This document shows positions 1 to 64,000 of a DNA stretch of 64,000 nucleotides, piece after piece; the first letter of the stretch is position 1; the number at the start of each line of letters is the position of its first letter. Under the pieces are notes generated by a model, which ran no database searches, was not told where the DNA came from, and was given only the letters and a program-made list of their open reading frames with translations. The translations under genes and the position numbers were made by a program. The stretch comes from Saccharibacillus sacchari DSM 19268 (GTDB taxonomy: Bacteria > Bacillota > Bacilli > Paenibacillales > Paenibacillaceae), in NCBI RefSeq assembly GCF_000585395.1, contig NZ_KK073875.1, positions 4,164,600-4,228,599 on the forward strand. Direction: 5' to 3'.

Positions 1-51
1 TAAAGAATGGGAGTTGGCTGTCTATTTTATGCTGATTGATAGACAACAAAC

Positions 52-215
52 TAGGGCGTGTACGCAAACTCCGAAGGAAGAAGATTGACCTGAATTTTTG
101 ATCTATGCAAGGAACAATTTCGAAGGCGTGCCGGGGCACGTCAAGAAAGTGCGACGCCGCAGAGGGCGAAAAGGCAGGACAAGATGCACATCGTTGAGTT
201 TGAGTACACGCCCTA
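52..215 (+). repeat. Repeat family A, copy 1 (MITE-like element)
   Basis: This 164-bp element starts with TAGGGCGTGTACGCAAACTC and ends with its reverse complement carrying one mismatch. TA lies at both outer ends, as expected for a TA target duplication. An internal GC-rich hairpin is built on CGTGCC/GGCACG near 129-142. It matches the copy at 14939-15102 over its whole length in the same orientation and has no coding capacity. It sits about 60 bp upstream of the lipoprotein gene. The non-autonomous-transposon interpretation is inferred from the TIRs and flanking TA. Confidence 0.85.
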
Positions 216-273
216 GACTATAGAGAGCTAATTTGTAGATCGAGGCGTTGCTTTTATGAGAGGGGGATTGAAG

Positions 274-966
274 ATGGGGAGACGGAAAAGGATGAAGCGG
301 CTCTTGGCTTTAGGCGGGATGGGTTTATTTTTATTGTTGGTCGGGTGTATAGCAGAGAAGGAAGAAGATCTGTCCAAGGTCGCTTCTGTTTCGATGCAAG
401 AAACGGGCGAAGCGCAGGAGGAAGAAATATTGGTAGGCGAAAATATTTCTAAAACAACAGGCTTGGAGACGGTCAATGCCATGGCTACTTTCGTCGGGTA
501 TGCCAATGTGGATGAGTTGGATGAAGCATCCGACCTTATTTTGATCGGTACGCCGACTCGGGATTTTATAGAACGCGCCTCCAACAATACCTATTATTCA
601 GACGGACATATTCAAGATATTTCGACCTTGACCGACTTCAAGATTGAGCACGTGATCAAAAATGAAGAAGACGTCGAGTTAGAAGATGTGATTGCAATCA
701 TCGAACCCATTTCGATCATTGAACAAAACGGCGTCAAGACCGTACTCACAGTCGAAGATTATGTAGAACTGCAAAAAGGAAAAACGTACATCATTTTTCT
801 GGGCAAAAACACGTACGGTCGGTACAGCGTAATCAATATGAACAACGGTCGCTTTGCTATAGAAGAAGACGGAAATTTGGAGCTTGCTGTCATGGCTGAT
901 TCCGTACAAGAGAAACATAGCGAATTCCAAAAAGAGGTGTTGGAAAAATACGGGTTAAATCCTTGA
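274..966 (+). CDS. Putative lipoprotein of unknown function
   Basis: This encodes a predicted membrane-anchored lipoprotein of 230 residues. The basic N-terminus (GRRKRMKR) is followed by a hydrophobic stretch and the lipobox LVGC, so lipidation is expected at Cys25. The rest is acidic and soluble, and I recognise no domain. An in-frame ATG at 256 exists, but the purine-rich GAGGGGG tract lies 8 bases before the ATG at 274, so 274 is preferred. The gene looks AT-richer than its neighbours and directly follows a MITE-like repeat, which would fit acquired DNA but does not prove it. It is a single gene, closed by a hairpin and convergent with the FAH-family gene. Function is unknown. Confidence 0.75.
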   Translation: MGRRKRMKRLLALGGMGLFLLLVGCIAEKEEDLSKVASVSMQETGEAQEEEILVGENISKTTGLETVNAMATFVGYANVDELDEASDLILIGTPTRDFIERASNNTYYSDGHIQDISTLTDFKIEHVIKNEEDVELEDVIAIIEPISIIEQNGVKTVLTVEDYVELQKGKTYIIFLGKNTYGRYSVINMNNGRFAIEEDGNLELAVMADSVQEKHSEFQKEVLEKYGLNP

Positions 967-972
967 AGACAA

Positions 973-1018
973 GCGTAAAAGAACAGTTCTGTTTAAGAGC
1001 CGTTCTTTGCTTTACGCC
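973..1018. terminator. Hairpin between convergent genes
   Basis: GCGTAAA at the left pairs with TTTACGC at the right, with a further inner AGAAC/GTTCT pairing. It lies between the convergent lipoprotein and FAH-family genes. There is no long T-tract on either side, so termination is likely but not certain. Confidence 0.5.
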
Positions 1019-1033
1019 TTAAGATTGATTGGT

Positions 1034-1924
1034 TTATTCGCCGATCGTATTGGTCAACTCGCCTAAGCCCTCGATAGAGATCGTCACTTCGTCGCCGGTT
1101 TTGAGCCAGACGCGAGCGGTTTCCGGCTGGCCGAACACGACGCCTTCCGGCGTGCCGGTCAGGATTACGTCACCGGGACGCAGCGTGAAATATTTGGAGA
1201 GATAAGCGATGATTTCCCGGCAGGAGAAGATCATGTCGGAAGTGTTGGAATCCTGAACGGTTTTGCCGTTGATACTGGCTGAGATGCGCAAAGCGTCAGG
1301 GTCGGAGATTTCGTCGGCGGTAGCGATATACGGGCCGATCGGAGCGAATCCGTCGCCTGTTTTGCCGAGGAGCCATTGGCCGGAACGCATCTGTAGGTCG
1401 CGTGCGGACAGATCGTTTGCGCAGCAGTAGCCGAAGACGTAATCGAGCGCTTCTTCTTCGCTGACGTTGGATGCGGTACGACCGATCACGATGGCAAGCT
1501 CGGCTTCATAGTCAAGCTGTTTCGTTTCGGAAGGGTAAGGAATAATGTCTCCGTGCGCAGCTACCGAGTCAGAGAATTTACTGAACACGACAGGTTGTTT
1601 AGGCAGAGGCATATTTGTTTCTTCCGCATGCTTTTTGTAGTTCAACCCGATGCAGATCAGCTTGCCCGGATGCAATACGGCAGGCAGAAAGCGTACTTCG
1701 GTTTGCTGCTTCGATTCGAATTTGGAACGATCCGGCCCCAGACGCTCCCACGCATTGCGAATAGACGCGATTCGTTCCGGCGATTTCAGCAGCTCATCCG
1801 TGGTCGTCGGCAATGTTGCTCCTTTTTCCAACCATGGAGTGAGCGCGCCGAGCGGCACGATTTTCCCTTCATTGATCAAAACAACCAACGGCCGGCCGCC
1901 GCGTTCCACATTAGCAAATTTCAT
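1034..1924 (-). CDS. Fumarylacetoacetate hydrolase (FAH) family protein
   Basis: This is a 296-residue cytosolic hydrolase/decarboxylase of the FAH superfamily, which cleaves or isomerises beta-keto acids such as acylpyruvates or homoprotocatechuate-pathway intermediates. The N-terminal lid-like region is followed from about residue 85 by the FAH core with GLNYKKHAEE (His99). Next come the metal ligands Glu140 and Glu142 (DYEAELA) and Asp171 (ANDLSARD), then QWLLGKTGDGFAPIGP, and the closing GDVILTGTPEGV. GGGAGG lies 7 bases before the ATG. The MerR gene is upstream on the same strand with a 75-bp gap, so co-transcription is plausible. The exact substrate cannot be told from the sequence. Confidence 0.9.
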   Translation of the reverse strand: MKFANVERGGRPLVVLINEGKIVPLGALTPWLEKGATLPTTTDELLKSPERIASIRNAWERLGPDRSKFESKQQTEVRFLPAVLHPGKLICIGLNYKKHAEETNMPLPKQPVVFSKFSDSVAAHGDIIPYPSETKQLDYEAELAIVIGRTASNVSEEEALDYVFGYCCANDLSARDLQMRSGQWLLGKTGDGFAPIGPYIATADEISDPDALRISASINGKTVQDSNTSDMIFSCREIIAYLSKYFTLRPGDVILTGTPEGVVFGQPETARVWLKTGDEVTISIEGLGELTNTIGE

Positions 1925-1999
1925 TCCGTTCCCTCCCTTTTCGCCTTATCTCGTGCAGCTTCGATTGGTTCGCGCGAAACTGCACTCTCTTTTGTAGTG

Positions 2000-2452
2000 T
2001 CATTTTTCCTGCAAAACGGTTGAGGCGTAAAATACGTCTCCATGCATATACCGCATTCGCTCCCAAGTTGCCGGATTTGTCGTATCGGGTGTTTTCCCTG
2101 CCAGTATCTCTTCATACAACAACATTTTCTCTTCCAAATGAGCCACATGACGTTTCGCTTCTTCCAGCTGCAGACGCGCTTCTTCCCCGTGCTTTTTCAT
2201 CATGGCGCTTCGCTCGGGAACGGTCGAATCGCCTTGAAGGCAAAGGTCGACATACGTCTTAATCGCTTCGATCGGCATTCCGGACTGCTTCAAACACCGA
2301 ACGCCGAACAGCCAATTGATGGATTGTTCATCGAACAGCCTCACATTATGCTCGCTGCGCTGTACAGTCGGCACCAGCCCTTTATCGGTATAAAAACGGA
2401 TTGCGTGTTCCGTCAGCCCTGTAATCTGCGCAGCTTCTTTGACAGTATGCAT
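2000..2452 (-). CDS. MerR family transcriptional regulator
   Basis: This is a 150-residue one-component regulator. The N-terminal winged helix-turn-helix (TVKEAAQITGLTEHAIRFYT) and the following KGLVPTVQRSEHNVRLFDE segment are typical of MerR proteins. A coiled-coil dimerisation helix occupies about residues 85-125 and there is no cysteine-rich metal loop. The start at 2452 follows AAGGAGG by 11 bases, while an upstream in-frame ATG at 2524 lies inside the operator region and has no such site. It is divergent from the aldo/keto reductase gene. The 19-bp palindrome between them is probably its operator, a layout typical of the AdhR-like aldehyde-responsive branch. The inducer is unknown. Confidence 0.88.
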   Translation of the reverse strand: MHTVKEAAQITGLTEHAIRFYTDKGLVPTVQRSEHNVRLFDEQSINWLFGVRCLKQSGMPIEAIKTYVDLCLQGDSTVPERSAMMKKHGEEARLQLEEAKRHVAHLEEKMLLYEEILAGKTPDTTNPATWERMRYMHGDVFYASTVLQEK

Positions 2453-2490
2453 ACTCGGTTCTTCCTCCTTAAAAAACTTCGAAATATTGC

Positions 2491-2521
2491 TTGCCTTCGT
2501 GTAACACGAAGGATTTAAGCT
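2491..2521 (+). promoter_or_regulatory. MerR-type promoter with 19-bp spacer and palindromic operator
   Basis: A -35-like TTGCCT (2491-2496) and a -10-like TAAGCT (2516-2521) are separated by 19 bp. The perfect dyad CCTTCGTG-TAA-CACGAAGG (2494-2512) fills the spacer. This is the classic over-long spacer that MerR regulators untwist. It points toward the aldo/keto reductase gene. Confidence 0.65.
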
Positions 2522-2667
2522 CATTGTAAAGCAAATCGACCTAAAGCGAAAATCTTCGCCGTCAGGTACGCCGCCTCAAAATCAGCCATCAAGTCTGCGT
2601 ACCCAGATCGTATTTTCCTTTTCAAAACCGATTGCTTTCCCACATTTACCCAACAGGAGGAATTCCC

Positions 2668-3519
2668 ATGCAAAGCGTAACATTAAACAACGGCGTCAAA
2701 ATGCCCCTTCTCGGCTTCGGCGTTTATCAAATCCCGGATGCGGAACAGTGCGAGAATGCCGTATACGAAGCTCTGAAAACCGGATATCGCTTGATTGACA
2801 CCGCTGCGGGCTACATGAACGAAGAAGCGGTAGGACGGGCAATCAAGCGCAGCGGCATACCGCGTGAAAATCTGTTCATCACGACCAAACTTTGGATTCA
2901 GGACGCAGGCTACGAGAGCGCTAAATCCGCCTTCGCGAAGTCTTTGGAAAAACTCCAGTTGAACTATTTGGACCTGTACCTGATTCACCAACCTTTCGGC
3001 GATTATTACGGGGCTTGGCGCGCAATGGAAGAACTTTATTACGAAGGAAAGATCAAAGCGATTGGCGTCAGCAACTTCCTTCCCGACCGCCTGATGGATC
3101 TGATCGTGCATAATGAAGTCGTTCCGGCCATTAATCAGGTTGAAACCCACCCGTTCTACCAGCAAGCCGAAAGCTCCGCATTCATGGCCGAACAAGGCGT
3201 GCAGCATCAATCATGGGCGCCCTTCGCGGAAGGTCTGGGTAACATGTTCGGCAATGAAACGTTAACCGCTATCTCAAATCGGCACGGCAAATCCGTCGCT
3301 CAAGTGATTTTGCGCTGGCTGACTCAACGAAACATAGTCGCCGTTCCCAAATCCGTGAACAAAGAGCGTATCATCGAAAATTTCGACATTTTCGATTTCG
3401 AATTGAGCACGGACGAACTTACGCAAATCGCCGCTCTCGATACCGATCAAACGCTGTTCATGTCTTATCACGATCCCAAATTTGCCAAAATGCTGGGTAC
3501 ATTAAAAGTTGAGTTATAA
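2668..3519 (+). CDS. Aldo/keto reductase
   Basis: This is a 283-residue NADPH-dependent reductase of aldehydes and ketones (AKR superfamily, TIM barrel, cytosolic). The AKR signature [10 protein letters not shown] opens the barrel. The catalytic tetrad is visible as Asp44, Tyr49, Lys74 and His107 (IHQPF), and the cofactor-binding end carries [15 protein letters not shown]. The ATG at 2668 is preceded by CAGGAGGAATTCCC, so the in-frame ATG at 2632 is not the start. It is divergent from the MerR gene, with the MerR-type promoter about 150 bp upstream. The context suggests detoxification of an electrophilic carbonyl compound sensed by that regulator. The substrate is not determinable here. Confidence 0.93.
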
Positions 3520-3528
3520 GCAAAAAAT

Positions 3529-3570
3529 AAGCATCCACTGCCGCCTCACCTGAGGCAGTCGCGGATGCTT
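3529..3570. terminator. Bidirectional terminator hairpin
   Basis: AAGCATCC (3529-3536) pairs with GGATGCTT (3563-3570). The inner CTGCC...GGCAG arm extends the stem, and A/T-rich flanks lie on both sides. It sits between the convergent reductase and small hypothetical genes. Confidence 0.75.
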
Positions 3571-3594
3571 TCCGTATTTATGCACGATTCGCGC

Positions 3595-3876
3595 TTATTC
3601 GGTTCTTGTCTCGTAAGAGTTTTCCCTGTATTTGTCCCGGGTCGGCTCTTGTCGATCGACGTTCGGTTTGGGTTCGGTTGGCTGCGGCTCCGAATGCCAG
3701 GCTTCAACCTTCTTTTTCCGCTTGCGCTGGAACCAACGCTCCAAACGGTTCGCGGACTGGCGTTCGGCAAGCGTCTTCTTGATTCCTTTCATCAGCAGCT
3801 TGGAGCGATCCTCGTCGTTACGTTCCAACTCGTGGAGGTCCTTCAGAAATTCATCCTTCATATTATGCATCTCCAT
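3595..3876 (-). CDS. Small highly charged hypothetical protein
   Basis: This is a 93-residue protein of unknown function. It is strongly charged, with an acidic helical start (residues 1-25), a basic patch RKRKKK around residues 51-56 and a Pro/Glu/Arg-rich tail that looks disordered. No signal peptide, membrane segment or known domain is seen. AGGAG precedes the ATG at a workable distance, which supports translation. It is a stand-alone gene closed by the bidirectional hairpin shared with the reductase gene. The call rests on the ribosome binding site and the absence of a better overlapping gene. Confidence 0.55.
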   Translation of the reverse strand: MEMHNMKDEFLKDLHELERNDEDRSKLLMKGIKKTLAERQSANRLERWFQRKRKKKVEAWHSEPQPTEPKPNVDRQEPTRDKYRENSYETRTE

Positions 3877-4056
3877 GTATAAGGTCTCCTCTCAGTATAT
3901 CGAACATATGTTCTTTTGTCGAGTTTGGGCACTTTTCGTATCCGGAGAAAAAGAGGCATCGATGCACCGATACTGCGTGCTCATTCTATCTTTCGCCAGC
4001 TTGCTCCGTTTTGCGAGGATTTTCTTACTCTTTATTTACCCGCTTTTCTCCCATAG

Positions 4057-4091
4057 CAAAAAAGCTTTTCTCTGTACGAGAAAAACTTTTT
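4057..4091 (-). terminator. Terminator of the SPFH/NADK-like operon
   Basis: Read on the minus strand, AGTTTTTCTC pairs with GAGAAAAGCT and is followed by a run of Ts. It lies about 50 bp past the stop of the NAD-kinase-like gene. The rest of the 266-bp gap (3877-4142) shows nothing else I can support. Confidence 0.7.
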
Positions 4092-4142
4092 AGGCACGCC
4101 TTAAAAATTCAGTATTGAACTCCAAAATTCAAAGCTCTGCGT

Positions 4143-5201
4143 TCACACCGCCAGCAGTCCTCGCCGCTCCGCTACCGTAATCGAAGCCACGACTCCCGAG
4201 CCGAACTCCAGATAATCGTCTTCGACGCCGTCGCTGAAAATCACGCCGCTTTCCGGCATTTGCGACATGATCCGAAGCGGGCTTCGTTCGTCGATTTTGC
4301 CGAATACCAGGTTGGCGGAGGTCGCTCGGCTCGGATACGGTTCGCGTACGCTAAAGTACAGGTACGGCGAATCCCAACCGAACGAAGCATCCGGGGCCAG
4401 AGTCTGCGCAGGCTGCCCGGCGACTCCCGAAGCGATCCCCGCGGCTCCCGCCAGCACGCTGCGCAGCCAACCGGTCGAGCCCATTCCGGTCGAGACGATG
4501 ATTCCGCTCGACGACTGCTGCTCGGCGGCCTCGTTCATCCGCAACTCGTAACGGGCCGATACATGCGTCCGCCGCCCGATAAATAGATCGTTGACCGCAT
4601 ACAGCACCTGTCCGTCGTTCAACTCTGCCTGCGCAAGCCGGACTTCTTTGACCGGGCGTTTGTCGCGCAGGATATCGCGCGCCACCGACTGCAATTCCCC
4701 GACCGTGAACGGCAGCAGAGCCCCTTCCCACCGCTGCGGGTCCGGATTGACGCCGATCAACGGCCGATACGCCGCATACTTGAGCGTATTGGCGACCAGA
4801 CCGTCCTGACCCAGCACGACCACCACGTCTTTTTCGCCAAAAATAAAATTCGGTACATGCTCGCGGTCTACCTGCTGCACGCGTCCGACCACGCTCAGCG
4901 ATTCCGTCGCCTGATGCAGCGCCGCGCGGTAGACCTGATCTTCGCGAATGTAGTCGCCGAAATCCGCCCCAAGCCGTTCGACATAGAACTGCGCCTGCTG
5001 AATCGTGTTGTACCGGATGACCAGCTCCTCCAGCCGGGTCCGGCGCTTCACCAGCACGATCTTCGCTTCCGTCTCCGGAGCGCCCGCCGCCGTGCTGCCG
5101 GACGGTTGACGGACACGGGTATGTCCGCTTCTGTCGCCGGGCGCTTCGAACGTTGAACGTCGCGCTCCCGCTTCCCGATCTCTTTTTACGAAAAAACTCA
5201 T
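4143..5201 (-). CDS. NAD-kinase-like protein paired with an SPFH protein
   Basis: This is a 352-residue protein whose C-terminal two thirds resemble the NAD kinase/diacylglycerol kinase fold. The phosphate-binding motif appears as LGQDG (130-134), retaining the Asp of the family GGDG but with Gln for the second Gly. The later AVNDLFIGR (202-210) stands where NAD kinases have the NE/ND motif, and SSGIIVSTGMGSTGW (231-245) matches the conserved nucleotide-binding segment. The first 45 residues are basic and disordered, and residues 55-110 look helical. The start overlaps the stop of the upstream SPFH gene (ATGA), so the two are translationally coupled. Kinase activity is possible but unproven; it may instead bind NAD(P) as a sensor. 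Confidence 0.75.
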   Translation of the reverse strand: MSFFVKRDREAGARRSTFEAPGDRSGHTRVRQPSGSTAAGAPETEAKIVLVKRRTRLEELVIRYNTIQQAQFYVERLGADFGDYIREDQVYRAALHQATESLSVVGRVQQVDREHVPNFIFGEKDVVVVLGQDGLVANTLKYAAYRPLIGVNPDPQRWEGALLPFTVGELQSVARDILRDKRPVKEVRLAQAELNDGQVLYAVNDLFIGRRTHVSARYELRMNEAAEQQSSSGIIVSTGMGSTGWLRSVLAGAAGIASGVAGQPAQTLAPDASFGWDSPYLYFSVREPYPSRATSANLVFGKIDERSPLRIMSQMPESGVIFSDGVEDDYLEFGSGVVASITVAERRGLLAV

Positions 5202-6235
5202 CGCTGCGCAGCTCCTTTCGCCGCCTGTCCGCCCATCAGTCCTTGCAGCAGATCCGGCGTAATATTCAACTGGCCGATCTTCTCGGCATTGCCCGCCATT
5301 TCCTGGAACGCGATCGCGATCAGTTTGTCCGGCTTCATATCCATATTCGCCATTGCTTGCAGCACGTTCGGATTGACGTTCTCCAACGACTTCATGACGG
5401 CGGTCAGCTCGTACGCTTTGGCGTCGGCGGCCGTTTTTTGGTTCGACGTCTCCAGGCCGATCAGTTCTTGTCTCCGCTCTTCCATGCCGATGTCGAAGCT
5501 AAGCTGCTCTTTTTCCATCTCGTGACGCTTCTGTTTGACTGCTTGTTCCGCATTGAGCTGCGTTTCCCGAATCTGACGTTTTTTCGTCTCGACCGCAATT
5601 TCGGTGTTCAGCTCGTTTTCTTTGACTTGGCGTTCCTGCTGAATCGAAGCGTTGCGACGGCGGTACAGGGCTTCGTCGGCATCCTGCAAAATTTCTTCGC
5701 GCGCTTTGGCTTCCAATGCGCGCATCGTGTCTTTATTCGGCAAAATGGCGAGAATCGACAGTCCCATCAGCTCCACGCCGAGCGCGGCCATTTCTTCGTC
5801 GTTCGCCAGCTCCCGCCGCATGCTTTGCGCCAGCGTCTCGCTCGCTTGAATCGCTTCTCGGAGCGGCATGCGAGCCAGACCGCGCTTGATGCGCACCTTG
5901 ACGATGTTGACCACACGCTGACTGAGCAGAGCCGGATCGTCCGACAGGTAGCGGTTCTTTTTCAAATCGTACGTATAGTTCAGCACTTCCGTCATCCGCT
6001 TATATTCGGCGATCCGGTAGATAAGCTGACCCTGCACGGTGATCTTCTGATAATCGCTCGTCATCTCGTCGAACATGAACGGAACGTCGATCGACGAGAC
6101 CGGCACGACCACGACCGACGTCGTCGGCGCATAATAATGGAAAGCAAGCCCGACGCCTTCCTTGACGACTCTGCCGTTCTTAATCTTCATCACGTACTCG
6201 CTAGGCTGGAATTTGGCAAAACGGAATCCGAACAT
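5198..6235 (-). CDS. SPFH/Band 7 (stomatin/prohibitin-like) protein
   Basis: This is a 345-residue membrane-associated scaffold. Residues about 15-200 form the SPFH domain, with the beta-rich VVVVPVSSIDVPFMFDE, the QKITVQGQLIYRI strand and the conserved region rich in RVNIVKVRIKRGL. Residues about 195-275 form a long charged coiled coil (QQERQVKENELNTE...). The tail ends in a Gly/Ala-rich segment. No classical N-terminal transmembrane helix is visible, so membrane attachment would be peripheral or through the short hydrophobic N-terminal stretch. It is the first gene of a two-gene operon with the NAD-kinase-like protein and has its own sigma-A promoter. SPFH proteins usually oligomerise into rings that organise membrane domains or proteases. 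Confidence 0.85.
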   Translation of the reverse strand: MFGFRFAKFQPSEYVMKIKNGRVVKEGVGLAFHYYAPTTSVVVVPVSSIDVPFMFDEMTSDYQKITVQGQLIYRIAEYKRMTEVLNYTYDLKKNRYLSDDPALLSQRVVNIVKVRIKRGLARMPLREAIQASETLAQSMRRELANDEEMAALGVELMGLSILAILPNKDTMRALEAKAREEILQDADEALYRRRNASIQQERQVKENELNTEIAVETKKRQIRETQLNAEQAVKQKRHEMEKEQLSFDIGMEERRQELIGLETSNQKTAADAKAYELTAVMKSLENVNPNVLQAMANMDMKPDKLIAIAFQEMAGNAEKIGQLNITPDLLQGLMGGQAAKGAAQR

Positions 6236-6284
6236 GATAGTTCCCCGCTTTCTTTTTCGTTATTGTCATTTCGACTTTAACAAA

Positions 6285-6313
6285 AATATAGCACAGTTTT
6301 TTGATATTATCAA
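6285..6313 (-). promoter_or_regulatory. Sigma-A promoter of the SPFH operon
   Basis: On the minus strand, TTGATA (6308-6313) and TATATT (6285-6290) are separated by exactly 17 bp. The position is 50 bp upstream of the SPFH start, in AT-rich DNA. Confidence 0.75.
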
Positions 6314-6348
6314 TATGATATTAACAAAAAGTTACGAAGAATAGAAAT

Positions 6349-6383
6349 AAAAAAACCTTCTCCCGGAAAAGGACAAGGTTTTG
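6349..6383 (-). terminator. Terminator of the esterase gene
   Basis: On the minus strand, AAAACCTTGTCC pairs with GGGAGAAGGTTTT and is followed by Ts. It lies 26 bp past the esterase stop codon. Confidence 0.8.
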
Positions 6384-6408
6384 TCAGAACATGATAGGCG
6401 CTATCGAG

Positions 6409-7164
6409 TTAAACATGTTCCAATTGCGACTTTAATATTCTCGTAACGAGTTGCGAAGATTCTGAGACCCGTTCCGAAGCTGATTTCGAAGTTTGTTCGT
6501 TCGCCGGATGATCCCGCACATGCTCCAATACCGCATCGAATAATTCAAGCTGATTCGGCGAATGGCAGACCAGATGACCGCTTTGCGGCAGCAGCAGTAC
6601 CTTTTTATCCGCCGATCCCAGATGTTCGTTCAGATATGCGGAACTACGAGGCTTTACCAGATGATCTTTGGCCCCCTGCACGATCAATGCCGGAGACTTC
6701 GCTTCTTCGTACCACTCCAGCGATTCGTCCACGATCCGATAAAACTCGCGCGTGGCGCGGGCCGGAACGGCAAAAAAGTTACGAATATAACGTCCTACCA
6801 TACGCGGTTGCATCAAAGTTCGGGCAATAGCCGGCGGATGAAGCGGGAATACCGGCGCGGACAATAACGTAATCGACGCGATGCGCTCCTTGTAAAAGGC
6901 CGCAAGGCGCGTCGCAATCAGCGCTCCCGTAGAAAATCCGATCAGATGCACGCGGTCGTATTTGGACAGCAGCAGCTTCAGTTGCTCTTCGGCGCTGGCG
7001 ATCCATTCCCGATTGCCCGCGTCCTGCATTTCTTTGCGACTGCCTCCGTGACCGCTGAGCGTAAACGTACTGACGTCAAATCCTTTTTTCTTCAAAAAAT
7101 CGGCAAGCGGCTCCATCTCATGCACGCCTCCCGTAAAACCGTGAATCAGCAGGCAGGCCTCCAT
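6409..7164 (-). CDS. Alpha/beta hydrolase (carboxylesterase/monoacylglycerol lipase type)
   Basis: This is a 251-residue cytosolic esterase of the Est30/monoacylglycerol-lipase branch. The oxyanion-loop motif LIHGFTGG occupies residues 6-13. The nucleophile elbow is GFSTG with Ser78, and the acid is Asp167 (QGAKDHLV). The catalytic His197 lies in LPQSGHLV, giving a complete Ser-Asp-His triad. The Lys/Ser-rich C-terminal 30 residues extend past the fold. A GGGAGAGGG tract precedes the ATG. It is monocistronic with its own terminator. Likely substrates are short- to medium-chain acyl esters or monoglycerides; this is family knowledge and not shown by the sequence. Confidence 0.88.
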   Translation of the reverse strand: MEACLLIHGFTGGVHEMEPLADFLKKKGFDVSTFTLSGHGGSRKEMQDAGNREWIASAEEQLKLLLSKYDRVHLIGFSTGALIATRLAAFYKERIASITLLSAPVFPLHPPAIARTLMQPRMVGRYIRNFFAVPARATREFYRIVDESLEWYEEAKSPALIVQGAKDHLVKPRSSAYLNEHLGSADKKVLLLPQSGHLVCHSPNQLELFDAVLEHVRDHPANEQTSKSASERVSESSQLVTRILKSQLEHV

Positions 7165-7295
7165 CTTTACCCTCTCCCGTCCTTTTCGATTCGGTGCTTT
7201 CTATGATTATAGCGCTTATCGAATAGATGGAGCAAAGCAGGCAACCTTCTGAACGCGATCAATCACAGCTCACTCACATTTTTGTTGCAAATCCG

Positions 7296-8678
7296 TCACG
7301 TCTTGTTGACTTTGACCCGATACTGCTGCAATAAACGCTCGGCTTCTTCGCGTATTTCAAGATCGGAATCATAGGCGGCACGTTCAAAAAAGAGATGCGC
7401 CTGCTCTCCATACTCACTTAGGCGCCGGAGTGCCGCTTTACGAAGCTTGACTCCACAAGAAGCCTCCGTAATCAATCGACCGTATCGAGGCATCAAGCCA
7501 GGTAGCGGCAAGCCCTCAAGCGCGCCTACTGCGGTCTCGCGTACCACTTCATCTGCATCATCCAACGCTCGTCCGAATTGCATCGCGTACGCTTCCCGTC
7601 CCGGCAAGCGCCCCGCATGGAAGACCGCTTCGCGGCGCATATCCGGATTGGGATGGGTGAAGAACAGAATCAGCGTCGCCAACGGATTCACCGGTCCTTG
7701 TTCCAGAATGCGCACAGACTGACACAATACCCGGTGGTCCTCTTCGTCAGTCAGCAATCGTTCGAGCAACAAGGTCAGCTGACCGCCACCAGGCTCACCG
7801 TATGCGTCAATCTGTCTGGCTGCATTTAATCGCTCTTCCGCAAGCGGACTTATCAGTGCCTTTTCCAGAAAAGGAAGGGCTTGAACATATTCTTTTTGCG
7901 CCAAAATCTCCAGAGCAGCCATTCGCACGGCCGGAGACGCGTCTACGCATTGTTCGAATAGAAAGGACAACGTCTCTTCTTTCAATTTGGGGAGTTTATG
8001 CATGCCTTGGATCGCGCTGACCTTGACCTTCTCTTCGAGGCTCGTCAAATATAGATCGATCAGCACGACGTCGTCTCCGGCCCGCTCCATCGCAAACCAG
8101 CCCGTATCGTAACCGCCGATGATCTCGTCCAGCCAACGCTCATACCATTCCAGAAAATTTGCTTCATATGTAAAAAAGGGAATTTGATAGCTGCGATCCA
8201 CGTAGACGACCCGACCCCGGCAAGGACCGTTCAGCACCAGCATCATTTCAAAAGTCCAGCCCATCGATCCGATACCAAGCATACCGCCATACAACTCTTC
8301 TTGCAGTCGCCTCCGCTCTTCCGGCTTGATCGAGGGATCATCCAGGAAAGCGATCATCGTTCCCCATTCTTCTGGAGTCATATCCGGAGACAATAGGCAT
8401 TCTTGCTTCAATGCTCCCGCGATCCTGTCCGAATCAAGCGGCGCTATGCCGTAATACGGACCTGCTCCCCCATTCCCCACAACTTGCAAAAACTCGGAAA
8501 ACTCATTCGGTAGCGCAATGCCTGTCTTGGCTTCGAACCGGACAATCGCCTCAAGTTCAAGCGGTTCGTTCATTTGATAACCGTGCCGATTCGCTCCGAA
8601 TTCTTTGAGAGCATCGTCGCGCCGCGTTGCCATCTTCAGCTTCCAGACGATACGCTCCAACTGCGCTTGCTTCTTCAC
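7296..8678 (-). CDS. SMI1/KNR4 domain protein with C-terminal HEAT repeats
   Basis: This is a 460-residue protein with two parts. Residues about 30-190 carry a SMI1/KNR4 (SUKH-like) domain, seen in FEAKTGIALPNEFSEFLQ, GNGGAGPYYGI and GPCRGRVVYVD. From about residue 215 to the end there are repeated helical pairs of HEAT/PBS-lyase type (ASPAVRMAALEIL, PDMRREAVFHAGRLPG, DEVVRETAVGAL). The GTG at 8678 follows GGGGAGGG by 7 bases and is preferred to the ATG at 8717. SUKH domains are common in immunity proteins of toxin systems and in scaffold proteins. No toxin gene is adjacent, so its role here is open. It is divergent from the 563-residue unknown protein. Confidence 0.82.
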   Translation of the reverse strand: MKKQAQLERIVWKLKMATRRDDALKEFGANRHGYQMNEPLELEAIVRFEAKTGIALPNEFSEFLQVVGNGGAGPYYGIAPLDSDRIAGALKQECLLSPDMTPEEWGTMIAFLDDPSIKPEERRRLQEELYGGMLGIGSMGWTFEMMLVLNGPCRGRVVYVDRSYQIPFFTYEANFLEWYERWLDEIIGGYDTGWFAMERAGDDVVLIDLYLTSLEEKVKVSAIQGMHKLPKLKEETLSFLFEQCVDASPAVRMAALEILAQKEYVQALPFLEKALISPLAEERLNAARQIDAYGEPGGGQLTLLLERLLTDEEDHRVLCQSVRILEQGPVNPLATLILFFTHPNPDMRREAVFHAGRLPGREAYAMQFGRALDDADEVVRETAVGALEGLPLPGLMPRYGRLITEASCGVKLRKAALRRLSEYGEQAHLFFERAAYDSDLEIREEAERLLQQYRVKVNKT

Positions 8679-8970
8679 TTCGTGTCCCTCCCCAAGTGTA
8701 GACGACCGTGATCGCACTCCCGACGCGCGGTCGCCTTCCGTTCGCTTCTTCGGCCGCGATGAAGCGATAATCCCGTCTCCCTGACGATTCTCGTTCTCTA
8801 TGTCTGTTGGTTGTATGCTATAATCTCAATTTGTAATGGCTGGAACCGTTGCACGTCTTTGCCACTGTGCTTGATTGTAACTCGTTGGAGGCTTTTGTGC
8901 AAAATTCCAAATGACCTATTTTCCTTTCTTTGTAAAGGATTTAAGAAAATGCGCAAGGAGGAAAATGTCG

Positions 8971-10662
8971 ATGTCGAATCTTTCCGATCAACTGCTAGAA
9001 GACATCTGGGAACAACTCCGCCCTATTTACGCACGCGAACGGCAGCGTCTGGATGAAGTAAACGAATGGAGCCCTCTTCAGGCCGGCGTATTTAATTATT
9101 TGAAAATAAGCCGTCTGACGCCGAAATGGGGCAAAACGCCGTACCGCTTATCGATTGATGTGTATGAACCTTTTTCATGGAGCGATAATTCTTACAAGTT
9201 TGAGCTTGACCCCTACATCGAAGACATCACCGAAGACATGCTGCATGATGAATTTTGGCCCGCCTTGTTGAAAAAAGTAAACGAGCTGCGTCTGTCGGAT
9301 GAGATGGGCTCGCACTTTTTCGACTATCGGTTTGAGCTTGTTGTGGATTTTCAAAGGGAGTCCTCTGTTTCATCGTCCAAGCTGACCGCTACTTTAATGG
9401 ATGAGGCGAAGCTTGCCAAGTTGCAAGAAACGTTGGCGCATTTTATTGAAACAAAAGTGTTATCCGAGCTTCCTGCGCGTCCGAAGGCCAAAGATTACTT
9501 CTTTTTCTCCCGACTGCTCGTGAATCCCGATCTGCTGCCGGAAGGAAGGCTTGCTCCCGATCCGCAACAGCTCGAAGCGCTGTCGCTCAGCCTGAGCCGC
9601 AAGCTCAAAGAAACCCCCGAGCGTCTGGCCGAATGGAAGCGCGAGTATGCCCACGCGCTGAAAGGATGGGCCGAAGAGCAATTTTTGCCGCTTTATTTCG
9701 ACGAGACGGACGAATATCCGCTGCGCTTCCGCGTCAAACCAAGCATCGAACAGCCGACACTCCATTCGGATGTCTTGAACTTTTTCCTCTATACGGCGCT
9801 TCAGGTCGGTCACGACGATCCGCAGCTTCGACTGTCCTATCTTCGTTACGCGTCCGATCTGGGTTCAGATACGGCAGCGCGTTATTTGAAGACCGGAAGC
9901 GGCAATATGGAAAGTTTGCGCAAAGGAAGTTATTTTCAAGGAAAAGCGAATGACGTACTTCAGACCATCGAATTGAATCTGAGTGTCGAGGAAGAACAAG
10001 CGTATTCGGAAGCTCTGACTTATCTATGCGATCTGATGCGCCAGGGATTCCCTAAAGCCTACGCCTTGAAACTGAAAAGCACCGAAAAGCAGTGGCTGCC
10101 GCTTAAAAAGCTCGCCAAGTCGCCCCTGCATCGATTCTTCGCCAATGCTCTGCAATACCCGTCACTGTTCCCGGTCATCGCCGAATACGCGGCTTTGGTC
10201 ATGGAAGAGTTCGCCTGGTACGGAGATGTCGAAGCAGGCGAAAAGTCGGTGATGCCAGGAACCTACGCGGTGCTTGGGCTCGGTCTGCATAGTGAGGATT
10301 ACGATTCGCTGCTCGTTCGGTACATGCAGCTTGTCGATACCGAGCACCAATCGGCGCATGACGATTATGCGGGCTCATTCGCTTCCGTAAGAGGGGTGAA
10401 TGAACGTACGTTACCGATCTTGATTTCGATTGTGCTTGGCGGCGGTCAGAGTGCGCGTCCGATTAAGGACTCGCTGATCGATACACCCGAGCTGGCTCGT
10501 CAGTTGTCCGCGCAGCTTCTTCCGCTAGAAGATCATGAACGGGAGCTTGTGATCTATCGATTGTTCGGAGGTCACGACAAGCTGGCGCGCAGCATTAAGA
10601 AAGCCGAACCGGATATGGCGGCGGCGCTTGAGTCGGTCACGCTCGGTAAAGGAAGGTCATAG
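8971..10662 (+). CDS. Conserved hypothetical protein (possibly DUF6138-like)
   Basis: This is a 563-residue soluble protein of unknown function. It is rich in aromatic and acidic residues in its first half (WGKTPYRLSIDVYEPFSW), with helical repeats later (LRYASDLGSDTAARYLKTG resembles a Sel1/TPR-type helix pair). No signal peptide or membrane helix is present. AAGGAGG at 8955-8961 is 9 bases from the ATG at 8971 and only 3 from the ATG at 8965, so 8971 is chosen. It may belong to the DUF6138 family, but that is memory rather than a search result. The next gene starts 1 bp after its stop, so they form an operon. Confidence 0.72.
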   Translation: MSNLSDQLLEDIWEQLRPIYARERQRLDEVNEWSPLQAGVFNYLKISRLTPKWGKTPYRLSIDVYEPFSWSDNSYKFELDPYIEDITEDMLHDEFWPALLKKVNELRLSDEMGSHFFDYRFELVVDFQRESSVSSSKLTATLMDEAKLAKLQETLAHFIETKVLSELPARPKAKDYFFFSRLLVNPDLLPEGRLAPDPQQLEALSLSLSRKLKETPERLAEWKREYAHALKGWAEEQFLPLYFDETDEYPLRFRVKPSIEQPTLHSDVLNFFLYTALQVGHDDPQLRLSYLRYASDLGSDTAARYLKTGSGNMESLRKGSYFQGKANDVLQTIELNLSVEEEQAYSEALTYLCDLMRQGFPKAYALKLKSTEKQWLPLKKLAKSPLHRFFANALQYPSLFPVIAEYAALVMEEFAWYGDVEAGEKSVMPGTYAVLGLGLHSEDYDSLLVRYMQLVDTEHQSAHDDYAGSFASVRGVNERTLPILISIVLGGGQSARPIKDSLIDTPELARQLSAQLLPLEDHERELVIYRLFGGHDKLARSIKKAEPDMAAALESVTLGKGRS

Positions 10663-10663
10663 A

Positions 10664-11014
10664 ATGAAAAAAAGAATATTAACCCTTGCCGCCTGCATGC
10701 TGCTTTTTACCCTGCTGGTCTCTGTGTCAGCCCCTTCGCAAAGCTTCGCTTTCGAAGTCGATGCCGCAACCAAACAAAGGCTTGCCGAACAATACGGCCT
10801 GGATGAACCGTCAGAAGCCGAACTTCCTTTTTATGCTAATTTCGGCAGCACGCTGCCTTACGTATCCGGGCATATCGACGACTCGGGTATTTATTTTGAC
10901 GATTTGCGCGGGGTTGCGCATATGCTCGGCGTTTTCTCCATAATCGAGTATGCGCCTCTGCCGATCTGTACTCGGAATTTCATTGGGTTTCTCGCAAACT
11001 TCTCGGAAAGCTAA
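10664..11014 (+). CDS. Small exported protein, possibly truncated
   Basis: This is a 116-residue predicted secreted protein. It has a classical signal peptide: KKR, a hydrophobic core (ILTLAACMLLFTLLVSVS), then cleavage near SFAF. The mature part is short and acidic at first, and the last 25 residues (IIEYAPLPICTRNF...) look unlike a normal secreted C-terminus, so a frameshifted or truncated gene is possible. AGGAAGG precedes the ATG, which lies 1 bp after the stop of the upstream gene. The in-frame ATG at 10628 sits inside that gene and lacks a site. No family is recognised. Confidence 0.6.
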   Translation: MKKRILTLAACMLLFTLLVSVSAPSQSFAFEVDAATKQRLAEQYGLDEPSEAELPFYANFGSTLPYVSGHIDDSGIYFDDLRGVAHMLGVFSIIEYAPLPICTRNFIGFLANFSES

Positions 11015-11029
11015 CCCTGTAGAGCAAAG

Positions 11030-11072
11030 AAAGGCTGTCCCCGTCGCCGAACGCAGCGGGAACAGCCTTTTT
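11030..11072. terminator. Bidirectional rho-independent terminator
   Basis: AAAGGCTGTCCC pairs with GGGAACAGCCTTT around a 15-base loop, followed by TTTTT on the plus strand and a T-rich tail on the minus strand. It serves the convergent exported-protein and MFS genes. Confidence 0.85.
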
Positions 11073-11082
11073 CAGCTTTAGC

Positions 11083-12612
11083 TTATGAACGAGAAGCGTC
11101 TGGCTGCTGCGCTCCGTTCGATTCTTCCGCGCCCGCCTTCGCATTGCCCATAAAAGCAATCGCGACGGCCGCCAAAGCAATCGGGATCAGCGCGAACAGG
11201 AACATCGAAGTAATCGAATCGGACATGGCGTTCACGATCTTATCCAGAATGTCCGGCGGGATCTGCGAGCGCACGTCGGACTGGAAGACGCTGCGAAGGT
11301 CTCCGCCCGCGAAGCCTCCCGCTTCCTGCCCGGCAAAAGCATCCTTCAAACGGCTTGCCAATACGCTGCTTTGGATCGCGCCGAAAATCGTAATCCCAAG
11401 CGTCATGCCGAACGAACGCAGGAACGAGTTGGTGGAGTTCGCCGTTCCCCGGTACTGAGGCTCCAGATTGTGCATCGAAGCCGTCGGCAGCATGGAAAAA
11501 GAGAATCCGACGCCGAAACCGGCCAGAACCATATAGATCGTAAGCAGGACGCGCGATGTGTCTGGCGACATGAACGCGAGCAATGCCATCCCCGCGAAGA
11601 ACGAAATCACGGATACGGTCATCAGGCGGCGGAACGGGATTTTAGTCTGGAAAATACCGCCGAGCGCGCTGCCCGCTACCGAGCCCAGCATCATCGGAGT
11701 CAGGATCAATCCCGCATTGGTCGCCGAACCGCCGTAAACGGCTTGCACGAACAGCGGAATATAAACCGTGAGAATGATGAACGTCGCGCCGTACAGGAAA
11801 GCCAATACCTGCGACGACGCAAATAACCGGCGCTTGAACAACCAGAACGGCAGAATCGGATCAGCCGCTTTGCGCTCGACGAGCACGAAGGCGATAAAGA
11901 ACACGGCAAAGGCTGCAAACAACCCAAGAATCGCAATCGAATTCCACGCGTAACCGTCCGAGCCGCCCAGCTCCAGCGCGAACATCAGCGCCACGATGGA
12001 CACGACAAGCGTAACCGCGCCCGCCCAGTCGATCTGCTGCTTGCGATGCACAGCCGATTCTTTGTAGAAGCCGATGATGAAGAACAGAGCCAGCACGCCC
12101 AGCGGCACATTCACGTAGAAGACCCAGTGCCAGCTGATCGCTTCCGTGATATAAGCGCCGAGCAGCGGTCCCAGTACGCTGGACAGACCGAATACCGCGC
12201 CGAGCATCCCGGTCATTTTGCCGCGTTTTTCAGGCGGGAACATGTCGAAGATGATCGTGAAGGCGATCGGCATCAGCGCTCCGCCGCCTATACCTTGAAT
12301 CGCGCGGAACAAGCTAAGCTGCGTCATTGTCTGGGCAAGCCCGCAAAGTGCGGAACCCAGTAAAAATACAATCAACCCGAACACGAAAAATCGCTTGCGC
12401 CCGTACATATCCGACAATTTGCCGAAGATCGGCATCCCTGCCATCGTAGCGACCATATACGCGGACGTGACCCAAACGAATTGGTCCAATCCTCCAAGAT
12501 CCGCAACAATGGTTCCCATCGCCGTCGCGACGATCGTATTGTCCATCGCCGCCATCAAGATGCTGAGCAGCAGTCCCGCGACCACCCATTTCGTATTTGC
12601 TTGATTACTCAT
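11083..12612 (-). CDS. MFS drug exporter, DHA2 (EmrB/QacA) family
   Basis: This is a 509-residue proton-coupled multidrug efflux pump with about 14 transmembrane helices. The conserved motif C-like DNTIVATAMGTI is at residues 24-35, motif A appears as GKLSDMYGRKRFF, and the PLLGAYITEAISWHWVFYVNVPLG segment is typical of DHA2 members. The C-terminal 25 residues are hydrophilic. The ATG at 12612 has an AGGTTGG-type site 8 bases upstream, and the TTG four codons earlier is less likely. Upstream lies an imperfect TetR-like palindrome, but no TetR gene is adjacent. The substrate is unknown; lipophilic cations or antibiotics are the usual range. Confidence 0.93.
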   Translation of the reverse strand: MSNQANTKWVVAGLLLSILMAAMDNTIVATAMGTIVADLGGLDQFVWVTSAYMVATMAGMPIFGKLSDMYGRKRFFVFGLIVFLLGSALCGLAQTMTQLSLFRAIQGIGGGALMPIAFTIIFDMFPPEKRGKMTGMLGAVFGLSSVLGPLLGAYITEAISWHWVFYVNVPLGVLALFFIIGFYKESAVHRKQQIDWAGAVTLVVSIVALMFALELGGSDGYAWNSIAILGLFAAFAVFFIAFVLVERKAADPILPFWLFKRRLFASSQVLAFLYGATFIILTVYIPLFVQAVYGGSATNAGLILTPMMLGSVAGSALGGIFQTKIPFRRLMTVSVISFFAGMALLAFMSPDTSRVLLTIYMVLAGFGVGFSFSMLPTASMHNLEPQYRGTANSTNSFLRSFGMTLGITIFGAIQSSVLASRLKDAFAGQEAGGFAGGDLRSVFQSDVRSQIPPDILDKIVNAMSDSITSMFLFALIPIALAAVAIAFMGNAKAGAEESNGAQQPDASRS

Positions 12613-12698
12613 TGCGCGCACCAACCTTTTTTTCTTGTCATGATCTTATTCGTCAATAAAGCATCTGTTGAAGCTTGAACCAAACCTACTAAATCCTA

Positions 12699-12716
12699 AA
12701 TGACCGGCGAGTCATT
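12699..12716. promoter_or_regulatory. TetR-like palindromic operator upstream of the MFS exporter
   Basis: AATGAC-CGGCGA-GTCATT is an 18-bp dyad about 90 bp upstream of the MFS start. TetR-family operators of multidrug pumps often have this TGAC...GTCA form. The regulator is not in this window. Confidence 0.5.
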
Positions 12717-12858
12717 GTCAAGAATTTTTTATGTAAAATTAGGCATACTTATGATAGAAGTATCCTCGCGCTTACTGATTTGCTTCTGCAAAAATGTTCC
12801 TTCTCCTGTATAATAAGCCTCAAAGCGATTTGGCTACCCTACTTGAAGGAGGTTTATC

Positions 12859-13353
12859 ATGAGCCGTATTGATTTGGAAAAAGAAGACCGATTCAATGAA
12901 AAATTCGACGAGCGGCGAAATTCCGATCCTTATGCTCCTCGCGATCCGTATCATTCCGACGTTCGTTACGATTCGAGACCCGGACCCTATGATGCTTATC
13001 CGCCGCCCTACCCGCACGGAAGTCCCGAACCGCGTCCTTACCGTTACCGAATGGCTCTGTCCGGATTTATTCTCGGCTTATTCGGCGCGCTGGTTCCGGC
13101 TTCGATCTGGCTGCAGTTCGGGATCGATAGCCGAAACGAGACGCTTGGCGCAATGTCTCTGCTCCTGCTTCCTCTAGCGGGTCTCTGCGCGGTTATCGGA
13201 CTGATTCTGTCGATTATCTCGGTACGCAGTTCACGCGGTGCAAAATACGCGATTGCGGGCATCTGCCTCAGCATTTTGTCTTTTCTGATCTTCGGCACTT
13301 TCTTTATGGTGATCCTTTTCTTCTCGGTGTCGATATTAAGGAGCATCTCATGA
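12859..13353 (+). CDS. Membrane protein with Pro/Tyr/Arg-rich N-terminus (DUF4190-like)
   Basis: This is a 164-residue integral membrane protein. Residues 1-62 are hydrophilic and low-complexity, rich in Arg, Asp, Tyr and Pro (DPYAPRDPYHSD, YPPPYPHG). Three hydrophobic segments follow at about 65-85, 95-120 and 125-160. The GFILGLFGAL...GLILSIISV and KYAIAGICLSIL segments resemble the small DUF4190 domain. AAGGAGG precedes the ATG at an ideal distance. It is a single gene between divergent and convergent neighbours. The tail may interact with envelope polymers, but that is speculation. Confidence 0.72.
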   Translation: MSRIDLEKEDRFNEKFDERRNSDPYAPRDPYHSDVRYDSRPGPYDAYPPPYPHGSPEPRPYRYRMALSGFILGLFGALVPASIWLQFGIDSRNETLGAMSLLLLPLAGLCAVIGLILSIISVRSSRGAKYAIAGICLSILSFLIFGTFFMVILFFSVSILRSIS

Positions 13354-13385
13354 ATTCGTTTTACCCGGAAATTTTGATTCGAGGA

Positions 13386-14174
13386 TCATAAGGCTTTCAC
13401 AGAGCCGCCGTCCACTAGGAGGGCCTGGCCGGTGGAGTAGGTGTTGGCGAAGGAGCCGTAGAACGCTACGACGCGGCCGAATTCGTCCGGTTGTCCCAAG
13501 CGGCCTAGCGGGATCGAACGTTCGCTAGCTTGACGGACTTCGTCCAAGGATCGGCCTGTTTTTTTCGCGTCGGCTTCGTCCAGTTCCTGAATACGATCCG
13601 TGGCGATTCGGCCGGGAGCTACGGTGTTGATTAAAATGCCGTCAGGCGCGAGTTCGGTGGCCAGAGTCTTCGTAAGCGCATGAACGCCCGCACGGAAGAC
13701 GTTCGACAAGATGAGGCCGTCTATAGGCTGTTTGATCGAGGTTGACGTCAGATTGACGATTCGACCGCCGCCTGCTTTTCGCATATGCGGCAAAGCTTCG
13801 CGGATCATGCGGATCGTACCGAGCAGGTTCAATTCGTAAGCGGCTTGCCAGTCGTTGTCCGACATGTCGTCGAAACGCCCTCCTTTGGGGCCTCCGGCAT
13901 TGCAGACCAATACATCCAGACCGCCAAAACGCTCCGCGGCTTCGCGAATGGCGCGCTGCACGTCGTCCGCTTTTCCCGCGTCCATCACCACGGTCGCAAC
14001 TTCGACGCCCGTTGCTTCTCCGATCGCGCGCTTCGCCTCCGACAATCGTTCCTCGCTTCGACTGGCAATCGTGACGTTAGCGCCTTCTCGCGCAAATTCC
14101 AGCGCCGAGGCGCGCCCGAGACCTTTGCTTGCCGCAGCCACGAACACCGATTTTCCTTTGAGTCCCAAATCCAT
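13386..14174 (-). CDS. SDR family oxidoreductase with atypical active site
   Basis: This is a 262-residue short-chain dehydrogenase/reductase fold. The cofactor motif is AAASKGLGRASA (residues 13-24), and the structural NAG appears as CNAGGPKGG (91-99). Ser144 (NLTSTS) occupies the catalytic Ser position. The usual YxxxK is replaced by Ser157-N-V-F-Arg161, so both catalytic Tyr and Lys are missing. The C-terminus has the standard TGQALLVDGGSVKAL. AGGAGG lies before the ATG. Such SN..R variants form a recognised atypical branch often annotated as 3-oxoacyl reductases, but a normal reductase mechanism is doubtful. It is divergent from the XRE-cupin regulator, which may control it. Confidence 0.88.
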   Translation of the reverse strand: MDLGLKGKSVFVAAASKGLGRASALEFAREGANVTIASRSEERLSEAKRAIGEATGVEVATVVMDAGKADDVQRAIREAAERFGGLDVLVCNAGGPKGGRFDDMSDNDWQAAYELNLLGTIRMIREALPHMRKAGGGRIVNLTSTSIKQPIDGLILSNVFRAGVHALTKTLATELAPDGILINTVAPGRIATDRIQELDEADAKKTGRSLDEVRQASERSIPLGRLGQPDEFGRVVAFYGSFANTYSTGQALLVDGGSVKAL

Positions 14175-14314
14175 TTTCCAACCTCCTTATTTTCTCTTCG
14201 TCCTTCTTCTATTATACCCAACTACCGAACGCGGTCAGCGCGCTTGCCTTTGCTTCTTGGCTGGCGAACGAGCGAAAATCTTGGTAGGATAATGACACGA
14301 AAGGAGCGATGAAG

Positions 14315-14866
14315 ATGGATCTGGGTTCCAATATCCGTACCATACGCAAACGCAAAGGCATCACCATCGCTTCGATTTGCGCCGCTACCGGCCTGTCGCA
14401 AGGGTTCATGAGCCAGGTGGAAAACGACAAAACGTCGCCGTCCATCGCCACGCTCGAACAGATTGCCCAAGCTTTGGACGTGCCTTTGGCTTATTTGTTA
14501 TTGAAAAAAGAAGAACGGATGCAGGTCGTCCGCAAAGAAGAACGACGCCGGACATCCGGGGGGACGGAGCAGGTTGATATCTCGCATATCGGGCGTACGC
14601 CGCATCTGCGTATGACATTGATCGACCTGGCTCCAGGCGCCTCGTCAGGCGATACTCCCCATGCCCACGAAGGCGAAGAAATTCATATGATCGTCAGCGG
14701 ATCGGTCACGGCGCAGCAAGGCGAAGACGTCTATGATTTGCACGAGGGCGATACGTTCAGTTGGAATGCCTGCGTTCCGCACCGGGTCTGGAACGATAGC
14801 GACAAGCCTGCCGTTGTGTTGATCGCAGTGTATACGGATTCCAAGCGGGACGCTGAACCGATCTGA
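14315..14866 (+). CDS. XRE family regulator with cupin domain
   Basis: This is a 183-residue transcription factor. An N-terminal helix-turn-helix (NIRTIRKRKGITIASICAAT, then GLSQGFMSQVEN) spans about residues 6-62. A C-terminal cupin barrel (about 110-178) has the HAHEGEEIHMIVSG motif that usually binds metal or a small ligand. AGGAG is only 2 bases from the ATG at 14309 but 8 from the ATG at 14315, so the latter is used. The architecture matches PuuR-like regulators of polyamine or amino-acid metabolism. It is divergent from the atypical SDR gene and is followed by a strong terminator and a repeat A copy. Confidence 0.9.
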   Translation: MDLGSNIRTIRKRKGITIASICAATGLSQGFMSQVENDKTSPSIATLEQIAQALDVPLAYLLLKKEERMQVVRKEERRRTSGGTEQVDISHIGRTPHLRMTLIDLAPGASSGDTPHAHEGEEIHMIVSGSVTAQQGEDVYDLHEGDTFSWNACVPHRVWNDSDKPAVVLIAVYTDSKRDAEPI

Positions 14867-14891
14867 CCCTTCCCCTCTGGCAGCATAGGCC

Positions 14892-14936
14892 AAAAAAGCG
14901 CATCGCAGGAATGATCCTGCTCGATGCGCTTTTTGT
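14892..14936. terminator. Strong rho-independent terminator
   Basis: AAAAAGCGCATCG pairs with CGATGCGCTTTTT around an inner GGA/TCC stem, 26 bp after the XRE-cupin stop. It ends just where repeat A copy 2 begins. Confidence 0.9.
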
Positions 14937-14938
14937 TT

Positions 14939-15102
14939 TAGGGCGTGTACGCAAACTCCGCCAGGAGCAGATTGAGCTGAATTTTCGTTCTCGGCAAGGA
15001 ATTTTTCCGAAGGCGTGCCGGGGCACGTCAAGGGAAAATGACGCGGCTGAGGACGAAAAGGCAGGTCAAGATGCATGGCGTTGAGTTTGCGTACACGCCC
15101 TA
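14939..15102 (+). repeat. Repeat family A, copy 2 (best-preserved MITE-like element)
   Basis: This is a 164-bp element with perfect 20-bp terminal inverted repeats (TAGGGCGTGTACGCAAACTC), TA at both ends, and an internal CGTGCC/GGCACG hairpin. It is the same length and orientation as copy 1, with internal differences. It lies between the convergent XRE-cupin and 231-aa genes, ending 15 bp from the latter's stop codon. It has no coding capacity. Confidence 0.9.
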
Positions 15103-15116
15103 ACCTGACCTGTTTC

Positions 15117-15812
15117 TCAACGCCGTCCGACCAACATCTTTCCTTTTTGAAAAACGACAGAATAACCCAGCTTGTACAGCTCCGCGTAGGGACGCAACGG
15201 GTCGCTCGTCGACTCCAATCCTCGGTACCTTGGCCATTGCAGATAATAAGACAGCCAATAATCGCAGCCGATCGAGTAATACGCTTCGTTTAATATTTCG
15301 ATCGGTTCCGTAAAATCCGTATGTGCGGAAATGACATCGGTCAGCGTTTCGTAAACGATGCTCCCCAGATTATCTTCGGCAACAAAATTAGCAAAGATCG
15401 GAGCGATGTCTCCCGGTGCAAGAACGTCGATCGCGGAAATACTCGCAAGCGTCCGTGACGCCTTCCGCGATTGCTCCGGTCCAACGGCGAATAGGCGAAG
15501 CAAACCCTCGATCAGTTCGCCGCCGAGCGCTCGAATATGCGCCTCGGTCGCCTCGCCTCGCCCTCCGTTAAAATACCCCGGCACCGCTTCTCCTTCGAAA
15601 TCCGAAGCATCCAGCATCTCGTAAATCGGACGGATACGAGCCAACAACGCTTCTCCATGCTCAAGAGGTTCAAACACCTTCTCCACGCCTTGTCCCCCCG
15701 GCATAAACGACTGGAAGTAACCATACAGTTCTTCTTCCGTCACGCCGTCTTCGCCGTAAGGCTCTTCTCCGATTAGGCCCAGTACATACAAGCCGTATTC
15801 CTGCTGATTCAT
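15117..15812 (-). CDS. Hypothetical protein coupled to the DUF418 gene
   Basis: This is a 231-residue soluble, acidic protein with no recognised domain. It is rich in Tyr and Glu, with an N-terminal NQQEYGLYVLGLIGEEPYG and a tail ending in GYSVVFQKGKMLVGRR. It has no signal peptide or transmembrane helix. The start ATG overlaps the stop codon of the upstream DUF418 gene (ATGA), and GGAG lies upstream, so the two are co-translated. Functional linkage to the membrane partner is inferred only from that coupling. Its stop is 15 bp from repeat A copy 2, which will lie in its 3' untranslated region. Confidence 0.75.
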   Translation of the reverse strand: MNQQEYGLYVLGLIGEEPYGEDGVTEEELYGYFQSFMPGGQGVEKVFEPLEHGEALLARIRPIYEMLDASDFEGEAVPGYFNGGRGEATEAHIRALGGELIEGLLRLFAVGPEQSRKASRTLASISAIDVLAPGDIAPIFANFVAEDNLGSIVYETLTDVISAHTDFTEPIEILNEAYYSIGCDYWLSYYLQWPRYRGLESTSDPLRPYAELYKLGYSVVFQKGKMLVGRR

Positions 15813-17017
15813 GAAGTCCCGTCACTCTCCTTCTGACTTTTCTTAAACGGCGTAAGTTCCAGATTCGTCCCGGCTCTCCACAACCATTCGAACGGCCCGT
15901 AGAGGAAACGGCGAAGCCAATAATGACTGGCGATCATCTGCAAAGCGAAAAAGGCGATTCCGATCGGGACCACGGCCGCCATAGGCAGGCTTCCGATCAC
16001 GCCGAGCGAAGCAAAGATCCCTTCGCCCGGTGCCTTGAACAAGCTAACAAATACAAGAGATTGCATCAAATAGTTTGTAAACGCCATGCGCCCTACAGCC
16101 CGGAACGGTTCCAGCAATCGCGCAGTGCGCGAGCCTTCGCGTCCGGCCAATCCGATAATCAGCAGCACGGCACCGATCGTCACGGCAAAGCAAGCTACCG
16201 GATGCAACGTCGTGATCCAGTTATTGTTCCACTCGCTGCTATACAGATACTTGCCGGTCCAGCCAAGCAACAGAAGTCCCGCGCCCAGCGCAGACGCCAA
16301 GATCGGATGCTTCGGCAGGCGAGTGAACAGCCCGCTGCGGTAAGCATACATACCGAACAAGAAGAAGGTCAAATGCTCGACCGCCAATACCAACTCGCCG
16401 AATCCGGTAGACAAATACGGGCTGGAAAAAAAGGCTTCTTGATTCGGAATCAGCGCTACGCCGTTATAGAGCCAGGAAGCCGGCGATACTGTCTGAAGCG
16501 CGGAAGATAGCCCCTCTCCCATCACCGTTTGAATTTCATACGCCGTAACCAGGAACAACACAATCCCCGACAGCAGCAAGACAGGCTTCGGCATCCATAG
16601 GAACAGCATGAGCATAAAGCCGTCCAGCGCGTACATAAACAGAATGTCGCCGTTCCAGACCGCAAATACATGCAGTGATCCGAATAAGAGCAGCATCAGC
16701 ATTCGGCGCAGCAGCATCGGATACGGCCTGCGGCCTTTGCGGACAGCCGCGTCGAAGATCAGCATCATGCTGATTCCGAACATGAACGAGAACAGCGGTC
16801 TGGCACTGTTGCCGAATAATACGTCAATCGCTTTCCACAGAAAATTGCCGATGACATCGCCCTCATCAAGCGAAGCACCGGTCAAATGAGAAAGATTGCA
16901 CATAAATATAGCGAACAAAGCGATACCGCGAAGCTGGTCTAGCACGTTAATGCGTCCGTTCGGCGTACCGGCTGCCGCTTTCAAATGGAGATCGGATGCT
17001 GCCTCAGGCGTCGTCAT
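15809..17017 (-). CDS. DUF418 family membrane protein
   Basis: This is a 402-residue polytopic membrane protein of the YeiB/DUF418 family. An N-terminal DQLRGIALFAIFMCNL helix is the family opening, about nine to ten hydrophobic segments follow, and the C-terminal DUF418 block ends with YGPFEWLWRAG. The ATG at 17017 is chosen because the extension to 17143 is basic, unlike the family and outside any promoter-proximal ribosome site. It is the first gene of a two-gene operon with the 231-aa hypothetical protein. Members are widespread putative transporters or acyl-transfer membrane proteins of unproven function. Confidence 0.88.
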   Translation of the reverse strand: MTTPEAASDLHLKAAAGTPNGRINVLDQLRGIALFAIFMCNLSHLTGASLDEGDVIGNFLWKAIDVLFGNSARPLFSFMFGISMMLIFDAAVRKGRRPYPMLLRRMLMLLLFGSLHVFAVWNGDILFMYALDGFMLMLFLWMPKPVLLLSGIVLFLVTAYEIQTVMGEGLSSALQTVSPASWLYNGVALIPNQEAFFSSPYLSTGFGELVLAVEHLTFFLFGMYAYRSGLFTRLPKHPILASALGAGLLLLGWTGKYLYSSEWNNNWITTLHPVACFAVTIGAVLLIIGLAGREGSRTARLLEPFRAVGRMAFTNYLMQSLVFVSLFKAPGEGIFASLGVIGSLPMAAVVPIGIAFFALQMIASHYWLRRFLYGPFEWLWRAGTNLELTPFKKSQKESDGTS

Positions 17018-17184
17018 GGGAAGATCAAACCTTTCTCTGTCAAAGACCGCCGAGCGGCCGATGGGTGATGTAGAATTACCTTTTCCCATTGTAGAGGCGG
17101 CAAGCCGGCGACTCCTCCTTCGAAAAATACAATTGAATGACAAGTTTGTTACGCCTAGAGGAATATATTCCCATTTATTGATAG

Positions 17185-17607
17185 TTATTTATCAATCAAC
17201 GCCGACAGTTCTCCGCTGAAGACCTTTTCGTTTTTGCCGTTATACGTAGATAAAAGAACTGTAACGATTCCGCTGCGGCGCTTCTCTTCAAGACCAATGA
17301 CTTCCGCTTCTACGCGAAGCTCGTCATCCGGGTAAACGGGCTTAATAAAACGAATATCATTCATGGCCGTGCCCGCTACGACCTCTTCCCCGTACGCTCC
17401 CGTCTCGACCCACAACTTGAACGATACCGCCATCGTCTGGATTCCTGAAGCAATGATTCCCCGAAATCTCCCCGCATTGGCTTTCTCTTCATCCAAATGC
17501 ATGTATTGCGGATCGTATACGGAAGCAAATTCCATAATACTTTCTTTGCTTAACGTGATTGAAGCCGTTTTAAAAACATGTCCAAGCGTAAATTCTTCAA
17601 ATTTCAT
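17185..17607 (-). CDS. MaoC-like hydratase/dehydratase
   Basis: This is a 140-residue hot-dog-fold enzyme. The substrate region is YDPQYMHLDEEKA (residues 30-42), with Asp31 and His36 matching the hydratase Asp/His pair. GIIASGIQTMAVSFKLW and NDIRFIKPVYPDDELRVEAEV are the standard MaoC elements. The length is normal for a single-domain family member. GGAGGTAAC precedes the ATG. It probably hydrates an enoyl-CoA thioester in the cytosol. It stands alone between the DUF418 operon and the dehydrogenase terminator, so its pathway is not given by context. Confidence 0.9.
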   Translation of the reverse strand: MKFEEFTLGHVFKTASITLSKESIMEFASVYDPQYMHLDEEKANAGRFRGIIASGIQTMAVSFKLWVETGAYGEEVVAGTAMNDIRFIKPVYPDDELRVEAEVIGLEEKRRSGIVTVLLSTYNGKNEKVFSGELSALIDK

Positions 17608-17663
17608 AACAAGTTACCTCCGAGTCGATAGATTTCGTTAAAGATACAAAGTGAAGCAACAGC

Positions 17664-17693
17664 AAAAAAGCCGTTCCGCAGGGAAACGGCTTT
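17664..17693 (-). terminator. Terminator of the aldehyde dehydrogenase gene
   Basis: AAAGCCGTT pairs with AACGGCTTT, followed by TTTTTTG on the minus strand. It lies about 90 bp past the dehydrogenase stop. Confidence 0.85.
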
Positions 17694-17784
17694 AACTTGA
17701 TCCTTGCGTCTGTCGATGTCGCCGTATATTCATTATCATACGCGCGAAAACGCCAAGCAAACAAGCCTAACGTTCATTGTCCTT

Positions 17785-19215
17785 TTATAAACCCAACGAA
17801 ATATACTTCACTTCCAAATACTCCTCAATCCCGTAACGCCCGCCTTCGCGTCCTACGCCGCTTTCCTTGAAGCCTCCGAACGGAGCTTGAGCAGTCGACG
17901 GCAGAGGATCGTTCAGGCCGATGATTCCGAATTCAAGCCGCTCGGCAATCTGTACGGCTTCGTTGATCTGTTCGGTAAATACATAAGCGGCCAGACCGTA
18001 GGGACTGCCGTTCGCCCGTTCAATAGCTTCGTCGATCGTACGGAACGTCGTTACCGGAGCGAGCGGACCGAAAGTCTCTTCGTTCATGCAGACCATATCG
18101 TCTGTTACGTCGGCAATCAGCGTCGGCTGCACGAAATGTCCATTGCCCAAACCAGTGACGCGTTCGCCTCCGACAAGCACGCGAGCTCCTTTGGAACGGG
18201 CGTCTTCGATCTGCGCCAGCACTTTGTCCACGGCCGCGGCATTGATTAATGGGCCGATATCCGTTTCTTCATTTAATCCGTTGCCGACTTTAAGCTCCGC
18301 TACTTTGTCCGCGGCAAGCTGAACGAATCGATCCGCTACCTTCTCGTGCACGTAGATCCGATTCGTACAGACGCAGGTCTGCCCGCCGTTGCGGAATTTG
18401 GAATCGATCATGCCGTCTACGGCTTTGCGCAGGTCGGCATGTTCGGTCACGATAAACGGCGCATGTCCGCCAAGTTCGAGCGATAGCTTTTTCATGGTGT
18501 CGGCGGCGCCTTTCATCAGTTCTTTGCCGATCCGGGTCGACCCGGTAAACGACAATTTGCGCACGCGCGGGTCCCGCTGCCAAACGCCTCCGATTTCGCC
18601 GGGATCGCCCGTGACGATATTTACGACTCCGGCCGGAATGCCTGCTTCTTCCGCCAGTTCCGCCAGACGCAAAGCCGTAAAAGGCGTTTCCTCCGACGGT
18701 TTGATCACGACCGTACAGCCTGCCGCCAAAGCGGGGGCCGCTTTGCGCGTGATCATCGAAGCCGGGAAATTCCACGGCGTGATAAGGGCGGCTACGCCGA
18801 CGGGCTGCTTGGTTACCCAGATGCGTTTATCGGTCGCGGAAGCAGGAATGGTCTCCCCGTACACCCGCTTGCCTTCTTCGGCATACCATTGAATAAAGCT
18901 GTTGGCATAATCGATCTCGCCTGCGGCTTCTTTCAGCGGCTTCCCTTGCTCAAGCGTCATGATCTCGGCAAGTTCTTCCCGATGTTCCGCGATCAACGCA
19001 TGCCACTTGAGCAGCAGCGCGCTGCGTTCGTTTGCAGGTAGAGCCGACCATTTCGAAAAAGCTTGATGCGCCGCATCGACCGCTGCTTGCGCATCCGCTT
19101 CCGTGGCTCGGGCGATATCGCCGATCCGCTCTCCGTTCGCGGGATTGCGGACTTCCATATGTTCGTTCGCGTCTTTCCACGAGCTTCCGATCCGTAACTT
19201 TCCTTGCTTATTCAC
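17785..19215 (-). CDS. gabD: NAD(P)-dependent succinate-semialdehyde dehydrogenase
   Basis: This is a 476-residue aldehyde dehydrogenase of the GabD type, oxidising succinate semialdehyde to succinate at the end of GABA breakdown. Key elements are TPWNFP (Asn149), cofactor Lys172 in KPSEETPF, FTGSTRIGKEL for nucleotide binding, Glu247 in LELGGHAPF, and nucleophile Cys281 in GGQTCVCTNRIYV. The CVC pair is a GabD hallmark. The C-terminus has GGFKESGVGREGG. It is transcribed alone, with a terminator at each end. No GABA transaminase or permease is nearby, so the substrate assignment rests on motifs only. Confidence 0.9.
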   Translation of the reverse strand: MNKQGKLRIGSSWKDANEHMEVRNPANGERIGDIARATEADAQAAVDAAHQAFSKWSALPANERSALLLKWHALIAEHREELAEIMTLEQGKPLKEAAGEIDYANSFIQWYAEEGKRVYGETIPASATDKRIWVTKQPVGVAALITPWNFPASMITRKAAPALAAGCTVVIKPSEETPFTALRLAELAEEAGIPAGVVNIVTGDPGEIGGVWQRDPRVRKLSFTGSTRIGKELMKGAADTMKKLSLELGGHAPFIVTEHADLRKAVDGMIDSKFRNGGQTCVCTNRIYVHEKVADRFVQLAADKVAELKVGNGLNEETDIGPLINAAAVDKVLAQIEDARSKGARVLVGGERVTGLGNGHFVQPTLIADVTDDMVCMNEETFGPLAPVTTFRTIDEAIERANGSPYGLAAYVFTEQINEAVQIAERLEFGIIGLNDPLPSTAQAPFGGFKESGVGREGGRYGIEEYLEVKYISLGL

Positions 19216-19257
19216 TGGGCATCCGTCCCTTCGTTCTTCCTAAAAAGGCTTGCTGAC

Positions 19258-19296
19258 AAAAGCGGGGTTCAGCAGGTTTCTGCCGAACCCCTTCTC
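19258..19296 (-). terminator. Terminator of the Rossmann dehydrogenase operon
   Basis: On the minus strand, GGGGTTCGGCA pairs with TGCTGAACCCC, with CTTTTG after the stem. It separates the dehydrogenase-like gene from gabD. Confidence 0.75.
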
Positions 19297-19342
19297 TATT
19301 CATATACCCAACGAAGTCATCGACCCACCGACAAACACGGGG

Positions 19343-20512
19343 CTATCGACTTTCTGCAGAATTGTGCACCTGCTTCGCAGCCGAAACCTCCGGTATTTCG
19401 AAAGACAGGTTCGCTTCCAGCTCCGATGCCGACTCCGTTCGCACAGCCGACCAGACGGAATCCGCGTCCAATAGTTCTTCCAGATGCACCACGCCCCGCA
19501 GTTCGGGCCGAGCAAGCAGCATTTCGGCCGTATGGGCGGCGACGCGCGCGGTCATATCCGACTGGCGAATTCCGCGAATCGTGCATCCCGATTCAGCCAA
19601 GCGCCCGTTACTGCGGCCGTAGGCGACGACACGAACCGCAAATTGCTCGCTGCCCGCATGCAACGCTCCAGCGAGTTTGACCGATAGTGCTCGCATAGGC
19701 GGCCAACGCAGCAAGCGAAAGACTCCCAGACGCCGCAGCCCCGCCGCAGCCCGGGCAACGCCGTTTACGTCAAAACCGAGCCGGGTCGATACATCGGATA
19801 CGCGGAGCGTTCCGGGCAAAGTTCGCTGATCCGAAAACGGAAAACGATAAACCCGTTTTCGTCCAAGTTTACCGCCGAATTCAGCTGTAATCCCGTCGGT
19901 CATCGAACGCGCTTTGCGCAGCCGATCCGCTTCCGCGACTTCGAAGTCCGCTCCCATGGAATCGATCGTCCATTCGACCGCGGCCTTGCCATGATGCTCG
20001 CCAAGCCCCAACATTAATGAAATCTCGATTCGATCCGTCTCATCCAGTGCGGCAGCCGCTTTGGCCGCAAGAAGATTGGTCAACCCCGGCGCTAGCCCTA
20101 CGCTGAGAACCGCAGCAGCTTTGGGTGAAGGCACGGCAAGTCTGCCCGCCTTCAACAAAAAATCGACTTTTGCCGTTATATCCATATAATGCGTGCCTTC
20201 TTCCAAACACTGCTCGACAAGACCCGGTTCGTCCTGATCGAGACACATGACAATGAGCGCAATAGAGGACAAATCTCTTTTGGATGCATCCGAACCTACA
20301 GCCCATTGCATCGGTTTTACGCGTCCGTCAGTTTCTTCCGAGAAACGCTGCGCCGACCGCAAGCTGCGGCCTGCCGCATACACGCGTCCAGGGAATTGAT
20401 TCGCCAACTGCATGGATATCGTCCGGCCGACGCTTCCATAGCCGCCGATTACTACGATATCCGTTTTCCCAAGCGATAAAGCTGTGCCATTGGATCGTTG
20501 AATGTGATTCAT
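19343..20512 (-). CDS. Saccharopine dehydrogenase-like NAD(P)-binding protein
   Basis: This is a 389-residue cytosolic protein. An N-terminal Rossmann fold (residues 15-120) opens with VVIGGYGSVGRTI and continues with YAAGRSLRSAQRF. The SVGLAPGLTNLLA segment about residue 135 is typical of saccharopine-dehydrogenase-like proteins. The remainder is a mixed substrate-binding domain ending in a Glu/Leu-rich tail. GGAGGG precedes the ATG at 20512, which overlaps the methyltransferase stop (ATGA); the in-frame extension to 20716 runs inside that gene. Co-translation suggests one small-molecule pathway with the methyltransferase. The substrate is unknown. Confidence 0.82.
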   Translation of the reverse strand: MNHIQRSNGTALSLGKTDIVVIGGYGSVGRTISMQLANQFPGRVYAAGRSLRSAQRFSEETDGRVKPMQWAVGSDASKRDLSSIALIVMCLDQDEPGLVEQCLEEGTHYMDITAKVDFLLKAGRLAVPSPKAAAVLSVGLAPGLTNLLAAKAAAALDETDRIEISLMLGLGEHHGKAAVEWTIDSMGADFEVAEADRLRKARSMTDGITAEFGGKLGRKRVYRFPFSDQRTLPGTLRVSDVSTRLGFDVNGVARAAAGLRRLGVFRLLRWPPMRALSVKLAGALHAGSEQFAVRVVAYGRSNGRLAESGCTIRGIRQSDMTARVAAHTAEMLLARPELRGVVHLEELLDADSVWSAVRTESASELEANLSFEIPEVSAAKQVHNSAESR

Positions 20513-21300
20513 GCTTCTCCCTCCTCTTTTTTGAATGCCAACCAGCCGTCGATCAAAAACGCTCCGAAATACCGCTCCGCATGACAGAATCCGCATTCTT
20601 CCAATAGCTGCTCGACTACCGAAGACGGAATCGGGTCGGATTGGGGACCCAGCGAAGTCGCAAAGCGAAGCCAATCTTCTTCCGTAATTCCTTGGCTCAG
20701 CATATGGGCCCGCCAAGCTTCCATCACGATCGGATACACGGGTGAGTCAAAATCCGCATTCAGCGAAGCAATCAGGAACGGAGCGCCCGGTTTCAATCGA
20801 TCTGCGATAGCTTGCAGATGCTGCTTTTTCGCTTCGATTCCGCGCACAAAATGCAGGACAAGCATGCAAGCCGCGGCATCGTATTCCCGAGCGTCGAGTA
20901 ATGGCAAATCTTCTCCCGCATGTTCAGAGCGCTCTTGGCGCCCGTCTTTCAGCTCGCCAAGCACCAGCCTGGTACGCGCAGCAATGCCGCTTTCCTCGAT
21001 TCGCCGACGCGCTCGCTCCAGCATGACCGGAGAAGGGTCAACGCCCGTGAACGTCCACTGTGGTTCCTCAACTCCGAATGCCTCTAACTCCTGACCGCCG
21101 CCTGCACCCGCAATCAGCAGATGAGCGTCATGACCTTTCCCCTGATGCGTTGGATCAAGAGCGGCTCCAAGCAATTTGACGCCCATTTCATATAAATTCG
21201 CGTAGCCGGGAATTTTAGCGGCAATCGTCTCCGGGTACCGCGAAGCATGAGGATGGTTCCAATTCATGTTCGCTCCGGTTTGCTGTTCATTTATTGTCAT
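20509..21300 (-). CDS. Class I SAM-dependent methyltransferase
   Basis: This is a 263-residue Rossmann methyltransferase. Motif I for S-adenosylmethionine is LLIAGAGGGQELEAFG, motif II is TFTGVDPSPVMLERA, and the later ACMLVLHFV and LKPGAPFLIASLNADFD segments complete the fold. AAGGAGG lies before the ATG. It is the first gene of an operon with the saccharopine-dehydrogenase-like gene and is divergent from the LuxR-type regulator. The methyl acceptor is not identifiable. A small metabolite is more likely than nucleic acid, given the lack of any RNA-binding domain. Confidence 0.87.
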   Translation of the reverse strand: MTINEQQTGANMNWNHPHASRYPETIAAKIPGYANLYEMGVKLLGAALDPTHQGKGHDAHLLIAGAGGGQELEAFGVEEPQWTFTGVDPSPVMLERARRRIEESGIAARTRLVLGELKDGRQERSEHAGEDLPLLDAREYDAAACMLVLHFVRGIEAKKQHLQAIADRLKPGAPFLIASLNADFDSPVYPIVMEAWRAHMLSQGITEEDWLRFATSLGPQSDPIPSSVVEQLLEECGFCHAERYFGAFLIDGWLAFKKEEGEA

Positions 21301-21526
21301 CTTGCTTCCTCCTTCAAGCCCGTTTAAGGCTTCCCTATCGTTGTCGGGCTTGCGATCGATTGCATCTTATGCCGCCTTGCTTATCCAAAGTTTCAAGCAG
21401 CAGCATTGAAAAACCCCATTCGAATAACGGATAATGAAGGCAGCAGCTCCGAACTCTTTTCTATTATTTCGAAAGTCGGATGCGATGCCCATCCCAGAAA
21501 TCAGGGGAATTGCAAGGAGGAAGGGT

Positions 21527-22615
21527 ATGGAACAGCAAATCAGCCGCTTATCGGGCAAGTTGCACCGGGTTGCGGATAAACTTCCCTCCCCGCGCGCTTA
21601 TCGCAGCGCTTGCCTGTCCCTTTTGGTTGGAGCCGTGCCGTTTGACGGCGCTTGCTTTACCGGAATAGACGGACATACCGGATTGAGTACCGGTTCGGTC
21701 ACCGACGACATCGTCGAGGCGATTCATCCTCGCCTGTTCGACTACGAATATCGCGGCGAAGACGTCAATCGCTACGACGCTTTGGCCAAGGCGGAAGTAC
21801 CCGCCGCTTCACTCGTTCTGGCTTGCGGCGGACAGCCCGAGACCAGTGCGCGTTACCGCGAGATCTTGTCCCCGGCCGGATTCGGGGATGAACTGCGCGC
21901 CGTTCTGACCGCACGCGGTCGGCGCTGCGGACATCTGTCGCTGCTCCGCACAGAAGACCGTCCTCCCTTTACGGAGGACGATGTGCGCCTCGTGGCGGCG
22001 CTGCTGCCGCAAATGGCCGCTTATCTGCGGCAAGCCTCGTTTTCCGAAGAAGACACGGAAAACGAAGCCGGGCAGCCGCTCCCCCTCCCGCACGAATCCG
22101 GCGTCTTCGTGCTGGCGGACGATCTGCGGCTGCTGGCCGCGAATCCCTCGGCCGAAAGCTGGCTCGCCGTGCTGCGCGGCGCCGAGCAGATCGGACCGGA
22201 CGTCACGCCGCGTCCGGTCCGCGCGGTCTGCACCCGCGCCTTATCGCCGTCCGCGCAGGACGGCGATCACGCCGCAGGTGCCGCACGGGTCTGCGTCCCC
22301 GTGCCCGGCGGCGTCTACATCGGCATCCGCGCCAGCCGGATGCAAAGCACAGGCGGCGAGGTTCAACTAGCCGTCACCGTCGAGCGCGCAAGACCCGCCG
22401 ACATTTTACCGGTTCTTGCCGAAAGCTTCGGTCTGACCGAACGCGAACGCGAGGTCGTGGATCGGGTTGTCCAGGGCCTCTCCGGCAAAGAAGCCGCGCT
22501 ATCGCTGCATATGTCGGAGTACACGCTGCAAGATCACTTAAAATCCGTATTCCGCAAAACGGGAACCAAAAGTCGGCGAGAACTGGTCTGGCGGTTATAT
22601 TCGCGGTTCAGCTGA
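21527..22615 (+). CDS. LuxR family transcriptional regulator with N-terminal sensor
   Basis: This is a 362-residue regulator. Residues 1-190 form a probable GAF-like sensor domain (FDGACFTGIDGHTGLSTG and the PFTEDDVRLVAALLPQM end). Residues about 195-285 form a second variable, PAS-like domain that is markedly GC-rich. The C-terminal LuxR/GerE helix-turn-helix (LTEREREVVDRVVQGLSGKE...TLQDHLKSVFRKTG) spans about 300-355. AAGGAGGAAGGGT precedes the ATG at 21527. It is divergent from the methyltransferase operon, which it probably controls. The ligand is unknown. Confidence 0.87.
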   Translation: MEQQISRLSGKLHRVADKLPSPRAYRSACLSLLVGAVPFDGACFTGIDGHTGLSTGSVTDDIVEAIHPRLFDYEYRGEDVNRYDALAKAEVPAASLVLACGGQPETSARYREILSPAGFGDELRAVLTARGRRCGHLSLLRTEDRPPFTEDDVRLVAALLPQMAAYLRQASFSEEDTENEAGQPLPLPHESGVFVLADDLRLLAANPSAESWLAVLRGAEQIGPDVTPRPVRAVCTRALSPSAQDGDHAAGAARVCVPVPGGVYIGIRASRMQSTGGEVQLAVTVERARPADILPVLAESFGLTEREREVVDRVVQGLSGKEAALSLHMSEYTLQDHLKSVFRKTGTKSRRELVWRLYSRFS

Positions 22616-22669
22616 GTTGTCGGGCAGATGGCGGATTGCCAACTTCCATGCTCGGCGAGAGCGCATAAC

Positions 22670-22718
22670 GAAAAGCCCTGCCATCTCGCGTGATCGCGCA
22701 AATTGGCAGGGCTTTTCG
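22670..22718 (+). terminator. Terminator of the LuxR-type regulator gene
   Basis: GAAAAGCCCTGCCA pairs perfectly with TGGCAGGGCTTTTC around a 20-base loop, about 55 bp past the stop codon. It abuts repeat A copy 4. Confidence 0.8.
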
Positions 22719-22834
22719 CAGGGCGCGTGTTTCTGTGCATCAACTTCTCGGCAAGGAACTTTTCTGCAGGCGTGTCGGGGCAGCGCGAAAAGGCGGAAAA
22801 AGATACACGTTGGCAAGTTTGAAGATACGCTCTA
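22719..22834 (+). repeat. Repeat family A, copy 4 (degenerate)
   Basis: About 116 bp aligns to copy 2 through TCTCGGCAAGGAA, GGCGTG-CGGGGCA and CGAAAAGGC, with internal deletions. Both terminal repeats are decayed (CAGGGCGCGTG at the left, ACGCTCTA at the right). It shares its last 3 bases with repeat C copy 2. Confidence 0.7.
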
Positions 22835-22896
22835 GCAGCTTGACCCATCTGAATCAGACGGGCGTGACTTTACATTTAACTTGCCCAAGGTACTGG
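22832..22896 (-). repeat. Repeat family C, copy 2 (short form)
   Basis: The 65-bp sequence begins CTAGCAGCTTGACC and ends TTAACTTGCCCAAGGTACTGG-like. It matches the two ends and the GGGCGT-AC-TTAC-TTTAACTTG block of the reverse complement of the 109-bp element at 52893-53001. The central 40-odd bases are absent. The gap to the next gene (22897-22996) shows nothing I can support. Confidence 0.65.
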
Positions 22897-22996
22897 CTTC
22901 GATTGTTGACTTTTTGAACACATTTTTGCACGACGCATCATGGACTGCGATATGCCGTGCGTCTTATCCTTGTTTATCTTATTGCTCATTTTAATC

Positions 22997-24175
22997 TTAC
23001 CGCAAATACATCGAAGCCAACTCCGCCGACCGGCGATTCGCGGCTTCGATCTCCGCCCTTCTCGGCATCGGTGCCCATTCCGACGTATCGTCCAGCCACG
23101 TCTCGGGCAGATCTTCCGGGCTTTCCGGTCCCCAGCGCGCCAACCATTCTTCCGGCAAACGCAAACGGGGATCGGCATCGATCTTTTGCAGCAGCGGATG
23201 GCCGCTCATTTCCATCCATAGCAGAGCCCAAGCCCTCGGCACGACGCGCCAAATGTCGTATCCGCCGCCGCCCAGCGCTACCCAGCGTCCGTTGCAATGC
23301 GTATGGGCGGCTTCATGCAGCATCTTCGGCATTCGGCGATAAATGTCCATGGAGCAATGCACGTGCGCGAGCGGATCAAGGGCATGCGCGTCGCATCCGT
23401 GCTGGCTGATAATGATATCCGGTTTCGCTTTGTGCAGCACGTCGTCCAGCACATTCCCGAAGCATTCCAACCAGGAAGCGTCTTCCGTATACGGCTCCAT
23501 CGGCAGATTGACCGTGCAGCCGAACCCTTCGCCTTCGCCGCGCTGCTCGACCAATCCCGTGCCGGGAAACAAATATTTGCCCGTCTCGTGAATCGAGTAC
23601 GTATACACATTCGGATCGCTGTAAAAAGACATCTCCACGCCGTCGCCGTGATGCACGTCGGTATCGACATACAGCACCCGCGCCCCGTACTCTTTTCGAA
23701 TAAAAGAAATAGCGATCGAAGCGTCGTTATACACGCAAAATCCGGAACCGCGCTGCGGCATCGCATGATGAAGACCGCCGGCCAGATTCACGGCATGGCG
23801 CGCATCGCCGTCCATGACCAGCTTCGCCGCGCCGACCGTAGCCGCCGCGATGATCTCCGCACTCTGATGCATCCCCGGGAAAAACGGCGTATCTTCCGTA
23901 TCCAAACCATATTTTTGCGCTTCGCCGATTTTTCGCCCATCCGGACGCAGCGCGCTTAACGCTTTGACGCTCTCCACATATTCCGGCACATGTACCGCAT
24001 GCAGCAGCGCTTCGTCCAGACGACTGACCGATACGATCGCGGATTTGTTCGGAAAAGCGTTCGCCGACCGCAGCAAATCCCGCGTCAAGGTAATCCGGTG
24101 TTGATCGAACGGATGGTCTTTGTCGAATACGTAATTCAAAAAATTCGGGTGAAACATATATACGGCATCCTGCAT
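22997..24175 (-). CDS. acuC: AcuC-like protein deacetylase (histone-deacetylase fold)
   Basis: This is a 392-residue metal-dependent deacetylase of the class I/II HDAC fold. In Bacillus, AcuC removes the acetyl group that inactivates acetyl-CoA synthetase. The catalytic His pair is in GGLHHAMP, the zinc ligands are in VDTDVHHGDGV, and FCVYNDASIAI and YSIHETGKYLFPGTG are family hallmarks. AAAGGAG lies 8 bases before the ATG at 24175, so the basic in-frame extension to 24259 is not used. It follows acuA by 19 bp and acts on the product of acsA at 25801-27579. No acuB lies between them, unlike Bacillus subtilis. Confidence 0.92.
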   Translation of the reverse strand: MQDAVYMFHPNFLNYVFDKDHPFDQHRITLTRDLLRSANAFPNKSAIVSVSRLDEALLHAVHVPEYVESVKALSALRPDGRKIGEAQKYGLDTEDTPFFPGMHQSAEIIAAATVGAAKLVMDGDARHAVNLAGGLHHAMPQRGSGFCVYNDASIAISFIRKEYGARVLYVDTDVHHGDGVEMSFYSDPNVYTYSIHETGKYLFPGTGLVEQRGEGEGFGCTVNLPMEPYTEDASWLECFGNVLDDVLHKAKPDIIISQHGCDAHALDPLAHVHCSMDIYRRMPKMLHEAAHTHCNGRWVALGGGGYDIWRVVPRAWALLWMEMSGHPLLQKIDADPRLRLPEEWLARWGPESPEDLPETWLDDTSEWAPMPRRAEIEAANRRSAELASMYLR

Positions 24176-24194
24176 GCTGCGGCTCCTTTCTTTT

Positions 24195-24827
24195 TCAGTA
24201 CATGAACCGCTGCCGGAAACGAAGTCGGTCGAACGCTTCCATCGAAGACTGCGGCACATTCTTTCCTACGCGAACCATCAGGCAATTGGCAGGATGGCTG
24301 CAAATCTCGGGATCGTCCGTAGCAAACCAGACCATATCGACGTTTTTCATCAGGTTTTCCATCATTTTCCGGTAGTCCCAGACGCTAAGGCCCGTGCTGT
24401 CCAGATCCCAGTGCCAATAATACTCCGTGGTGAATACGATCGCGTTGTCGAGCTGTCCGCCGCGGAATGCGATTTCCAACAGCTTTTTGCTGATTCCCCG
24501 GCTTCTGTAATCGTTTGCAACTTCGATCGCGCCCAACTCGACCAAATCGTCCATGTTTCCTTCCGACCACAGTTCGTACTCGTCGGGATAATGGAACGTG
24601 ACATAGCCGACCACGACATCTTCTTCTAATGCGGCGATGATTCGTCCTTCCGGCAGTTCCGCGATTTCGACCAGCGCTTCCTGCTGTTCGCTCGGGCGGC
24701 GAAACGCGTCAAGCTGCGGATGCAGCGTCAGCTTGCGCAATTGCTCGGACGGCAGCGGACCTCGAATAACCAGTTTCCTGTCGCTTTCGCCGATCGTTTC
24801 TTCGTGAAACACTTTGATATGCTCCAT
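24195..24827 (-). CDS. acuA: AcuA-like GNAT protein acetyltransferase
   Basis: This is a 210-residue GNAT enzyme. In Bacillus, AcuA acetylates the catalytic Lys of acetyl-CoA synthetase and so switches it off. The acetyl-CoA site is seen as ELGAIEVANDYRSRGISKKLLE (about residues 112-133), preceded by the acceptor-face strand VVVGYVTFHYPDE. AAAAGGAGG lies immediately before the ATG at 24827; a longer reading frame to 25118 runs into the terminator of the upstream pseudogene and is rejected. It forms an operon with acuC and faces acsA. Confidence 0.9.
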   Translation of the reverse strand: MEHIKVFHEETIGESDRKLVIRGPLPSEQLRKLTLHPQLDAFRRPSEQQEALVEIAELPEGRIIAALEEDVVVGYVTFHYPDEYELWSEGNMDDLVELGAIEVANDYRSRGISKKLLEIAFRGGQLDNAIVFTTEYYWHWDLDSTGLSVWDYRKMMENLMKNVDMVWFATDDPEICSHPANCLMVRVGKNVPQSSMEAFDRLRFRQRFMY

Positions 24828-24979
24828 GCGGCCTCCTTTTCCCGAAACGGCATGTATTTGAAAAAGGCGGCCGCAGCAAGACGAAACGACGCTTGCACGC
24901 GAACGGTCCGCTTCTTCTTCGTTTATCATAGCGGTTTTACGCGTCGAACACCATCTTTCGAAATCGTAAAAACGAGCAT

Positions 24980-25026
24980 AAAAAAAGCAGCAGGATTCGA
25001 ACAGGAGTCTGCTCGATACTGCTGCC
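24980..25026 (-). terminator. Hairpin downstream of the solute-binding-protein remnant
   Basis: On the minus strand, GCAGCAG pairs with CTGCTGC, followed by TTTTTTT. It marks the old 3' end of the remnant and insulates acuA from it. Confidence 0.8.
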
Positions 25027-25099
25027 AAAGCATGCGATCCATTCGCCGTCCAGCGAAAGATTGAAGGTTTCCCGTGCACAACGGATAAACGTTCTTCCC

Positions 25100-25545
25100 T
25101 TACTGCGCCGCCCGCCAAGCTTCGAACTGCTTTTTGTATTCTTCCACGACTGTGTCCAGTCCTGCCGCTTTCATATTCTGGATCGCGCTCTCAAAACCGC
25201 TCTCGTAAGGTACCACGCCATACATCAACGGCAAAATGCTCGTTTGAAGCTCGGCCACGCTGTTGGCGTAAGCGCTGGCGACCGGGGTCGGATCGAAACT
25301 GAATCCGATCGTGACGCTGTTGACCGCGTCGTCGGCTACGGTCGTTCTGCGCTCTAGGCGCCCCGGATCGATCGTCGACGCGTAACGGTTCATTTCCACG
25401 TTGCCGAGCAGCCAGGTGGACAGCTCGTATTTCGGTCCGCCCGCGTCGGTGAAAGCCAACGTTTCTTTTTTGTTCTTGCCCGCGGCTTTCCGTAAACCAT
25501 TTCCAGCGATCCGGTACCGTAAATCCTTGCGTCGTCATATCCTTT
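25100..25545 (-). pseudogene. Remnant of a sugar ABC solute-binding protein (DUF3502-like C-terminus)
   Basis: Only the last ~150 codons of an extracellular solute-binding protein survive. The C-terminal frame reads FTDAGGPKYELSTWLLGN, YGVVPYESGFESAIQNM and VVEEYKKQFEAWRAAQ, as in LipO-type (DUF3502) lipoproteins. The 5' part continues in another frame (DARIYGTGSLEMVYGK), so one base has been lost near the GGAAAGCC at about 25492. A stop codon cuts it off upstream at 25546-25548, and no signal peptide or start remains. It lies between acuA and acsA, where it interrupts the usual divergent spacing, and the hairpin at 24980-25026 ends it. Confidence 0.75.
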
Positions 25546-25695
25546 TTACCTCCCATGATTCATAACTGCTTTATGCTTACGGGAATTGTAGCATCGAACG
25601 AACGCAGGACCGATTTCACTTTTGGACAGTTCTTCTTTTTAAAGCCCTTCTTACGAATTCCCTCATAAGCAAAAGAAGAAAACGAATAATAGATG

Positions 25696-25704
25696 TGCTA
25701 TACT
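25696..25704 (+). promoter_or_regulatory. Extended -10 promoter of acsA
   Basis: TGCTATACT is a sigma-A extended -10 element (TG, one base, TATACT), about 95 bp upstream of the acsA start. No good -35 is seen 17 bp upstream, which fits an extended -10 promoter. Confidence 0.55.
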
Positions 25705-25712
25705 ACAGAAAA

Positions 25713-25727
25713 TTGTAAGCGCTATAT
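25713..25727 (+). promoter_or_regulatory. Candidate CcpA cre site at acsA
   Basis: TTGTAAGCGCTATAT matches the cre core TGTAAGCGCT but deviates at the last two bases of the TGWAANCGNTNWCA consensus. It lies just past the putative -10, where CcpA would block transcription. acsA of Bacillus subtilis is CcpA-repressed. Confidence 0.5.
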
Positions 25728-25800
25728 CTGTAAATGCATAACTTTGCGGTTTGAGCAGCAGCAGTAGAATTCATTCACGCGTACGCGACAGGAGGCTCTT

Positions 25801-27579
25801 ATGGAAAAGAACACGGCAGAAATCATCGGCGTCGAGGTGCAGCAATCCAATCTGGGCAATTATGAAGAGGCTCGTCTCGCATTTGATTGGATGGAGGAAG
25901 AAAAACGCTTCAGTTGGCACGAAACCGGAAAGTTGAACTTGGCTTACGAAGCGATCGACCGACACGCCAAGTCCGGCTTGGCTGACAAGATTGCGCTGCT
26001 CTACAGCGATCCGGAACGCGACGAATCGTATACGTTCGAGCAGATGCGGCAGGAGTCGAACCGGGCGGCCAATATGCTGCGCAAGCTCGGCATCGGCAAA
26101 GGCGACCGCGTGTTTATTTTCATGCCGCGCACGCCGGAGCTGTATTTTACGTTGTTGGGCATTATCAAAATCGGGGCGATTGCGGGTCCTTTGTTCGAAG
26201 CGTTTATGGAAACCGCGGTGCGCGATCGGCTGAAAGACAGCGGCGCGGTCGCGATCGTGACGACGCCGACGCTGGCCGAGCGCGTTCCCGCCCATGAGCT
26301 GCCGGAGCTGAAACATGTGATTTTAGTGGATGCTGCAAAGCCGGTCGAAAAAGAAGCGGCCGACACCGACGCGGGCGAAAGCGAAAGCCTGCTCCCGGAA
26401 GATTCGCCGTTCGCCGATTTCCATGCCTTGATGCACGAGGCTTCGACGGAAGCGGATATCGAATGGGTGGACCGCGAAGACGGATTGATTCTGCATTACA
26501 CGTCAGGCTCGACCGGTAAACCGAAAGGCGTCTATCACGTGCACGGCGCGATGGTCCAGCAGGCGTATACGGGACGGATCGTGCTCGATCTTCAACCGGA
26601 CGACATCTACTGGTGCACGGCCGATCCGGGCTGGGTAACGGGAACGTCGTACGGAATTTTCGCCCCTTGGCTGAACGGCGTGACCAACGTTATTCGCGGC
26701 GGCCGTTTCAGTCCCCAAGACTGGTACGAGACGATCCAACGCAACAAAGTCACGGTCTGGTACAGCGCGCCGACGGCTTTCCGCATGTTGATGGGCGCGG
26801 GCGACGAAGCGGTCAAACAATACGACCTGTCTTCGCTGCGGCATGTGCTGAGCGTCGGCGAACCGCTGAATCCCGAAGTCATTCGCTGGGGACACCGGGT
26901 GTATCAGCGGCGTATTCACGATACGTGGTGGATGACCGAGACCGGCGCGCAGCTGATCTGCAACTATCCGTCGATGGATCTTCGTCCGGGTTCGATGGGG
27001 AAACCGATTCCCGGCGTCGAAGCCGCGATCGTGGACGATCAGGGAAATATTCTGCCGCCGCTTCGAATGGGCAATCTGGCGATCCGTACCCCATGGCCGT
27101 CAATGATGCGCAAAATTTGGAACAACCCCGCCAAATACGAGGAGTATGTGCGGATTCCCGGATGGTATATCTCGGGCGATTCCGCTTATATGGATGAAGA
27201 CGGCTACTTCTGGTTCCAGGGACGGATCGATGATGTCATTAACACCTCTGGCGAGCGGGTCGGTCCGTTCGAAGTCGAAAGCAAATTGGTCGAACACCCG
27301 GCCGTCGCCGAAGCAGGCGTTATCGGCAAGCCCGATCCGGTGCGGGGCGAAGTGATCAAAGCCTTTATTTCATTGCGCGAAGGATACGAAGCAACCGACG
27401 AGCTGAAAGCCGAGATCACCAAATTCGTAAAAGAAGGCTTATCCGCCCACGCCGCGCCGCGCGAAATCGAGTTCAAGGACAAGCTACCGAAGACGCGAAG
27501 CGGCAAGATCATGCGGCGCGTGCTCAAAGCCTGGGAACTGAAGCTGCCGGCAGGCGATTTGTCGACGATCGAGGATTGA
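25801..27579 (+). CDS. acsA: Acetyl-CoA synthetase (AMP-forming)
   Basis: This 592-residue adenylating enzyme makes acetyl-CoA from acetate, ATP and CoA. The ANL-family P-loop is YTSGSTGKPKGV; WWMTETGAQLICNYP holds the A5 motif, and the hinge region is SGDSAYMDEDGYFWFQGRIDDVI. The catalytic acetylatable Lys is Lys569 in PKTRSGKIMRR, the expected target of AcuA and AcuC. The length matches the Bacillus enzyme. ACAGGAGG precedes the ATG. It is divergent from the acuA-acuC operon but separated by a remnant gene. Its last 52 bp are duplicated at 29450-29501. Confidence 0.95.
   Translation: MEKNTAEIIGVEVQQSNLGNYEEARLAFDWMEEEKRFSWHETGKLNLAYEAIDRHAKSGLADKIALLYSDPERDESYTFEQMRQESNRAANMLRKLGIGKGDRVFIFMPRTPELYFTLLGIIKIGAIAGPLFEAFMETAVRDRLKDSGAVAIVTTPTLAERVPAHELPELKHVILVDAAKPVEKEAADTDAGESESLLPEDSPFADFHALMHEASTEADIEWVDREDGLILHYTSGSTGKPKGVYHVHGAMVQQAYTGRIVLDLQPDDIYWCTADPGWVTGTSYGIFAPWLNGVTNVIRGGRFSPQDWYETIQRNKVTVWYSAPTAFRMLMGAGDEAVKQYDLSSLRHVLSVGEPLNPEVIRWGHRVYQRRIHDTWWMTETGAQLICNYPSMDLRPGSMGKPIPGVEAAIVDDQGNILPPLRMGNLAIRTPWPSMMRKIWNNPAKYEEYVRIPGWYISGDSAYMDEDGYFWFQGRIDDVINTSGERVGPFEVESKLVEHPAVAEAGVIGKPDPVRGEVIKAFISLREGYEATDELKAEITKFVKEGLSAHAAPREIEFKDKLPKTRSGKIMRRVLKAWELKLPAGDLSTIED
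27528..27579 (+). repeat. Direct repeat, left copy (3' end of acsA)
   Basis: This 52-bp stretch encodes the last 16 residues of AcsA plus the stop codon. It recurs at 29450-29501 with 48 of 52 bases identical. Three of the four differences are synonymous in the acsA frame. Confidence 0.9.
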
Positions 27580-27611
27580 TACCCTGCATATACGCCTATA
27601 GATGCAATTCG

Positions 27612-27653
27612 AAAAAGCCTGTTTCGTTTAAACGACGGTTACAGGCTTCTTTT
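27612..27653 (+). terminator. Terminator of acsA
   Basis: AAAGCCTGT pairs with ACAGGCTT around a 17-base loop, followed by CTTTT. It lies 33 bp past the acsA stop. Confidence 0.75.
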
Positions 27654-27792
27654 CCATGTTTGAACGTTCAAACGGTAAAGCCGCCCAGCTTCCAAAATGT
27701 AAAATTTTATTTTTTATAACTTTTGATGTTTCTATAAAAAACCCTACGTTTATTAAAGCGTTAAAATACATAGTTGCAGGAGGAATGTCCAG

Positions 27793-28389
27793 TTGAATAT
27801 TCGTGCGAAAAAAACGCTGTCGATCCTCGCTTCGGTTGCGCTGACTGTGCCTCTGCTGATTGCTCCGCTTCCTTCGGCTTTTTCCGATTCGACTGCGTTC
27901 GCAGCGGTTAACGAAGCTCCCGCCCCGCCGGACGATCCTGCACGAGAAAAGCTGTTGTATGAAATTTCCGTGTTTCAGATCGCCGCCGAAATGATGACGC
28001 CTTCCGCCATGCATGGTAATTTGCCCGATCTGTTCGAACAAAAGTATAAAAACCGAATCGTCGCCGAAGCGACGGCAATCGCGCAGAACCCGAATTCCAC
28101 TCCTACCCAACTGCAAAAAGCACTCAACTACGTCGACTATTCCTTGCACGATTTTTTTGAAAAAGGTAACCCGTACACTTCGTATATTTTAATTAAGATG
28201 TCGAGTTACTACATTATGCATTTTCCGAGAAGCGACGAACCCGGTGGATATTCCGAAGAAAAAGTACAGGCGTTAATCGATAAAATGAATCATTTACGAG
28301 GTCGGATTGATGCCGGAGAAGACGAATTTACGATTTACCGCGAGTTTATGGAAGAACTTATTTATTTCGATTCTCATCCTAATGTTTAA
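27793..28389 (+). CDS. Hypothetical secreted protein
   Basis: This is a 198-residue predicted exported protein of unknown function. The signal peptide has RAKK, a hydrophobic core (LSILASVALTVPLLIA) and a likely cleavage after TAFAA. The mature part is alpha-helical, with aromatic clusters (SSYYIMHFPR, EELIYFDSHPNV). The TTG start is preceded by CAGGAGGAATGTCCA. It is the first of two secreted-protein genes sitting in a segment bracketed by the acsA 3'-end duplication, so it may be recently acquired. I recognise no family. Confidence 0.75.
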   Translation: MNIRAKKTLSILASVALTVPLLIAPLPSAFSDSTAFAAVNEAPAPPDDPAREKLLYEISVFQIAAEMMTPSAMHGNLPDLFEQKYKNRIVAEATAIAQNPNSTPTQLQKALNYVDYSLHDFFEKGNPYTSYILIKMSSYYIMHFPRSDEPGGYSEEKVQALIDKMNHLRGRIDAGEDEFTIYREFMEELIYFDSHPNV

Positions 28390-28404
28390 AAAGGAGGCTA
28401 TCCA

Positions 28405-29463
28405 TTGAAAAGCTCTGCTCGTCAGACATACGTCAAGTTCGTAGCGGCGGTTCTGGTCTTGTTGGTTGCTTTCGGCTCCGCGTCGACCTACGCACAAGCA
28501 AGCAGCGCTGCCGCGAACGGCTATCGGCCTCCTTCCGGAATCGAATTGCAAGATGCCGACCGCACCCGTCTTTTGCAGGAAGCCAGAGCGATGTATCAAC
28601 TGAACGAAGCTCAAATCTCCTCTTACGACTACGGACCTTATTACGAAAATTTCAAATCGATCAGTCTTGAGGCTTTTGCCGTTGCTTTCGATCCGGCTTC
28701 GACTTCGGCTGAACTGACTTCGGCTTTGCAGCCGTTCGATTCGTATCCGCCGTACAACTTATTTTCGGGCGACAGCAATGTCTTCGTGGACGAAATTTTA
28801 TTTGAAAAAGAACTTCAACTGCATCTGTACACCGAATTCGGCAGCGAGCCGGGCCAATGGACCGAAGCCAACGGCCGGCAGTGGATGGACGATATCGAGC
28901 TCGCCCGCGACAAATTGTATCCGTTGATTGCCTGGGATTACTGGGAACCGGAAGTGTGGACGATCTTTTGGGAGCACCTGAATACGGCAGTCAAATTCGA
29001 AGATCTGCGCAACGGACGTTCGGACATCCTGTCCCAAACATTCCAGTATCGTACCTATGTGTTGAATCGCCTGGCCGACGGACGCCTTGCGCCCCAGCAA
29101 ACCGCAGCTTTCGATACGGCTGTTAAAGAACTTGAAAAACTGCTCGTCGTTTCCGCAGCGCCTGAACCGATCGCTGCTGCGTTCGCGCAGATCAAAACGG
29201 CTTACGACGCATTGCCGCAGGGCGGTAATCCCGCTTCCGCGCTTGCCGTCGATATCGAAGCCGCCCGGCTGTTGCTGAATCTGCCTAAAGGTATCCGTCC
29301 CGGCCAATATCCGGCTTCGGCTTTCGGAACGCTGCGCCGGGCCATCAACGAAGCCCAGCGCTTACTGGAAAAAGGCTCTACACCCGAGCAATTCCTGCAG
29401 GCTCAAAGCAAACTAGCCGCAGCTGTAGCCGACTTCCACAGTAAAAAGAAGCCTGGGAGCTGA
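28405..29463 (+). CDS. Hypothetical secreted helical protein with FIVAR-like tail
   Basis: This is a 352-residue predicted secreted protein. Its signal peptide (FVAAVLVLLVAFGSASTYAQA) is followed by a helical body. From about residue 225, repeated helical pairs (AAPEPIAAAFAQIKTAYDAL, INEAQRLLEKGSTPEQFL) resemble FIVAR-type surface modules. The TTG start follows AAAAGGAGG by 8 bases, and the upstream gene ends 15 bp earlier, so the two form an operon. The last three codons and the stop (PGS, TGA) lie inside the acsA-derived repeat read out of frame. The original C-terminus may therefore have been lost at the recombination junction. Confidence 0.75.
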   Translation: MKSSARQTYVKFVAAVLVLLVAFGSASTYAQASSAAANGYRPPSGIELQDADRTRLLQEARAMYQLNEAQISSYDYGPYYENFKSISLEAFAVAFDPASTSAELTSALQPFDSYPPYNLFSGDSNVFVDEILFEKELQLHLYTEFGSEPGQWTEANGRQWMDDIELARDKLYPLIAWDYWEPEVWTIFWEHLNTAVKFEDLRNGRSDILSQTFQYRTYVLNRLADGRLAPQQTAAFDTAVKELEKLLVVSAAPEPIAAAFAQIKTAYDALPQGGNPASALAVDIEAARLLLNLPKGIRPGQYPASAFGTLRRAINEAQRLLEKGSTPEQFLQAQSKLAAAVADFHSKKKPGS

Positions 29464-29501
29464 AGCTGCCGCCAGGCGATTTATCGACGATCGAAGATTG
29501 A
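29450..29501 (+). repeat. Direct repeat, right copy (acsA 3'-end remnant)
   Basis: These 52 bp match the acsA 3' end (27528-27579) at 48 positions and still read AWELKLPPGDLSTIED plus stop in the acsA frame. They follow directly on the secreted-protein coding sequence and overlap its last 14 bases. Confidence 0.9.
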
Positions 29502-29528
29502 GCACGGAATAGCCGCTACGCTGTTCAA

Positions 29529-29573
29529 CAAAAACAGCCCGTGTCCGCCATCCGGCGAATACGGGCTGTTTTC
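29529..29573. terminator. Bidirectional terminator hairpin
   Basis: AAAACAGCCCGT pairs with ACGGGCTGTTTT around an 18-base loop. It serves the secreted-protein operon on the plus strand and the small membrane-protein gene on the minus strand. Confidence 0.85.
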
Positions 29574-29590
29574 GCGCGATCTTTTTACGC

Positions 29591-29953
29591 TTACGCAACA
29601 ACGCTCCAGATCGCCACATAAATCAAGCAAAACGCAAGTTGGATCAGCGACATCAGATATTGGTTCGAGCCTTTGAGATATTTCCATTCGAGCAAAGCCC
29701 GGAACCCCGTTTGCAAAGACAAATACCCGGCAAAGAACCAGATGATCGCCTGAATGTCTTCCCAGCCCGTCGTGTTGTAGAGAATGAATAAAATCACCAT
29801 CCCGGCGACGGTCAATCCGATCGAACCCCACACTTCGATTCTGCGGCCGACCGGATGTACAATGCGCTGCAAGACCCCTTTGACCAGAAATCGCTTCAAT
29901 ACGTAAGACAATCCCAAATAAAAACCCAGAAATATAACTAACGGCAAAAACAT
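29591..29953 (-). CDS. Small four-helix membrane protein (DUF4181-like)
   Basis: This is a 120-residue integral membrane protein. The predicted helices are at about 2-17 (LPLVIFLGFYLGLSYVL), 45-60, 67-85 and 98-117. The WKYLKGSNQYLMSLI segment between helices 3 and 4 resembles the DUF4181 family of Bacillales. GGGGGAG precedes the ATG at 29953; the longer in-frame reading to 30130 overlaps the promoter region of phzF and is not used. It is a single gene, divergent from the PhzF gene. Function is unknown. Confidence 0.7.
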   Translation of the reverse strand: MFLPLVIFLGFYLGLSYVLKRFLVKGVLQRIVHPVGRRIEVWGSIGLTVAGMVILFILYNTTGWEDIQAIIWFFAGYLSLQTGFRALLEWKYLKGSNQYLMSLIQLAFCLIYVAIWSVVA

Positions 29954-29980
29954 ACGAACTCCCCCTTCCTCATAACTATA

Positions 29981-30002
29981 GCCCGAAGCATGAGCTTCGG
30001 GC
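29981..30002. other. Perfect 9-bp inverted repeat between divergent genes
   Basis: GCCCGAAGC-ATGA-GCTTCGGGC lies between the divergent small membrane-protein and PhzF genes. It could be an operator or an mRNA hairpin. There is no T-tract, so a terminator is unlikely. Confidence 0.5.
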
Positions 30003-30109
30003 CAGTATGCAAAAAGTGTAACGATCTTAAAAAAGCGGAACTTGTCGCATTCGGCGCAATACGTTACAGTAACACAAGCACATTTTTTCCGGAAAAGAGG
30101 TTCATTATC

Positions 30110-30991
30110 ATGACGACAATCACCGTACATACGTTGAATGCTTTTGCTTTACAGACTCCAGGTGGCAATCCGGCAGGCATCGTGTTTGAAGCCGAAGGAT
30201 TAAGCGAGGCGCAAATGCAGGAAACAGCAAGACAAGTCGGCTTTTCAGAAACGGCTTTCTTCTTGCCTGCCACAAATGCAGATTTCCGGTTGCGCTACTT
30301 CACGCCGAATGAAGAGGTTGACCTGTGCGGCCATGCTACGATAGCGGCCTTTGTCTTAATGGCTGCACAGCAGCGTATACAGCCGGGACGCTTTTCAATC
30401 CGTACGGGTGCAGGTCTGCTTGAGATCGAGCTACGTAGCAACGGTGAAGCTTTTTTGACGCAAACTCTGCCCGTATTCGGGAAATACCTGGATCGGGAAC
30501 CAATTGTCGAAGCTCTCGGGCTGTCGATCGGCGACTTGGACGAGCGTCTGCCTATCCAGATCGTATCGACCGGCTTGCCGGATATCATGGTGCCTGTACG
30601 CAGTGAAGCCCGATTAGCCGATATTCAACCCGACTTTGACGCGATATCCGCAATCAGTCGCATGCACGGCGCGGTCGGCATCCATGCTTTTGCGACAGAT
30701 ACACGTTCAGGAGCCACGGCAAGCTGTCGAAACTTCGCACCGTTATACGATATCCCCGAAGAGAGTGCTACAGGCACCTCGAACGGCGCGTTGGCCTGCT
30801 ACCTGCATCAATATAAAAGGTTGGACGCATCTGTCGAAGGCCTGTATACTTGCGTGTTCGAACAGGGCCAATTCATGGGACTCCCCTCCCGAATCTATGC
30901 TGAACTGAGCCTCGACGATACCGGAAATATGGGTTCGATTCGCGTCGGCGGTTCAGCGTCCGGGATCGACAGCCGAGTCATCCAACTTTAA
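30110..30991 (+). CDS. PhzF family isomerase/epimerase
   Basis: This is a 293-residue member of the PhzF phenazine-biosynthesis-like family, whose two similar alpha/beta halves catalyse isomerisation of small hydrophobic substrates. NAFALQTPGGNPAGIVF opens the fold. The catalytic Glu47 is in FSETAFF, and RYFTPNEEVDLCGHATIAA is the conserved central motif. The second half repeats the GSGVG-like element as ESATGTSNGALACYL. The ATG at 30110 is used because the longer frame to 29990 runs over the promoter region. No phenazine genes are nearby, so it is a housekeeping-type member. Confidence 0.9.
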   Translation: MTTITVHTLNAFALQTPGGNPAGIVFEAEGLSEAQMQETARQVGFSETAFFLPATNADFRLRYFTPNEEVDLCGHATIAAFVLMAAQQRIQPGRFSIRTGAGLLEIELRSNGEAFLTQTLPVFGKYLDREPIVEALGLSIGDLDERLPIQIVSTGLPDIMVPVRSEARLADIQPDFDAISAISRMHGAVGIHAFATDTRSGATASCRNFAPLYDIPEESATGTSNGALACYLHQYKRLDASVEGLYTCVFEQGQFMGLPSRIYAELSLDDTGNMGSIRVGGSASGIDSRVIQL

Positions 30992-31002
30992 CGCATAAGC
31001 AA

Positions 31003-31044
31003 ATAGGCGCGACATCGGATTTCTCCTTTTTCGCGCCTGTCTAT
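31003..31044. terminator. Weak hairpin between convergent genes
   Basis: ATAGGCGCGA pairs with TCGCGCCTGTCTAT, with a short T-tract inside the loop and not after the stem. It lies between the convergent phzF-like and MerR genes. Whether it terminates is uncertain. Confidence 0.4.
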
Positions 31045-31066
31045 TCTTCCGTTTAAAACGTTCACC

Positions 31067-31825
31067 TTATCCCTCAAATCCGTGATTCCGCGCATAAATG
31101 CCCATTGCTTCACACATAAATGCAGCCAACCCTTCCCCGTACTTATCGATATTCTTCGTAAAGCGCTCATCCTGCACATACATCTGTCCAAGCCCGGCAA
31201 ATGCTTCATACGAATAGGTCCCGAAGTTATCCAAAAACGTGTACCATTCCCCGATAACTTCCTGAGCTCGCGGCGAAGCGGGAACTTCATGTCGAACCTC
31301 AGCCAGCGCACTCATTCGCTTATCCCATTCCTGCTGAAACTCCGCCTGACGTTCAGGGGTATTCGTACGCTTGGCAAGCTTGCGCTTCGATTCGTCAATC
31401 GCCGCATCTCCCCAACGCTCTCTGGCTTCCTCTTCATACGGGTTATTTGTAAAATCAATGCCTTCGAATCGCTGTTCGTTAGTCATGGTAATCTCTCCTT
31501 TGGCATGTTGGATACTATGATCGATATTGGCAATCATCCGCCGTGTATGCGCCATTTTCTCTTCCAGCATAAGCCGCTGAAGCTCCAACGCTTCCAATCG
31601 GTCGAAGGCCGGACTATCCAATATTCGGCGAATTTCTTTTAACGAAAATCCAAGTTCCCGAAAAAATAAAATCTGTTGCAACCGTTCCATATCGCGATCC
31701 GAATACATCCGATATCCCGCTTCCGTAACCGCATCCGGCCTAAGCAACCCGATCTCGTCATAATGATGTAAAGTACGAACGCTGATCCCCGCAAGCTGCG
31801 ATACTTCCCTCACCTTTAATGCCAA
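31067..31825 (-). CDS. MerR family regulator with TipAS ligand-binding domain
   Basis: This is a 252-residue regulator like TipAL/Mta. The MerR winged helix (VREVSQLAGISVRTLHHYDE) covers residues 5-70, a dimerisation helix 75-110, and the TipAS antibiotic-recognition domain about 125-252 (EEARERWGDAAIDES, EWYTFLDNFGTYSYEAF, YGEGLAAFMCEAM). The TTG at 31825 follows AGGAGG by 9 bases. A second start with a perfect ribosome site lies inside the gene at 31486 and would yield the TipAS domain alone. Its own promoter has the 19-bp spacer that MerR proteins act on. It probably senses a peptide antibiotic or drug; no exporter is adjacent. Confidence 0.92.
   Translation of the reverse strand: MALKVREVSQLAGISVRTLHHYDEIGLLRPDAVTEAGYRMYSDRDMERLQQILFFRELGFSLKEIRRILDSPAFDRLEALELQRLMLEEKMAHTRRMIANIDHSIQHAKGEITMTNEQRFEGIDFTNNPYEEEARERWGDAAIDESKRKLAKRTNTPERQAEFQQEWDKRMSALAEVRHEVPASPRAQEVIGEWYTFLDNFGTYSYEAFAGLGQMYVQDERFTKNIDKYGEGLAAFMCEAMGIYARNHGFEG
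31484..31501 (-). promoter_or_regulatory. Internal ribosome binding site and start for a short TipAS form
   Basis: On the minus strand, AAAGGAG (31495-31501) is followed after 8 bases by an in-frame ATG (31484-31486). Translation from here gives a 139-residue protein that is just the ligand-binding domain. Confidence 0.7.
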
Positions 31826-31851
31826 TCCTACTCACCTCCTCTGCATGACCC

Positions 31852-31882
31852 AGCATAAAACATCACGTTACGTGAGGGTCAA
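31852..31882 (-). promoter_or_regulatory. MerR-type autoregulated promoter
   Basis: On the minus strand, TTGACC (31877-31882) and TATGCT (31852-31857) are 19 bp apart, with the dyad CATCACGTTACGTGAGG filling the spacer. It lies 27 bp upstream of the regulator start. Confidence 0.75.
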
Positions 31883-31910
31883 GCGTTTTTTAAAATAGGA
31901 GCCAAAAAAG

Positions 31911-31962
31911 CAAAAAGCTTCCCATCTGCACGAAACATCGCACAAATGAGAAGCTTCTTTTC
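31911..31962 (-). terminator. Terminator of the EEP-family gene
   Basis: GAAGCTTCTCATTTGTGC pairs with GCAGATGGGAAGCTT on the minus strand, followed by TTTTTGC. Repeat B copy 1 lies between the gene's stop codon and this hairpin. Confidence 0.7.
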
Positions 31963-32004
31963 CTAATGATCTTTATAATCCACCAAGAAAGCAAAACGTA
32001 ACTG

Positions 32005-32139
32005 GAAGCGAGAAGACGGAGAGGGAAATTCAGGTCAAGACGCCTTTGAACTTGGAAAACTTCAACTCAAAATTTCAATCGACTTTTCCAAGTGAGACAG
32101 CGGATTGAACGAATTTCTCTCGCAGTCTTCTCGCTTCCC
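32005..32139 (+). repeat. Repeat family B, copy 1 (long-hairpin element)
   Basis: The outer arms GGAAGCGAGAAGAC (32005-32018) and GTCTTCTCGCTTCC (32126-32139) are perfectly complementary. The inner arms CTTGGAAAA (32052-32060) and TTTTCCAAG (32085-32093) form a second stem. A conserved GTGAGACAGCG follows. It is shared with 39616-39745 and 61589-61740 and lies 9 bp past the EEP-family stop codon. Confidence 0.85.
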
Positions 32140-32148
32140 GCTCAACTT

Positions 32149-32976
32149 TTAGCTTCTCCCCAACTCCGCAACCAACGGATAATGGTCAGACGGGTACTTC
32201 CCGCCGAAGTGACGCCGATCAATCTCCGACCACCGAACAGCCAAAGGAGCCTCCGCAAAAATATAATCGATCGGTTCGCCCTCCACTCCGCCTGCAAAAT
32301 CATGGAATGTGCGTCCGCTTTGCCCCCGCAATTGCCGATAACCATCTTCCAAAGCAGGTACAGCGCCTTCGTTCGGCAGCTCTCCCCGTAGATAACGCAG
32401 CGGCTGATCCGAGGGTTCGCCGTTCATATCCCCCATTAAAAAAGCTGCATCTTCCGGGTGCATGTTCGCATGTTGCAGCATGACGCTACCTACAAGCTTA
32501 GCCCCCTCGATCCGTGCCGCTTCGCCGATATGATCGAAATGCGTGTTATACACACGAACGGTCGCGCCCGACAAGAGATGGCGGAAGCGCCCCCACGTGC
32601 AAATACGTGGGTAATCACTGTCCCACCCGAGCGAACCTACAACATCCGGCGTTTCGGATAGCCAAAATTGGCCTTGCTCCAGTTCTTCATATTCATCATG
32701 ACGGTAAAAGATCGCGCAGTGCTCGTCTTCATTCGCTCCGCGTCTTCCTTGCCCGATCCAGCGATAGTCCGGCAAGCCTTGCTGCAAATCTTCCAACATC
32801 AACACATAAGCCTCCTGTACGCCGAAGATCGCAGGCGCATGCGCCGCAACGGTCTCTACTGCCCATGGCGCACGCTGTACCCACTCATTCCCCTCGTCAT
32901 TGGCCGTATGCGTTCGCAGATTGAAAGTCATGACCTTCAGCTTAAACGCATCCGTGCCTGCTTGTTCCTGATTCAT
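32149..32976 (-). CDS. Endonuclease/exonuclease/phosphatase (EEP) family protein
   Basis: This is a 275-residue metal-dependent phosphodiesterase/phosphatase fold. The core motifs are all visible in order: LKVMTFNLR (Asn), IFGVQEA (metal-binding Glu), YNTHFDH, LMGDMN, EPIDYIF and KYPSDHYPLVAE (terminal Asp-His). GGGAGG precedes the ATG at 32976. No signal peptide is seen, so it is cytosolic. Members range from DNA-repair nucleases to sphingomyelinase- and inositol-phosphatase-like enzymes, and the substrate here is unknown. It is monocistronic, with repeat B copy 1 and a terminator in its 3' region. Confidence 0.9.
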   Translation of the reverse strand: MNQEQAGTDAFKLKVMTFNLRTHTANDEGNEWVQRAPWAVETVAAHAPAIFGVQEAYVLMLEDLQQGLPDYRWIGQGRRGANEDEHCAIFYRHDEYEELEQGQFWLSETPDVVGSLGWDSDYPRICTWGRFRHLLSGATVRVYNTHFDHIGEAARIEGAKLVGSVMLQHANMHPEDAAFLMGDMNGEPSDQPLRYLRGELPNEGAVPALEDGYRQLRGQSGRTFHDFAGGVEGEPIDYIFAEAPLAVRWSEIDRRHFGGKYPSDHYPLVAELGRS

Positions 32977-33050
32977 GTGCAAACCTCCCATTTTTTCGAA
33001 ACGTTTCTATATGATCATGATACCCCTTTCAAACGAATTTGGCGAATGCT

Positions 33051-33082
33051 AAAACCCGACTCTCCAAAGAGAATCGGGTTCT
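33051..33082 (-). terminator. Terminator of the two-component/ABC operon
   Basis: On the minus strand, AACCCGATTCTC pairs with GAGAGTCGGGTT and is followed by TTT. It lies 33 bp past the ATPase stop. Confidence 0.65.
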
Positions 33083-33114
33083 TGTCTGATCCGTGTTCGT
33101 ACGCAAATCCAAGG

Positions 33115-33831
33115 TTATTCTTCTCGCAAAACCCCGCTCTCCAATCTCAGCACGCGGTCGCAATAAGGCAAAATCCGCTCGTCATGCGTCACGATAACGC
33201 CTGCTTTGCCTTCGGCTTTGACACGTTCGGCGAGCAGCTTGGTGACATCGCGGCCTCGATCTGCGTCAAGGCTTGCCGTAGGCTCGTCCGCCAAAATCAC
33301 CGATGGATCATTCATAAGCGCACGTGCAACCGCAACGCGTTGCCGTTCGCCGCCGGACAATTTATCGGGATAATGTTTACGACGGGCAGTCAAGCCAAGC
33401 CGTTCCAGCAATTCCGCTGCACGGCGCGCGGCTTGCTCTTTGTCGGCGCGGCCAAGTTTGGCAACAAACCGAAGCTGTTCTTCCACTTTCAGATAAGGCA
33501 GAAGATTCGCTCCTTGGAAAATGAACCCGATCTCATGCAAACGTAAATCGGCCAATTGGCGCTCATTCATCCCCGACAGGTTGCGTCCGCCGATATGCAC
33601 GTCGCCTTGACTCGGTGTGAGCAGCGCTCCGGCAATGGATAAAAAGGTACTTTTGCCCGATCCGGACGGTCCGACTACCGCTACCAGCTCGCCTGACTTT
33701 ACCGAACAAGACAAACCGTCCAGCACCGTAAGCTCAGATTCGCCGTCCCCGTAAGAATGCGATACCCCTTCCAAATGCAGCTTTATTTCGGCAGACGGGG
33801 AAATTGGAACGATGTCCAGTTTCGTATTCAT
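33115..33831 (-). CDS. ABC exporter ATP-binding protein (LolD/DevA type)
   Basis: This is a 238-residue ATPase for the adjacent FtsX-like permease. Walker A is VGPSGSGKST, the Q-loop is FIFQGANLLPYL, the signature is LSGGERQRVAVARAL, Walker B is VILADEPTASLD, and the H-loop is VIVTHDERILP. It belongs to the MacB/LolD/DevA exporter branch. The ATG at 33831 overlaps the permease stop (ATGA), so the in-frame extension to 33930 inside the permease gene is not used. It is the last gene of the two-component/ABC operon. Confidence 0.93.
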   Translation of the reverse strand: MNTKLDIVPISPSAEIKLHLEGVSHSYGDGESELTVLDGLSCSVKSGELVAVVGPSGSGKSTFLSIAGALLTPSQGDVHIGGRNLSGMNERQLADLRLHEIGFIFQGANLLPYLKVEEQLRFVAKLGRADKEQAARRAAELLERLGLTARRKHYPDKLSGGERQRVAVARALMNDPSVILADEPTASLDADRGRDVTKLLAERVKAEGKAGVIVTHDERILPYCDRVLRLESGVLREE

Positions 33832-34946
33832 GCTCCGGCCCTCCCTATTGCATCCAATGCGTCTGTTTTGGCAACCTTCACGACCGAGGCCAGTCCGCCA
33901 AGCAAAGCAACAGCCAAGAACAGCGAACAACTCAACAGAATCGTACCTCCGTCCAACGCAAACGGCATCGCGGCGGGCAACATCGCTTTCATGATCAGGA
34001 CCAGACCGACGCCAACCGCCAAGCTCCCCACGGATAACACCAGCACTTGCGCAACGACGCTTCCGGCCAAGTAACGCGTTTTGGCGCCGATCGCTTTTAG
34101 AATGCCGAATTGACTGGTCTTCTGAATGGTGATGACGTAGAAAAAGACAGCCAGTACAAATGCCGAGATCACGTACAGGAAAGCGATCATCATCATCAAC
34201 GACGACTGTTCCGCTTTATGTCCGGGAATCGCCGAGATTGCCTGCGATTTGGTAATCACGTCGGCATCCGATACCGAAGCACGCAATTCATCCGCTTGGG
34301 AACTGGAAATGCGCAGCGCGATCGCATTGTAGGCTGTATCCGTCTCGCCGCCTCGCGCAGCCATAATCTCCGAACGGTAAGCTGCCCAATCCGCATCGTT
34401 CATCCATACGGCAGGCATATGGCTGTACGACTGGTTTTCCGTAAAACCGCTGACCGTCCATTCCAGACCCGTCGCGCTATCCACGATCGTATCGCCGATT
34501 GCGACGCCCGATTCGGCCAGATCATGATCCGCCAACACGGTTCCCGTTGCCGTCTGATTCAATCCCTGACCTTCAACCGTCTGCGGTACCAGCCATCCAT
34601 CCGCTTGTACCCCGAACAAAGCAATATCGATCTTGCTATCCGAATCCTTTCGCGTCACCGTCGTCATCTGCACGCCTAGCGGCTCGGCTCCTTCCTGCCC
34701 GGCAACCGCCTGCGCCTGCTCAACCTGTTCGCTATGCAACGCCGAACGCGCAAACCGGTCGTCCGAGTCTTTTTGCACGATAAAATGATCAGCCGGCATA
34801 TTGCGAATCGCCGAAGACGTCGCGTTACCCAGTCCGTTCGCAAGTCCGGTCACGAACAGGACCAGAAAAGACACCAGCAGCATAATCGTGACGATCAACA
34901 CATACCGGGTCCTGGAAAATCGTATTTCCCGCAAAGCCAAAAACAT
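33828..34946 (-). CDS. FtsX-like ABC exporter permease (DevC type)
   Basis: This is a 372-residue membrane permease. One N-terminal helix (YVLIVTIMLLVSFLVLFVTG) is followed by a large extracellular domain of about 220 residues. A block of three helices near the C-terminus (FVLAVFFYVITIQKTSQFGILKAIG...) is the FtsX signature region. The start ATG at 34946 follows AAAGGAGGAGAACCCG. It pairs with the coupled ATPase and lies downstream of a histidine kinase and response regulator, separated by 111 bp that holds a direct-repeat operator candidate. A role in peptide or lipoprotein export, or antimicrobial-peptide resistance, is plausible. Confidence 0.9.
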   Translation of the reverse strand: MFLALREIRFSRTRYVLIVTIMLLVSFLVLFVTGLANGLGNATSSAIRNMPADHFIVQKDSDDRFARSALHSEQVEQAQAVAGQEGAEPLGVQMTTVTRKDSDSKIDIALFGVQADGWLVPQTVEGQGLNQTATGTVLADHDLAESGVAIGDTIVDSATGLEWTVSGFTENQSYSHMPAVWMNDADWAAYRSEIMAARGGETDTAYNAIALRISSSQADELRASVSDADVITKSQAISAIPGHKAEQSSLMMMIAFLYVISAFVLAVFFYVITIQKTSQFGILKAIGAKTRYLAGSVVAQVLVLSVGSLAVGVGLVLIMKAMLPAAMPFALDGGTILLSCSLFLAVALLGGLASVVKVAKTDALDAIGRAGA

Positions 34947-35034
34947 CGGGTTCTCCTCCTTTTTCCCCGCCCAAGCACGTTTTGCGCATTGGGCGACAGT
35001 TCTCTCCATCTGCCACCCAGTCTAGGGCCGGAAA

Positions 35035-35051
35035 ATGAACGGAGTATGAAC
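35035..35051. promoter_or_regulatory. Candidate response-regulator binding direct repeat
   Basis: ATGAAC occurs twice with an 11-bp period (35035-35040 and 35046-35051), as in OmpR-family sites. It lies in the 111-bp gap between the kinase and the permease genes. Confidence 0.45.
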
Positions 35052-35057
35052 ACCAAA

Positions 35058-36464
35058 TTACAATTTCGGCAAACGCACGATAAAGGCCGACCCTTTCCCG
35101 ACTTCGCTTTCGACCTGGATCGTTCCTCCGTGCAGGTTTACGATTTTTTTCGCGATGGCCAGTCCCAGCCCCGTGCTTCCTCCGTCGGCTCTCGACGGAT
35201 CCCCGCGATAGAATCGGTCAAATAACAAAGGCAGCTTCTCCGGCGCGATCCCGTTTCCCGTATCCGCGAATCGAAGCACGTTTTCCCCGCCTTCGACTTC
35301 TGCCGTAACGGAAATAGACCGCCCCTCGGGAATATGCTTGACCGCATTGGACAGTAAATTGATCCACACTTGGTCGAGCAGCGTCGCATCGCCCATCACC
35401 GCAAGCTGATCCGGCACGGACAGACGCAGTGCCAGTCCTTTTTCGCTCATCTGCCATTCCAGCACGTCGACAGCTCTGCGGATTTCGTTCTTCAGCTTGA
35501 GCGGACTGCGCACCAAGCCGTCTTCCATTCGGTCCAAGGAAGAAAGAAGCAGCAGCTGCCGTCCCAACGCGGACAATCTTCGACTCTCTTCGCCGATAAT
35601 CGTCGCGAAACGCAAGCGCTCGGCCTCCGACAATTCGGCAGAAGACAATTCCGAAGCAAACCCTTGAATCGAGGTGAGCGGCGACTGGATCTCGTGCGAG
35701 ACATTGGCGACGAATTCCCGGCGCGACTCTTCCAAACGCGACAAACTGCGGCTCATCGTCATAAAATGGCCGGCTAATTGTCCGATCTCGTCGCGGCGCT
35801 TGGTCGGCAATTCGATATTGTAATGTCCGTCCGCGATCCGCTGGGTCGCTGCTGTCATTCTCGTAATCGGCTTCACCAGATAGCGCGTCGCAATCAGCAG
35901 TACCGCGATACTGAATACGACCGTCAACAGGCCCACCATCGCGAAAAAGCTGCGCAGCTCGCCGAATTGCAGAATGACGTCCGGCCGTAAAAAAAGCGCT
36001 GCCGGACGACCGTCCAATTCCAGCGGCACGCCGACCGTATTGCTGAGTCGATTATCGAAGAATCCCGTGATAAAAGGCTTGTTCGGGAAATTGGCGACTC
36101 CGTGATATTCCCCTCCGGCCAATACTTCGCGCATGGCTTCGGCTTCGAGGTCCTGCTCGCGGAAAGCCCGTCCGTAAAAAGCGCCTGCTCCGCTTGCGTC
36201 GGTCACATATAACGCGTAGCCCAGCCTTGCCGCACTCTCCAGATACTCGTCTGCCGCATCAGGACGAAGTTCAGCCATTCTTTTCACTTCGTAGGCGATC
36301 TGCGTCAGCTTTTCATCGTTAAAAGGCTTGAGCTGCACATGATAATACACATTCGAAACGAGGAATCCAAGCAGCGCGCCGATCGCGACCGCCAGCAGCG
36401 TGGTAAGGCAGACGCGTACATACAGACTTTTAACAGAACGATCCATGCCGAGCTTAAGCCTCAC
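35058..36464 (-). CDS. Sensor histidine kinase
   Basis: This is a 468-residue membrane-bound kinase. Helices at 19-40 and 172-195 flank an extracellular sensor of about 130 residues, followed by a HAMP domain. The phosphorylatable His257 lies in FVANVSHEIQSPL. The ATPase domain has NLLSNAVKHIPEG, FADTGNGIAPEKL and GGSTGLGLAIAKKIV. The GTG at 36464 is preceded by GGAGG 10 bases upstream and overlaps the regulator stop (GTGA), so coupling is tight. It signals to the adjacent response regulator. The sensed signal is unknown; an envelope or antimicrobial-peptide stress is likely from the exporter downstream. Confidence 0.94.
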   Translation of the reverse strand: MRLKLGMDRSVKSLYVRVCLTTLLAVAIGALLGFLVSNVYYHVQLKPFNDEKLTQIAYEVKRMAELRPDAADEYLESAARLGYALYVTDASGAGAFYGRAFREQDLEAEAMREVLAGGEYHGVANFPNKPFITGFFDNRLSNTVGVPLELDGRPAALFLRPDVILQFGELRSFFAMVGLLTVVFSIAVLLIATRYLVKPITRMTAATQRIADGHYNIELPTKRRDEIGQLAGHFMTMSRSLSRLEESRREFVANVSHEIQSPLTSIQGFASELSSAELSEAERLRFATIIGEESRRLSALGRQLLLLSSLDRMEDGLVRSPLKLKNEIRRAVDVLEWQMSEKGLALRLSVPDQLAVMGDATLLDQVWINLLSNAVKHIPEGRSISVTAEVEGGENVLRFADTGNGIAPEKLPLLFDRFYRGDPSRADGGSTGLGLAIAKKIVNLHGGTIQVESEVGKGSAFIVRLPKL

Positions 36465-37138
36465 CTGCGGTGCACCTCCAACTTATATCCGATCCCGCGA
36501 ACCGTCCGAATCGAAAAGTCGTCTCCGTATTCGGCAAAGCGATGACGAAGACGCTTGATATGAACGTCGACCGTGCGCTCGTCGCCTTCGTAATCCGCTC
36601 CCCACAGCAGCCGAATCAATTCGCCGCGTTCGAACAGCCGCCCGGGATATTGAGCCAACTGCGCCAGTAGTTCGAATTCTTTTAAAGGCAATAGAAGCGT
36701 TGTCTCTCCGTCGTTTACTTCATGGTTTTTGCGATCGACGGTCAGACGATTTAACCGAATTTTCTCGCTGGAAGCCAGCGAATACCGGCGGAACAAAGCA
36801 TTCATGCGAAATAACAATTCCCGCGGCTCAAAAGGCTTGGTGATATAATCGTCGGTGCCGTGCGCGTATCCGGCTTCTTTGTCTTCCAACTGCTCGCGAG
36901 CCGTCAGGAGGATCACCGGAATATCGTACTGACTTCGGATTTCGGTACACAGATCGAGTCCGCTGCGCCCCGGCATCATCACGTCCAGCACAGCCAGATC
37001 CACCGAAGCTTCGGCCAGATGCTTTGCCGCTTCGTCGCCGTCTCTGGCTTCAATCACCCGATAGCCTTCCTGCGTCAGCACCGTTCTCAGCAGCGCCCGA
37101 ATATGGATATCGTCGTCGGCAATCAATACTTTTTTCAT
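36461..37138 (-). CDS. Response regulator, OmpR/PhoB family
   Basis: This is a 225-residue regulator. The receiver domain has the acidic pocket ADDD (residues 7-10), phospho-acceptor Asp52 (LDVMMPG), Thr in LLTARE and Lys in TKPFEP. The C-terminal winged helix (about 130-222) ends with VRGIGYKLEVHRR. GGGAGGGTC precedes the ATG. It is cotranscribed with the kinase and probably activates the ABC exporter through the direct repeat at 35035-35051. Confidence 0.94.
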   Translation of the reverse strand: MKKVLIADDDIHIRALLRTVLTQEGYRVIEARDGDEAAKHLAEASVDLAVLDVMMPGRSGLDLCTEIRSQYDIPVILLTAREQLEDKEAGYAHGTDDYITKPFEPRELLFRMNALFRRYSLASSEKIRLNRLTVDRKNHEVNDGETTLLLPLKEFELLAQLAQYPGRLFERGELIRLLWGADYEGDERTVDVHIKRLRHRFAEYGDDFSIRTVRGIGYKLEVHRR

Positions 37139-37159
37139 TTTTTCGACCCTCCCTGGCTG

Positions 37160-37939
37160 TTATCGAACCGCTGCATAAAAAGCCGCACTCTCCACCATCG
37201 GCGTACAATCCGCATGGTCTCCGGTTAGATTGATCTCGAAAATAAAATCTTTGCCTTCCACAAACGGCTTCACTCGCTCCCAATCGATCAAGCCCGCTCC
37301 CAGCGGAAGCGAGTCGTGCCGTTGTCCCATGCTATCGACCAGATGATAGTATCGGGCATACGGCGCGGTCCGCTTCAGCACTTCGCACAGCTTGTCGTTG
37401 TCTCCGCGGAAACCGATAAACGTATGGCTAACGTCGACGTTGATCGGCAAATTCAGCGGAACGATCAGGTCGTCGATCAGATACGGATTGCTGTAGCAAA
37501 ACAATCCTTCCGTCGAATCTTCCCAAAGCAGCAGTCCGCTATCGTAACCTGGAATCGAAGCGATCGCTTCCCTAAGCTTAATCGTCGATTCCCGGTCGAT
37601 CGGCATATTCCCCATTCCGACATAATGCGCGTGAATGACGCATTTCGCATCTTCCTCCTCGCAAATTCGCAGCAGCTCCGCCGTCGATTCCCGGTAAAAA
37701 GCAAACATCTCCGGCTGCTCGCTCAGTATGTCCAAATAAGCCCCCCGATATTTCGACGGATGGTGCATATACGCCTTGATTCCTCTGCTTCGCATTTGCC
37801 GAATACGCTCGCGTATAAGCGGTGTACGTTCCATATCGTGTTCCGTTAAAAAAAGCTCGACGATCTCCGGTTCATGACTCAGACGATTCGCGAAACTTTT
37901 GTCGTCAATGCCGCCTTTCAGTCGTATGCCTTTTTGCAT
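37160..37939 (-). CDS. Sugar-phosphate isomerase/epimerase-like TIM barrel protein
   Basis: This is a 259-residue cytosolic protein of the xylose-isomerase-like TIM-barrel (AP endonuclease family 2) superfamily. Barrel strands carry metal-site candidates: YMHHPSKYRG, CVIHAHYVGMGNMP, LLLWEDSTEGL, INVDVSHTFIGFR, YYHLVDSMGQRHD and FIFEINLTGDHAD. Its stop is 21 bp before the response regulator start, so it may be the first gene of the two-component operon. Its substrate is not evident. A repair-endonuclease role is possible for the superfamily but not indicated here. Confidence 0.85.
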   Translation of the reverse strand: MQKGIRLKGGIDDKSFANRLSHEPEIVELFLTEHDMERTPLIRERIRQMRSRGIKAYMHHPSKYRGAYLDILSEQPEMFAFYRESTAELLRICEEEDAKCVIHAHYVGMGNMPIDRESTIKLREAIASIPGYDSGLLLWEDSTEGLFCYSNPYLIDDLIVPLNLPINVDVSHTFIGFRGDNDKLCEVLKRTAPYARYYHLVDSMGQRHDSLPLGAGLIDWERVKPFVEGKDFIFEINLTGDHADCTPMVESAAFYAAVR

Positions 37940-38111
37940 GTTGATTCCTCCCGTGCTCCTGTGTTCGTTGGACGGTTCTGTCAGTCGAAGCAGCTTCGTC
38001 CGACCGCAACCGATTCTTTCTTCATCTTAACGAAAAGAAGGCTGGCGTACAAAGTTCATTTCGCGGCTTCGCGAATTTTCTCGATCGGCGCCTTCATCTC
38101 CAAATAAAAAG

Positions 38112-38164
38112 AAAAAGCCTTTGCTCTTCCCTGAAACCGAAGTTTCGAAAGGAGCAAAGGCTTG
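38112..38164 (-). terminator. Terminator of the GH43 gene
   Basis: AAGCCTTTGCTC (38115-38126) pairs with GAGCAAAGGCTT (38152-38163) around a 25-base loop that itself holds GAAAC/GTTTC. It is followed by TTTTTCTTTTT on the minus strand. Confidence 0.85.
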
Positions 38165-38235
38165 TCTTCGACGTAATATGGCAAACGAACGCCGCTGCCG
38201 GTAATGTTCGAAAAAGAGTAGGTTGACGAATCTGA

Positions 38236-39216
38236 TTACGAAATCGCCAGTTCGTCCGCGGATGTATCCGGTCTCGGAACGCCGAAGTTAGGCGTTCCGT
38301 CTTCGTTCCATTCGATCACCTGAACACGCGCGTGACGGTTCGGGTCGTATAACGGATCGCCGACAATCTCTTTGTAGCTTCTGCCGTGGAACACGAGCAG
38401 ATCAAGCGAACCGTCTTCGGATACCGTGAAGCTATTATGGCCGGGTCCGTATTGGCCGTTTTCTTCGCAAGTTTGGAACACGGGAACCGGCGTTTTGACC
38501 CAGGATTTCGGATCAAGCAGATCGCTGTTTTCATCCGCGGTCAATAGGCCCATGCAGTAGTTGTAATCAGTCGCACTGCCGGAGAACGTCATGAAGATCC
38601 GTCCGTTGCGTTTCAGAACCGCCGCGCCCTCATTCACCAGGAACCCGATTTTTTCCCATTCGTATTCCGGCGTTGAAATGCAAACCTGTTCGCCGCGCAG
38701 CGTCCATGGATTTTCCATCTCGGAAATATACATATTCGAGTTTCCGACGATCTCCGGATCTTTCTGCGCCCAGACATAGTAGCGAATGCCGCGATGTTCG
38801 AACGAAGTCGCATCCAGCGCAAACGACTCCCATTTCGTTTTAATTTGCCCCTTTTCGATCCACTCGCCTTGCAGCGGATTAGCGGAATCGTTTTCGAGAA
38901 CAAACATACGATGATCAAATAAGCCTTCCTTCGTCTCCGACGTATGCGCCGCCGCGAAGTAGACATACCATTTTCCATCAATAAAATGAATCTCCGGCGC
39001 CCAAATATTCGCGCTCATCGGACCGCTGTCATGCTTAACCCAAATATTTTTCGTTTCGGCATCCCGCAATCCGACAAGCGTAGACGCGCGTCTAAGTTCA
39101 ATCCGATCGTACTCAGGCACAGAAGCAATAAAATAATAGAAACCGTCTGTATGTTTCAAGATAAACGGATCGGCTCTTTGTTCGATCAAAGGGTTAGGCA
39201 AGTTGTAAGGTGTCAT
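38236..39216 (-). CDS. Glycoside hydrolase family 43 protein
   Basis: This is a 326-residue five-bladed beta-propeller glycosidase, typically an arabinofuranosidase or beta-xylosidase. The catalytic base Asp lies in QRADPFILKHTDGFYYF, the pKa-modulating Asp in FALDATSFEHRG, and the acid Glu in VNEGAAVLKRNGRIFMTFSGSA. The lack of a signal peptide means it acts on imported oligosaccharides. It is downstream of the sugar ABC importer on the same strand with a 550-bp gap that includes repeat B copy 2 and a GC-rich hairpin. The context suggests arabino- or xylo-oligosaccharide use. Confidence 0.92.
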   Translation of the reverse strand: MTPYNLPNPLIEQRADPFILKHTDGFYYFIASVPEYDRIELRRASTLVGLRDAETKNIWVKHDSGPMSANIWAPEIHFIDGKWYVYFAAAHTSETKEGLFDHRMFVLENDSANPLQGEWIEKGQIKTKWESFALDATSFEHRGIRYYVWAQKDPEIVGNSNMYISEMENPWTLRGEQVCISTPEYEWEKIGFLVNEGAAVLKRNGRIFMTFSGSATDYNYCMGLLTADENSDLLDPKSWVKTPVPVFQTCEENGQYGPGHNSFTVSEDGSLDLLVFHGRSYKEIVGDPLYDPNRHARVQVIEWNEDGTPNFGVPRPDTSADELAIS

Positions 39217-39297
39217 AAAATATGGTCTCCTATCGGGAATTTGACGGGGGCCGAATGTGGGATCGGCCGGGAGCGGACCGGCACAGGCACGCGTGGG

Positions 39298-39379
39298 GCG
39301 CTCCGGGGCGTGGGGTTCTTACGATCTCGGAATTCAAAGGCGAACGCTCCGCTTCTTCAGAATCCCCAGACCCCTCCGC
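39298..39379. other. GC-rich long hairpin in the GH43 leader
   Basis: An arm around 39298-39319 (GCGCTCCGGGGCGTGGGG) pairs with 39359-39379 (CCCCAGACCCCTCCGC) with a few mismatches. It encloses a 39-base loop that contains GGAATTCAAAGGCG, similar to a motif in repeat B. A second pair ACCCAAT/ATTGGGT spans 39399-39436, with a CGGCCGA/TCGGCC stem inside. No ORF or promoter is clear in 39217-39597. Confidence 0.5.
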
Positions 39380-39615
39380 TAACCGCGTGCCCGGCCGACC
39401 CAATCGGCCTGATCAAATTCTTTTTATTTTTATTGGGTAGGTGTGTAAGGCAAATCTTTGCCGAACGCTAATGCTGCGGCAAGTCAAAGCAATAAGGATA
39501 AGTACAAAGGATAAATAAAATTGTGATAACGAGTATAAGGCAGTGCCGTTACTACTACCTAAAAAAACAAGAATGAGGCGTTTAAAGGGTGCAAGGGTTT
39601 ATTCCAGGCCGCGTA

Positions 39616-39745
39616 GCTTGGGGCGGAGGGGGAAATTCAGTGAAAGGCGCCTTTGAACTCGGAAAATTCCACTTAAAACTTTAATCAGCTTTTCCGAGTG
39701 AGACAGCGCCTTGAACGAATTTTCCCCGCAGCCCCTCCCGCAAGC
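39616..39745 (+). repeat. Repeat family B, copy 2 (long-hairpin element)
   Basis: The outer arms start GCTTGGGGC and end GCAAGC. The inner arms CTCGGAAAA (39658-39666) and TTTTCCGAG (39690-39698) are complementary, and the conserved GTGAGACAGCGCCTTGAACGA follows. It lies 22 bp past the permease stop codon in the same relation to the gene as copy 1. Confidence 0.85.
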
Positions 39746-39766
39746 CTCCCCCAGAATAACCCCGCC

Positions 39767-40663
39767 TTACCCTTTAATCCCCGAGTTCAAATTAATCGAC
39801 TGAACGAAATATTTTTGGGCGAACAAGAACAGCGCCAGCGTCGGAATGATCGCCAAGATCGCCGAGCCCATCAGTTGTCCGATCATCCGGTAGTTGCCGT
39901 AGATATCTTGCAGCAGTAACAGACCCGCCGTTACCGGCATCTTGTCGACGTCCGTGTACACGATAACCGGCCACAGGAAGTCGTTCCACGATCCGGTGAA
40001 CGAGAACAACGCGCAGACGATCAGAACCGGCTTGATCAGCGGCAGCATGATCGAGAAGTAAATCCGGAAGTGGCTGGCGCCGTCTACTTTCGCCGATTCG
40101 TCCAGGTCTTTCGGAATCGCAAGCATGAATTGACGTACCAAGAAGATGTTGCCCATACCCGCAAGACCCGGGATAATCATCGCCCACGGCGTGTTGACCC
40201 AACCGAGCGCGTCGATGATTTTGTAGGACGGAATCAGGTTCACGACGCCCGGGAAGAACGAAATCCCCAGCAGCGTGAAGAACAGGAAGTTACGGCCTTT
40301 GAAGTTCATGCGTGCGTAACCATAGCCCGTAATCGAGATGACCACGACGACAAGCAGCGTATGCGATGTCGCGATCAAGACGGAGTTCATCAACCAACGC
40401 AGAATCGGCGCCGTCGATGTATTTTCCAGAATTGCCGTATAGTTATCCATGATCCAGTTGACCGGAAGCAGTCGGAATCCGGTGCTTACGACTTCGGTCT
40501 GGGATCGGAACGATGTCGTGATCCCGAAGATGACGGGAACGATCCAGATGACGCAGAGCAATCCGAGGAATACATAAGCTACAACTTGAGAGACGCTAAC
40601 TTTCGTGCGCTTACGGCCTACGGCCACAGCGCTTTTATCCAAATCCATGACTGGGTTTGACAT
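39767..40663 (-). CDS. Carbohydrate ABC importer permease (MalG type)
   Basis: This is a 298-residue inner subunit with about six transmembrane helices. The EAA loop is ESAKVDGASHFRIYFSIMLP (about residue 193), which contacts a shared ATPase. Helices run at about 30-50, 92-115, 125-145, 160-175, 210-230 and 265-285. AAGGAGG precedes the ATG. It follows the other permease gene by 17 bp. No ATPase gene is present, so it probably uses a general MsmX-like ATPase encoded elsewhere, as is usual in Bacilli. Confidence 0.93.
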   Translation of the reverse strand: MSNPVMDLDKSAVAVGRKRTKVSVSQVVAYVFLGLLCVIWIVPVIFGITTSFRSQTEVVSTGFRLLPVNWIMDNYTAILENTSTAPILRWLMNSVLIATSHTLLVVVVISITGYGYARMNFKGRNFLFFTLLGISFFPGVVNLIPSYKIIDALGWVNTPWAMIIPGLAGMGNIFLVRQFMLAIPKDLDESAKVDGASHFRIYFSIMLPLIKPVLIVCALFSFTGSWNDFLWPVIVYTDVDKMPVTAGLLLLQDIYGNYRMIGQLMGSAILAIIPTLALFLFAQKYFVQSINLNSGIKG

Positions 40664-40680
40664 CCTGCACTCCTCCTTAA

Positions 40681-41559
40681 TCAGTTCGAGTTACGATTCA
40701 TGACGTAGTATTGCAGGGCCGAAATCACGAGAATCACGAGGCCCAGCAAGACTGCCATGGCCGAGGCCATCCCCGCAATGGATTCGCCGCTACCAAAGGC
40801 AAGTTGGCGGATGTACATCATCAGTACCGACGTACTCTGTTGAGGACCGCCGTCGGTCATCATCAACGGTTGGCCGAAGACGTTGAACGCACCCGCTGTC
40901 GTCATGACGAACGTATAGATTAACGGGAAGTTGATCGAAGGCAATGTAATGCTAAAGAATTTACGGATCGGACCCGCGCCGTCCAGCTCGGCCGATTCAT
41001 ACAATTCTTCTGCCACACCGCTGATCGAAGCGCGGTAGATAATCATGTTGCCGCCGATACCGCCCCAGATAGTCAGGATAATAATAATCAACCAAGCGTA
41101 CGGCTGATGCGTTGCCCAAGCAATCGTGGAACCGAAAAGGTTGCCGGTGATGCCCAACTGTTTGTTAAAAATCAGAGAGAAGATCAGGGCCGATGCCGAG
41201 ATCGAGATCAGACCCGGTACATAAAGTACGGATTGAATAAAGGTTTTGCCTTTGAGTTTCTTATGAGACAGAGCTACCGCGATCATCAATGGAAGCACGA
41301 TGAGCGGCGGTACCGTGAACAGGACGAACAGAAGCGTGTTTTTCAGACCGTTAAAGAACTGCGTATGGAACGTCGACGACGTATCGAACAGGATCGTGCT
41401 ATAGTTCGCGAATCCTACCCAGTTCGGTGAACCGGCCAAGTTCCACTGCGTGAACGAAGCGTAAATGCCGTAAATCGTCGGAATGACGACAAACACGAGA
41501 AATAAAATCAGATGCGGTCCCACAAAGAAAGCGGGAGCCAAACTCAGCTTCTTTTTCAT
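40681..41559 (-). CDS. Carbohydrate ABC importer permease (MalF/UgpA type)
   Basis: This is a 292-residue membrane permease with six helices. The opening SLAPAFFVGPHLILFLVFVV is the family start, and the EAA loop is YESAELDGAGPIRKFFSITL. It forms a heterodimer with the product of the following gene. It is the second gene of the importer operon, after the solute-binding protein, with a stem-loop in the 147-bp gap between them that probably lowers expression of the permeases relative to the binding protein. Confidence 0.93.
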   Translation of the reverse strand: MKKKLSLAPAFFVGPHLILFLVFVVIPTIYGIYASFTQWNLAGSPNWVGFANYSTILFDTSSTFHTQFFNGLKNTLLFVLFTVPPLIVLPLMIAVALSHKKLKGKTFIQSVLYVPGLISISASALIFSLIFNKQLGITGNLFGSTIAWATHQPYAWLIIIILTIWGGIGGNMIIYRASISGVAEELYESAELDGAGPIRKFFSITLPSINFPLIYTFVMTTAGAFNVFGQPLMMTDGGPQQSTSVLMMYIRQLAFGSGESIAGMASAMAVLLGLVILVISALQYYVMNRNSN

Positions 41560-41640
41560 AGGCTTTCAGTTCTCCTCTCAAGACTGCCCTGAATCCCGGA
41601 TCGCGTGCAGGCTGTATGCCGAACCGCTGCCGGGCTTGGA

Positions 41641-41672
41641 AAAAACGATATGCCCTTTTTGGGCATATCGGT
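41641..41672 (-). terminator. Intercistronic stem-loop (partial terminator)
   Basis: CGATATGCCC (41647-41656) and GGGCATATCG (41662-41671) form a perfect 10-bp stem with five bases between. A TTTTTT run follows on the minus strand. It lies between the binding-protein and permease genes and would give differential expression. Confidence 0.8.
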
Positions 41673-41706
41673 TCTTCTTTTTAATGTAGTCATCTACTTG
41701 ATGCGA

Positions 41707-42963
41707 TTATTCGCCGGTCTTGGTTGCTGCTCCGGTCGATTCCGTAATCTTGTCTTCGACTTCTTTTTGCATCGTCTGCAAAGTCTCGTCGATGTCTACG
41801 TTGCCGCGAACCATGTCGCCGACATACTTGTCGACCGCTTCGGAGATGTACGGATAGTACTCGTACGTGTAGATGTACAACGATTCGATTTCTTTTTCGT
41901 CCGAAGTGAAGAACGATTGCATGTATTGCGAGAAGTCAGGGCTTTCCACGACTTGCTTACTCGCAGGAATTTGACCCGCTTTCGCCCACTCTACCGAGTT
42001 TTCGCGAATGAATTCGAGGAATGCGCCGATGCCTTGTTCTTTCTCGTCCAAACGTTGTTCGTTGTTGAACATCGCGAACAAGTGGGACGAGGAGCGGTTC
42101 GTGAATTTGTCCGGGCTGACCGAGTATACGTTCGTGACGCCGAAGTTCAGGTTCTCGACCGTGGCGTGTGCCGTGGAACTCCATGTTCCGTCTGTCGAGA
42201 ACAGCACGTTGCCGGATTGGAACATCAGGTAACCGTCTTCGCCGAACGGAGTCATCAGGCCGGCGTCGTTGATTTTTTTGACATCTTCGACCGCCGTCTT
42301 CATCACTTCCGTATTGACCGCAGGCTTGCCGTCTTCTTGAATGTCGCCGTTCAAGTTCTGAATCTGTCCGAGCATCGCCCATCCGAGCAACGCATCATTG
42401 ACCACGTAATCGCCTTCGTCCATCTTGCCTTGCAGGCTCAGGATTTCGTCTACGGTTACGTTATTGTCGTCAAGGAAGCTTTCCGCACCGTATTTGGCCA
42501 GCAAGTCCTTATTGTAGTACATCACGTTAGCGTGGATATCGAGCGGAACCGTGTATTGCGTGCCGTCGATGTTGCCTGCGCCCCATGCTTGCGGCAGGTA
42601 GTTGTCTTCTTTCAGTTCTGGTTGCGCTTGCATGACTGTCGTCATCGCTTCGAGTTGGTTCTGCTTGACGTACCCCGGCACGCGGTCCGCGTGGATAATT
42701 GCCAGATCCGGCACGCCTTTGCCCGAGCTTAATACGGTAGAGATTTTCGTGTACATATCCGCAGTTACGACGTGCTTCACTTTGACTGCCGGATCGGTCT
42801 CGTTGTAAGCCTTCACCAAGTTATCCATGTACGCGCCGTCTTCGCCTGTAAGCGGTGTCCAGAACGTGATCGTGTTCGGATCGTTTGCGTTACTGCTGCA
42901 ACCTGCCAGCAGCGAAGCCGTCAATGCAACACCTGTAAGTAATGCCCCCAATTTTCTTTTCAA
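41707..42963 (-). CDS. Extracellular sugar-binding lipoprotein of an ABC importer
   Basis: This is a 418-residue lipoprotein that captures the sugar for the importer. The signal peptide (LGALLTGVALTASLLAGC) ends in the LAGC lipobox at Cys22. ITFWTPLTGEDGAYMDNLV opens the mature protein and is typical of family 1 solute-binding proteins. The Asp/Glu-rich C-terminus is normal. It is the first gene of the importer operon. The promoter at 43005-43034 is overlapped by a cre site, so carbon catabolite repression is expected. The sugar is likely an arabinoside or xyloside oligosaccharide from the GH43 context. Confidence 0.92.
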   Translation of the reverse strand: MKRKLGALLTGVALTASLLAGCSSNANDPNTITFWTPLTGEDGAYMDNLVKAYNETDPAVKVKHVVTADMYTKISTVLSSGKGVPDLAIIHADRVPGYVKQNQLEAMTTVMQAQPELKEDNYLPQAWGAGNIDGTQYTVPLDIHANVMYYNKDLLAKYGAESFLDDNNVTVDEILSLQGKMDEGDYVVNDALLGWAMLGQIQNLNGDIQEDGKPAVNTEVMKTAVEDVKKINDAGLMTPFGEDGYLMFQSGNVLFSTDGTWSSTAHATVENLNFGVTNVYSVSPDKFTNRSSSHLFAMFNNEQRLDEKEQGIGAFLEFIRENSVEWAKAGQIPASKQVVESPDFSQYMQSFFTSDEKEIESLYIYTYEYYPYISEAVDKYVGDMVRGNVDIDETLQTMQKEVEDKITESTGAATKTGE

Positions 42964-43004
42964 TGTATTCTCCTCCTGTCTATGTAAACCCTTAACTCGC
43001 GTTT

Positions 43005-43034
43005 AGTATATCCCTAATCTGAAAACGGTGTCAA
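43005..43034 (-). promoter_or_regulatory. Sigma-A promoter of the sugar importer operon
   Basis: On the minus strand, TTGACA (43029-43034) and TATACT (43005-43010) are separated by 18 bp, about 42 bp upstream of the binding-protein start. Confidence 0.8.
43020..43033 (+). promoter_or_regulatory. CcpA cre site over the importer promoter
   Basis: TGAAAACGGTGTCA fits the TGWAANCGNTNWCA consensus at every position and overlaps the -35 element. Confidence 0.75.
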
Positions 43035-43241
43035 TAACTTTTTAATAAACTTAAAACTTAAATATTGAACTTGATTAACTAATATGTTACTTTAATTTTT
43101 GAATGTAACCGTTATTTTGAACTGAGAATATCTTATGTATTAATTTATGTACATGTTAATAATCTTTATGGTATTATTAATTTCACCAAGAGCCGCTATC
43201 GGTTCTTTCTATGAAACCAAGCGAAAGAAGTGGGATAAGAG

Positions 43242-44144
43242 ATGCAGTTGGAAATCGATCAGTCCTCCCTCGTCGTCTATGAAGCCTTAGCCAGCGAAGT
43301 TCGCATCAAGATCATTCAGCTACTGTCCAAGAACAAAATGAATATCAAGGAACTGGCCGCCGAGCTTGGCATCAGCAGTCCGATCGTGATCAAACATATC
43401 AAGAAGCTGGAAGACGCGGGAATTATCAAAACGGAAAAAGTACCGGGCAAGTCGGGGCTGCAAAAGCTCTCTATCCTGAAAGTCGACCATATCGAGATCA
43501 ACTTTCCGAAAAAGATTTTCCACTCTTTCGATTCTTATGAAACGTCGGTGCCGGTCGGTCATTATACGGACTTCGATTTGAAGCCGACATGCGGACTCGC
43601 TTCGGACAAAGACTTCATAGGTCCTGTCGACGATCCAAAGTATTTCATGGACCCGAAGCGGATGGATGCGGAGATTTTGTGGTTTACGCAAGGATTCGTG
43701 CAGTACAGCGTGGCAAATTTCCTGAAAAAAGAAGAAAAACTGCAACAGTTCGAGATCAGCATGGAGCTGTCGTCGGAGTTTCCGTTCTCGAACGACGTAT
43801 GGCCGTCCGATCTGACCTTCACGCTGAACGGCGTCGAGCTTGGCATCTGGACCAGCCCCGGCGACTTCGCCGATACGCGAGGCAAGCTGACACCGGAATG
43901 GTGGCCGCATAATCTCAATCAGTACGGCCTGCTCAAAACAATCCGGATTACGGGTCACGGCACGTATGTCGATGGCGATCCGATGTCCGATATTTCGATC
44001 GCCGATCTGGATACGAGCTGCGATCGCTGGACATTACGCATCGAGGTTAAGGAAGATGCGAAGAATGTAGGCGGAGCCACGATTTTCGGAAAAAAATTCG
44101 GGAATCACAATCAGGATATTTTGTTTAAGATGTACTATTTGTAA
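43242..44144 (+). CDS. ArsR-type sugar operon regulator
   Basis: This is a 300-residue regulator. The N-terminal ArsR winged helix (YEALASEVRIKIIQLLS...IKELAAELGISSPIVIKHIK) spans 10-75. The C-terminal part (about 100-300) is a jelly-roll-like domain with many aromatics (GIWTSPGDFADTRGKLTPEWW), as found in regulators of plant-polysaccharide loci in Paenibacillus relatives. It lies divergent from the sugar-binding-protein gene across a 278-bp AT-rich intergenic region, so it probably controls that importer and the GH43 enzyme in response to a sugar. No metal-binding cysteine motif is present. Confidence 0.87.
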   Translation: MQLEIDQSSLVVYEALASEVRIKIIQLLSKNKMNIKELAAELGISSPIVIKHIKKLEDAGIIKTEKVPGKSGLQKLSILKVDHIEINFPKKIFHSFDSYETSVPVGHYTDFDLKPTCGLASDKDFIGPVDDPKYFMDPKRMDAEILWFTQGFVQYSVANFLKKEEKLQQFEISMELSSEFPFSNDVWPSDLTFTLNGVELGIWTSPGDFADTRGKLTPEWWPHNLNQYGLLKTIRITGHGTYVDGDPMSDISIADLDTSCDRWTLRIEVKEDAKNVGGATIFGKKFGNHNQDILFKMYYL

Positions 44145-44164
44145 GTGGATTTTTCTCTTTAACG

Positions 44165-44219
44165 AAAAAACCTTGTACACCGCATCGATATCGATTGCGT
44201 GCACAAGGTTTTTCTTTTT
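44165..44219 (+). terminator. Terminator of the ArsR-type regulator gene
   Basis: AAAAACCTTGT pairs with ACAAGGTTTTT, with an inner GCA/TGC stem, followed by CTTTTTC. Confidence 0.88.
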
Positions 44220-44316
44220 CTTAAAAATCACGAATCGGGCATAACTTACCTGTTATTTGCCACGTTCGGCATAATAAGAAGATTCCTTGCAATCAAACCG
44301 AAAAGGAGTGGGTCGC

Positions 44317-46536
44317 TTGAACCAGACAAAACCATCCAGAAAACGTCTCACGCTTTGCATCGTCTTCGCTTTGATCGCCGCGACGCTGTTGACCGTTTGG
44401 CTGGTGAGCACGTTCGACCGCTTTCAGGCTTTTCAAACCCCGGAGCAAAAGCTGCTGCATGCCATGGAAGACATCGAACAGGCGGACGGGAACAGCAAAG
44501 CCAAACTAATCGAACAAACGGTTATCGAACCTTATGCCTATACGCCCTATACGTTCGACGTTCATCTGGGCGCTTCTTCGATGCTACGCTCCGGCAGTAC
44601 GGAAGACGCGTTGCTGGCGCCGGAAGAACGAATCCCTCTGCTGGAGTGGTATATGCAGAATGCGGAACCGAACCATTACCTGATTCGGGCCGCAGAACAG
44701 CTCGCTTATGAATACGATGTACTTGGCAAAAATGCGGACGCTGACCAAGCGTTGGCAGATGCCGCTGCACGTTTATCGAAAAACACAGCGGAGCGTCGCG
44801 ACCTTTTGCTGCTTCAAGCCGAACGCCACTTGGAATCCGGAAATACGGTTCAGACGCGCAAGCTGCTGGAACAAGCCGGGCCTGCTAAAAACGACATCGT
44901 ATTTAACGGCCTTTCCGAAACTTACGGTTGGCTCTCCAGCAGACTGCTGTTTGCGGAGGGACAGGCCAAATCGGCTTTGGAGTCGGCTCAGCAGGCGCTT
45001 GCCGAACAGGCTCGCATCGAGAAAGACGGCTACACCTCCGAAAGTTATATTGCGCTTGAGGACTATCGAAGCTCGCTAAAAACGGCTTTAAAACAACACG
45101 ACAGCGACCCATACGTATTCTCGGGCAAATTTGTACGCGGCGACGGAACTCCCGTAACGCGTGCCGGCATCTTTTTGCGCGAAAGCGACCGCAGCCAATA
45201 TCGGGGGGACAAAGAACCGTATCACGCCGTGACTGACGATACAGGAACATTCGAAATTCGTGGTATCGTTCCTGGATTTTATGAGCTGGAGGTCGGTCTT
45301 TCTTATGAACAACTTGAGGATTGGAGCTGGCCGTTTAACTGGGATGATCGGATCGAAATCAAAGGGAATTCGACCATTGAGCGCGAGCTTACGATGACGC
45401 CTTTGATCGATCAGCAGTCTCCTGTAGGCGGACAGGAACTAACGGGAGACACGGTCGAATTCCGCTGGGAAAAGGTGGACGGCGCAGCTTATTACGAACT
45501 TGGCGGCATGATTCCCAATCACGATAACAGCGGCGGGATGGGATCGATGATTCGAAGCGGGATTACGGACAATCATATTTCGCTTACGCTCGACGAATTA
45601 TACGGAACATCAGGCGGATTAACGTGGAGCGAAGACAACGACTGGGAATCGACGCAACCCAACACTCTCCTTGCTTATATGAATCCGGAGGCCAAATTTT
45701 CGTGGAGCGTCGAAGCTTACGATGCCGAAGGCAACAAGATCGCGCAATCATCCGGTCCCCGGATCGATTCGAAAAGCATCGAGAAACGGCCTGAATTTTA
45801 TTTGAAGCAACGAACGCTTAACCCAGCAGATCGGCTGGTATTAAAAGGAGAACTTGCTCAAGCGCTAGATCGCTACCGAAGCAACGTTGAAGCCGATCCG
45901 AACGATACGGAATCACTACGTCTGCTCACCCGTTTGCTTTACGCGAAGTCTCAGATCGGGGAAGATCAGACTATGCAGGAGCTTATCCCGTTACTGGAGC
46001 GCTTAAGCGAGCACAGCACGAATCCGCGCGAAATCGCGAAGTTGCTTTATTTATTTTACGAAAATACCGATTGGGCAAAATATGAACAATACTACCGTCT
46101 TTATACGGAGTCGAACCCACAACCGATAGATGCGTATGAGCGTTCGATCCATGCGACAGTGCTGCTGTATCAAGGAAAGATCGACGAAGCTCGTCAGGAA
46201 TTCTCCGATGCTCTGTCCGATGATGGAACGCATCGTTTTGTCGGTATGGCACTGGCCGCGGAACTCACTGCCCATCAACCTTTAACCAAGGTTCGCGAAA
46301 TGGCCCGCTCTTATCCCGAACTGAGTCAAGAGAATTCTTGGACGTATTGGTCCGACCTGCTGGAAGCGATGGAAAAGGAACGTTCCGCATCGCCGGACAC
46401 ATTCGATGCACAACTAGACAAGACCTTGACCTCTTTCCTGAACAATCGCCAGGCCGATGTTAAAGCGAAAGCTCCAGCATCAAGCGGCCTGCCTTCGATC
46501 GACGACTTTGTCGAAGCATTAGCACAGGTTAACTAA
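44317..46536 (+). CDS. Large membrane-anchored TPR protein with a Cna-B/carboxypeptidase-regulatory-like domain
   Basis: This is a 739-residue protein of unknown function. A single N-terminal helix (LTLCIVFALIAATLLTVWLV, about 10-30) anchors it. Residues about 35-260 are TPR-like helices. Residues about 262-365 form a carboxypeptidase-regulatory/Cna-B-type beta domain (FSGKFVRGDGTPVTRAGIFL, TDDTGTFEIRGIVPGFYEL). A beta sandwich follows (VGGQELTGDTVEFRWEKVDG), and the C-terminal third returns to TPR helices. The TTG at 44317 follows AAAAGGAG. It is a single gene. The domain order suggests a surface protein-interaction scaffold. Confidence 0.78.
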   Translation: MNQTKPSRKRLTLCIVFALIAATLLTVWLVSTFDRFQAFQTPEQKLLHAMEDIEQADGNSKAKLIEQTVIEPYAYTPYTFDVHLGASSMLRSGSTEDALLAPEERIPLLEWYMQNAEPNHYLIRAAEQLAYEYDVLGKNADADQALADAAARLSKNTAERRDLLLLQAERHLESGNTVQTRKLLEQAGPAKNDIVFNGLSETYGWLSSRLLFAEGQAKSALESAQQALAEQARIEKDGYTSESYIALEDYRSSLKTALKQHDSDPYVFSGKFVRGDGTPVTRAGIFLRESDRSQYRGDKEPYHAVTDDTGTFEIRGIVPGFYELEVGLSYEQLEDWSWPFNWDDRIEIKGNSTIERELTMTPLIDQQSPVGGQELTGDTVEFRWEKVDGAAYYELGGMIPNHDNSGGMGSMIRSGITDNHISLTLDELYGTSGGLTWSEDNDWESTQPNTLLAYMNPEAKFSWSVEAYDAEGNKIAQSSGPRIDSKSIEKRPEFYLKQRTLNPADRLVLKGELAQALDRYRSNVEADPNDTESLRLLTRLLYAKSQIGEDQTMQELIPLLERLSEHSTNPREIAKLLYLFYENTDWAKYEQYYRLYTESNPQPIDAYERSIHATVLLYQGKIDEARQEFSDALSDDGTHRFVGMALAAELTAHQPLTKVREMARSYPELSQENSWTYWSDLLEAMEKERSASPDTFDAQLDKTLTSFLNNRQADVKAKAPASSGLPSIDDFVEALAQVN

Positions 46537-46540
46537 TGCC

Positions 46541-46577
46541 TAAAGCCCGAAGCGTCATATCGCTCCGGGCTTTTTGA
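46541..46577. terminator. Bidirectional terminator hairpin
   Basis: AAAGCCCG pairs with CGGGCTTTTT, with an inner GCG/CGC stem. It serves the TPR gene (plus strand) and the AraC-type gene (minus strand). Confidence 0.85.
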
Positions 46578-46615
46578 TGTGTTCACCCGAACCTTCGATT
46601 TTTCCCCAAATCCGA

Positions 46616-47548
46616 TCAACTATCCAACCGTTCCCGCATCTGCTTCATATCCTTCGCGGGCGGCAGTCCGAACATGCGCGCATACTCGCGGCTGAACTGC
46701 GACGGGCTCTCGTAACCGACGCGGAATGCCGCTTCTGCCGCTTCGCGCGTCTCCGAAAGCAGCAAGCGCCGCGCTTCCTGAAGCCGAATCTTTTTCTGAT
46801 ACTGGATCGGCGTTAATCCCGTCACTTCCTTGAAATGAGCATACAACGACGATTCGCTCATATGAGCCTGGCTTGCCAGTTCTTCCACGCGAAGCGGCTT
46901 GTCGTACTCCTGCTGCAAATGATTAACCACGGAAGCGATCCGCTGCGATAACGTACCTCCGGCCGCGAAGCTTCGAATACGTCCGCCCAACTCGCCTTGC
47001 ACCGCACGGTACAGTAATTCCCGGATCACCAGCGGTGCCAAAGCTTCGATGTCGTCCGGACTGTCGAGCAATCGAACAAGTCGAATCGCCGCATCCAACA
47101 GCGCTCGATCCATGCGTCCGATACCGAGTCCGCGATCCAGCTTGCCTTTTTCAACTGTAATCTTCGAACTTCCCGCACCGCCCAACTGCACGATCTGATC
47201 CGCCGTAAAATACAGCTGCAAGCTCAAATACGGCTCTTCATCCGAAGCTTCGACGACGCGTCCGCGGATCGGTAATTCGACGGAGGTCGCCAAGTAGGAA
47301 TAAGCATCATAGGTATAGCGATGTCGGCCCAGCATGACCTGTTTCGCTCTCTGCGCCACAATGCACAGCGACGGCCGATACATCGAATGCACCAACTCGT
47401 TCGTCTGATTTTGCCTGATGATGCGCAGTTCGGGAATCGCAGTCGACTGCGACCCCTCAACGGGAGCATGGCGGATCAGCAGATTAGCGAGTTCTTGTCT
47501 TGCGGTTTCCCACTGGGGATCTAGCTGTATGTCAGACTGACGCTCCAT
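46616..47548 (-). CDS. AraC family transcriptional regulator
   Basis: This is a 310-residue regulator. The N-terminal AraC_N sensor domain (about 20-175) carries SMYRPSLCIVAQRAKQVMLG and the YSYLATSVELPIRG core. Two helix-turn-helix motifs lie at the C-terminus (VEELASQAHMSESSLYAHFK and AAFRVGYESPSQFSREYARMFG). The ATG at 47548 follows AAGGAGG by 9 bases, so the basic in-frame extension to 47614 is not the start. It is divergent from an SDR gene, a common pairing in which the regulator controls the dehydrogenase. The ligand is unknown. Confidence 0.92.
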   Translation of the reverse strand: MERQSDIQLDPQWETARQELANLLIRHAPVEGSQSTAIPELRIIRQNQTNELVHSMYRPSLCIVAQRAKQVMLGRHRYTYDAYSYLATSVELPIRGRVVEASDEEPYLSLQLYFTADQIVQLGGAGSSKITVEKGKLDRGLGIGRMDRALLDAAIRLVRLLDSPDDIEALAPLVIRELLYRAVQGELGGRIRSFAAGGTLSQRIASVVNHLQQEYDKPLRVEELASQAHMSESSLYAHFKEVTGLTPIQYQKKIRLQEARRLLLSETREAAEAAFRVGYESPSQFSREYARMFGLPPAKDMKQMRERLDS

Positions 47549-47715
47549 ACGAATCAGCCTCCTTTTTGGTGTACGTTTCTCTTCTATCATGCGTCTTATT
47601 GGAGGATTAGGCAAGGATTCCCCGGGATTGATCTACCTGATTCGCTCTTCCAACGCGCATAATACGGGTATAAGAACGACAACATACTTTCTTTTTAAAA
47701 GGAGCGACTACTCTT

Positions 47716-48474
47716 ATGAATCCATCTCTCACATCCTCTGCATTTACCGAAAAAACCGTTATTGTGACCGGCTCGTCGCGAGGCATCGGCAGCGCGATCG
47801 CGCAAGAATTTGCGGCACAGGGTGCCAACGTGGTGGTCAACTACAGCGGCAACCGCGCAAAAGCCCAAGAAGTTGTTCAACGGATTGAGCAGCAAGGCGG
47901 ACGCGCGATTGCGATCCAAGCCGATATCAGCGTCATTGCCGACATCGACTACTTGTTTGCGCAAACCATAGAAGCGTTCGGCGGCATCGATATTCTTGTC
48001 AATAATGCAGGCCTGATGCACACGGTGCCGCTGCTGCAAGTGACGGAGGAAGACTTCGACCGCCAGTTCGCCGTGAATGTAAAAGGAACCTTTTTCGCTT
48101 GCCAAGCCGCTGCGCGACACTTAAACGAGGGCGGACGAATTATTAACTTCTCGACTTCCGTCGTCGGCGCGATGTTCCCCGGGTACAGCGTCTATGCCGG
48201 AACCAAAGGAGCTGTTGAGCAATTCACCCGTCAGCTTGCCAAGGAACTGGGGCCCAAAGGAATCACGATCAACGCCGTCGCGCCGGGACCCGTCAATACG
48301 GAACTATTCCTGGAAGGCAAATCGGAGCAGCAAGTTGCAGGGATCGTCGGAATGAACGCTTTCGGACGACTTGGAGAAACGAATGATATCACCGGAACCG
48401 TTCTGTTTCTGGCGAGCGAGGAAGCACGTTGGATGACCGGGCAGACTCTGCGCGTCAACGGCGGGTTTGTATAA
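47716..48474 (+). CDS. SDR family oxidoreductase
   Basis: This is a 252-residue classical short-chain dehydrogenase. The cofactor motif is VTGSSRGIGSAIAQ (14-27), the structural NNAG is LVNNAGLMHT, the catalytic Ser is in FSTSVVG, and the active Tyr and Lys are in YSVYAGTKGAVEQ. The C-terminal MTGQTLRVNGGFV closes the fold. AAAAGGAG lies 11 bases before the ATG. The residues after the cofactor motif favour NADPH. It is divergent from the AraC gene and ends in a strong terminator. Confidence 0.94.
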   Translation: MNPSLTSSAFTEKTVIVTGSSRGIGSAIAQEFAAQGANVVVNYSGNRAKAQEVVQRIEQQGGRAIAIQADISVIADIDYLFAQTIEAFGGIDILVNNAGLMHTVPLLQVTEEDFDRQFAVNVKGTFFACQAAARHLNEGGRIINFSTSVVGAMFPGYSVYAGTKGAVEQFTRQLAKELGPKGITINAVAPGPVNTELFLEGKSEQQVAGIVGMNAFGRLGETNDITGTVLFLASEEARWMTGQTLRVNGGFV

Positions 48475-48483
48475 AAGAACAGC

Positions 48484-48522
48484 AAAAGCCGCTCGTACCT
48501 TAGCGTACGAACGGCTTTTTTT
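48484..48522. terminator. Bidirectional terminator hairpin
   Basis: AAAAGCCG-CTCGTAC pairs with GTACGAACGGCTTTTTTT. It serves the SDR gene and the ECF-transporter operon. Confidence 0.9.
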
Positions 48523-48578
48523 AAGAACAATTATAGTAATAGAAGCGTATCGAATCAAAATAAAGCTCGTCTCATACG

Positions 48579-49409
48579 TTACACGAACGGGTTATAAAAC
48601 CTCGATCCGTCCCAAAACGTAATGACCAACACGGCAGCCGAAATCAGTACCGCGCCTGCGATTACCAACGTATCCCTTTTGGTCAGCGGCCGGCTTCTGT
48701 ACCAGGTGCGTTTACGTTTGCGGCCGAAACCGCGTAATTCCAGCGCCGCACTCACCTTCTCGATCCGCTCCAACGTTGCCAGAACGAGCGGAAGCAGAAT
48801 CGCGGCCATATTTTTCACGCGACGGCCCAGTTTTTCTTTTTTGGACAAATCGATTCCCCGGGCTTGCGCAGCCGTGGAGATATTCACGTATTCCTGCTGC
48901 ACATCGGGGATGTAACGCATGGTCAGCGAGATCGCATAAGCCACCTTATAACTCACGCCTACGCGATTCAGCGAAGACGCGAATTCACTAGGTTCCGTGG
49001 CAAGCAGGAACAGCAATGCGGGCGGCACCACGACAGCGAACTTCAACAGCACATTGAACTGGTAAAATAATTGCTCGGAAGTCAGCGAATAACGTCCGGC
49101 GATATGCAGCAGCTCATGCCGGGTTCCGTAGATCTGTACGCCCTGTTCCGGTGAAAAGAGGAAAATCGCTAGTTGATTTAACGCGGAAAAAATCAGAATC
49201 AGATACAAGACAAACGAATACTGCTTGAACGGAACTTTGGATATATAAAAAACGCTTAACGAGATGACCAGCATAACGAGCAGACAGCGCGTATCATAAC
49301 TAACCATTCCTGCGATTGAGAATAACAGAAAGGCGATCAATTTGGTCACTCCGTTTAACCGATGAACGGGCGAACCGACATCGGAGTAAGACAGCAGCTT
49401 GGGCGGCAT
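48579..49409 (-). CDS. ecfT: ECF transporter transmembrane subunit EcfT
   Basis: This is a 276-residue membrane subunit that couples the S component to the ATPases. Predicted helices span about 27-60, 69-85, 118-135 and 240-260. The two Ala-Arg-Gly coupling motifs are visible as QARGIDL and LELRGFG. Its start shares one base with the stop of the ATPase gene (TGATG), so translation is coupled. It forms the ECF operon with the ATPase and the UPF0397 S protein. Confidence 0.92.
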   Translation of the reverse strand: MPPKLLSYSDVGSPVHRLNGVTKLIAFLLFSIAGMVSYDTRCLLVMLVISLSVFYISKVPFKQYSFVLYLILIFSALNQLAIFLFSPEQGVQIYGTRHELLHIAGRYSLTSEQLFYQFNVLLKFAVVVPPALLFLLATEPSEFASSLNRVGVSYKVAYAISLTMRYIPDVQQEYVNISTAAQARGIDLSKKEKLGRRVKNMAAILLPLVLATLERIEKVSAALELRGFGRKRKRTWYRSRPLTKRDTLVIAGAVLISAAVLVITFWDGSRFYNPFV

Positions 49410-51112
49410 CAGTTCATCATCCTCCTGTCCGAACGAATGAACCGGGATACGAATTCGTCTTCCGGCTGCACGCCGATTCGTCTGGCCAGGATATGCAGCG
49501 ACGTCTCATGCAGATGCGCTTCTTCAACCACTTGCGCATTGCCCAAAATCCGTGCCGGCGTATCGTCCGCAAGCTTGCGTCCTTCAGCCAGCACAACGGT
49601 TCTTTGACCGTATTCCAACATTAGATGCATATCGTGCGTAATCAAAATCAAAGTCATTCCCTGACTGTTAAGCTCCATCAGAAACTTCATCATTTCATTA
49701 TAATGCCGGAAATCCTGTCCCGCCGTAGGCTCGTCGAGAATCAAGATTTCGGGGCGCAGAACGAGAATCGAAGCAATCGTGGCACGCTTCTTCTGTCCGT
49801 AACTGAGCGCCGATACCGGCCAACTGCGGAACGGATATAACCCGCAGACGCGCAGCGTCTCATTGACCCGATCCCGAATCTCGGCTTCCGGAACTCCTCG
49901 ATTTACCAATCCAAGCGCAACTTCGTCGTACAACAAAGGCTTGGATAGCATATGATTGGGATTCTGCATCACAAAACCGATCACATCGGCACGCTCGCGA
50001 ATCGTATCCCGGGATAGATCGCGTCCGTTCAGTCGTATTGAACCGGAAGAAGGTTTGTGAAAACCGCAAATCAACCGGGAGATTGTCGACTTGCCCGCTC
50101 CGTTGCGACCTGCGATACACAAGATTTCACCACGGCCTACGCTTAATGAGACGTCTTGCAGCACGGGCTTCGCCGGATCGTAGCCGAAAGTAATTCCTTC
50201 CAGCTCCAACAACGGCTGCTTGACGTCCGACTTCGGACTCGCCAAATTAGCCTCGTGCCAGCGAATCAACTGCTCCGTGCAGCCTTCAAGATCGACGCTT
50301 TCTACGCTTCTTGGACCGATCTCAGGCGTTACTGCGCAACCCGCGTATCGCATAGCCGACAGATGCAGCGGTTCCCGGATTCCTTTTTCACGCAAAAGAC
50401 CCGAACAAAGCAGCTCGTCCGGCGGTAGATCCGCAACGATCCGTCCTTCTTCGATCACGATAATTCGGTCTACCGGGCAATGCAGCACTTCCTCCAATCG
50501 ATGTTCCACAATCATAATCGTCCGTCCGGATTCGCGGTGCAATCGGTCGATCAGCTCCACCGTCGCCCGTCCTGCATGGGGATCGAGACTCGCCAACGGT
50601 TCGTCAAATAACAAGATCGGCGCTCCGCCAACCAGGCCGCCGGCCAGCGTCGTTTTCTGCTTTTGACCTCCTGACAGTTCTTGCGGAGAAGCATCGAGGA
50701 AATCGGAAAATTCGACTTCGGCCGCGGCTTCTTGAACCCGGCGAATCATTTCCGCATGCGGAACGCCGTCGTTCTCCAGCTTAAACGCAATGTCTTCGGC
50801 TACCGTCAGACCGACAAATTGACCGTCCGGATCCTGCATCACCGTTCCGATGAAGTCGGACAGCTCGGCGATTCCCATGCCTTTGCTATCCGCTCCCATT
50901 ATTTTGAGTACGCCCGAATGTTCACCGGGATAAAAATGCGGCGCAAGCCCGTTGATACAGTGCGCCAGCGTGCTTTTGCCGGAGCCTGAAGGACCGACGA
51001 TCAGTACCTTTTCTCCTTCATGAATCGTTAAGTTGATATCCCGCAGCGTCGGTTCACTCTGCGCGCGATATTGAAATGTAAATTGATCGAACTCGATCAC
51101 CGGTTTTTTCAT
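49409..51112 (-). CDS. Fused ECF transporter ATPase (two ABC domains)
   Basis: This is a 567-residue protein with two ATPase domains in one chain, equivalent to EcfA1 and EcfA2. Domain 1 has Walker A VGPSGSGKST, signature LSGGQKQKTTLAG and Walker B ILLFDEPLASLD. Domain 2 has Walker A AGRNGAGKST, signature LSYGQKKRATIAS and Walker B ILILDEPTAGQD. The fusion is common for dedicated group I ECF systems. AAAGGAAA precedes the ATG. It powers the transporter with the adjacent EcfT and S component. Confidence 0.94.
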   Translation of the reverse strand: MKKPVIEFDQFTFQYRAQSEPTLRDINLTIHEGEKVLIVGPSGSGKSTLAHCINGLAPHFYPGEHSGVLKIMGADSKGMGIAELSDFIGTVMQDPDGQFVGLTVAEDIAFKLENDGVPHAEMIRRVQEAAAEVEFSDFLDASPQELSGGQKQKTTLAGGLVGGAPILLFDEPLASLDPHAGRATVELIDRLHRESGRTIMIVEHRLEEVLHCPVDRIIVIEEGRIVADLPPDELLCSGLLREKGIREPLHLSAMRYAGCAVTPEIGPRSVESVDLEGCTEQLIRWHEANLASPKSDVKQPLLELEGITFGYDPAKPVLQDVSLSVGRGEILCIAGRNGAGKSTISRLICGFHKPSSGSIRLNGRDLSRDTIRERADVIGFVMQNPNHMLSKPLLYDEVALGLVNRGVPEAEIRDRVNETLRVCGLYPFRSWPVSALSYGQKKRATIASILVLRPEILILDEPTAGQDFRHYNEMMKFLMELNSQGMTLILITHDMHLMLEYGQRTVVLAEGRKLADDTPARILGNAQVVEEAHLHETSLHILARRIGVQPEDEFVSRFIRSDRRMMN

Positions 51113-51148
51113 GGCTTTCCTTTCTCGTTACCGATCTGATCTGCAAAC

Positions 51149-51178
51149 GAAAAAGCCGGCTGAATGCACCGGCTTTTC
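51149..51178 (-). terminator. Intercistronic stem-loop between S component and ATPase genes
   Basis: AAAAAGCCGG pairs with CCGGCTTTT around a 10-base loop. It lies between the S-component stop and the ATPase start and can act as a partial terminator. Confidence 0.75.
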
Positions 51179-51208
51179 TGCGCTTGCTTCTTTCCCAATT
51201 TTCACATG

Positions 51209-51766
51209 CTAGGCTTCCCGCGTCAAGCTTCCGCGCTTCGTGCGCGTTTTGGAATATGCGATGGCGATCAGCGTTCCCAAAATGGCAACCGTCACCATGT
51301 TCATAGCGCCAGCCGCAAGACCTTGCGTAAAGACTTTGTTCGCCGGTTCCGCATAGATGAGAATATCCAGCACCGGAGCGACGATAAACCATGCAGCCGC
51401 GTTAGCGATGATTTGAGCGATATTGAACCGCAAAATCTCTTTGCCGCCGAATTCGCCGTCATGAATACGAATCCCGCGACTAAACAACCCGGCAAGCAGA
51501 CCGAATACGCCGGAAGCGATGATCCAGCTGAACCAAGGTCCGAACGAGATCAGATCCGCTACGGTATGGCCGATCAGACCGATCAGCAGTCCCGCCCATG
51601 GTCCATACAACAACGCGAACAATGCCAAGATCGCGTAGTTCGTTTGCAAGTTGGTGTTCGGAATTCCTGTCGGAATGGAGCCGAAACGAGCCAATACGAC
51701 GAACAACGCCGCTCCGATCCCGATCGCGACGACCGTTTTAACCGAGAACCCTTTCGAAGATTGCAT
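51209..51766 (-). CDS. ECF transporter S component (UPF0397 family)
   Basis: This is a 185-residue substrate-binding membrane protein of the UPF0397 family with about six helices. [21 protein letters not shown] and [20 protein letters not shown] are the family's conserved opening, and [20 protein letters not shown] is its mid-protein motif. GAGGGG precedes the ATG at 51766, so the in-frame start at 51793 is not used. It is the first gene of the ECF operon. UPF0397 members are assigned to riboflavin or other vitamin uptake in annotation, but the substrate here is not proven. No riboswitch was recognised upstream. Confidence 0.85.
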
Positions 51767-52009
51767 AAATTCCCCTCTTTTCTTTATAAACATGCGAATC
51801 GTTAAACGATTGCCTTCTTTGCGTTGATTATACCGGGATAAATGTTGTATGGCTACCGTTTTTTTATGAAAAGTATATTTTATTCATCGGAATTATAAGA
51901 ATAAAGGAATCGGCCGTCGGACCGATAGACATCACCTTTAGGCAATGCTAGCGTTAAACAGACTCGGTTGATCAAAAATCCGGAATTTGGCCTAAGGAGT
52001 GTATGTGCA

Positions 52010-52882
52010 ATGGATGAAAAGCAGTCTAAACTCGCTTCATTTTTTCAACACCCGCTAGCATGGATGGTTATTGGTTTCGTCTTGCTTGTTTTGTGTAATA
52101 GCCTGCTCGGTCCGATGATCGGTTCGACGGATATTCCGTTTGTCGTATCAATGTCGCTCGTTAGCGGAATCGTCTATGTTGTCGCATACATACTGATCAT
52201 GAAGGCCATAGCGCGCCGCCGTTTGTCCGAGTTGACGCTTAGCCGCGCCGGACGCGAAACGCTGCTGGGCATCGGAACCGGTATTCTTTTTATCGGAATC
52301 AGCGTACTTCTTATTATGGCTTTCGGCGGATACAGCTTCCATTGGTCACCCGCCGGATCAACAGGCGTGCTGCTCGCTGGATTGCTGCTGTTTTCCAGTG
52401 CGGCTTTATTCGAAGAACTGGTATTTCGCGGCCTTTTGGTACAAGGAATCGAGCGCCTTGGCGGAAGCTGGATGGCGTTGGCATTGACTTCGATCTTCTT
52501 CGGCGGCGTTCATATGGCTAATCCGAACGCAACATTTCTAAGCGCCGCAGCCATTGCGATCGAAGCGGGACTTCTGCTCGGCGCAGCGTTCTTATGGCGG
52601 CGGAATCTATGGTTCGTTACGGGACTGCATTTTGCGTGGAATTCTTGCGTCAGTCTCCTTGGGATTCCGGTATCGGGGATTGATTCGGCGGGTTTGTTTG
52701 AAGTCCGCGTAGCGGGAAGCGATCTGCTGACGGGAGGTGCTTTCGGAATTGAAGCTTCGATTGTTCCGGTGATTGTGGGCCTGATGCTTTCGCTCTGGAT
52801 GGTAGCGCGTGCGCATACGGCGGGTCGTTGGCGATCTTTTCGTGAGCGGCGACAGGATATTTTCCCGCAGAAAAAAGCCTGA
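52010..52882 (+). CDS. CPBP family intramembrane metalloprotease
   Basis: This is a 290-residue polytopic membrane protein of the CPBP/Abi (Rce1-like) family with about eight helices. The catalytic motifs are EELVFRG (EExxxR), FFGGVHM (His), and LHFAWN (His and Asn), all inside the membrane helices. Related proteins process prenylated or peptide substrates or give bacteriocin self-immunity. The ATG at 52010 follows AAGGAG by about 10 bases. It is monocistronic and divergent from the ECF operon. The substrate is unknown. Confidence 0.9.
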   Translation: MDEKQSKLASFFQHPLAWMVIGFVLLVLCNSLLGPMIGSTDIPFVVSMSLVSGIVYVVAYILIMKAIARRRLSELTLSRAGRETLLGIGTGILFIGISVLLIMAFGGYSFHWSPAGSTGVLLAGLLLFSSAALFEELVFRGLLVQGIERLGGSWMALALTSIFFGGVHMANPNATFLSAAAIAIEAGLLLGAAFLWRRNLWFVTGLHFAWNSCVSLLGIPVSGIDSAGLFEVRVAGSDLLTGGAFGIEASIVPVIVGLMLSLWMVARAHTAGRWRSFRERRQDIFPQKKA

Positions 52883-52892
52883 GTTTCTCAGG

Positions 52893-53001
52893 CTAGTAGC
52901 TTGACCAAGTTAAACGTAAGGTTACGCCCACCTGAAACGCACCTAAAGCGTGTGCATTTCAGTCGAGCGCAAACCTCTATTAAGGTTGGCCAAGCTACTA
53001 G
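52893..53001 (+). repeat. Repeat family C, copy 1 (palindrome-ended element)
   Basis: These 109 bp begin CTAGTAGCTTGACCAA and end TTGGCCAAGCTACTAG, complementary but for one base. Inner CTGAAACGCAC/GTGCATTTCAG arms extend the fold. A shorter copy lies at 22832-22896. It follows a hairpin that overlaps the CPBP stop codon. Confidence 0.8.
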
Positions 53002-53024
53002 GCGGTCGAGAAAGTCACGTGTGC

Positions 53025-53092
53025 GCGAGGAAAGCCAGAAGAATCCGAGAGAAACTTCCATCATATGTTTCTAAATTTCATCTCTTCCTCGC
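53025..53092. other. Hairpin between convergent genes
   Basis: GCGAGGAA pairs with TTCCTCGC over a 52-base interior with an inner GAAAC/GTTTC pairing. It lies just past the stop of the 201-aa gene. No T-tract follows, so its role is unclear. Confidence 0.4.
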
Positions 53093-53116
53093 CTGACGCT
53101 TTATAAAGCCGGGACA

Positions 53117-53722
53117 TTAAACCAGAACAATTTCCGGACCGACAGGATCTTCTTTTCCATAATCGTTGTAGGCCCGCACACGGAATTCGATGTTCGATAA
53201 ATCATCAGGCAGTGGCGGACTGATGATAAAGTTCTGAGACATTTTGCCCGTCGTTCCGGATCCATTTTCCATACGGCAGTCGTAAGGTTGATCGCCCTGG
53301 ATTTCAAGTACAAATTCACAATGAATACGCTCGGAATAATGAAGATTAAATGATTCTTCCCAGTCTGCGCTTAATACAGCAACACTTGCATTACTGTATT
53401 GGCGTACGGTGACCACCGAGTAGAAAACTCCGAGTTGTTCAGCCGATCTCATCACAGGAATCTGACACCTAAATTCGTTCGGCTTCACTCGGGGCTTGTA
53501 CATATCCTCAAGATTTAAGGTAGAAAATACGGTATGCAGGTATTCTTCATAAAACCCGTATTTCTCTGCCCACTCTTTTACCACGACTTTGAGCGGATGT
53601 CCCGGATTCCCTTCCGCCAACTCTTTGCGCTGTTTGAGCAACTCGCAAATTTTTTCATCAACCGGCTGAAGCCTCTCGTTGTAATAACCGTCTTTTCGTT
53701 CAAAATCTGCGGCTTCCATCAT
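53117..53722 (-). CDS. Hypothetical protein
   Basis: This is a 201-residue soluble protein that I do not recognise. An N-terminal helix (LQPVDEKICELLKQRKELAEG, about residues 18-38) is followed by a globular part rich in beta strands and aromatic residues (QYSNASVAVLSADWEESFNL). The C-terminus reads IEFRVRAYNDYGKEDPVGPEIVLV, an FN3-like strand pattern. Of the three adjacent ATG codons, the one at 53722 lies 8 bases from GGAGG and is chosen. It lies after the broken GNAT gene with a small gap, so an operon with it is possible. Confidence 0.65.
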   Translation of the reverse strand: MMEAADFERKDGYYNERLQPVDEKICELLKQRKELAEGNPGHPLKVVVKEWAEKYGFYEEYLHTVFSTLNLEDMYKPRVKPNEFRCQIPVMRSAEQLGVFYSVVTVRQYSNASVAVLSADWEESFNLHYSERIHCEFVLEIQGDQPYDCRMENGSGTTGKMSQNFIISPPLPDDLSNIEFRVRAYNDYGKEDPVGPEIVLV

Positions 53723-53747
53723 CATCTTTTCCTCCCGCATTCTGTCG

Positions 53748-54250
53748 TCATACGATCCGTCTATAGAATTTCTTATCGACCTCCATCACCGGGAACCCGG
53801 GCGGCAGCATGTCTACGGTCACTTCGACAAATCCGTTCTTTTCGTAGAAACGGTGGGCAGCTTGGAAAGCGAGCGTCGTTCCGAGCCATATCTCCTCCAG
53901 CCCCCGCTGCTCTGCCCAGGTGAAAGCCTCATCCAATAAACGCTTCGAGACGGCATATTGTCCGCCTTGGAATTCTTTTTCACGAACATTTTACGTAACG
54001 CTGCCCGATCCTGCCCGATGTCCAACAACGCAATTGTGCCAATGATTTCGCCTTCATGGAGTGCGGTCCAAAAGTTCCCTTTTCCCGTCTGATAAAAGGT
54101 CTCGATCTGAAGCAGGTCGGGCTCGTCTTCCAATGTGATCGGAACGCCGTATTCGTTGCGCTGGATATGTAGAATAAGCTCGGCCGTGCGATCTCTCCGC
54201 TCAACGGAAGAGGCGTAAGGTTCGACCGTATACGCGGGATTTTTGTTCAT
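53748..54250 (-). pseudogene. GNAT N-acetyltransferase broken by a one-base deletion
   Basis: The N-terminal frame reads MNKNPAYTVEPYASSVERR to ALRKMFVKK with a GNAT acceptor strand (GEIIGTIALLD). The sequence then continues in another frame as QYAVSKRLLDEAFTWAEQRG, ending with the AAHRFYEKNGFVEV motif of GNAT enzymes. Restoring one G in the AAAAAG-AATTCC stretch near 53975 gives one complete 167-residue protein. GGAGGGAG precedes the start. It is either a real pseudogene or an assembly error in a homopolymer; expression may give only the first part. Confidence 0.8.
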
Positions 54251-54279
54251 GGTACTCCCTCCGATCTTGGCCTTCTATA

Positions 54280-54966
54280 TTAATTGCCCGTCATACTCTC
54301 CCACGGCAAGCTTGGCGGCTCCGGCAGCTCGATCTCCCACTCCAGTTCGCGCCAAGGCGTCGATTCGTCCGCAAGAGGTCCGCGCAAAATTCCCACATTG
54401 ATCTCCGACAACTCCTCCGAGAGATCGCCTGCCCAGAACTGCCTCCCCGCCATATAGGCAACCGCGTAATCGGGCCAACTCCGATACGAATAACGAGCCC
54501 GAACCGCCGTATGCAGCAGACAGATTTCTTCTTCTTCCTCGCCGATATACCCTTCCAGACGCGCGCAGCGAAGGTAAAAGGCCAAGCGCCCCAAATCCCA
54601 AGCGGCGATCCCCGCAGGCGGCAGCCGATCCATATAGAGATGCACCGTGTATAGTTCGGCATATCGCTCCATTTCCCGCCTGCTTTCCACATAAGCCTTA
54701 CGTTGTGCCAACGTCATTCCGCTGAGTTTCACACGCATATCCTGAAAACCGGGATTGTGCATCCCTGCCCACATGCGTTCCGCCAAGTGCCTCATACCTT
54801 CCGCATCTGTAATCCCCCATAGGTCTTCCAAAATGCCGGATGAATTGAAATTGGCATTGCGACATGCGGCGGGGGTGTACGGAGGTTGCACTCCGTTTTG
54901 CGTCAACAAAGGCGCTCCGAGCGCCGTTGCCCAATCCAAAGCACGTTGATATCCGTAAGCATCCAT
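54280..54966 (-). CDS. DUF1266 domain protein of an HscC-type chaperone operon
   Basis: This is a 228-residue soluble protein. The DUF1266 domain (about 75-190) is clear: IAAWDLGRLAFYLRCARLEG and YRSWPDYAVAYMAGRQFW are its signature segments. The start shares one base with the stop of the J/TPR gene (TAATG), so translation is coupled. In Escherichia coli the DUF1266 proteins YbeR and YbeU are encoded beside DjlB, DjlC and HscC. The same association here, in a Gram-positive host, suggests one chaperone system. The biochemical role is unknown. Confidence 0.85.
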   Translation of the reverse strand: MDAYGYQRALDWATALGAPLLTQNGVQPPYTPAACRNANFNSSGILEDLWGITDAEGMRHLAERMWAGMHNPGFQDMRVKLSGMTLAQRKAYVESRREMERYAELYTVHLYMDRLPPAGIAAWDLGRLAFYLRCARLEGYIGEEEEEICLLHTAVRARYSYRSWPDYAVAYMAGRQFWAGDLSEELSEINVGILRGPLADESTPWRELEWEIELPEPPSLPWESMTGN

Positions 54967-57596
54967 TACCTATTCCAACCCTCCATTTCATAAGGCCGAA
55001 CATCGCGCGGCTCTATTCGAATCGGACGAAGCTTCATACTGAACGGCCAGCTCTCCCGGCGCGACGGGCTGCGCATTAACTGGCGGAGCGAAGACGGAAT
55101 CGAGCTTCGTCCTTCCATTTTTTCCAATCTGGATTTGTAATCGGGATGCGACGGGTTTTCTTCATAAGCTGCACGTGCCAACTGTAGCGCCTCCTCCGTC
55201 AGACCGATCTCGAACAAAGCAATCGACAGCAGGCTGGTCACGTCGCCGCGTAACCCTGCATCGTAAGCGCGGCGAAGATGCGGCATAGCCGACTCGTACT
55301 CGTCTTTTTCCACCAGCATTGCACCGATATAATAATGAAGCGGCGGATAAAACGGCTCGATCGACGGTCGATTCAGCAATTCACTAATCGCCGACTCCGC
55401 TTCCGCTGCACGTCCATGTTCAAATAAAACGCTGATTCGCCGCATTTGCGTCTCGGTATCCTCCGGCTCCAGCGCCAAGATTCGATCTGCATAATCTAGT
55501 GCCGACGCCTCGCCGCTAGCTGCCAATTCATCCAATGCAAAACGAAGAATTTCGGGATCATCGGGCGTAACTTCGGCTGCGCGCATAAACGTACCCCGCG
55601 CTTCATGGCTCCGTCCCAGCTTGCGGTAAGCCCAGCCTTGAAGCAGCAACAGTTTACCGTCGACCTCTGTCGCCTTTTCCGCCTCGGCCAATGCCTCGGC
55701 ATATCGGCTTTTACGCAAATACAGCTCGCATAAGGCGACGCGAACAATCGGTGAATCTCCGAAGTTCCGAGCGTGTTCCAGACTTTTCAGCGCTTCGTCA
55801 TAACGTCTCGTTTGGAGTTCGCATAGCCCTTTCATCCATAGCCAATCAGGATGGATCGAACGGTTAGTCGAAGCACGCTCAAAATCTGCCAGCGCGTCCT
55901 CGTACTGCCCCAGCCGATAGCGAATGATCGCCCGTTTGCCGTAATGAACGCCTTCCGGTTTCAAGCTCAACGTGCGACTGATCAATTCCAATGCTTCCTT
56001 GTGATGATGCTGGCCGATTGCGCAATCCGCCAATGCAGCCCAGATGATAACGTTCTCGCCTGAAAAAAGGGTTTGCGCGGTTTTGAGGTCTTTTTCCGCA
56101 GCCGACCATTGTTCGCACCCGGTCCGGTACAATCCGCGGTGCAACCAGGCATAGTACGCATTTTGCGACGAAGAAGAGCTCAAGTCGACCGCCTGATCCA
56201 GGCAGCGGGCGCCTTCCTCTTCGCGGCCCAGTATGATCCACACCCGACCGAGCAGCGTCTTCATTTCACTTGTCGATCCGTACATCGGAGCTTCTGTCAG
56301 CAATCGTTCGCAATCCGCATAACGCTCCAACTCAAACAACAACTCCCCTGCCGCAAAGCGTGAATCCCGATCCCCCGGATATCTTTTCAACACTTCAAGC
56401 AGTTGCCCGACCTGCATCGCCTGCAAATCAAGCAACCGAATACGCAGTTCAATATCCGATGGTTCTAACAGTAACGCTAAATCGCATACTTGCCGGGCCT
56501 CGCCGAAGCGTTCCAATTCGCGAAGGCAGCGTGCCAAGCCAAGCAAAGCCTGCGGATCATTGGGCAAAAGGTCGAGCGCACGCTGAATCAAATCCAAAGC
56601 CTCCGCTGCACGCTCCGTTTCCAGAAACCGATCGGCCAAGCGCAGTAACGCATCCCGTTCATTCGGAAAAGCAGCAACCAGCGCCTTCCAATCTTCTTCG
56701 GCACGCAAATCCTCGCCGAGCAGATGCAGCGTAGTCGCTCGAAGCCGTAACAAATCCGGATCTCGATGAAACAAAATATACGCCGTATCAAACTGTTCCA
56801 TAGCCTCGCGAAGACGACCGTTCCCCAGCAAAGCCGCTCCGCGTGCTCGTAAAGACAGAAACTCATCATGCAAAAAATCTTTTCCAAAAGGCAAATACTC
56901 GAATCTTAACGCTGCGGGCTGGCGAATCGAATTCAGTACGAACGCAGCAAAATCGGGCGGAACCAGCTTGGCAAGCCCAACCTCGTCGTCTGTCCAATAA
57001 AAGATTTGGTCGAGCTTTTGCCAGACGGGTAACGGAAGATGAGGATGCTCCGATAAAAAGGCCAGAACCTTCGGTTGCACTTCTTGCTTGAACGAGAAAT
57101 TCTGCAATTGTTCGTACTCAAGCAGCTCGTTCCATTTTTCAACTTGGATTCGCTGGGCGTAGTCGTTATATAACTCTTCGAACAATCGAATCAAGCCGTC
57201 AGGATCAAGAACGTCAACAGGTTGCTCAGAAACGGATGCGGGCATATCGGTCGGACCCGGATGCGCGGGACTGCCCTGTTCGTCGTTAGTTCTTGTTACC
57301 CTGCGCCGCTGCGCCAAACGATTCGCTTCTCCCCAAGCAGGCAGACGCTCTGCGTCATGCTCCCCGTTCGATGCTGCCGCATCATTCGCCGAACCGCCGA
57401 CGGAATGTGCATCCGCGCGCGCCTGCGATTCCAATGTTTTCGCCTGCTCCAATGCTTCGCCGTACGCTTCGCGCAGACGTTGGAACCCTTCCGGATCATC
57501 TTCGGGGTGCGTCTTTTTTAAAAGAGCCGCATAAGCGCGTTTGATCGCCCGGCTGTCTGAGGTCGGCGCTATGCCGAGGATCTGCCAGATTCCCAT
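54966..57596 (-). CDS. J-domain protein with TPR array (HscC partner)
   Basis: This is an 876-residue co-chaperone-like protein. The N-terminal J domain (1-50) reads GIWQILGIAPTSDSRAIKRA and carries HPE (30-32) in place of the canonical HPD. A linker of about 100 residues follows. From about 270 to 830 there are TPR-type helix pairs (RLREAMEQFDTAYILFH, NDPQALLGLARCLRELERFG, EGVHYGKRAIIRYRLGQYED). It starts 1 bp after the Hsp70 stop and ends overlapping the DUF1266 gene. The HPE change may tune or abolish Hsp70 stimulation, though similar variants occur in this family. Confidence 0.88.
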   Translation of the reverse strand: MGIWQILGIAPTSDSRAIKRAYAALLKKTHPEDDPEGFQRLREAYGEALEQAKTLESQARADAHSVGGSANDAAASNGEHDAERLPAWGEANRLAQRRRVTRTNDEQGSPAHPGPTDMPASVSEQPVDVLDPDGLIRLFEELYNDYAQRIQVEKWNELLEYEQLQNFSFKQEVQPKVLAFLSEHPHLPLPVWQKLDQIFYWTDDEVGLAKLVPPDFAAFVLNSIRQPAALRFEYLPFGKDFLHDEFLSLRARGAALLGNGRLREAMEQFDTAYILFHRDPDLLRLRATTLHLLGEDLRAEEDWKALVAAFPNERDALLRLADRFLETERAAEALDLIQRALDLLPNDPQALLGLARCLRELERFGEARQVCDLALLLEPSDIELRIRLLDLQAMQVGQLLEVLKRYPGDRDSRFAAGELLFELERYADCERLLTEAPMYGSTSEMKTLLGRVWIILGREEEGARCLDQAVDLSSSSSQNAYYAWLHRGLYRTGCEQWSAAEKDLKTAQTLFSGENVIIWAALADCAIGQHHHKEALELISRTLSLKPEGVHYGKRAIIRYRLGQYEDALADFERASTNRSIHPDWLWMKGLCELQTRRYDEALKSLEHARNFGDSPIVRVALCELYLRKSRYAEALAEAEKATEVDGKLLLLQGWAYRKLGRSHEARGTFMRAAEVTPDDPEILRFALDELAASGEASALDYADRILALEPEDTETQMRRISVLFEHGRAAEAESAISELLNRPSIEPFYPPLHYYIGAMLVEKDEYESAMPHLRRAYDAGLRGDVTSLLSIALFEIGLTEEALQLARAAYEENPSHPDYKSRLEKMEGRSSIPSSLRQLMRSPSRRESWPFSMKLRPIRIEPRDVRPYEMEGWNR

Positions 57597-57597
57597 C

Positions 57598-59295
57598 TCA
57601 ACGACGATTCCTTTCAAATTGATTCAAAAACTGCTCCAGCCGGTCGGCTTCCTCGCTGATTTCTTTGGCGTCCTGACGGTTCAAAGCCGCTTCGAAGCGC
57701 TGCATCGCCAGTCCGATCCACTCGCGCTCGTCGCCCAGACGTTCTTCATATAACCGATCTCCCCGCGCCAGCAGCAAGCGATTTTTCTCACGGTCTCTCG
57801 GGTGCATCTTCAACGTTGCCAACTGCGCCAACCGTCGTTCGATCTCTTCGCGGCTCATAACCCCCGGATTCTCCTCAATCACGATGCGATGCACGTCTTC
57901 CAATCCGATCGTTTTGACCTCGACTTCCAAAATGCCGTTGATATCGTAGGTATAACGGATATCGATATCCCGAATCCCGGTGGTTCCCGGCGGAAACTCC
58001 ACTTCCAGCTCGCCGAGCAGCAGGTTATTGGCGGCCAGACGACTTTCTCCCTGATAAATTTTGACGATGATCCGCCGCTGTTCCTCGTTTACGGTCGAAA
58101 ATCGTTTCACCCGGCTCACCGGAACAAACGTATTGCGGTCGATGATCGGGCTAAAATGGCCGCTTTCGTATTCGCCCGTTTCGTAAGCCATCGCGACTTC
58201 CGTGCCAAGCGTATACGGACACACGTCGGTCATGACCACGTCCTGAAGTTCTTCGCTGCGTTCCTTCATGCCTGCTTGAATCCCCGCGCCTACCGCAATC
58301 GTCTCATCGGGATCGATACTGGCGGCAGGCAGACGTCCGAACATGCGGCTGAGCATCGAATACACGACCGGCATACGCGAAGCACCGCCGACCATGACGA
58401 TTTCGTCAATCGCATTCGCATCAATGGAAGCATCGAGCAGCGCGCGTTCGATCGGTTTGCGCAGCCGCTCCACGAGCGGTTGCGTAAGCTTCTCGAACTT
58501 TTCGCGGTCGATACGCAGCTCCTTCGTCTCGCCGCCGATGCCCGCGCGCATCAAGATCGGCTGCTGTCTCGACAAGCCCTTTTTGCCCGACTCCGCCTGA
58601 TCCCGTAAAAAGGCCAGCGTTTTGCGCTCCAACGAAGAAGCCTCCGTGCCGAACGAAGCGAGGAAATGATCGACGATCACGTTCGTGAAATCTTCGCCGC
58701 CGAGATAATTGTCTCCCGCTACCGCTTTGACCTCCATCACGCCGTCGAACAGCTCCAGAATCGACACATCGAACGTGCCTCCTCCAAGGTCGAACACGAG
58801 AAACTGCGTTTCCGGCTTCTGCTGATGCAGCCCGTAAGCGATAGCCGCCGCCGTCGGCTCGTTGAGCAGGCGTTCGACTTTCAATCCCGCCAGTTCTCCC
58901 GCCATTCGGGTTGCTTTGCGCTGCGTATCGTTGAAATAAGCAGGTACGCTGATCACGGCTTCCGTCACGGGCTCGCCCAGATAGTTCTCGGCATCGGCTT
59001 TCAGCGCCCGAAGCACCAGCGCCGACAGTTCTTCCGCCCGGAAGCGCCGATCGCCCAGCCGGACTTCTTTGGCCGTACCCATATGACGCTTGAACGCAGC
59101 TGCCGTCATCAACGGATGCGTTAGCAGTCTTTCCTGCGCGATCCGTCCTACCAGAATATCGCCGTTGTCGTCCACGCCGACGACAGACGGGATCAAGCGT
59201 TCGCCCAAAACGTTGGGAATCAGCTCGGCGCGGCCGTTTTTCCAGACCGAGACGGCGCTATTGGTCGTACCCAGATCGATTCCGATAATGGTCAT
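57598..59295 (-). CDS. hscC: Hsp70 family chaperone, HscC type
   Basis: This is a 565-residue Hsp70. The ATPase domain begins IIGIDLGTTNSAVSV, has ERLLNEPTAAAIAYG and FDLGGGTFDVSIL, and ends about 370 with GGASRMPVVYSML. The substrate domain (about 380-565) is short, without the long C-terminal lid of DnaK, so the size matches HscC (about 556) rather than DnaK. GGTGGAG precedes the ATG at 59295. It heads a three-gene operon with the J/TPR and DUF1266 genes. HscC proteins are specialised chaperones of little-known substrates. Confidence 0.92.
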   Translation of the reverse strand: MTIIGIDLGTTNSAVSVWKNGRAELIPNVLGERLIPSVVGVDDNGDILVGRIAQERLLTHPLMTAAAFKRHMGTAKEVRLGDRRFRAEELSALVLRALKADAENYLGEPVTEAVISVPAYFNDTQRKATRMAGELAGLKVERLLNEPTAAAIAYGLHQQKPETQFLVFDLGGGTFDVSILELFDGVMEVKAVAGDNYLGGEDFTNVIVDHFLASFGTEASSLERKTLAFLRDQAESGKKGLSRQQPILMRAGIGGETKELRIDREKFEKLTQPLVERLRKPIERALLDASIDANAIDEIVMVGGASRMPVVYSMLSRMFGRLPAASIDPDETIAVGAGIQAGMKERSEELQDVVMTDVCPYTLGTEVAMAYETGEYESGHFSPIIDRNTFVPVSRVKRFSTVNEEQRRIIVKIYQGESRLAANNLLLGELEVEFPPGTTGIRDIDIRYTYDINGILEVEVKTIGLEDVHRIVIEENPGVMSREEIERRLAQLATLKMHPRDREKNRLLLARGDRLYEERLGDEREWIGLAMQRFEAALNRQDAKEISEEADRLEQFLNQFERNRR

Positions 59296-59402
59296 GATTA
59301 TTCTCCACCGTTTCTTTGTATGGGATATGAACAATGTATGATTCCCAGTTTAACAGCACAGTCCTAATTTCGACAAATGAGCGAAAACTCTTCTTTTCCT
59401 AT

Positions 59403-59442
59403 AAAAAAAGAAACTTCAGGCTGACCTGCCGAAGTTTCTTTG
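59403..59442 (-). terminator. Terminator of the amino-acid permease gene
   Basis: AAAGAAACTTC (59407-59417) pairs with GAAGTTTCTTT (59431-59441) and is followed by TTTTTTT on the minus strand. Confidence 0.85.
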
Positions 59443-59464
59443 CATGATTTCGATTTTGACTTTC

Positions 59465-60898
59465 TTAAGAAGCTTTCGTTCCCGCGCTCTCCGTCTTATC
59501 CGATTCTCGTAGCTGCTTGCGCAGCAGCGGATAGAACACGATCCCGCTAGCCAGCAGCAGCACGCCGAACCCGAACGTTTTCCAATCGCCCATCCCCGCA
59601 TAAACGACCCACACGGAATAAATGGTAGCCAAAACCGCAACGATGCCGTCCGTGCGGCGCTCGCGCGCTTTTGCATAACCTTCGCCCGTCAAAGTCAGTT
59701 TAAGCTGGTAAACGGAAGCGATCAGATACGGGACCAGATACGCAAGCGTCGCGACCACGATGATGAAGTCGAACGCCTGAGAAATCGAACCGGAGATCGT
59801 CGAGAAAATCAGCAGTTGGCCGAGCGCGTTCGAGATCCATAGCGACAGCTTCGGCATGCCTTTGTCGTTTTCCCGTTTAAAAGGCTGAAGAAAAACGCGC
59901 TGCTTGGCCGCTTCGTACGGAACTTCGGCGCTCAGCAGCACCCAACCAATCGTCGATCCGATCAAACTGATCAGACCCAGCGCCGCCAGCAGATAACCGC
60001 CGTAAGGTCCGAGTACAGCCGTCATCGCGTCGACCAGCGGATTTTGCGACTGCATCAATTGTTCTTTCGGCAAAAGTCCCATGGTCAGAATACTGATGCC
60101 GACGTATAGCACGATCGCGATCAGCAGTCCGGCAAACGTCGCCCGGCTGACATCCTTTTTCCGCTTGGCGCGTGCCGCGAACACGGTTGCCGACTCTACG
60201 CCGATAAACGCCCACAACGTCACGACCGCCGCCGCATTGATCTGCGACAACAGCGATGCCGAACGGCCCTCCGCATCGATATGCGCCGCCGCGAACTGTC
60301 CCATCGTCGAAGATTGAAAAGCAAACAAAGCAATGATAATGAACAAAGCAAAACCGATGACTTTCGTTGCCGTCGCAATCAGGTTCAACCGTCCGGCTCC
60401 TTCGATTCCCCGCAATGCCAAAAAGTGAGTTCCCCACAGCAGCAGCGAGCATACGACGAAGTTCAAGCCATGCCCGATCGTCAATTCGAAGCTCCCGATG
60501 TTAAGCAGCACGCTCGCGCTGTTCATGATCGGGAAGAACGTCGATAAGTAGCTGGCGAATGTCGTGATGACGGCCACGAAGCCCGCAATATTGCCGATCC
60601 AGTAACCCCAGCTCGACATGAATCCCGACAGCAGCGACAACGCCGGGCTGTTCGGGAACAATTCCTTTGCATAAATCTGCGGTCCGCCGTTCAATTCGGG
60701 TTTGCGCAACGCCAAATTGCCGAATACGAGCGCCAGCATCAATACCCCAAAGCCCGTTACGGCCCAAGCCAATACCGTACCTGCCGGACTTGCCGCTTCC
60801 GCCAGCGAACGCGGCAGCATGAAAATCCCTGATCCGACCATATTCCCCACGACCAAAGCCGTCAGTACCCAAAATCCCAATGTCTTTCCCTTGCTCAA
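59465..60898 (-). CDS. APC superfamily basic amino acid antiporter
   Basis: This is a 477-residue transporter with about 12-13 helices, of the arginine/ornithine (ArcD/APA) branch of the APC superfamily. The opening TALVVGNMVGSGIFMLPRSL is the family's substrate-site helix. WAFIGVESATVFAARAKRKKDV and EVPYEAAKQRVFLQPFKREN match its later loops. The TTG at 60898 follows AAAAGGGG by 8 bases; the ATG at 60922 has no good site. It is monocistronic. Exchange of arginine, lysine or ornithine is likely but unproven. Confidence 0.9.
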   Translation of the reverse strand: MSKGKTLGFWVLTALVVGNMVGSGIFMLPRSLAEAASPAGTVLAWAVTGFGVLMLALVFGNLALRKPELNGGPQIYAKELFPNSPALSLLSGFMSSWGYWIGNIAGFVAVITTFASYLSTFFPIMNSASVLLNIGSFELTIGHGLNFVVCSLLLWGTHFLALRGIEGAGRLNLIATATKVIGFALFIIIALFAFQSSTMGQFAAAHIDAEGRSASLLSQINAAAVVTLWAFIGVESATVFAARAKRKKDVSRATFAGLLIAIVLYVGISILTMGLLPKEQLMQSQNPLVDAMTAVLGPYGGYLLAALGLISLIGSTIGWVLLSAEVPYEAAKQRVFLQPFKRENDKGMPKLSLWISNALGQLLIFSTISGSISQAFDFIIVVATLAYLVPYLIASVYQLKLTLTGEGYAKARERRTDGIVAVLATIYSVWVVYAGMGDWKTFGFGVLLLASGIVFYPLLRKQLRESDKTESAGTKAS

Positions 60899-61026
60899 CA
60901 AAATTACCCCTTTTCCATCCATGCTCTATCTCTGTACCAGGGAGACGCAAAAAAGCATCCCGGCCTTTCATTATACACTTTTCTCTGGTAAAGCGAAAGA
61001 GTAAAAGACAAAGAACAGAAACGAAA

Positions 61027-61056
61027 TTGTACGAAGGCGCTTTCGTCCTGTAGAAT
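61027..61056 (+). promoter_or_regulatory. Sigma-A promoter of the PH-domain gene
   Basis: TTGTAC (61027-61032) and TAGAAT (61051-61056) are separated by 18 bp, 30 bp upstream of the start codon. Confidence 0.65.
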
Positions 61057-61086
61057 AAACGGGAGATCAATGATTCGGAGGCGGGT

Positions 61087-61545
61087 ATGAATAATCGATA
61101 CAAAAGCGAAAAAGACGTATTTTTCTTCACAATGAATTGGGCCATTATCATCGCGCTGCTGATTCTGGTCTGGATGGGCCTCTCGACCGGAGGTTCGCTG
61201 CTGTTCATTCCGATGTGGCTGCTCATTTTGATGTTTGTCGTATCCACCTGGTATATGACCAACTACGAGATCGATAAAGGGCATTTGCGCGTGCGCTCGG
61301 GACCGCTGAATTGGAATATTCCGATCGACAAGATCGAGAAGATTCGGCGCAAGCGCAGCATGAGTTCGGGTCCAGCGCATTCGCGCAGTCGGCTGGAGAT
61401 CACGTACGCGGGCGGCAGCATGTTGATTTCTCCGGTGCGGGAAGAGGAATTTTTGAAGCAGTTGAAGGGGATTAACCGGAAGATCGCAATCGATGTGCCG
61501 GATGTGAAGAAGGATGACGGCGCGAAAAAAAACCTTTCCCGATAA
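61087..61545 (+). CDS. Membrane protein with bacterial PH-like domain
   Basis: This is a 152-residue protein with two N-terminal transmembrane helices (about 17-34 and 40-58). A PH-like domain of the YdbT/DUF304 type follows (YEIDKGHLRVRSGPLNWNI, IPIDKIEKIRRKRSM, LISPVREEEFLKQLKGIN). GGAGGCGGG precedes the ATG. It is a single gene with its own promoter and terminator. Function is unknown; such proteins are widespread in Bacillales. Confidence 0.82.
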   Translation: MNNRYKSEKDVFFFTMNWAIIIALLILVWMGLSTGGSLLFIPMWLLILMFVVSTWYMTNYEIDKGHLRVRSGPLNWNIPIDKIEKIRRKRSMSSGPAHSRSRLEITYAGGSMLISPVREEEFLKQLKGINRKIAIDVPDVKKDDGAKKNLSR

Positions 61546-61557
61546 GGGGAAGGTTTT
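61526..61557 (+). terminator. Terminator of the PH-domain gene
   Basis: AACCTTTCCC pairs with GGGGAAGGTT around a four- to five-base loop, followed by TTCTTCGTTTT. It overlaps the last codons of the gene. Confidence 0.75.
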
Positions 61558-61588
61558 CTTCGTTTTGAGGGGGTGGTTCGTTTGGGAT

Positions 61589-61740
61589 GCGCTGCGGGAG
61601 AAATTGCCAGCGTAGGCTTCCGAAGTGCATTTCTTCGAAATGCTTAACAAGGCGCTGTCTCACTCGGAAAACTGGATTAAATTTTTAGTAGAAGTTTTCC
61701 GAGTTCAAAGGCGCCTTTCACTGAATTTCTCCCTCCGCTC
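61589..61740 (-). repeat. Repeat family B, copy 3 (long-hairpin element)
   Basis: The same element as at 32005 and 39616, in reverse orientation. The inner arms are CTCGGAAAAC (61663-61672) and GTTTTCCGAG (61694-61703), and the outer arms are GCGGGAGAAATT and AATTTCTCCCTCCGC. An extra perfect hairpin GCATTTC-TTC-GAAATGC (61627-61643) sits in the arm where the other copies read AATTCGTT. It lies between convergent genes. Confidence 0.82.
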
Positions 61741-61842
61741 ACTTCGTCTCCCAGACCACTCTCTCAAAAGATGCAAGCTTTTGGGTGTTGTAAAAAAGAG
61801 CTTTCTTTTTCGGCTTTATTGGCCTTCAAAGATTAGACTTTG

Positions 61843-63012
61843 CTAGTTTTCGAATTCGTTCAGACTGACCCAGCGTTTTTCAGCAGCAGAGCGCTCAACG
61901 GCTTCCAGCACGGCTTGGCATTTCACGCCGTCCGCGAAGTTGGGAACGGGTTGGCGGTCTTCGGCGATTGCTTTCATGAGTTCATGCACTTCATGGGTTA
62001 CGGTGTGTTCGTAGCCGATGGTGTGGCCTGCGGGCCACCAAGCGTGCATGTAGTCGTGCGCAGCGTCGGTGGCAAGTACGCGGCGGAAGCCTTGGACGTC
62101 TTCGGCGTCTTCGGAGAAAAAGACTTCCAGTTCGTTCATCCGCTCGAAGTCGAAACGGACGCTGCCGAGGCTGCCGTTGATTTCGAACGAATTGGTGCTG
62201 CGATGGCCGTTGGCGAAGCGGGTCGCTTCGAATGTGCCTAATGCGCCGTTTTGGAAACGTGCCATGAACATAGCGGCATCATCAACTGTAACTTGACCGC
62301 GAGGGCCTTCGGTACTGCCTTTTGCGGTGAGTCCGGTCATTTCGGTCGGCATCGGGCGTTCTTTGATGAAGGTCTCGGTCATGCCGATGACTTCATCGAA
62401 CTCGCCGACGAGGTAGCGGGCCATGTCGATGGTATGCGCGCCCAGATCGCCGAGCGAACCGGAACCGGCGATTTCTTTTTGCAAACGCCAGACGAGCGGG
62501 AAATCCGGGTCCATGATCCAATCTTGCAGGAAAAGACCGCGGAAATGATAAATTTTGCCCAGTCTGCCCTCTTCGATCAACTTTTTCGCCAATCGTACAG
62601 CCGGAGCGAAACGATAGTTGAAGCCGACCATATGCTTAACGCCGGCGGCTTCTGCGGCGGCCAGCATTTCTTTGGCATCGGCAAGGCTTAACGCCAGCGG
62701 CTTCTCGCAAAAGATATGTTTGCCCGCGGCAGCGGCGGCGAGCGCAATTTCCTTGTGCGCATCGCTCGGAGCGTTGATGTCGACCAAGTCGATATCTTCC
62801 CTGCTCACAAGCTGACGCCAATCAGTCTCGACGCTTTCCCAACCGAATTGCTCGCCTGCCGCGCGTACCGCTTCCGCATCCCGTCCGCAAATCGCAGTCA
62901 TCACAGGTTTAGGGACATCCGGCAAAAACATAGGCACCGCTCGATATGCGTTGCTATGCGCTTTGCCCATAAATTTGTATCCGATCATGCCAACATTTAC
63001 GAAATTGTTCAA
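61843..63012 (-). CDS. Gfo/Idh/MocA family oxidoreductase
   Basis: This is a 389-residue NAD(P)-dependent sugar or cyclitol dehydrogenase. The Rossmann entry is VGMIGYKFMGKAHSNAYRAV, and the conserved IFCEKPLALSLADAKEML gives the catalytic Lys of the EKP motif. GDLGAHTIDMARYLVGEFDE carries the substrate-site His. GGAG lies 7 bases before the TTG at 63012, so the longer frame to 63306, which runs into repeat A copy 3, is rejected. It is monocistronic. The substrate (an inositol or aldose) is unknown. Confidence 0.92.
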   Translation of the reverse strand: MNNFVNVGMIGYKFMGKAHSNAYRAVPMFLPDVPKPVMTAICGRDAEAVRAAGEQFGWESVETDWRQLVSREDIDLVDINAPSDAHKEIALAAAAAGKHIFCEKPLALSLADAKEMLAAAEAAGVKHMVGFNYRFAPAVRLAKKLIEEGRLGKIYHFRGLFLQDWIMDPDFPLVWRLQKEIAGSGSLGDLGAHTIDMARYLVGEFDEVIGMTETFIKERPMPTEMTGLTAKGSTEGPRGQVTVDDAAMFMARFQNGALGTFEATRFANGHRSTNSFEINGSLGSVRFDFERMNELEVFFSEDAEDVQGFRRVLATDAAHDYMHAWWPAGHTIGYEHTVTHEVHELMKAIAEDRQPVPNFADGVKCQAVLEAVERSAAEKRWVSLNEFEN

Positions 63013-63148
63013 GAAAGTTCTCCACCCTTCCGGCATCCGCCAATCTCTGATATCGCTTTCATATATATTGTAGCGAAAAGAGCCTGCCAAAGAAAGTTTT
63101 ATAGATATAGGCAGATTTTCAATGAAATAACGCGGCTTTTGGCATAAC

Positions 63149-63182
63149 AAAAACGGCCTCCTGTTTGTCAGGGGCCGTTTTT
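63149..63182. terminator. Bidirectional terminator hairpin
   Basis: AAAAACGGCC pairs with GGCCGTTTTT around a 14-base loop (TCCTGTTTGTCAGG, itself self-complementary at CCTG/CAGG). It lies upstream of the oxidoreductase gene and downstream of the LysR-type gene. Confidence 0.88.
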
Positions 63183-63204
63183 CGCCGAAATAATCGTTTT
63201 TATC

Positions 63205-63405
63205 TAGGGCGGTACGCAAACTCAACGCCATGCATCTTGACCTGCCTTTTCGCCCTCTTCTGGATTCGTACTTAAACCGTGTACGATTCCAGCGACGCGG
63301 CGTCATTTTCCCTTGACGTGCCCCGGCACGCCTTCGGAAAAATTCCTTGCCGAGAACGAAAATTCAGCTCAATCTGCTCCTGACGGAGTTTGCGCACACG
63401 CCCTA
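63205..63405 (-). repeat. Repeat family A, copy 3 (with an inserted hairpin)
   Basis: The element is in reverse orientation to copies 1 and 2. Its ends are TAGGGCG-GTACGCAAACTC and the matching right arm, with TA at both ends. It is 201 bp because of an extra ~37-bp inverted repeat (CTGGATTCGTAC at 63260-63271 and GTACGATTCCAG at 63281-63292). The right end overlaps the 3' end of the LysR gene. Confidence 0.85.
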
Positions 63406-64000
63406 GCCAATGCGCGCGAAATGCCGGATTGCAGCTTGCTTCCGCGCAGCGCATCCTCATCGCCGTGACCGGACAATGGAGACGCCGCCAATTCCCCTTC
63501 GCGCACCAGATCTCCGAAGATCGAAGACAATTGACGGGTGATAGCCGAATCGTCCTGCCTAAGCGCGACCAGACTGGTCTGAAGCGCAAATTCGGACAAC
63601 TCGCGCACGCGCACAGGCGTCAAACGTCCTTCCCGTACTTCTTCGCGCGCGCAAACCGCAGGCAGGAATCCGATTCCCGCTCCGCGCAGGATCAGCTTTT
63701 TCGCCGTCTCGGAATTATCGACGTGGAACGCGATCTCCGGCGGCGATTCCAATGCTTCGAACGCGCGGTGAATACGAAGCCAATCGAGCGTTCCGCATTC
63801 GAAAAAGACGAGTTTGCGTTCCTGAAGTTCGTCTACCGATACCGATTCTTCGTTGGCGAACGGATGGTCCGAACGAACATACAAGTTGATCGGATCTTCG
63901 TAAAAAGCCGCGGTACGCAGCGACGGGTGCATTACTTTGCGGATAAACGCCACCTCGATCTCTCCCGCAAGCAGCCGCTTGACCAAGTCGTCCGTGCCGC
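63369..64000 (-). CDS. LysR family regulator, partial (substrate-binding domain)
   Basis: The 5' end lies beyond the window. The visible 3' part is the LysR substrate-binding domain: GEIEVAFIRKVM, YVRSDHPFANEESVSVDEL, KLVFFECGTLDW and KKLILRGAGIGFLPAVCAREEV. The helix-turn-helix is outside. The reading frame ends inside repeat A copy 3, so the last 12 residues or so (about ARACAQTPSGAD) and the stop codon are encoded by the element. This makes the C-terminus non-native in appearance. The target genes are unknown. Confidence 0.85.
   Translation of the reverse strand, partial: GTDDLVKRLLAGEIEVAFIRKVMHPSLRTAAFYEDPINLYVRSDHPFANEESVSVDELQERKLVFFECGTLDWLRIHRAFEALESPPEIAFHVDNSETAKKLILRGAGIGFLPAVCAREEVREGRLTPVRVRELSEFALQTSLVALRQDDSAITRQLSSIFGDLVREGELAASPLSGHGDEDALRGSKLQSGISRALARACAQTPSGAD

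Follow-up and report, generated by a model that had tools for sequence, protein, structure and literature searches.

The window, by which we mean the whole stretch of 64,000 nucleotides analysed here, covers positions 4164600-4228599 of the 6.08 Mb single-contig genome of Saccharibacillus sacchari DSM 19268. It holds three copies of a long hairpin and several terminator-like hairpins, listed below in window coordinates; for each copy, the extent assigned by a sequence-only reading and the match to our covariance model are given in brackets.

31915..31956, no strand assigned: terminator-like hairpin AAGCTTC...GAAGCTT on the 5' side of copy 1, with an A-run before and a T-rich stretch after it, as read from the sequence
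31981..32162, plus strand: copy 1 including outer arms (sequence-only reading 32005-32139; model match 32011-32128)
39300..39384, minus strand: possible degenerate head-to-head partner of copy 2, a weak match to the second model (28.9 bits)
39584..39775, plus strand: copy 2 including outer arms, the arms placed by eye (sequence-only reading 39616-39745; model match 39618-39734)
41646..41670, no strand assigned: single terminator hairpin CGATATGCCCTTTTTGGGCATATCG, an empty site by comparison with Saccharibacillus endophyticus
61531..61555, no strand assigned: terminator-like hairpin AACCTTTCCCGATAAGGGGAAGGTT flanking copy 3 on its 3' side, likewise read from the sequence
61562..61769, minus strand: copy 3 including outer arms, the arms placed by eye (sequence-only reading 61589-61740; model match 61630-61743)

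A motif search placed the core GTGAGACAGCG at 32092 (+), 39698 (+) and 61653 (-). Three matches with at most one mismatch also occurred in 9 of 100 shuffled windows, so that the count in the window is not decisive on its own; genome-wide there were 191 exact core matches (74 on the plus and 117 on the minus strand) and none for a reversed-pattern control, and the covariance model gave at least 150 matches in the whole genome. With weak matches included, we counted 41 in a contiguous 644 kb of this genome and 38 in 620 kb of S. endophyticus; by extrapolation, the former density would scale to nearly 400 across the genome. The shared hairpin is therefore real, with the core motif at all three sites and a family throughout the genome. 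Its architecture is a single long imperfect palindrome with conserved irregularities. Copies 1 and 2 each fold into one long hairpin; copy 3 retains the inner hairpin, has an additional stem-loop in its 3' arm and carries a right-arm insert (GAAGCATTTCGAAGAAATGC...). The T-A to C-G change in the inner stem between copies and the perfect 14-bp match of the outer arms of copy 1 were both found as described; by eye, the outer arms of copy 2 read AAAGGGT..GGGTTTATTC / GAATAACCCC..ACCCTTT. In all six strand and copy combinations, none of 200 dinucleotide shuffles folded equally well (z -3.66 to -7.32), and thus both strands of the hairpin fold. Copies 1 and 2 follow minus-strand open reading frames that terminate at 32149 and 39767, at distances of 9 and 21 bases; the reported placement past stop codons and the first distance were correct, the second having been given as 22 bp. 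The corresponding mRNAs would contain the sequence of the opposite strand to that given here.

Two other dispersed repeats are present in the window. One, also palindromic, lies at 14867-15115 and 63101-63404, in parts of the window with no alignable counterpart in S. endophyticus, and has ends GGGCGTGTACGCAAACTC or similar and an inner part CGTGCCCCGGCACGCC; at another locus (L004) its sequence stands beside the hairpin core. The other, of about 100 bp, lies at 52861-53117, has ends such as ACCTTGTCAAC...GTTGACAAGGT around GGTTACGCCC...GAACGTAA, and is polymorphic between the two species, with an insertion found in S. endophyticus only (g0 183835). Elsewhere in the genome, at about 4325.7-4326.7 kb of G000:C1 (L051, about 17100-18100), 100 N are flanked on each side by a duplicated stretch, with two identical copies of the element; the 'single contig' probably contains an assembly artefact at this place.

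Covariation over many copies, on which the sequence-only reading had staked its case together with non-random placement, turned out to be strong. In 25 simple copies, 15 of the 33 predicted pairs had changes on both sides and pairing was kept in 97.3% of cells. Both-side changes were seen in 62 cells, compared with 16.6 in shuffles, none of 500 of which reached that number. When the partner was shifted by 1-3 columns, pairing fell from 97% to 30-57%. The count of additional pair types in these copies did not exceed that in shuffles (209 of 500 as high). At the gathering threshold, Rfam 15 gave no match in the window or in 16 related loci. At a relaxed threshold, positions 31900-32250 gave seven sub-threshold matches, mostly to microRNA precursors, which we set aside as chance-like (the best, with E 0.0017, scored 24.5 bits where gathering requires 75). 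Nothing matching copy 1 was found in phage and plasmid collections.

Placement was likewise non-random with respect to gene ends, with both orientations relative to neighbouring genes present. It was assessed on 123 copies scoring at least 60 bits out of 146 found, 122 of which entered the analysis of ends and flanks, using our own gene calls and stretches that were picked for holding copies and are not a random sample. None of the 123 overlapped a called gene and 117 adjoined at least one gene end; of the 123, 46 lay between genes of the same direction in sense, 27 in antisense, 44 between convergent and 6 between divergent genes, compared with 56 divergent among 313 intergenic gaps longer than 150 bp. 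A terminator-like hairpin was present within 160 nt on the 5' side of 78 copies, on the 3' side of 38 and on neither side of 33; by a narrower measure, 91 of 515 gene ends without an element had a terminator of their own direction within 160 nt. Their distance from the core tends to be fixed: on the 5' side, 18 of the 57 that point leftward stand 36-38 nt away, and on the 3' side, 17 of the 26 that point rightward stand 39-43 nt away. Among 26 pairs of neighbouring copies less than 400 bp apart, some of them with weak matches as partners, 25 were head-to-head, and the remaining pair consisted of two fragments of one rearranged copy. The placement past stop codons fits insertion at terminators. 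Two head-to-head intervals of 1.7-2 kb were considered as autonomous versions and dropped, their long frames resembling, by eye, ordinary host genes.

The comparison with S. endophyticus allowed us to see how the paired changes arise. At the loci of window copies 2 and 3, the outer arms are the same in both species and enclose core A in this genome and core B in S. endophyticus, the ortholog of copy 3 also being without the right-arm insert, and copy 1 differs from its ortholog by paired changes in the inner and middle parts. More generally, the inner module at orthologous loci differs in both arms together, with outer arms and flanks unchanged. Apical identity over 17 distinct orthologous loci with landmarks was below 0.70 in six, 0.72-0.77 in three and at least 0.86 in eight. 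Because S. endophyticus has the other core inside the same outer arms, we conclude that the paired changes arise largely from the exchange of whole stem modules, presumably by gene conversion or template switching. At one locus (561110), both arms of the middle shell differ around an apical hairpin that is almost the same, which means that not every case can be put down to one conversion tract. Across 118 copies, arm-to-arm distance correlations were 0.35 for the outer, 0.41 for the middle and 0.57 for the inner shell, and cross-shell correlations were mostly -0.07 to 0.19; the exceptions, MR-OR at 0.49 and ML-IR at 0.32, rival some within-shell values, so that the independence of the shells is incomplete. 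Seven picked loci of the 17 that were comparable, namely the six with apical identity below 0.70 and window copy 1, had a module nearer to another locus of their own genome (0.89-0.98) than to the ortholog (0.60-0.90), in a comparison that sets one ortholog against the best of 170 or 123 modules, has no matched control and favours this outcome.

Ordinary decay was visible at the same loci. In nine orthologous loci with at least 85% identity, 51 pairs had changed, 8 of them on both sides, where independence would give 2.8. Another 16 kept pairing through a one-sided change and 27 were broken, which indicates some excess of coordinated change over background decay. Over all 20 orthologous loci, from which 3 of 23 shared rows were omitted (one assembly-gap duplicate and two fragments), 28 pairs had changed on both sides (16.2 expected), 36 were kept by a change on one side and 122 were broken. 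The small excess at orthologous loci, the strong covariation, which extends to 14 of 17 core pairs across genera, the sequence conservation of internal loops at fixed structural places and the position at gene ends could all be read as signs of a structured RNA element of mRNA 3' ends, whose fold is kept by selection on the transcript and whose mobility is secondary. An early, model-based count of 45 G-U to 28 A-C mismatches also leaned toward one selected RNA strand, but a count made without a pairing model (73 G-U to 93 A-C, and 1:14 in one subset) did not, so that the two counts point in different directions. Given the second count, and since both strands fold, the copies lie in both orientations relative to genes, and 43 of the 51 changed pairs were not compensated on both sides, we regard the RNA element as unlikely. 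The proposal that the fold is either selected or copied as a unit thus stands in its second half, as seen at the orthologous loci, and selection on an expressed RNA is unsupported.

The ends of the elements point to a mobile origin for a part of the family. By a loose end match, 44 of 122 copies belong to what we call type I and the other 78 do not; type I copies are mostly about 180 bp long, with termini TGTCGAGAAAGTC and its complement, and the elements in general measure about 180-220 bp and are without coding capacity, as none of the 123 overlaps a called gene. Type I copies and a 1558-bp insertion sequence (IS) of the IS1182 family both terminate in TGTCGAGAAA / TTTCTCGACA, with the common signature TGTCGAG...CTCGACA. 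This IS, with ends TGTCGAGAAAC, has two copies in the genome that are 99.4% identical, and occurs once each in two other genomes (G002 and G003, 90-91%). Ends shared with an IS of the same genome, as expected of a MITE, were thus found for the type I subset (L230 and L231), and IS1182 ends would apply to this best preserved subset of elements. The ends of the three window copies are degenerate or different, those of copy 1 having 8 of 29 and 11 of 30 mismatches to type I ends. Elements with type I ends and a different core also exist (core B, CGCCTTTGAAATCGGG / CCCGATTTCAACACGCG), and some other copies end in variants of GTCCTATTC, one polymorphic copy of this kind having an end, TGTCCGGAAATTCCTATTC, that is near the type I end.

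In all four copies of the matching IS from three species (L230, L231, L237 and L238), the transposase is split over two frames, the N and C parts overlapping in their profile match, which may reflect a programmed frameshift or an inherited lesion; no single-frame version was present in the loci examined. A related intact IS (L228) has a 453-aa frame and different ends, TGTTGACAAAA. Listed repeat lengths vary widely within the IS1182 family. Other members are said, by Siguier in 2015 as cited in the work on IS1272 and TnSha1, to target palindromes. A further IS1182-type IS (L229) was set aside for its other ends and apparent 9-bp repeat, and IS1202, considered for the long duplications, was dropped once the IS1182 ends matched. 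In L228 (1376-1435 and 2881-2922) and L230 (1379 onward), the IS ends are hairpins in their own right, with perfect palindrome arms of 28 bp on the left of L228, so that a single IS end could seed such a small element.

The flanks show what happens to the target. Of the six IS loci with both ends readable, four have the hairpin exactly duplicated, loop included: 21 bp of terminator at L230 (ACCACGGTATCTGACCGTGGT), 20 bp at L231 (AGGCTCCGATGCCGGAGCCT), 26 bp at L228 (AAAGATCGGGCTTCGGCCCGATCTTT) and a 31-bp hairpin at L238 in G003, all as direct repeats. For the small elements, the flank pairs of 14 of the 44 type I copies lay above the 99th percentile of 300 mismatched pairs. Furthermore, in two of three clean presence/absence differences between the species, the terminator is duplicated: the hairpin at 41646-41670 is single in the window, and in S. 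endophyticus two diverged copies of it, with 14 bp exact, surround the element; similarly, GGAGCGCTAAGCGCTCC is single here (EV 105059) and has diverged copies on both sides of the element in S. endophyticus. From these polymorphic sites we infer that the direction of change was insertion and not precise loss. Several other interspecies differences look as if an element had lost its interior and kept its ends, and in the compared stretches (644 kb here, 620 kb in S. endophyticus) 18 and 17 model matches were species-specific. The duplications range from about 17 to 33 bp and track the length of the hairpin, as would be expected from joining at the feet of a cruciform. One could instead take the flanking hairpins for unrelated terminators, separately selected for two convergent genes and never duplicated, given that 44 of 123 copies lie between convergent genes and that the two flanking hairpins do not resemble each other at two of the six IS loci. 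Yet exact 20-31 bp direct repeats that include the loop, flank pairs beyond the mismatched-pair null and sites at which the other species has a single hairpin leave this explanation with next to no probability.

We consider it probable that the hairpins are non-autonomous elements (MITEs) of IS1182-family insertion sequences, which insert at rho-independent terminators with duplication of the whole hairpin, and that their paired changes stem largely from the co-exchange of arms. An IS1182-type transposase would act in trans on the small elements, recognising the terminator as a hairpin or cruciform; the element, whose own ends would be brought together if it folded as a DNA palindrome, may be joined at the feet of the hairpin arms, and repair would then leave a copy of the whole stem-loop, the duplicated structure that we observe, on each side. 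Both arms of a stem shell may be copied or exchanged together between copies, giving rise to changes that look compensatory. Several observations stand against the MITE interpretation: the three window copies have degenerate ends and no recognisable duplication, with no hairpin matching the 5' one on the 3' side of copy 1 (flank score 11, null mean 12.9); 30 of the 44 type I flank pairs fail the null comparison; the third clean presence/absence difference against S. endophyticus (E2) has no clear hairpin duplication; and the hairpins on the two sides are unlike at two of the six IS loci (L237 in G002 and L239 in G012). The split transposase of the matching IS, the 78 copies outside type I, the different outer ends beyond Saccharibacillus and the incomplete independence of the shells also weigh against it.

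The core is not restricted to Saccharibacillus. In a search with the core pattern, 59 of 61 named stretches among the matches listed were from this genus and the other two were chance; pattern matches in Treponema and Cryobacterium were discarded as not hairpin-like by eye and at about the frequency expected by chance. Weak matches of the first model in other genera proved real by folding, with the same kind of long hairpin and variants of CGCCTTTGAA / TTCAACAGCG at 11 loci in seven genomes of six other genera. A second model, built from 24 sequences of seven genera (14 from Saccharibacillus and 10 from six others), had both-side changes in the 14 of 17 pairs already mentioned. At E of at most 1e-4, and with up to eight matches scored per genome, it matched 345 of the 392 genomes sampled and 37 of 49 genera of the order, a grouping taken from the genome search collection (in NCBI, the family of Saccharibacillus is Paenibacillaceae). 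In a class-wide sample at 1e-6, 40 of 398 genomes matched, 38 of them in the order and two, with one match each, outside it. Most outer ends seen outside Saccharibacillus differ, and one locus in another family of the order (L258) has a TGTCGAG end and a duplicated 21-bp terminator. In contrast to the head-to-head pairs of Saccharibacillus, loci of other genera of the family carry tandem same-strand copies (L282 and L283; three within 0.9 kb, two 168 bp apart). We found no description of the repeat in open-licence PMC papers.

This distribution, with a conserved core and outer ends that vary by lineage (TGTCGAG; GTGTTCAAAAAG; AGTTTGA), together with the core swaps within fixed outer arms, raises the question of whether the core hairpin moves or recombines as a module in its own right, entering other hairpins or taking the place of their loops, with IS1182-type ends as one vehicle among others. 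We think this very unlikely: no enzyme for such a module was found in a search that covered IS1182 only, we saw no case of a core cleanly inserted into an empty loop, and homologous exchange between copies also accounts for the swaps. We offer one broader reading tentatively, as an idea with somewhat less than an even chance of being correct: a hairpin module of about 130 nt, spread through the order, with the CGCCTTTGAA / TTCAACAGCG internal loop, other stems that covary and no Rfam match, would ride on unrelated transposon ends and evolve by concentric exchange of stem shells, and in Saccharibacillus IS1182-type ends would insert it at terminator cruciforms and duplicate the whole hairpin, the fold of the target setting the length of the duplication.

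If the MITE interpretation is right, these elements show in nature a DNA transposition that is directed by structure and duplicates an entire terminator hairpin as its target. It would also follow that strong covariation in dispersed repeats may stem from the co-copying of arms and does not by itself prove a functional RNA. It would further draw attention to an abundant repeat at the 3' ends of genes, matched in most genomes sampled from the order (345 of 392), that had no Rfam match in the window and 16 loci searched.

To our knowledge, a hairpin-sized target duplication is not known for the ERIC, BOX and RUP repeats. Like the hairpins described here, these are intergenic, modular, foldable, MITE-like and present in high copy number (PMC2759123, PMC3049150), and they differ in sequence and in host. 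REP elements and BIMEs are likewise extragenic palindromes, often exceeding 100 per genome and paired in opposite orientation, but REPs measure 20-40 bp and are tied to RAYT transposases, whereas the present units measure 130-200 bp and have IS1182-type ends in a subset (PMC3733652, PMC2817692). IS1272, TnSha1 and TnSha2 share with the present system an IS1182-family transposase and terminator hairpins as targets; these targets have no sequence consensus, which the sources read as recognition of structure (PMC5678879, PMC4923244). IS1272 and TnSha1 take away all or part of the target stem-loop and do not duplicate it (PMC5678879, PMC4923244), whereas here, at four of six IS loci and two empty sites, the hairpin was not removed and was duplicated as a whole. 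Wan et al. (2017) draw duplication of the whole hairpin in their model as the hypothetical pathway b (PMC5678879), and this hypothetical route of the IS1272 work would, if our interpretation is right, gain natural cases. Finally, IS1272, TnSha1 and TnSha2 are autonomous or composite elements, whereas those described here are small hairpin repeats.
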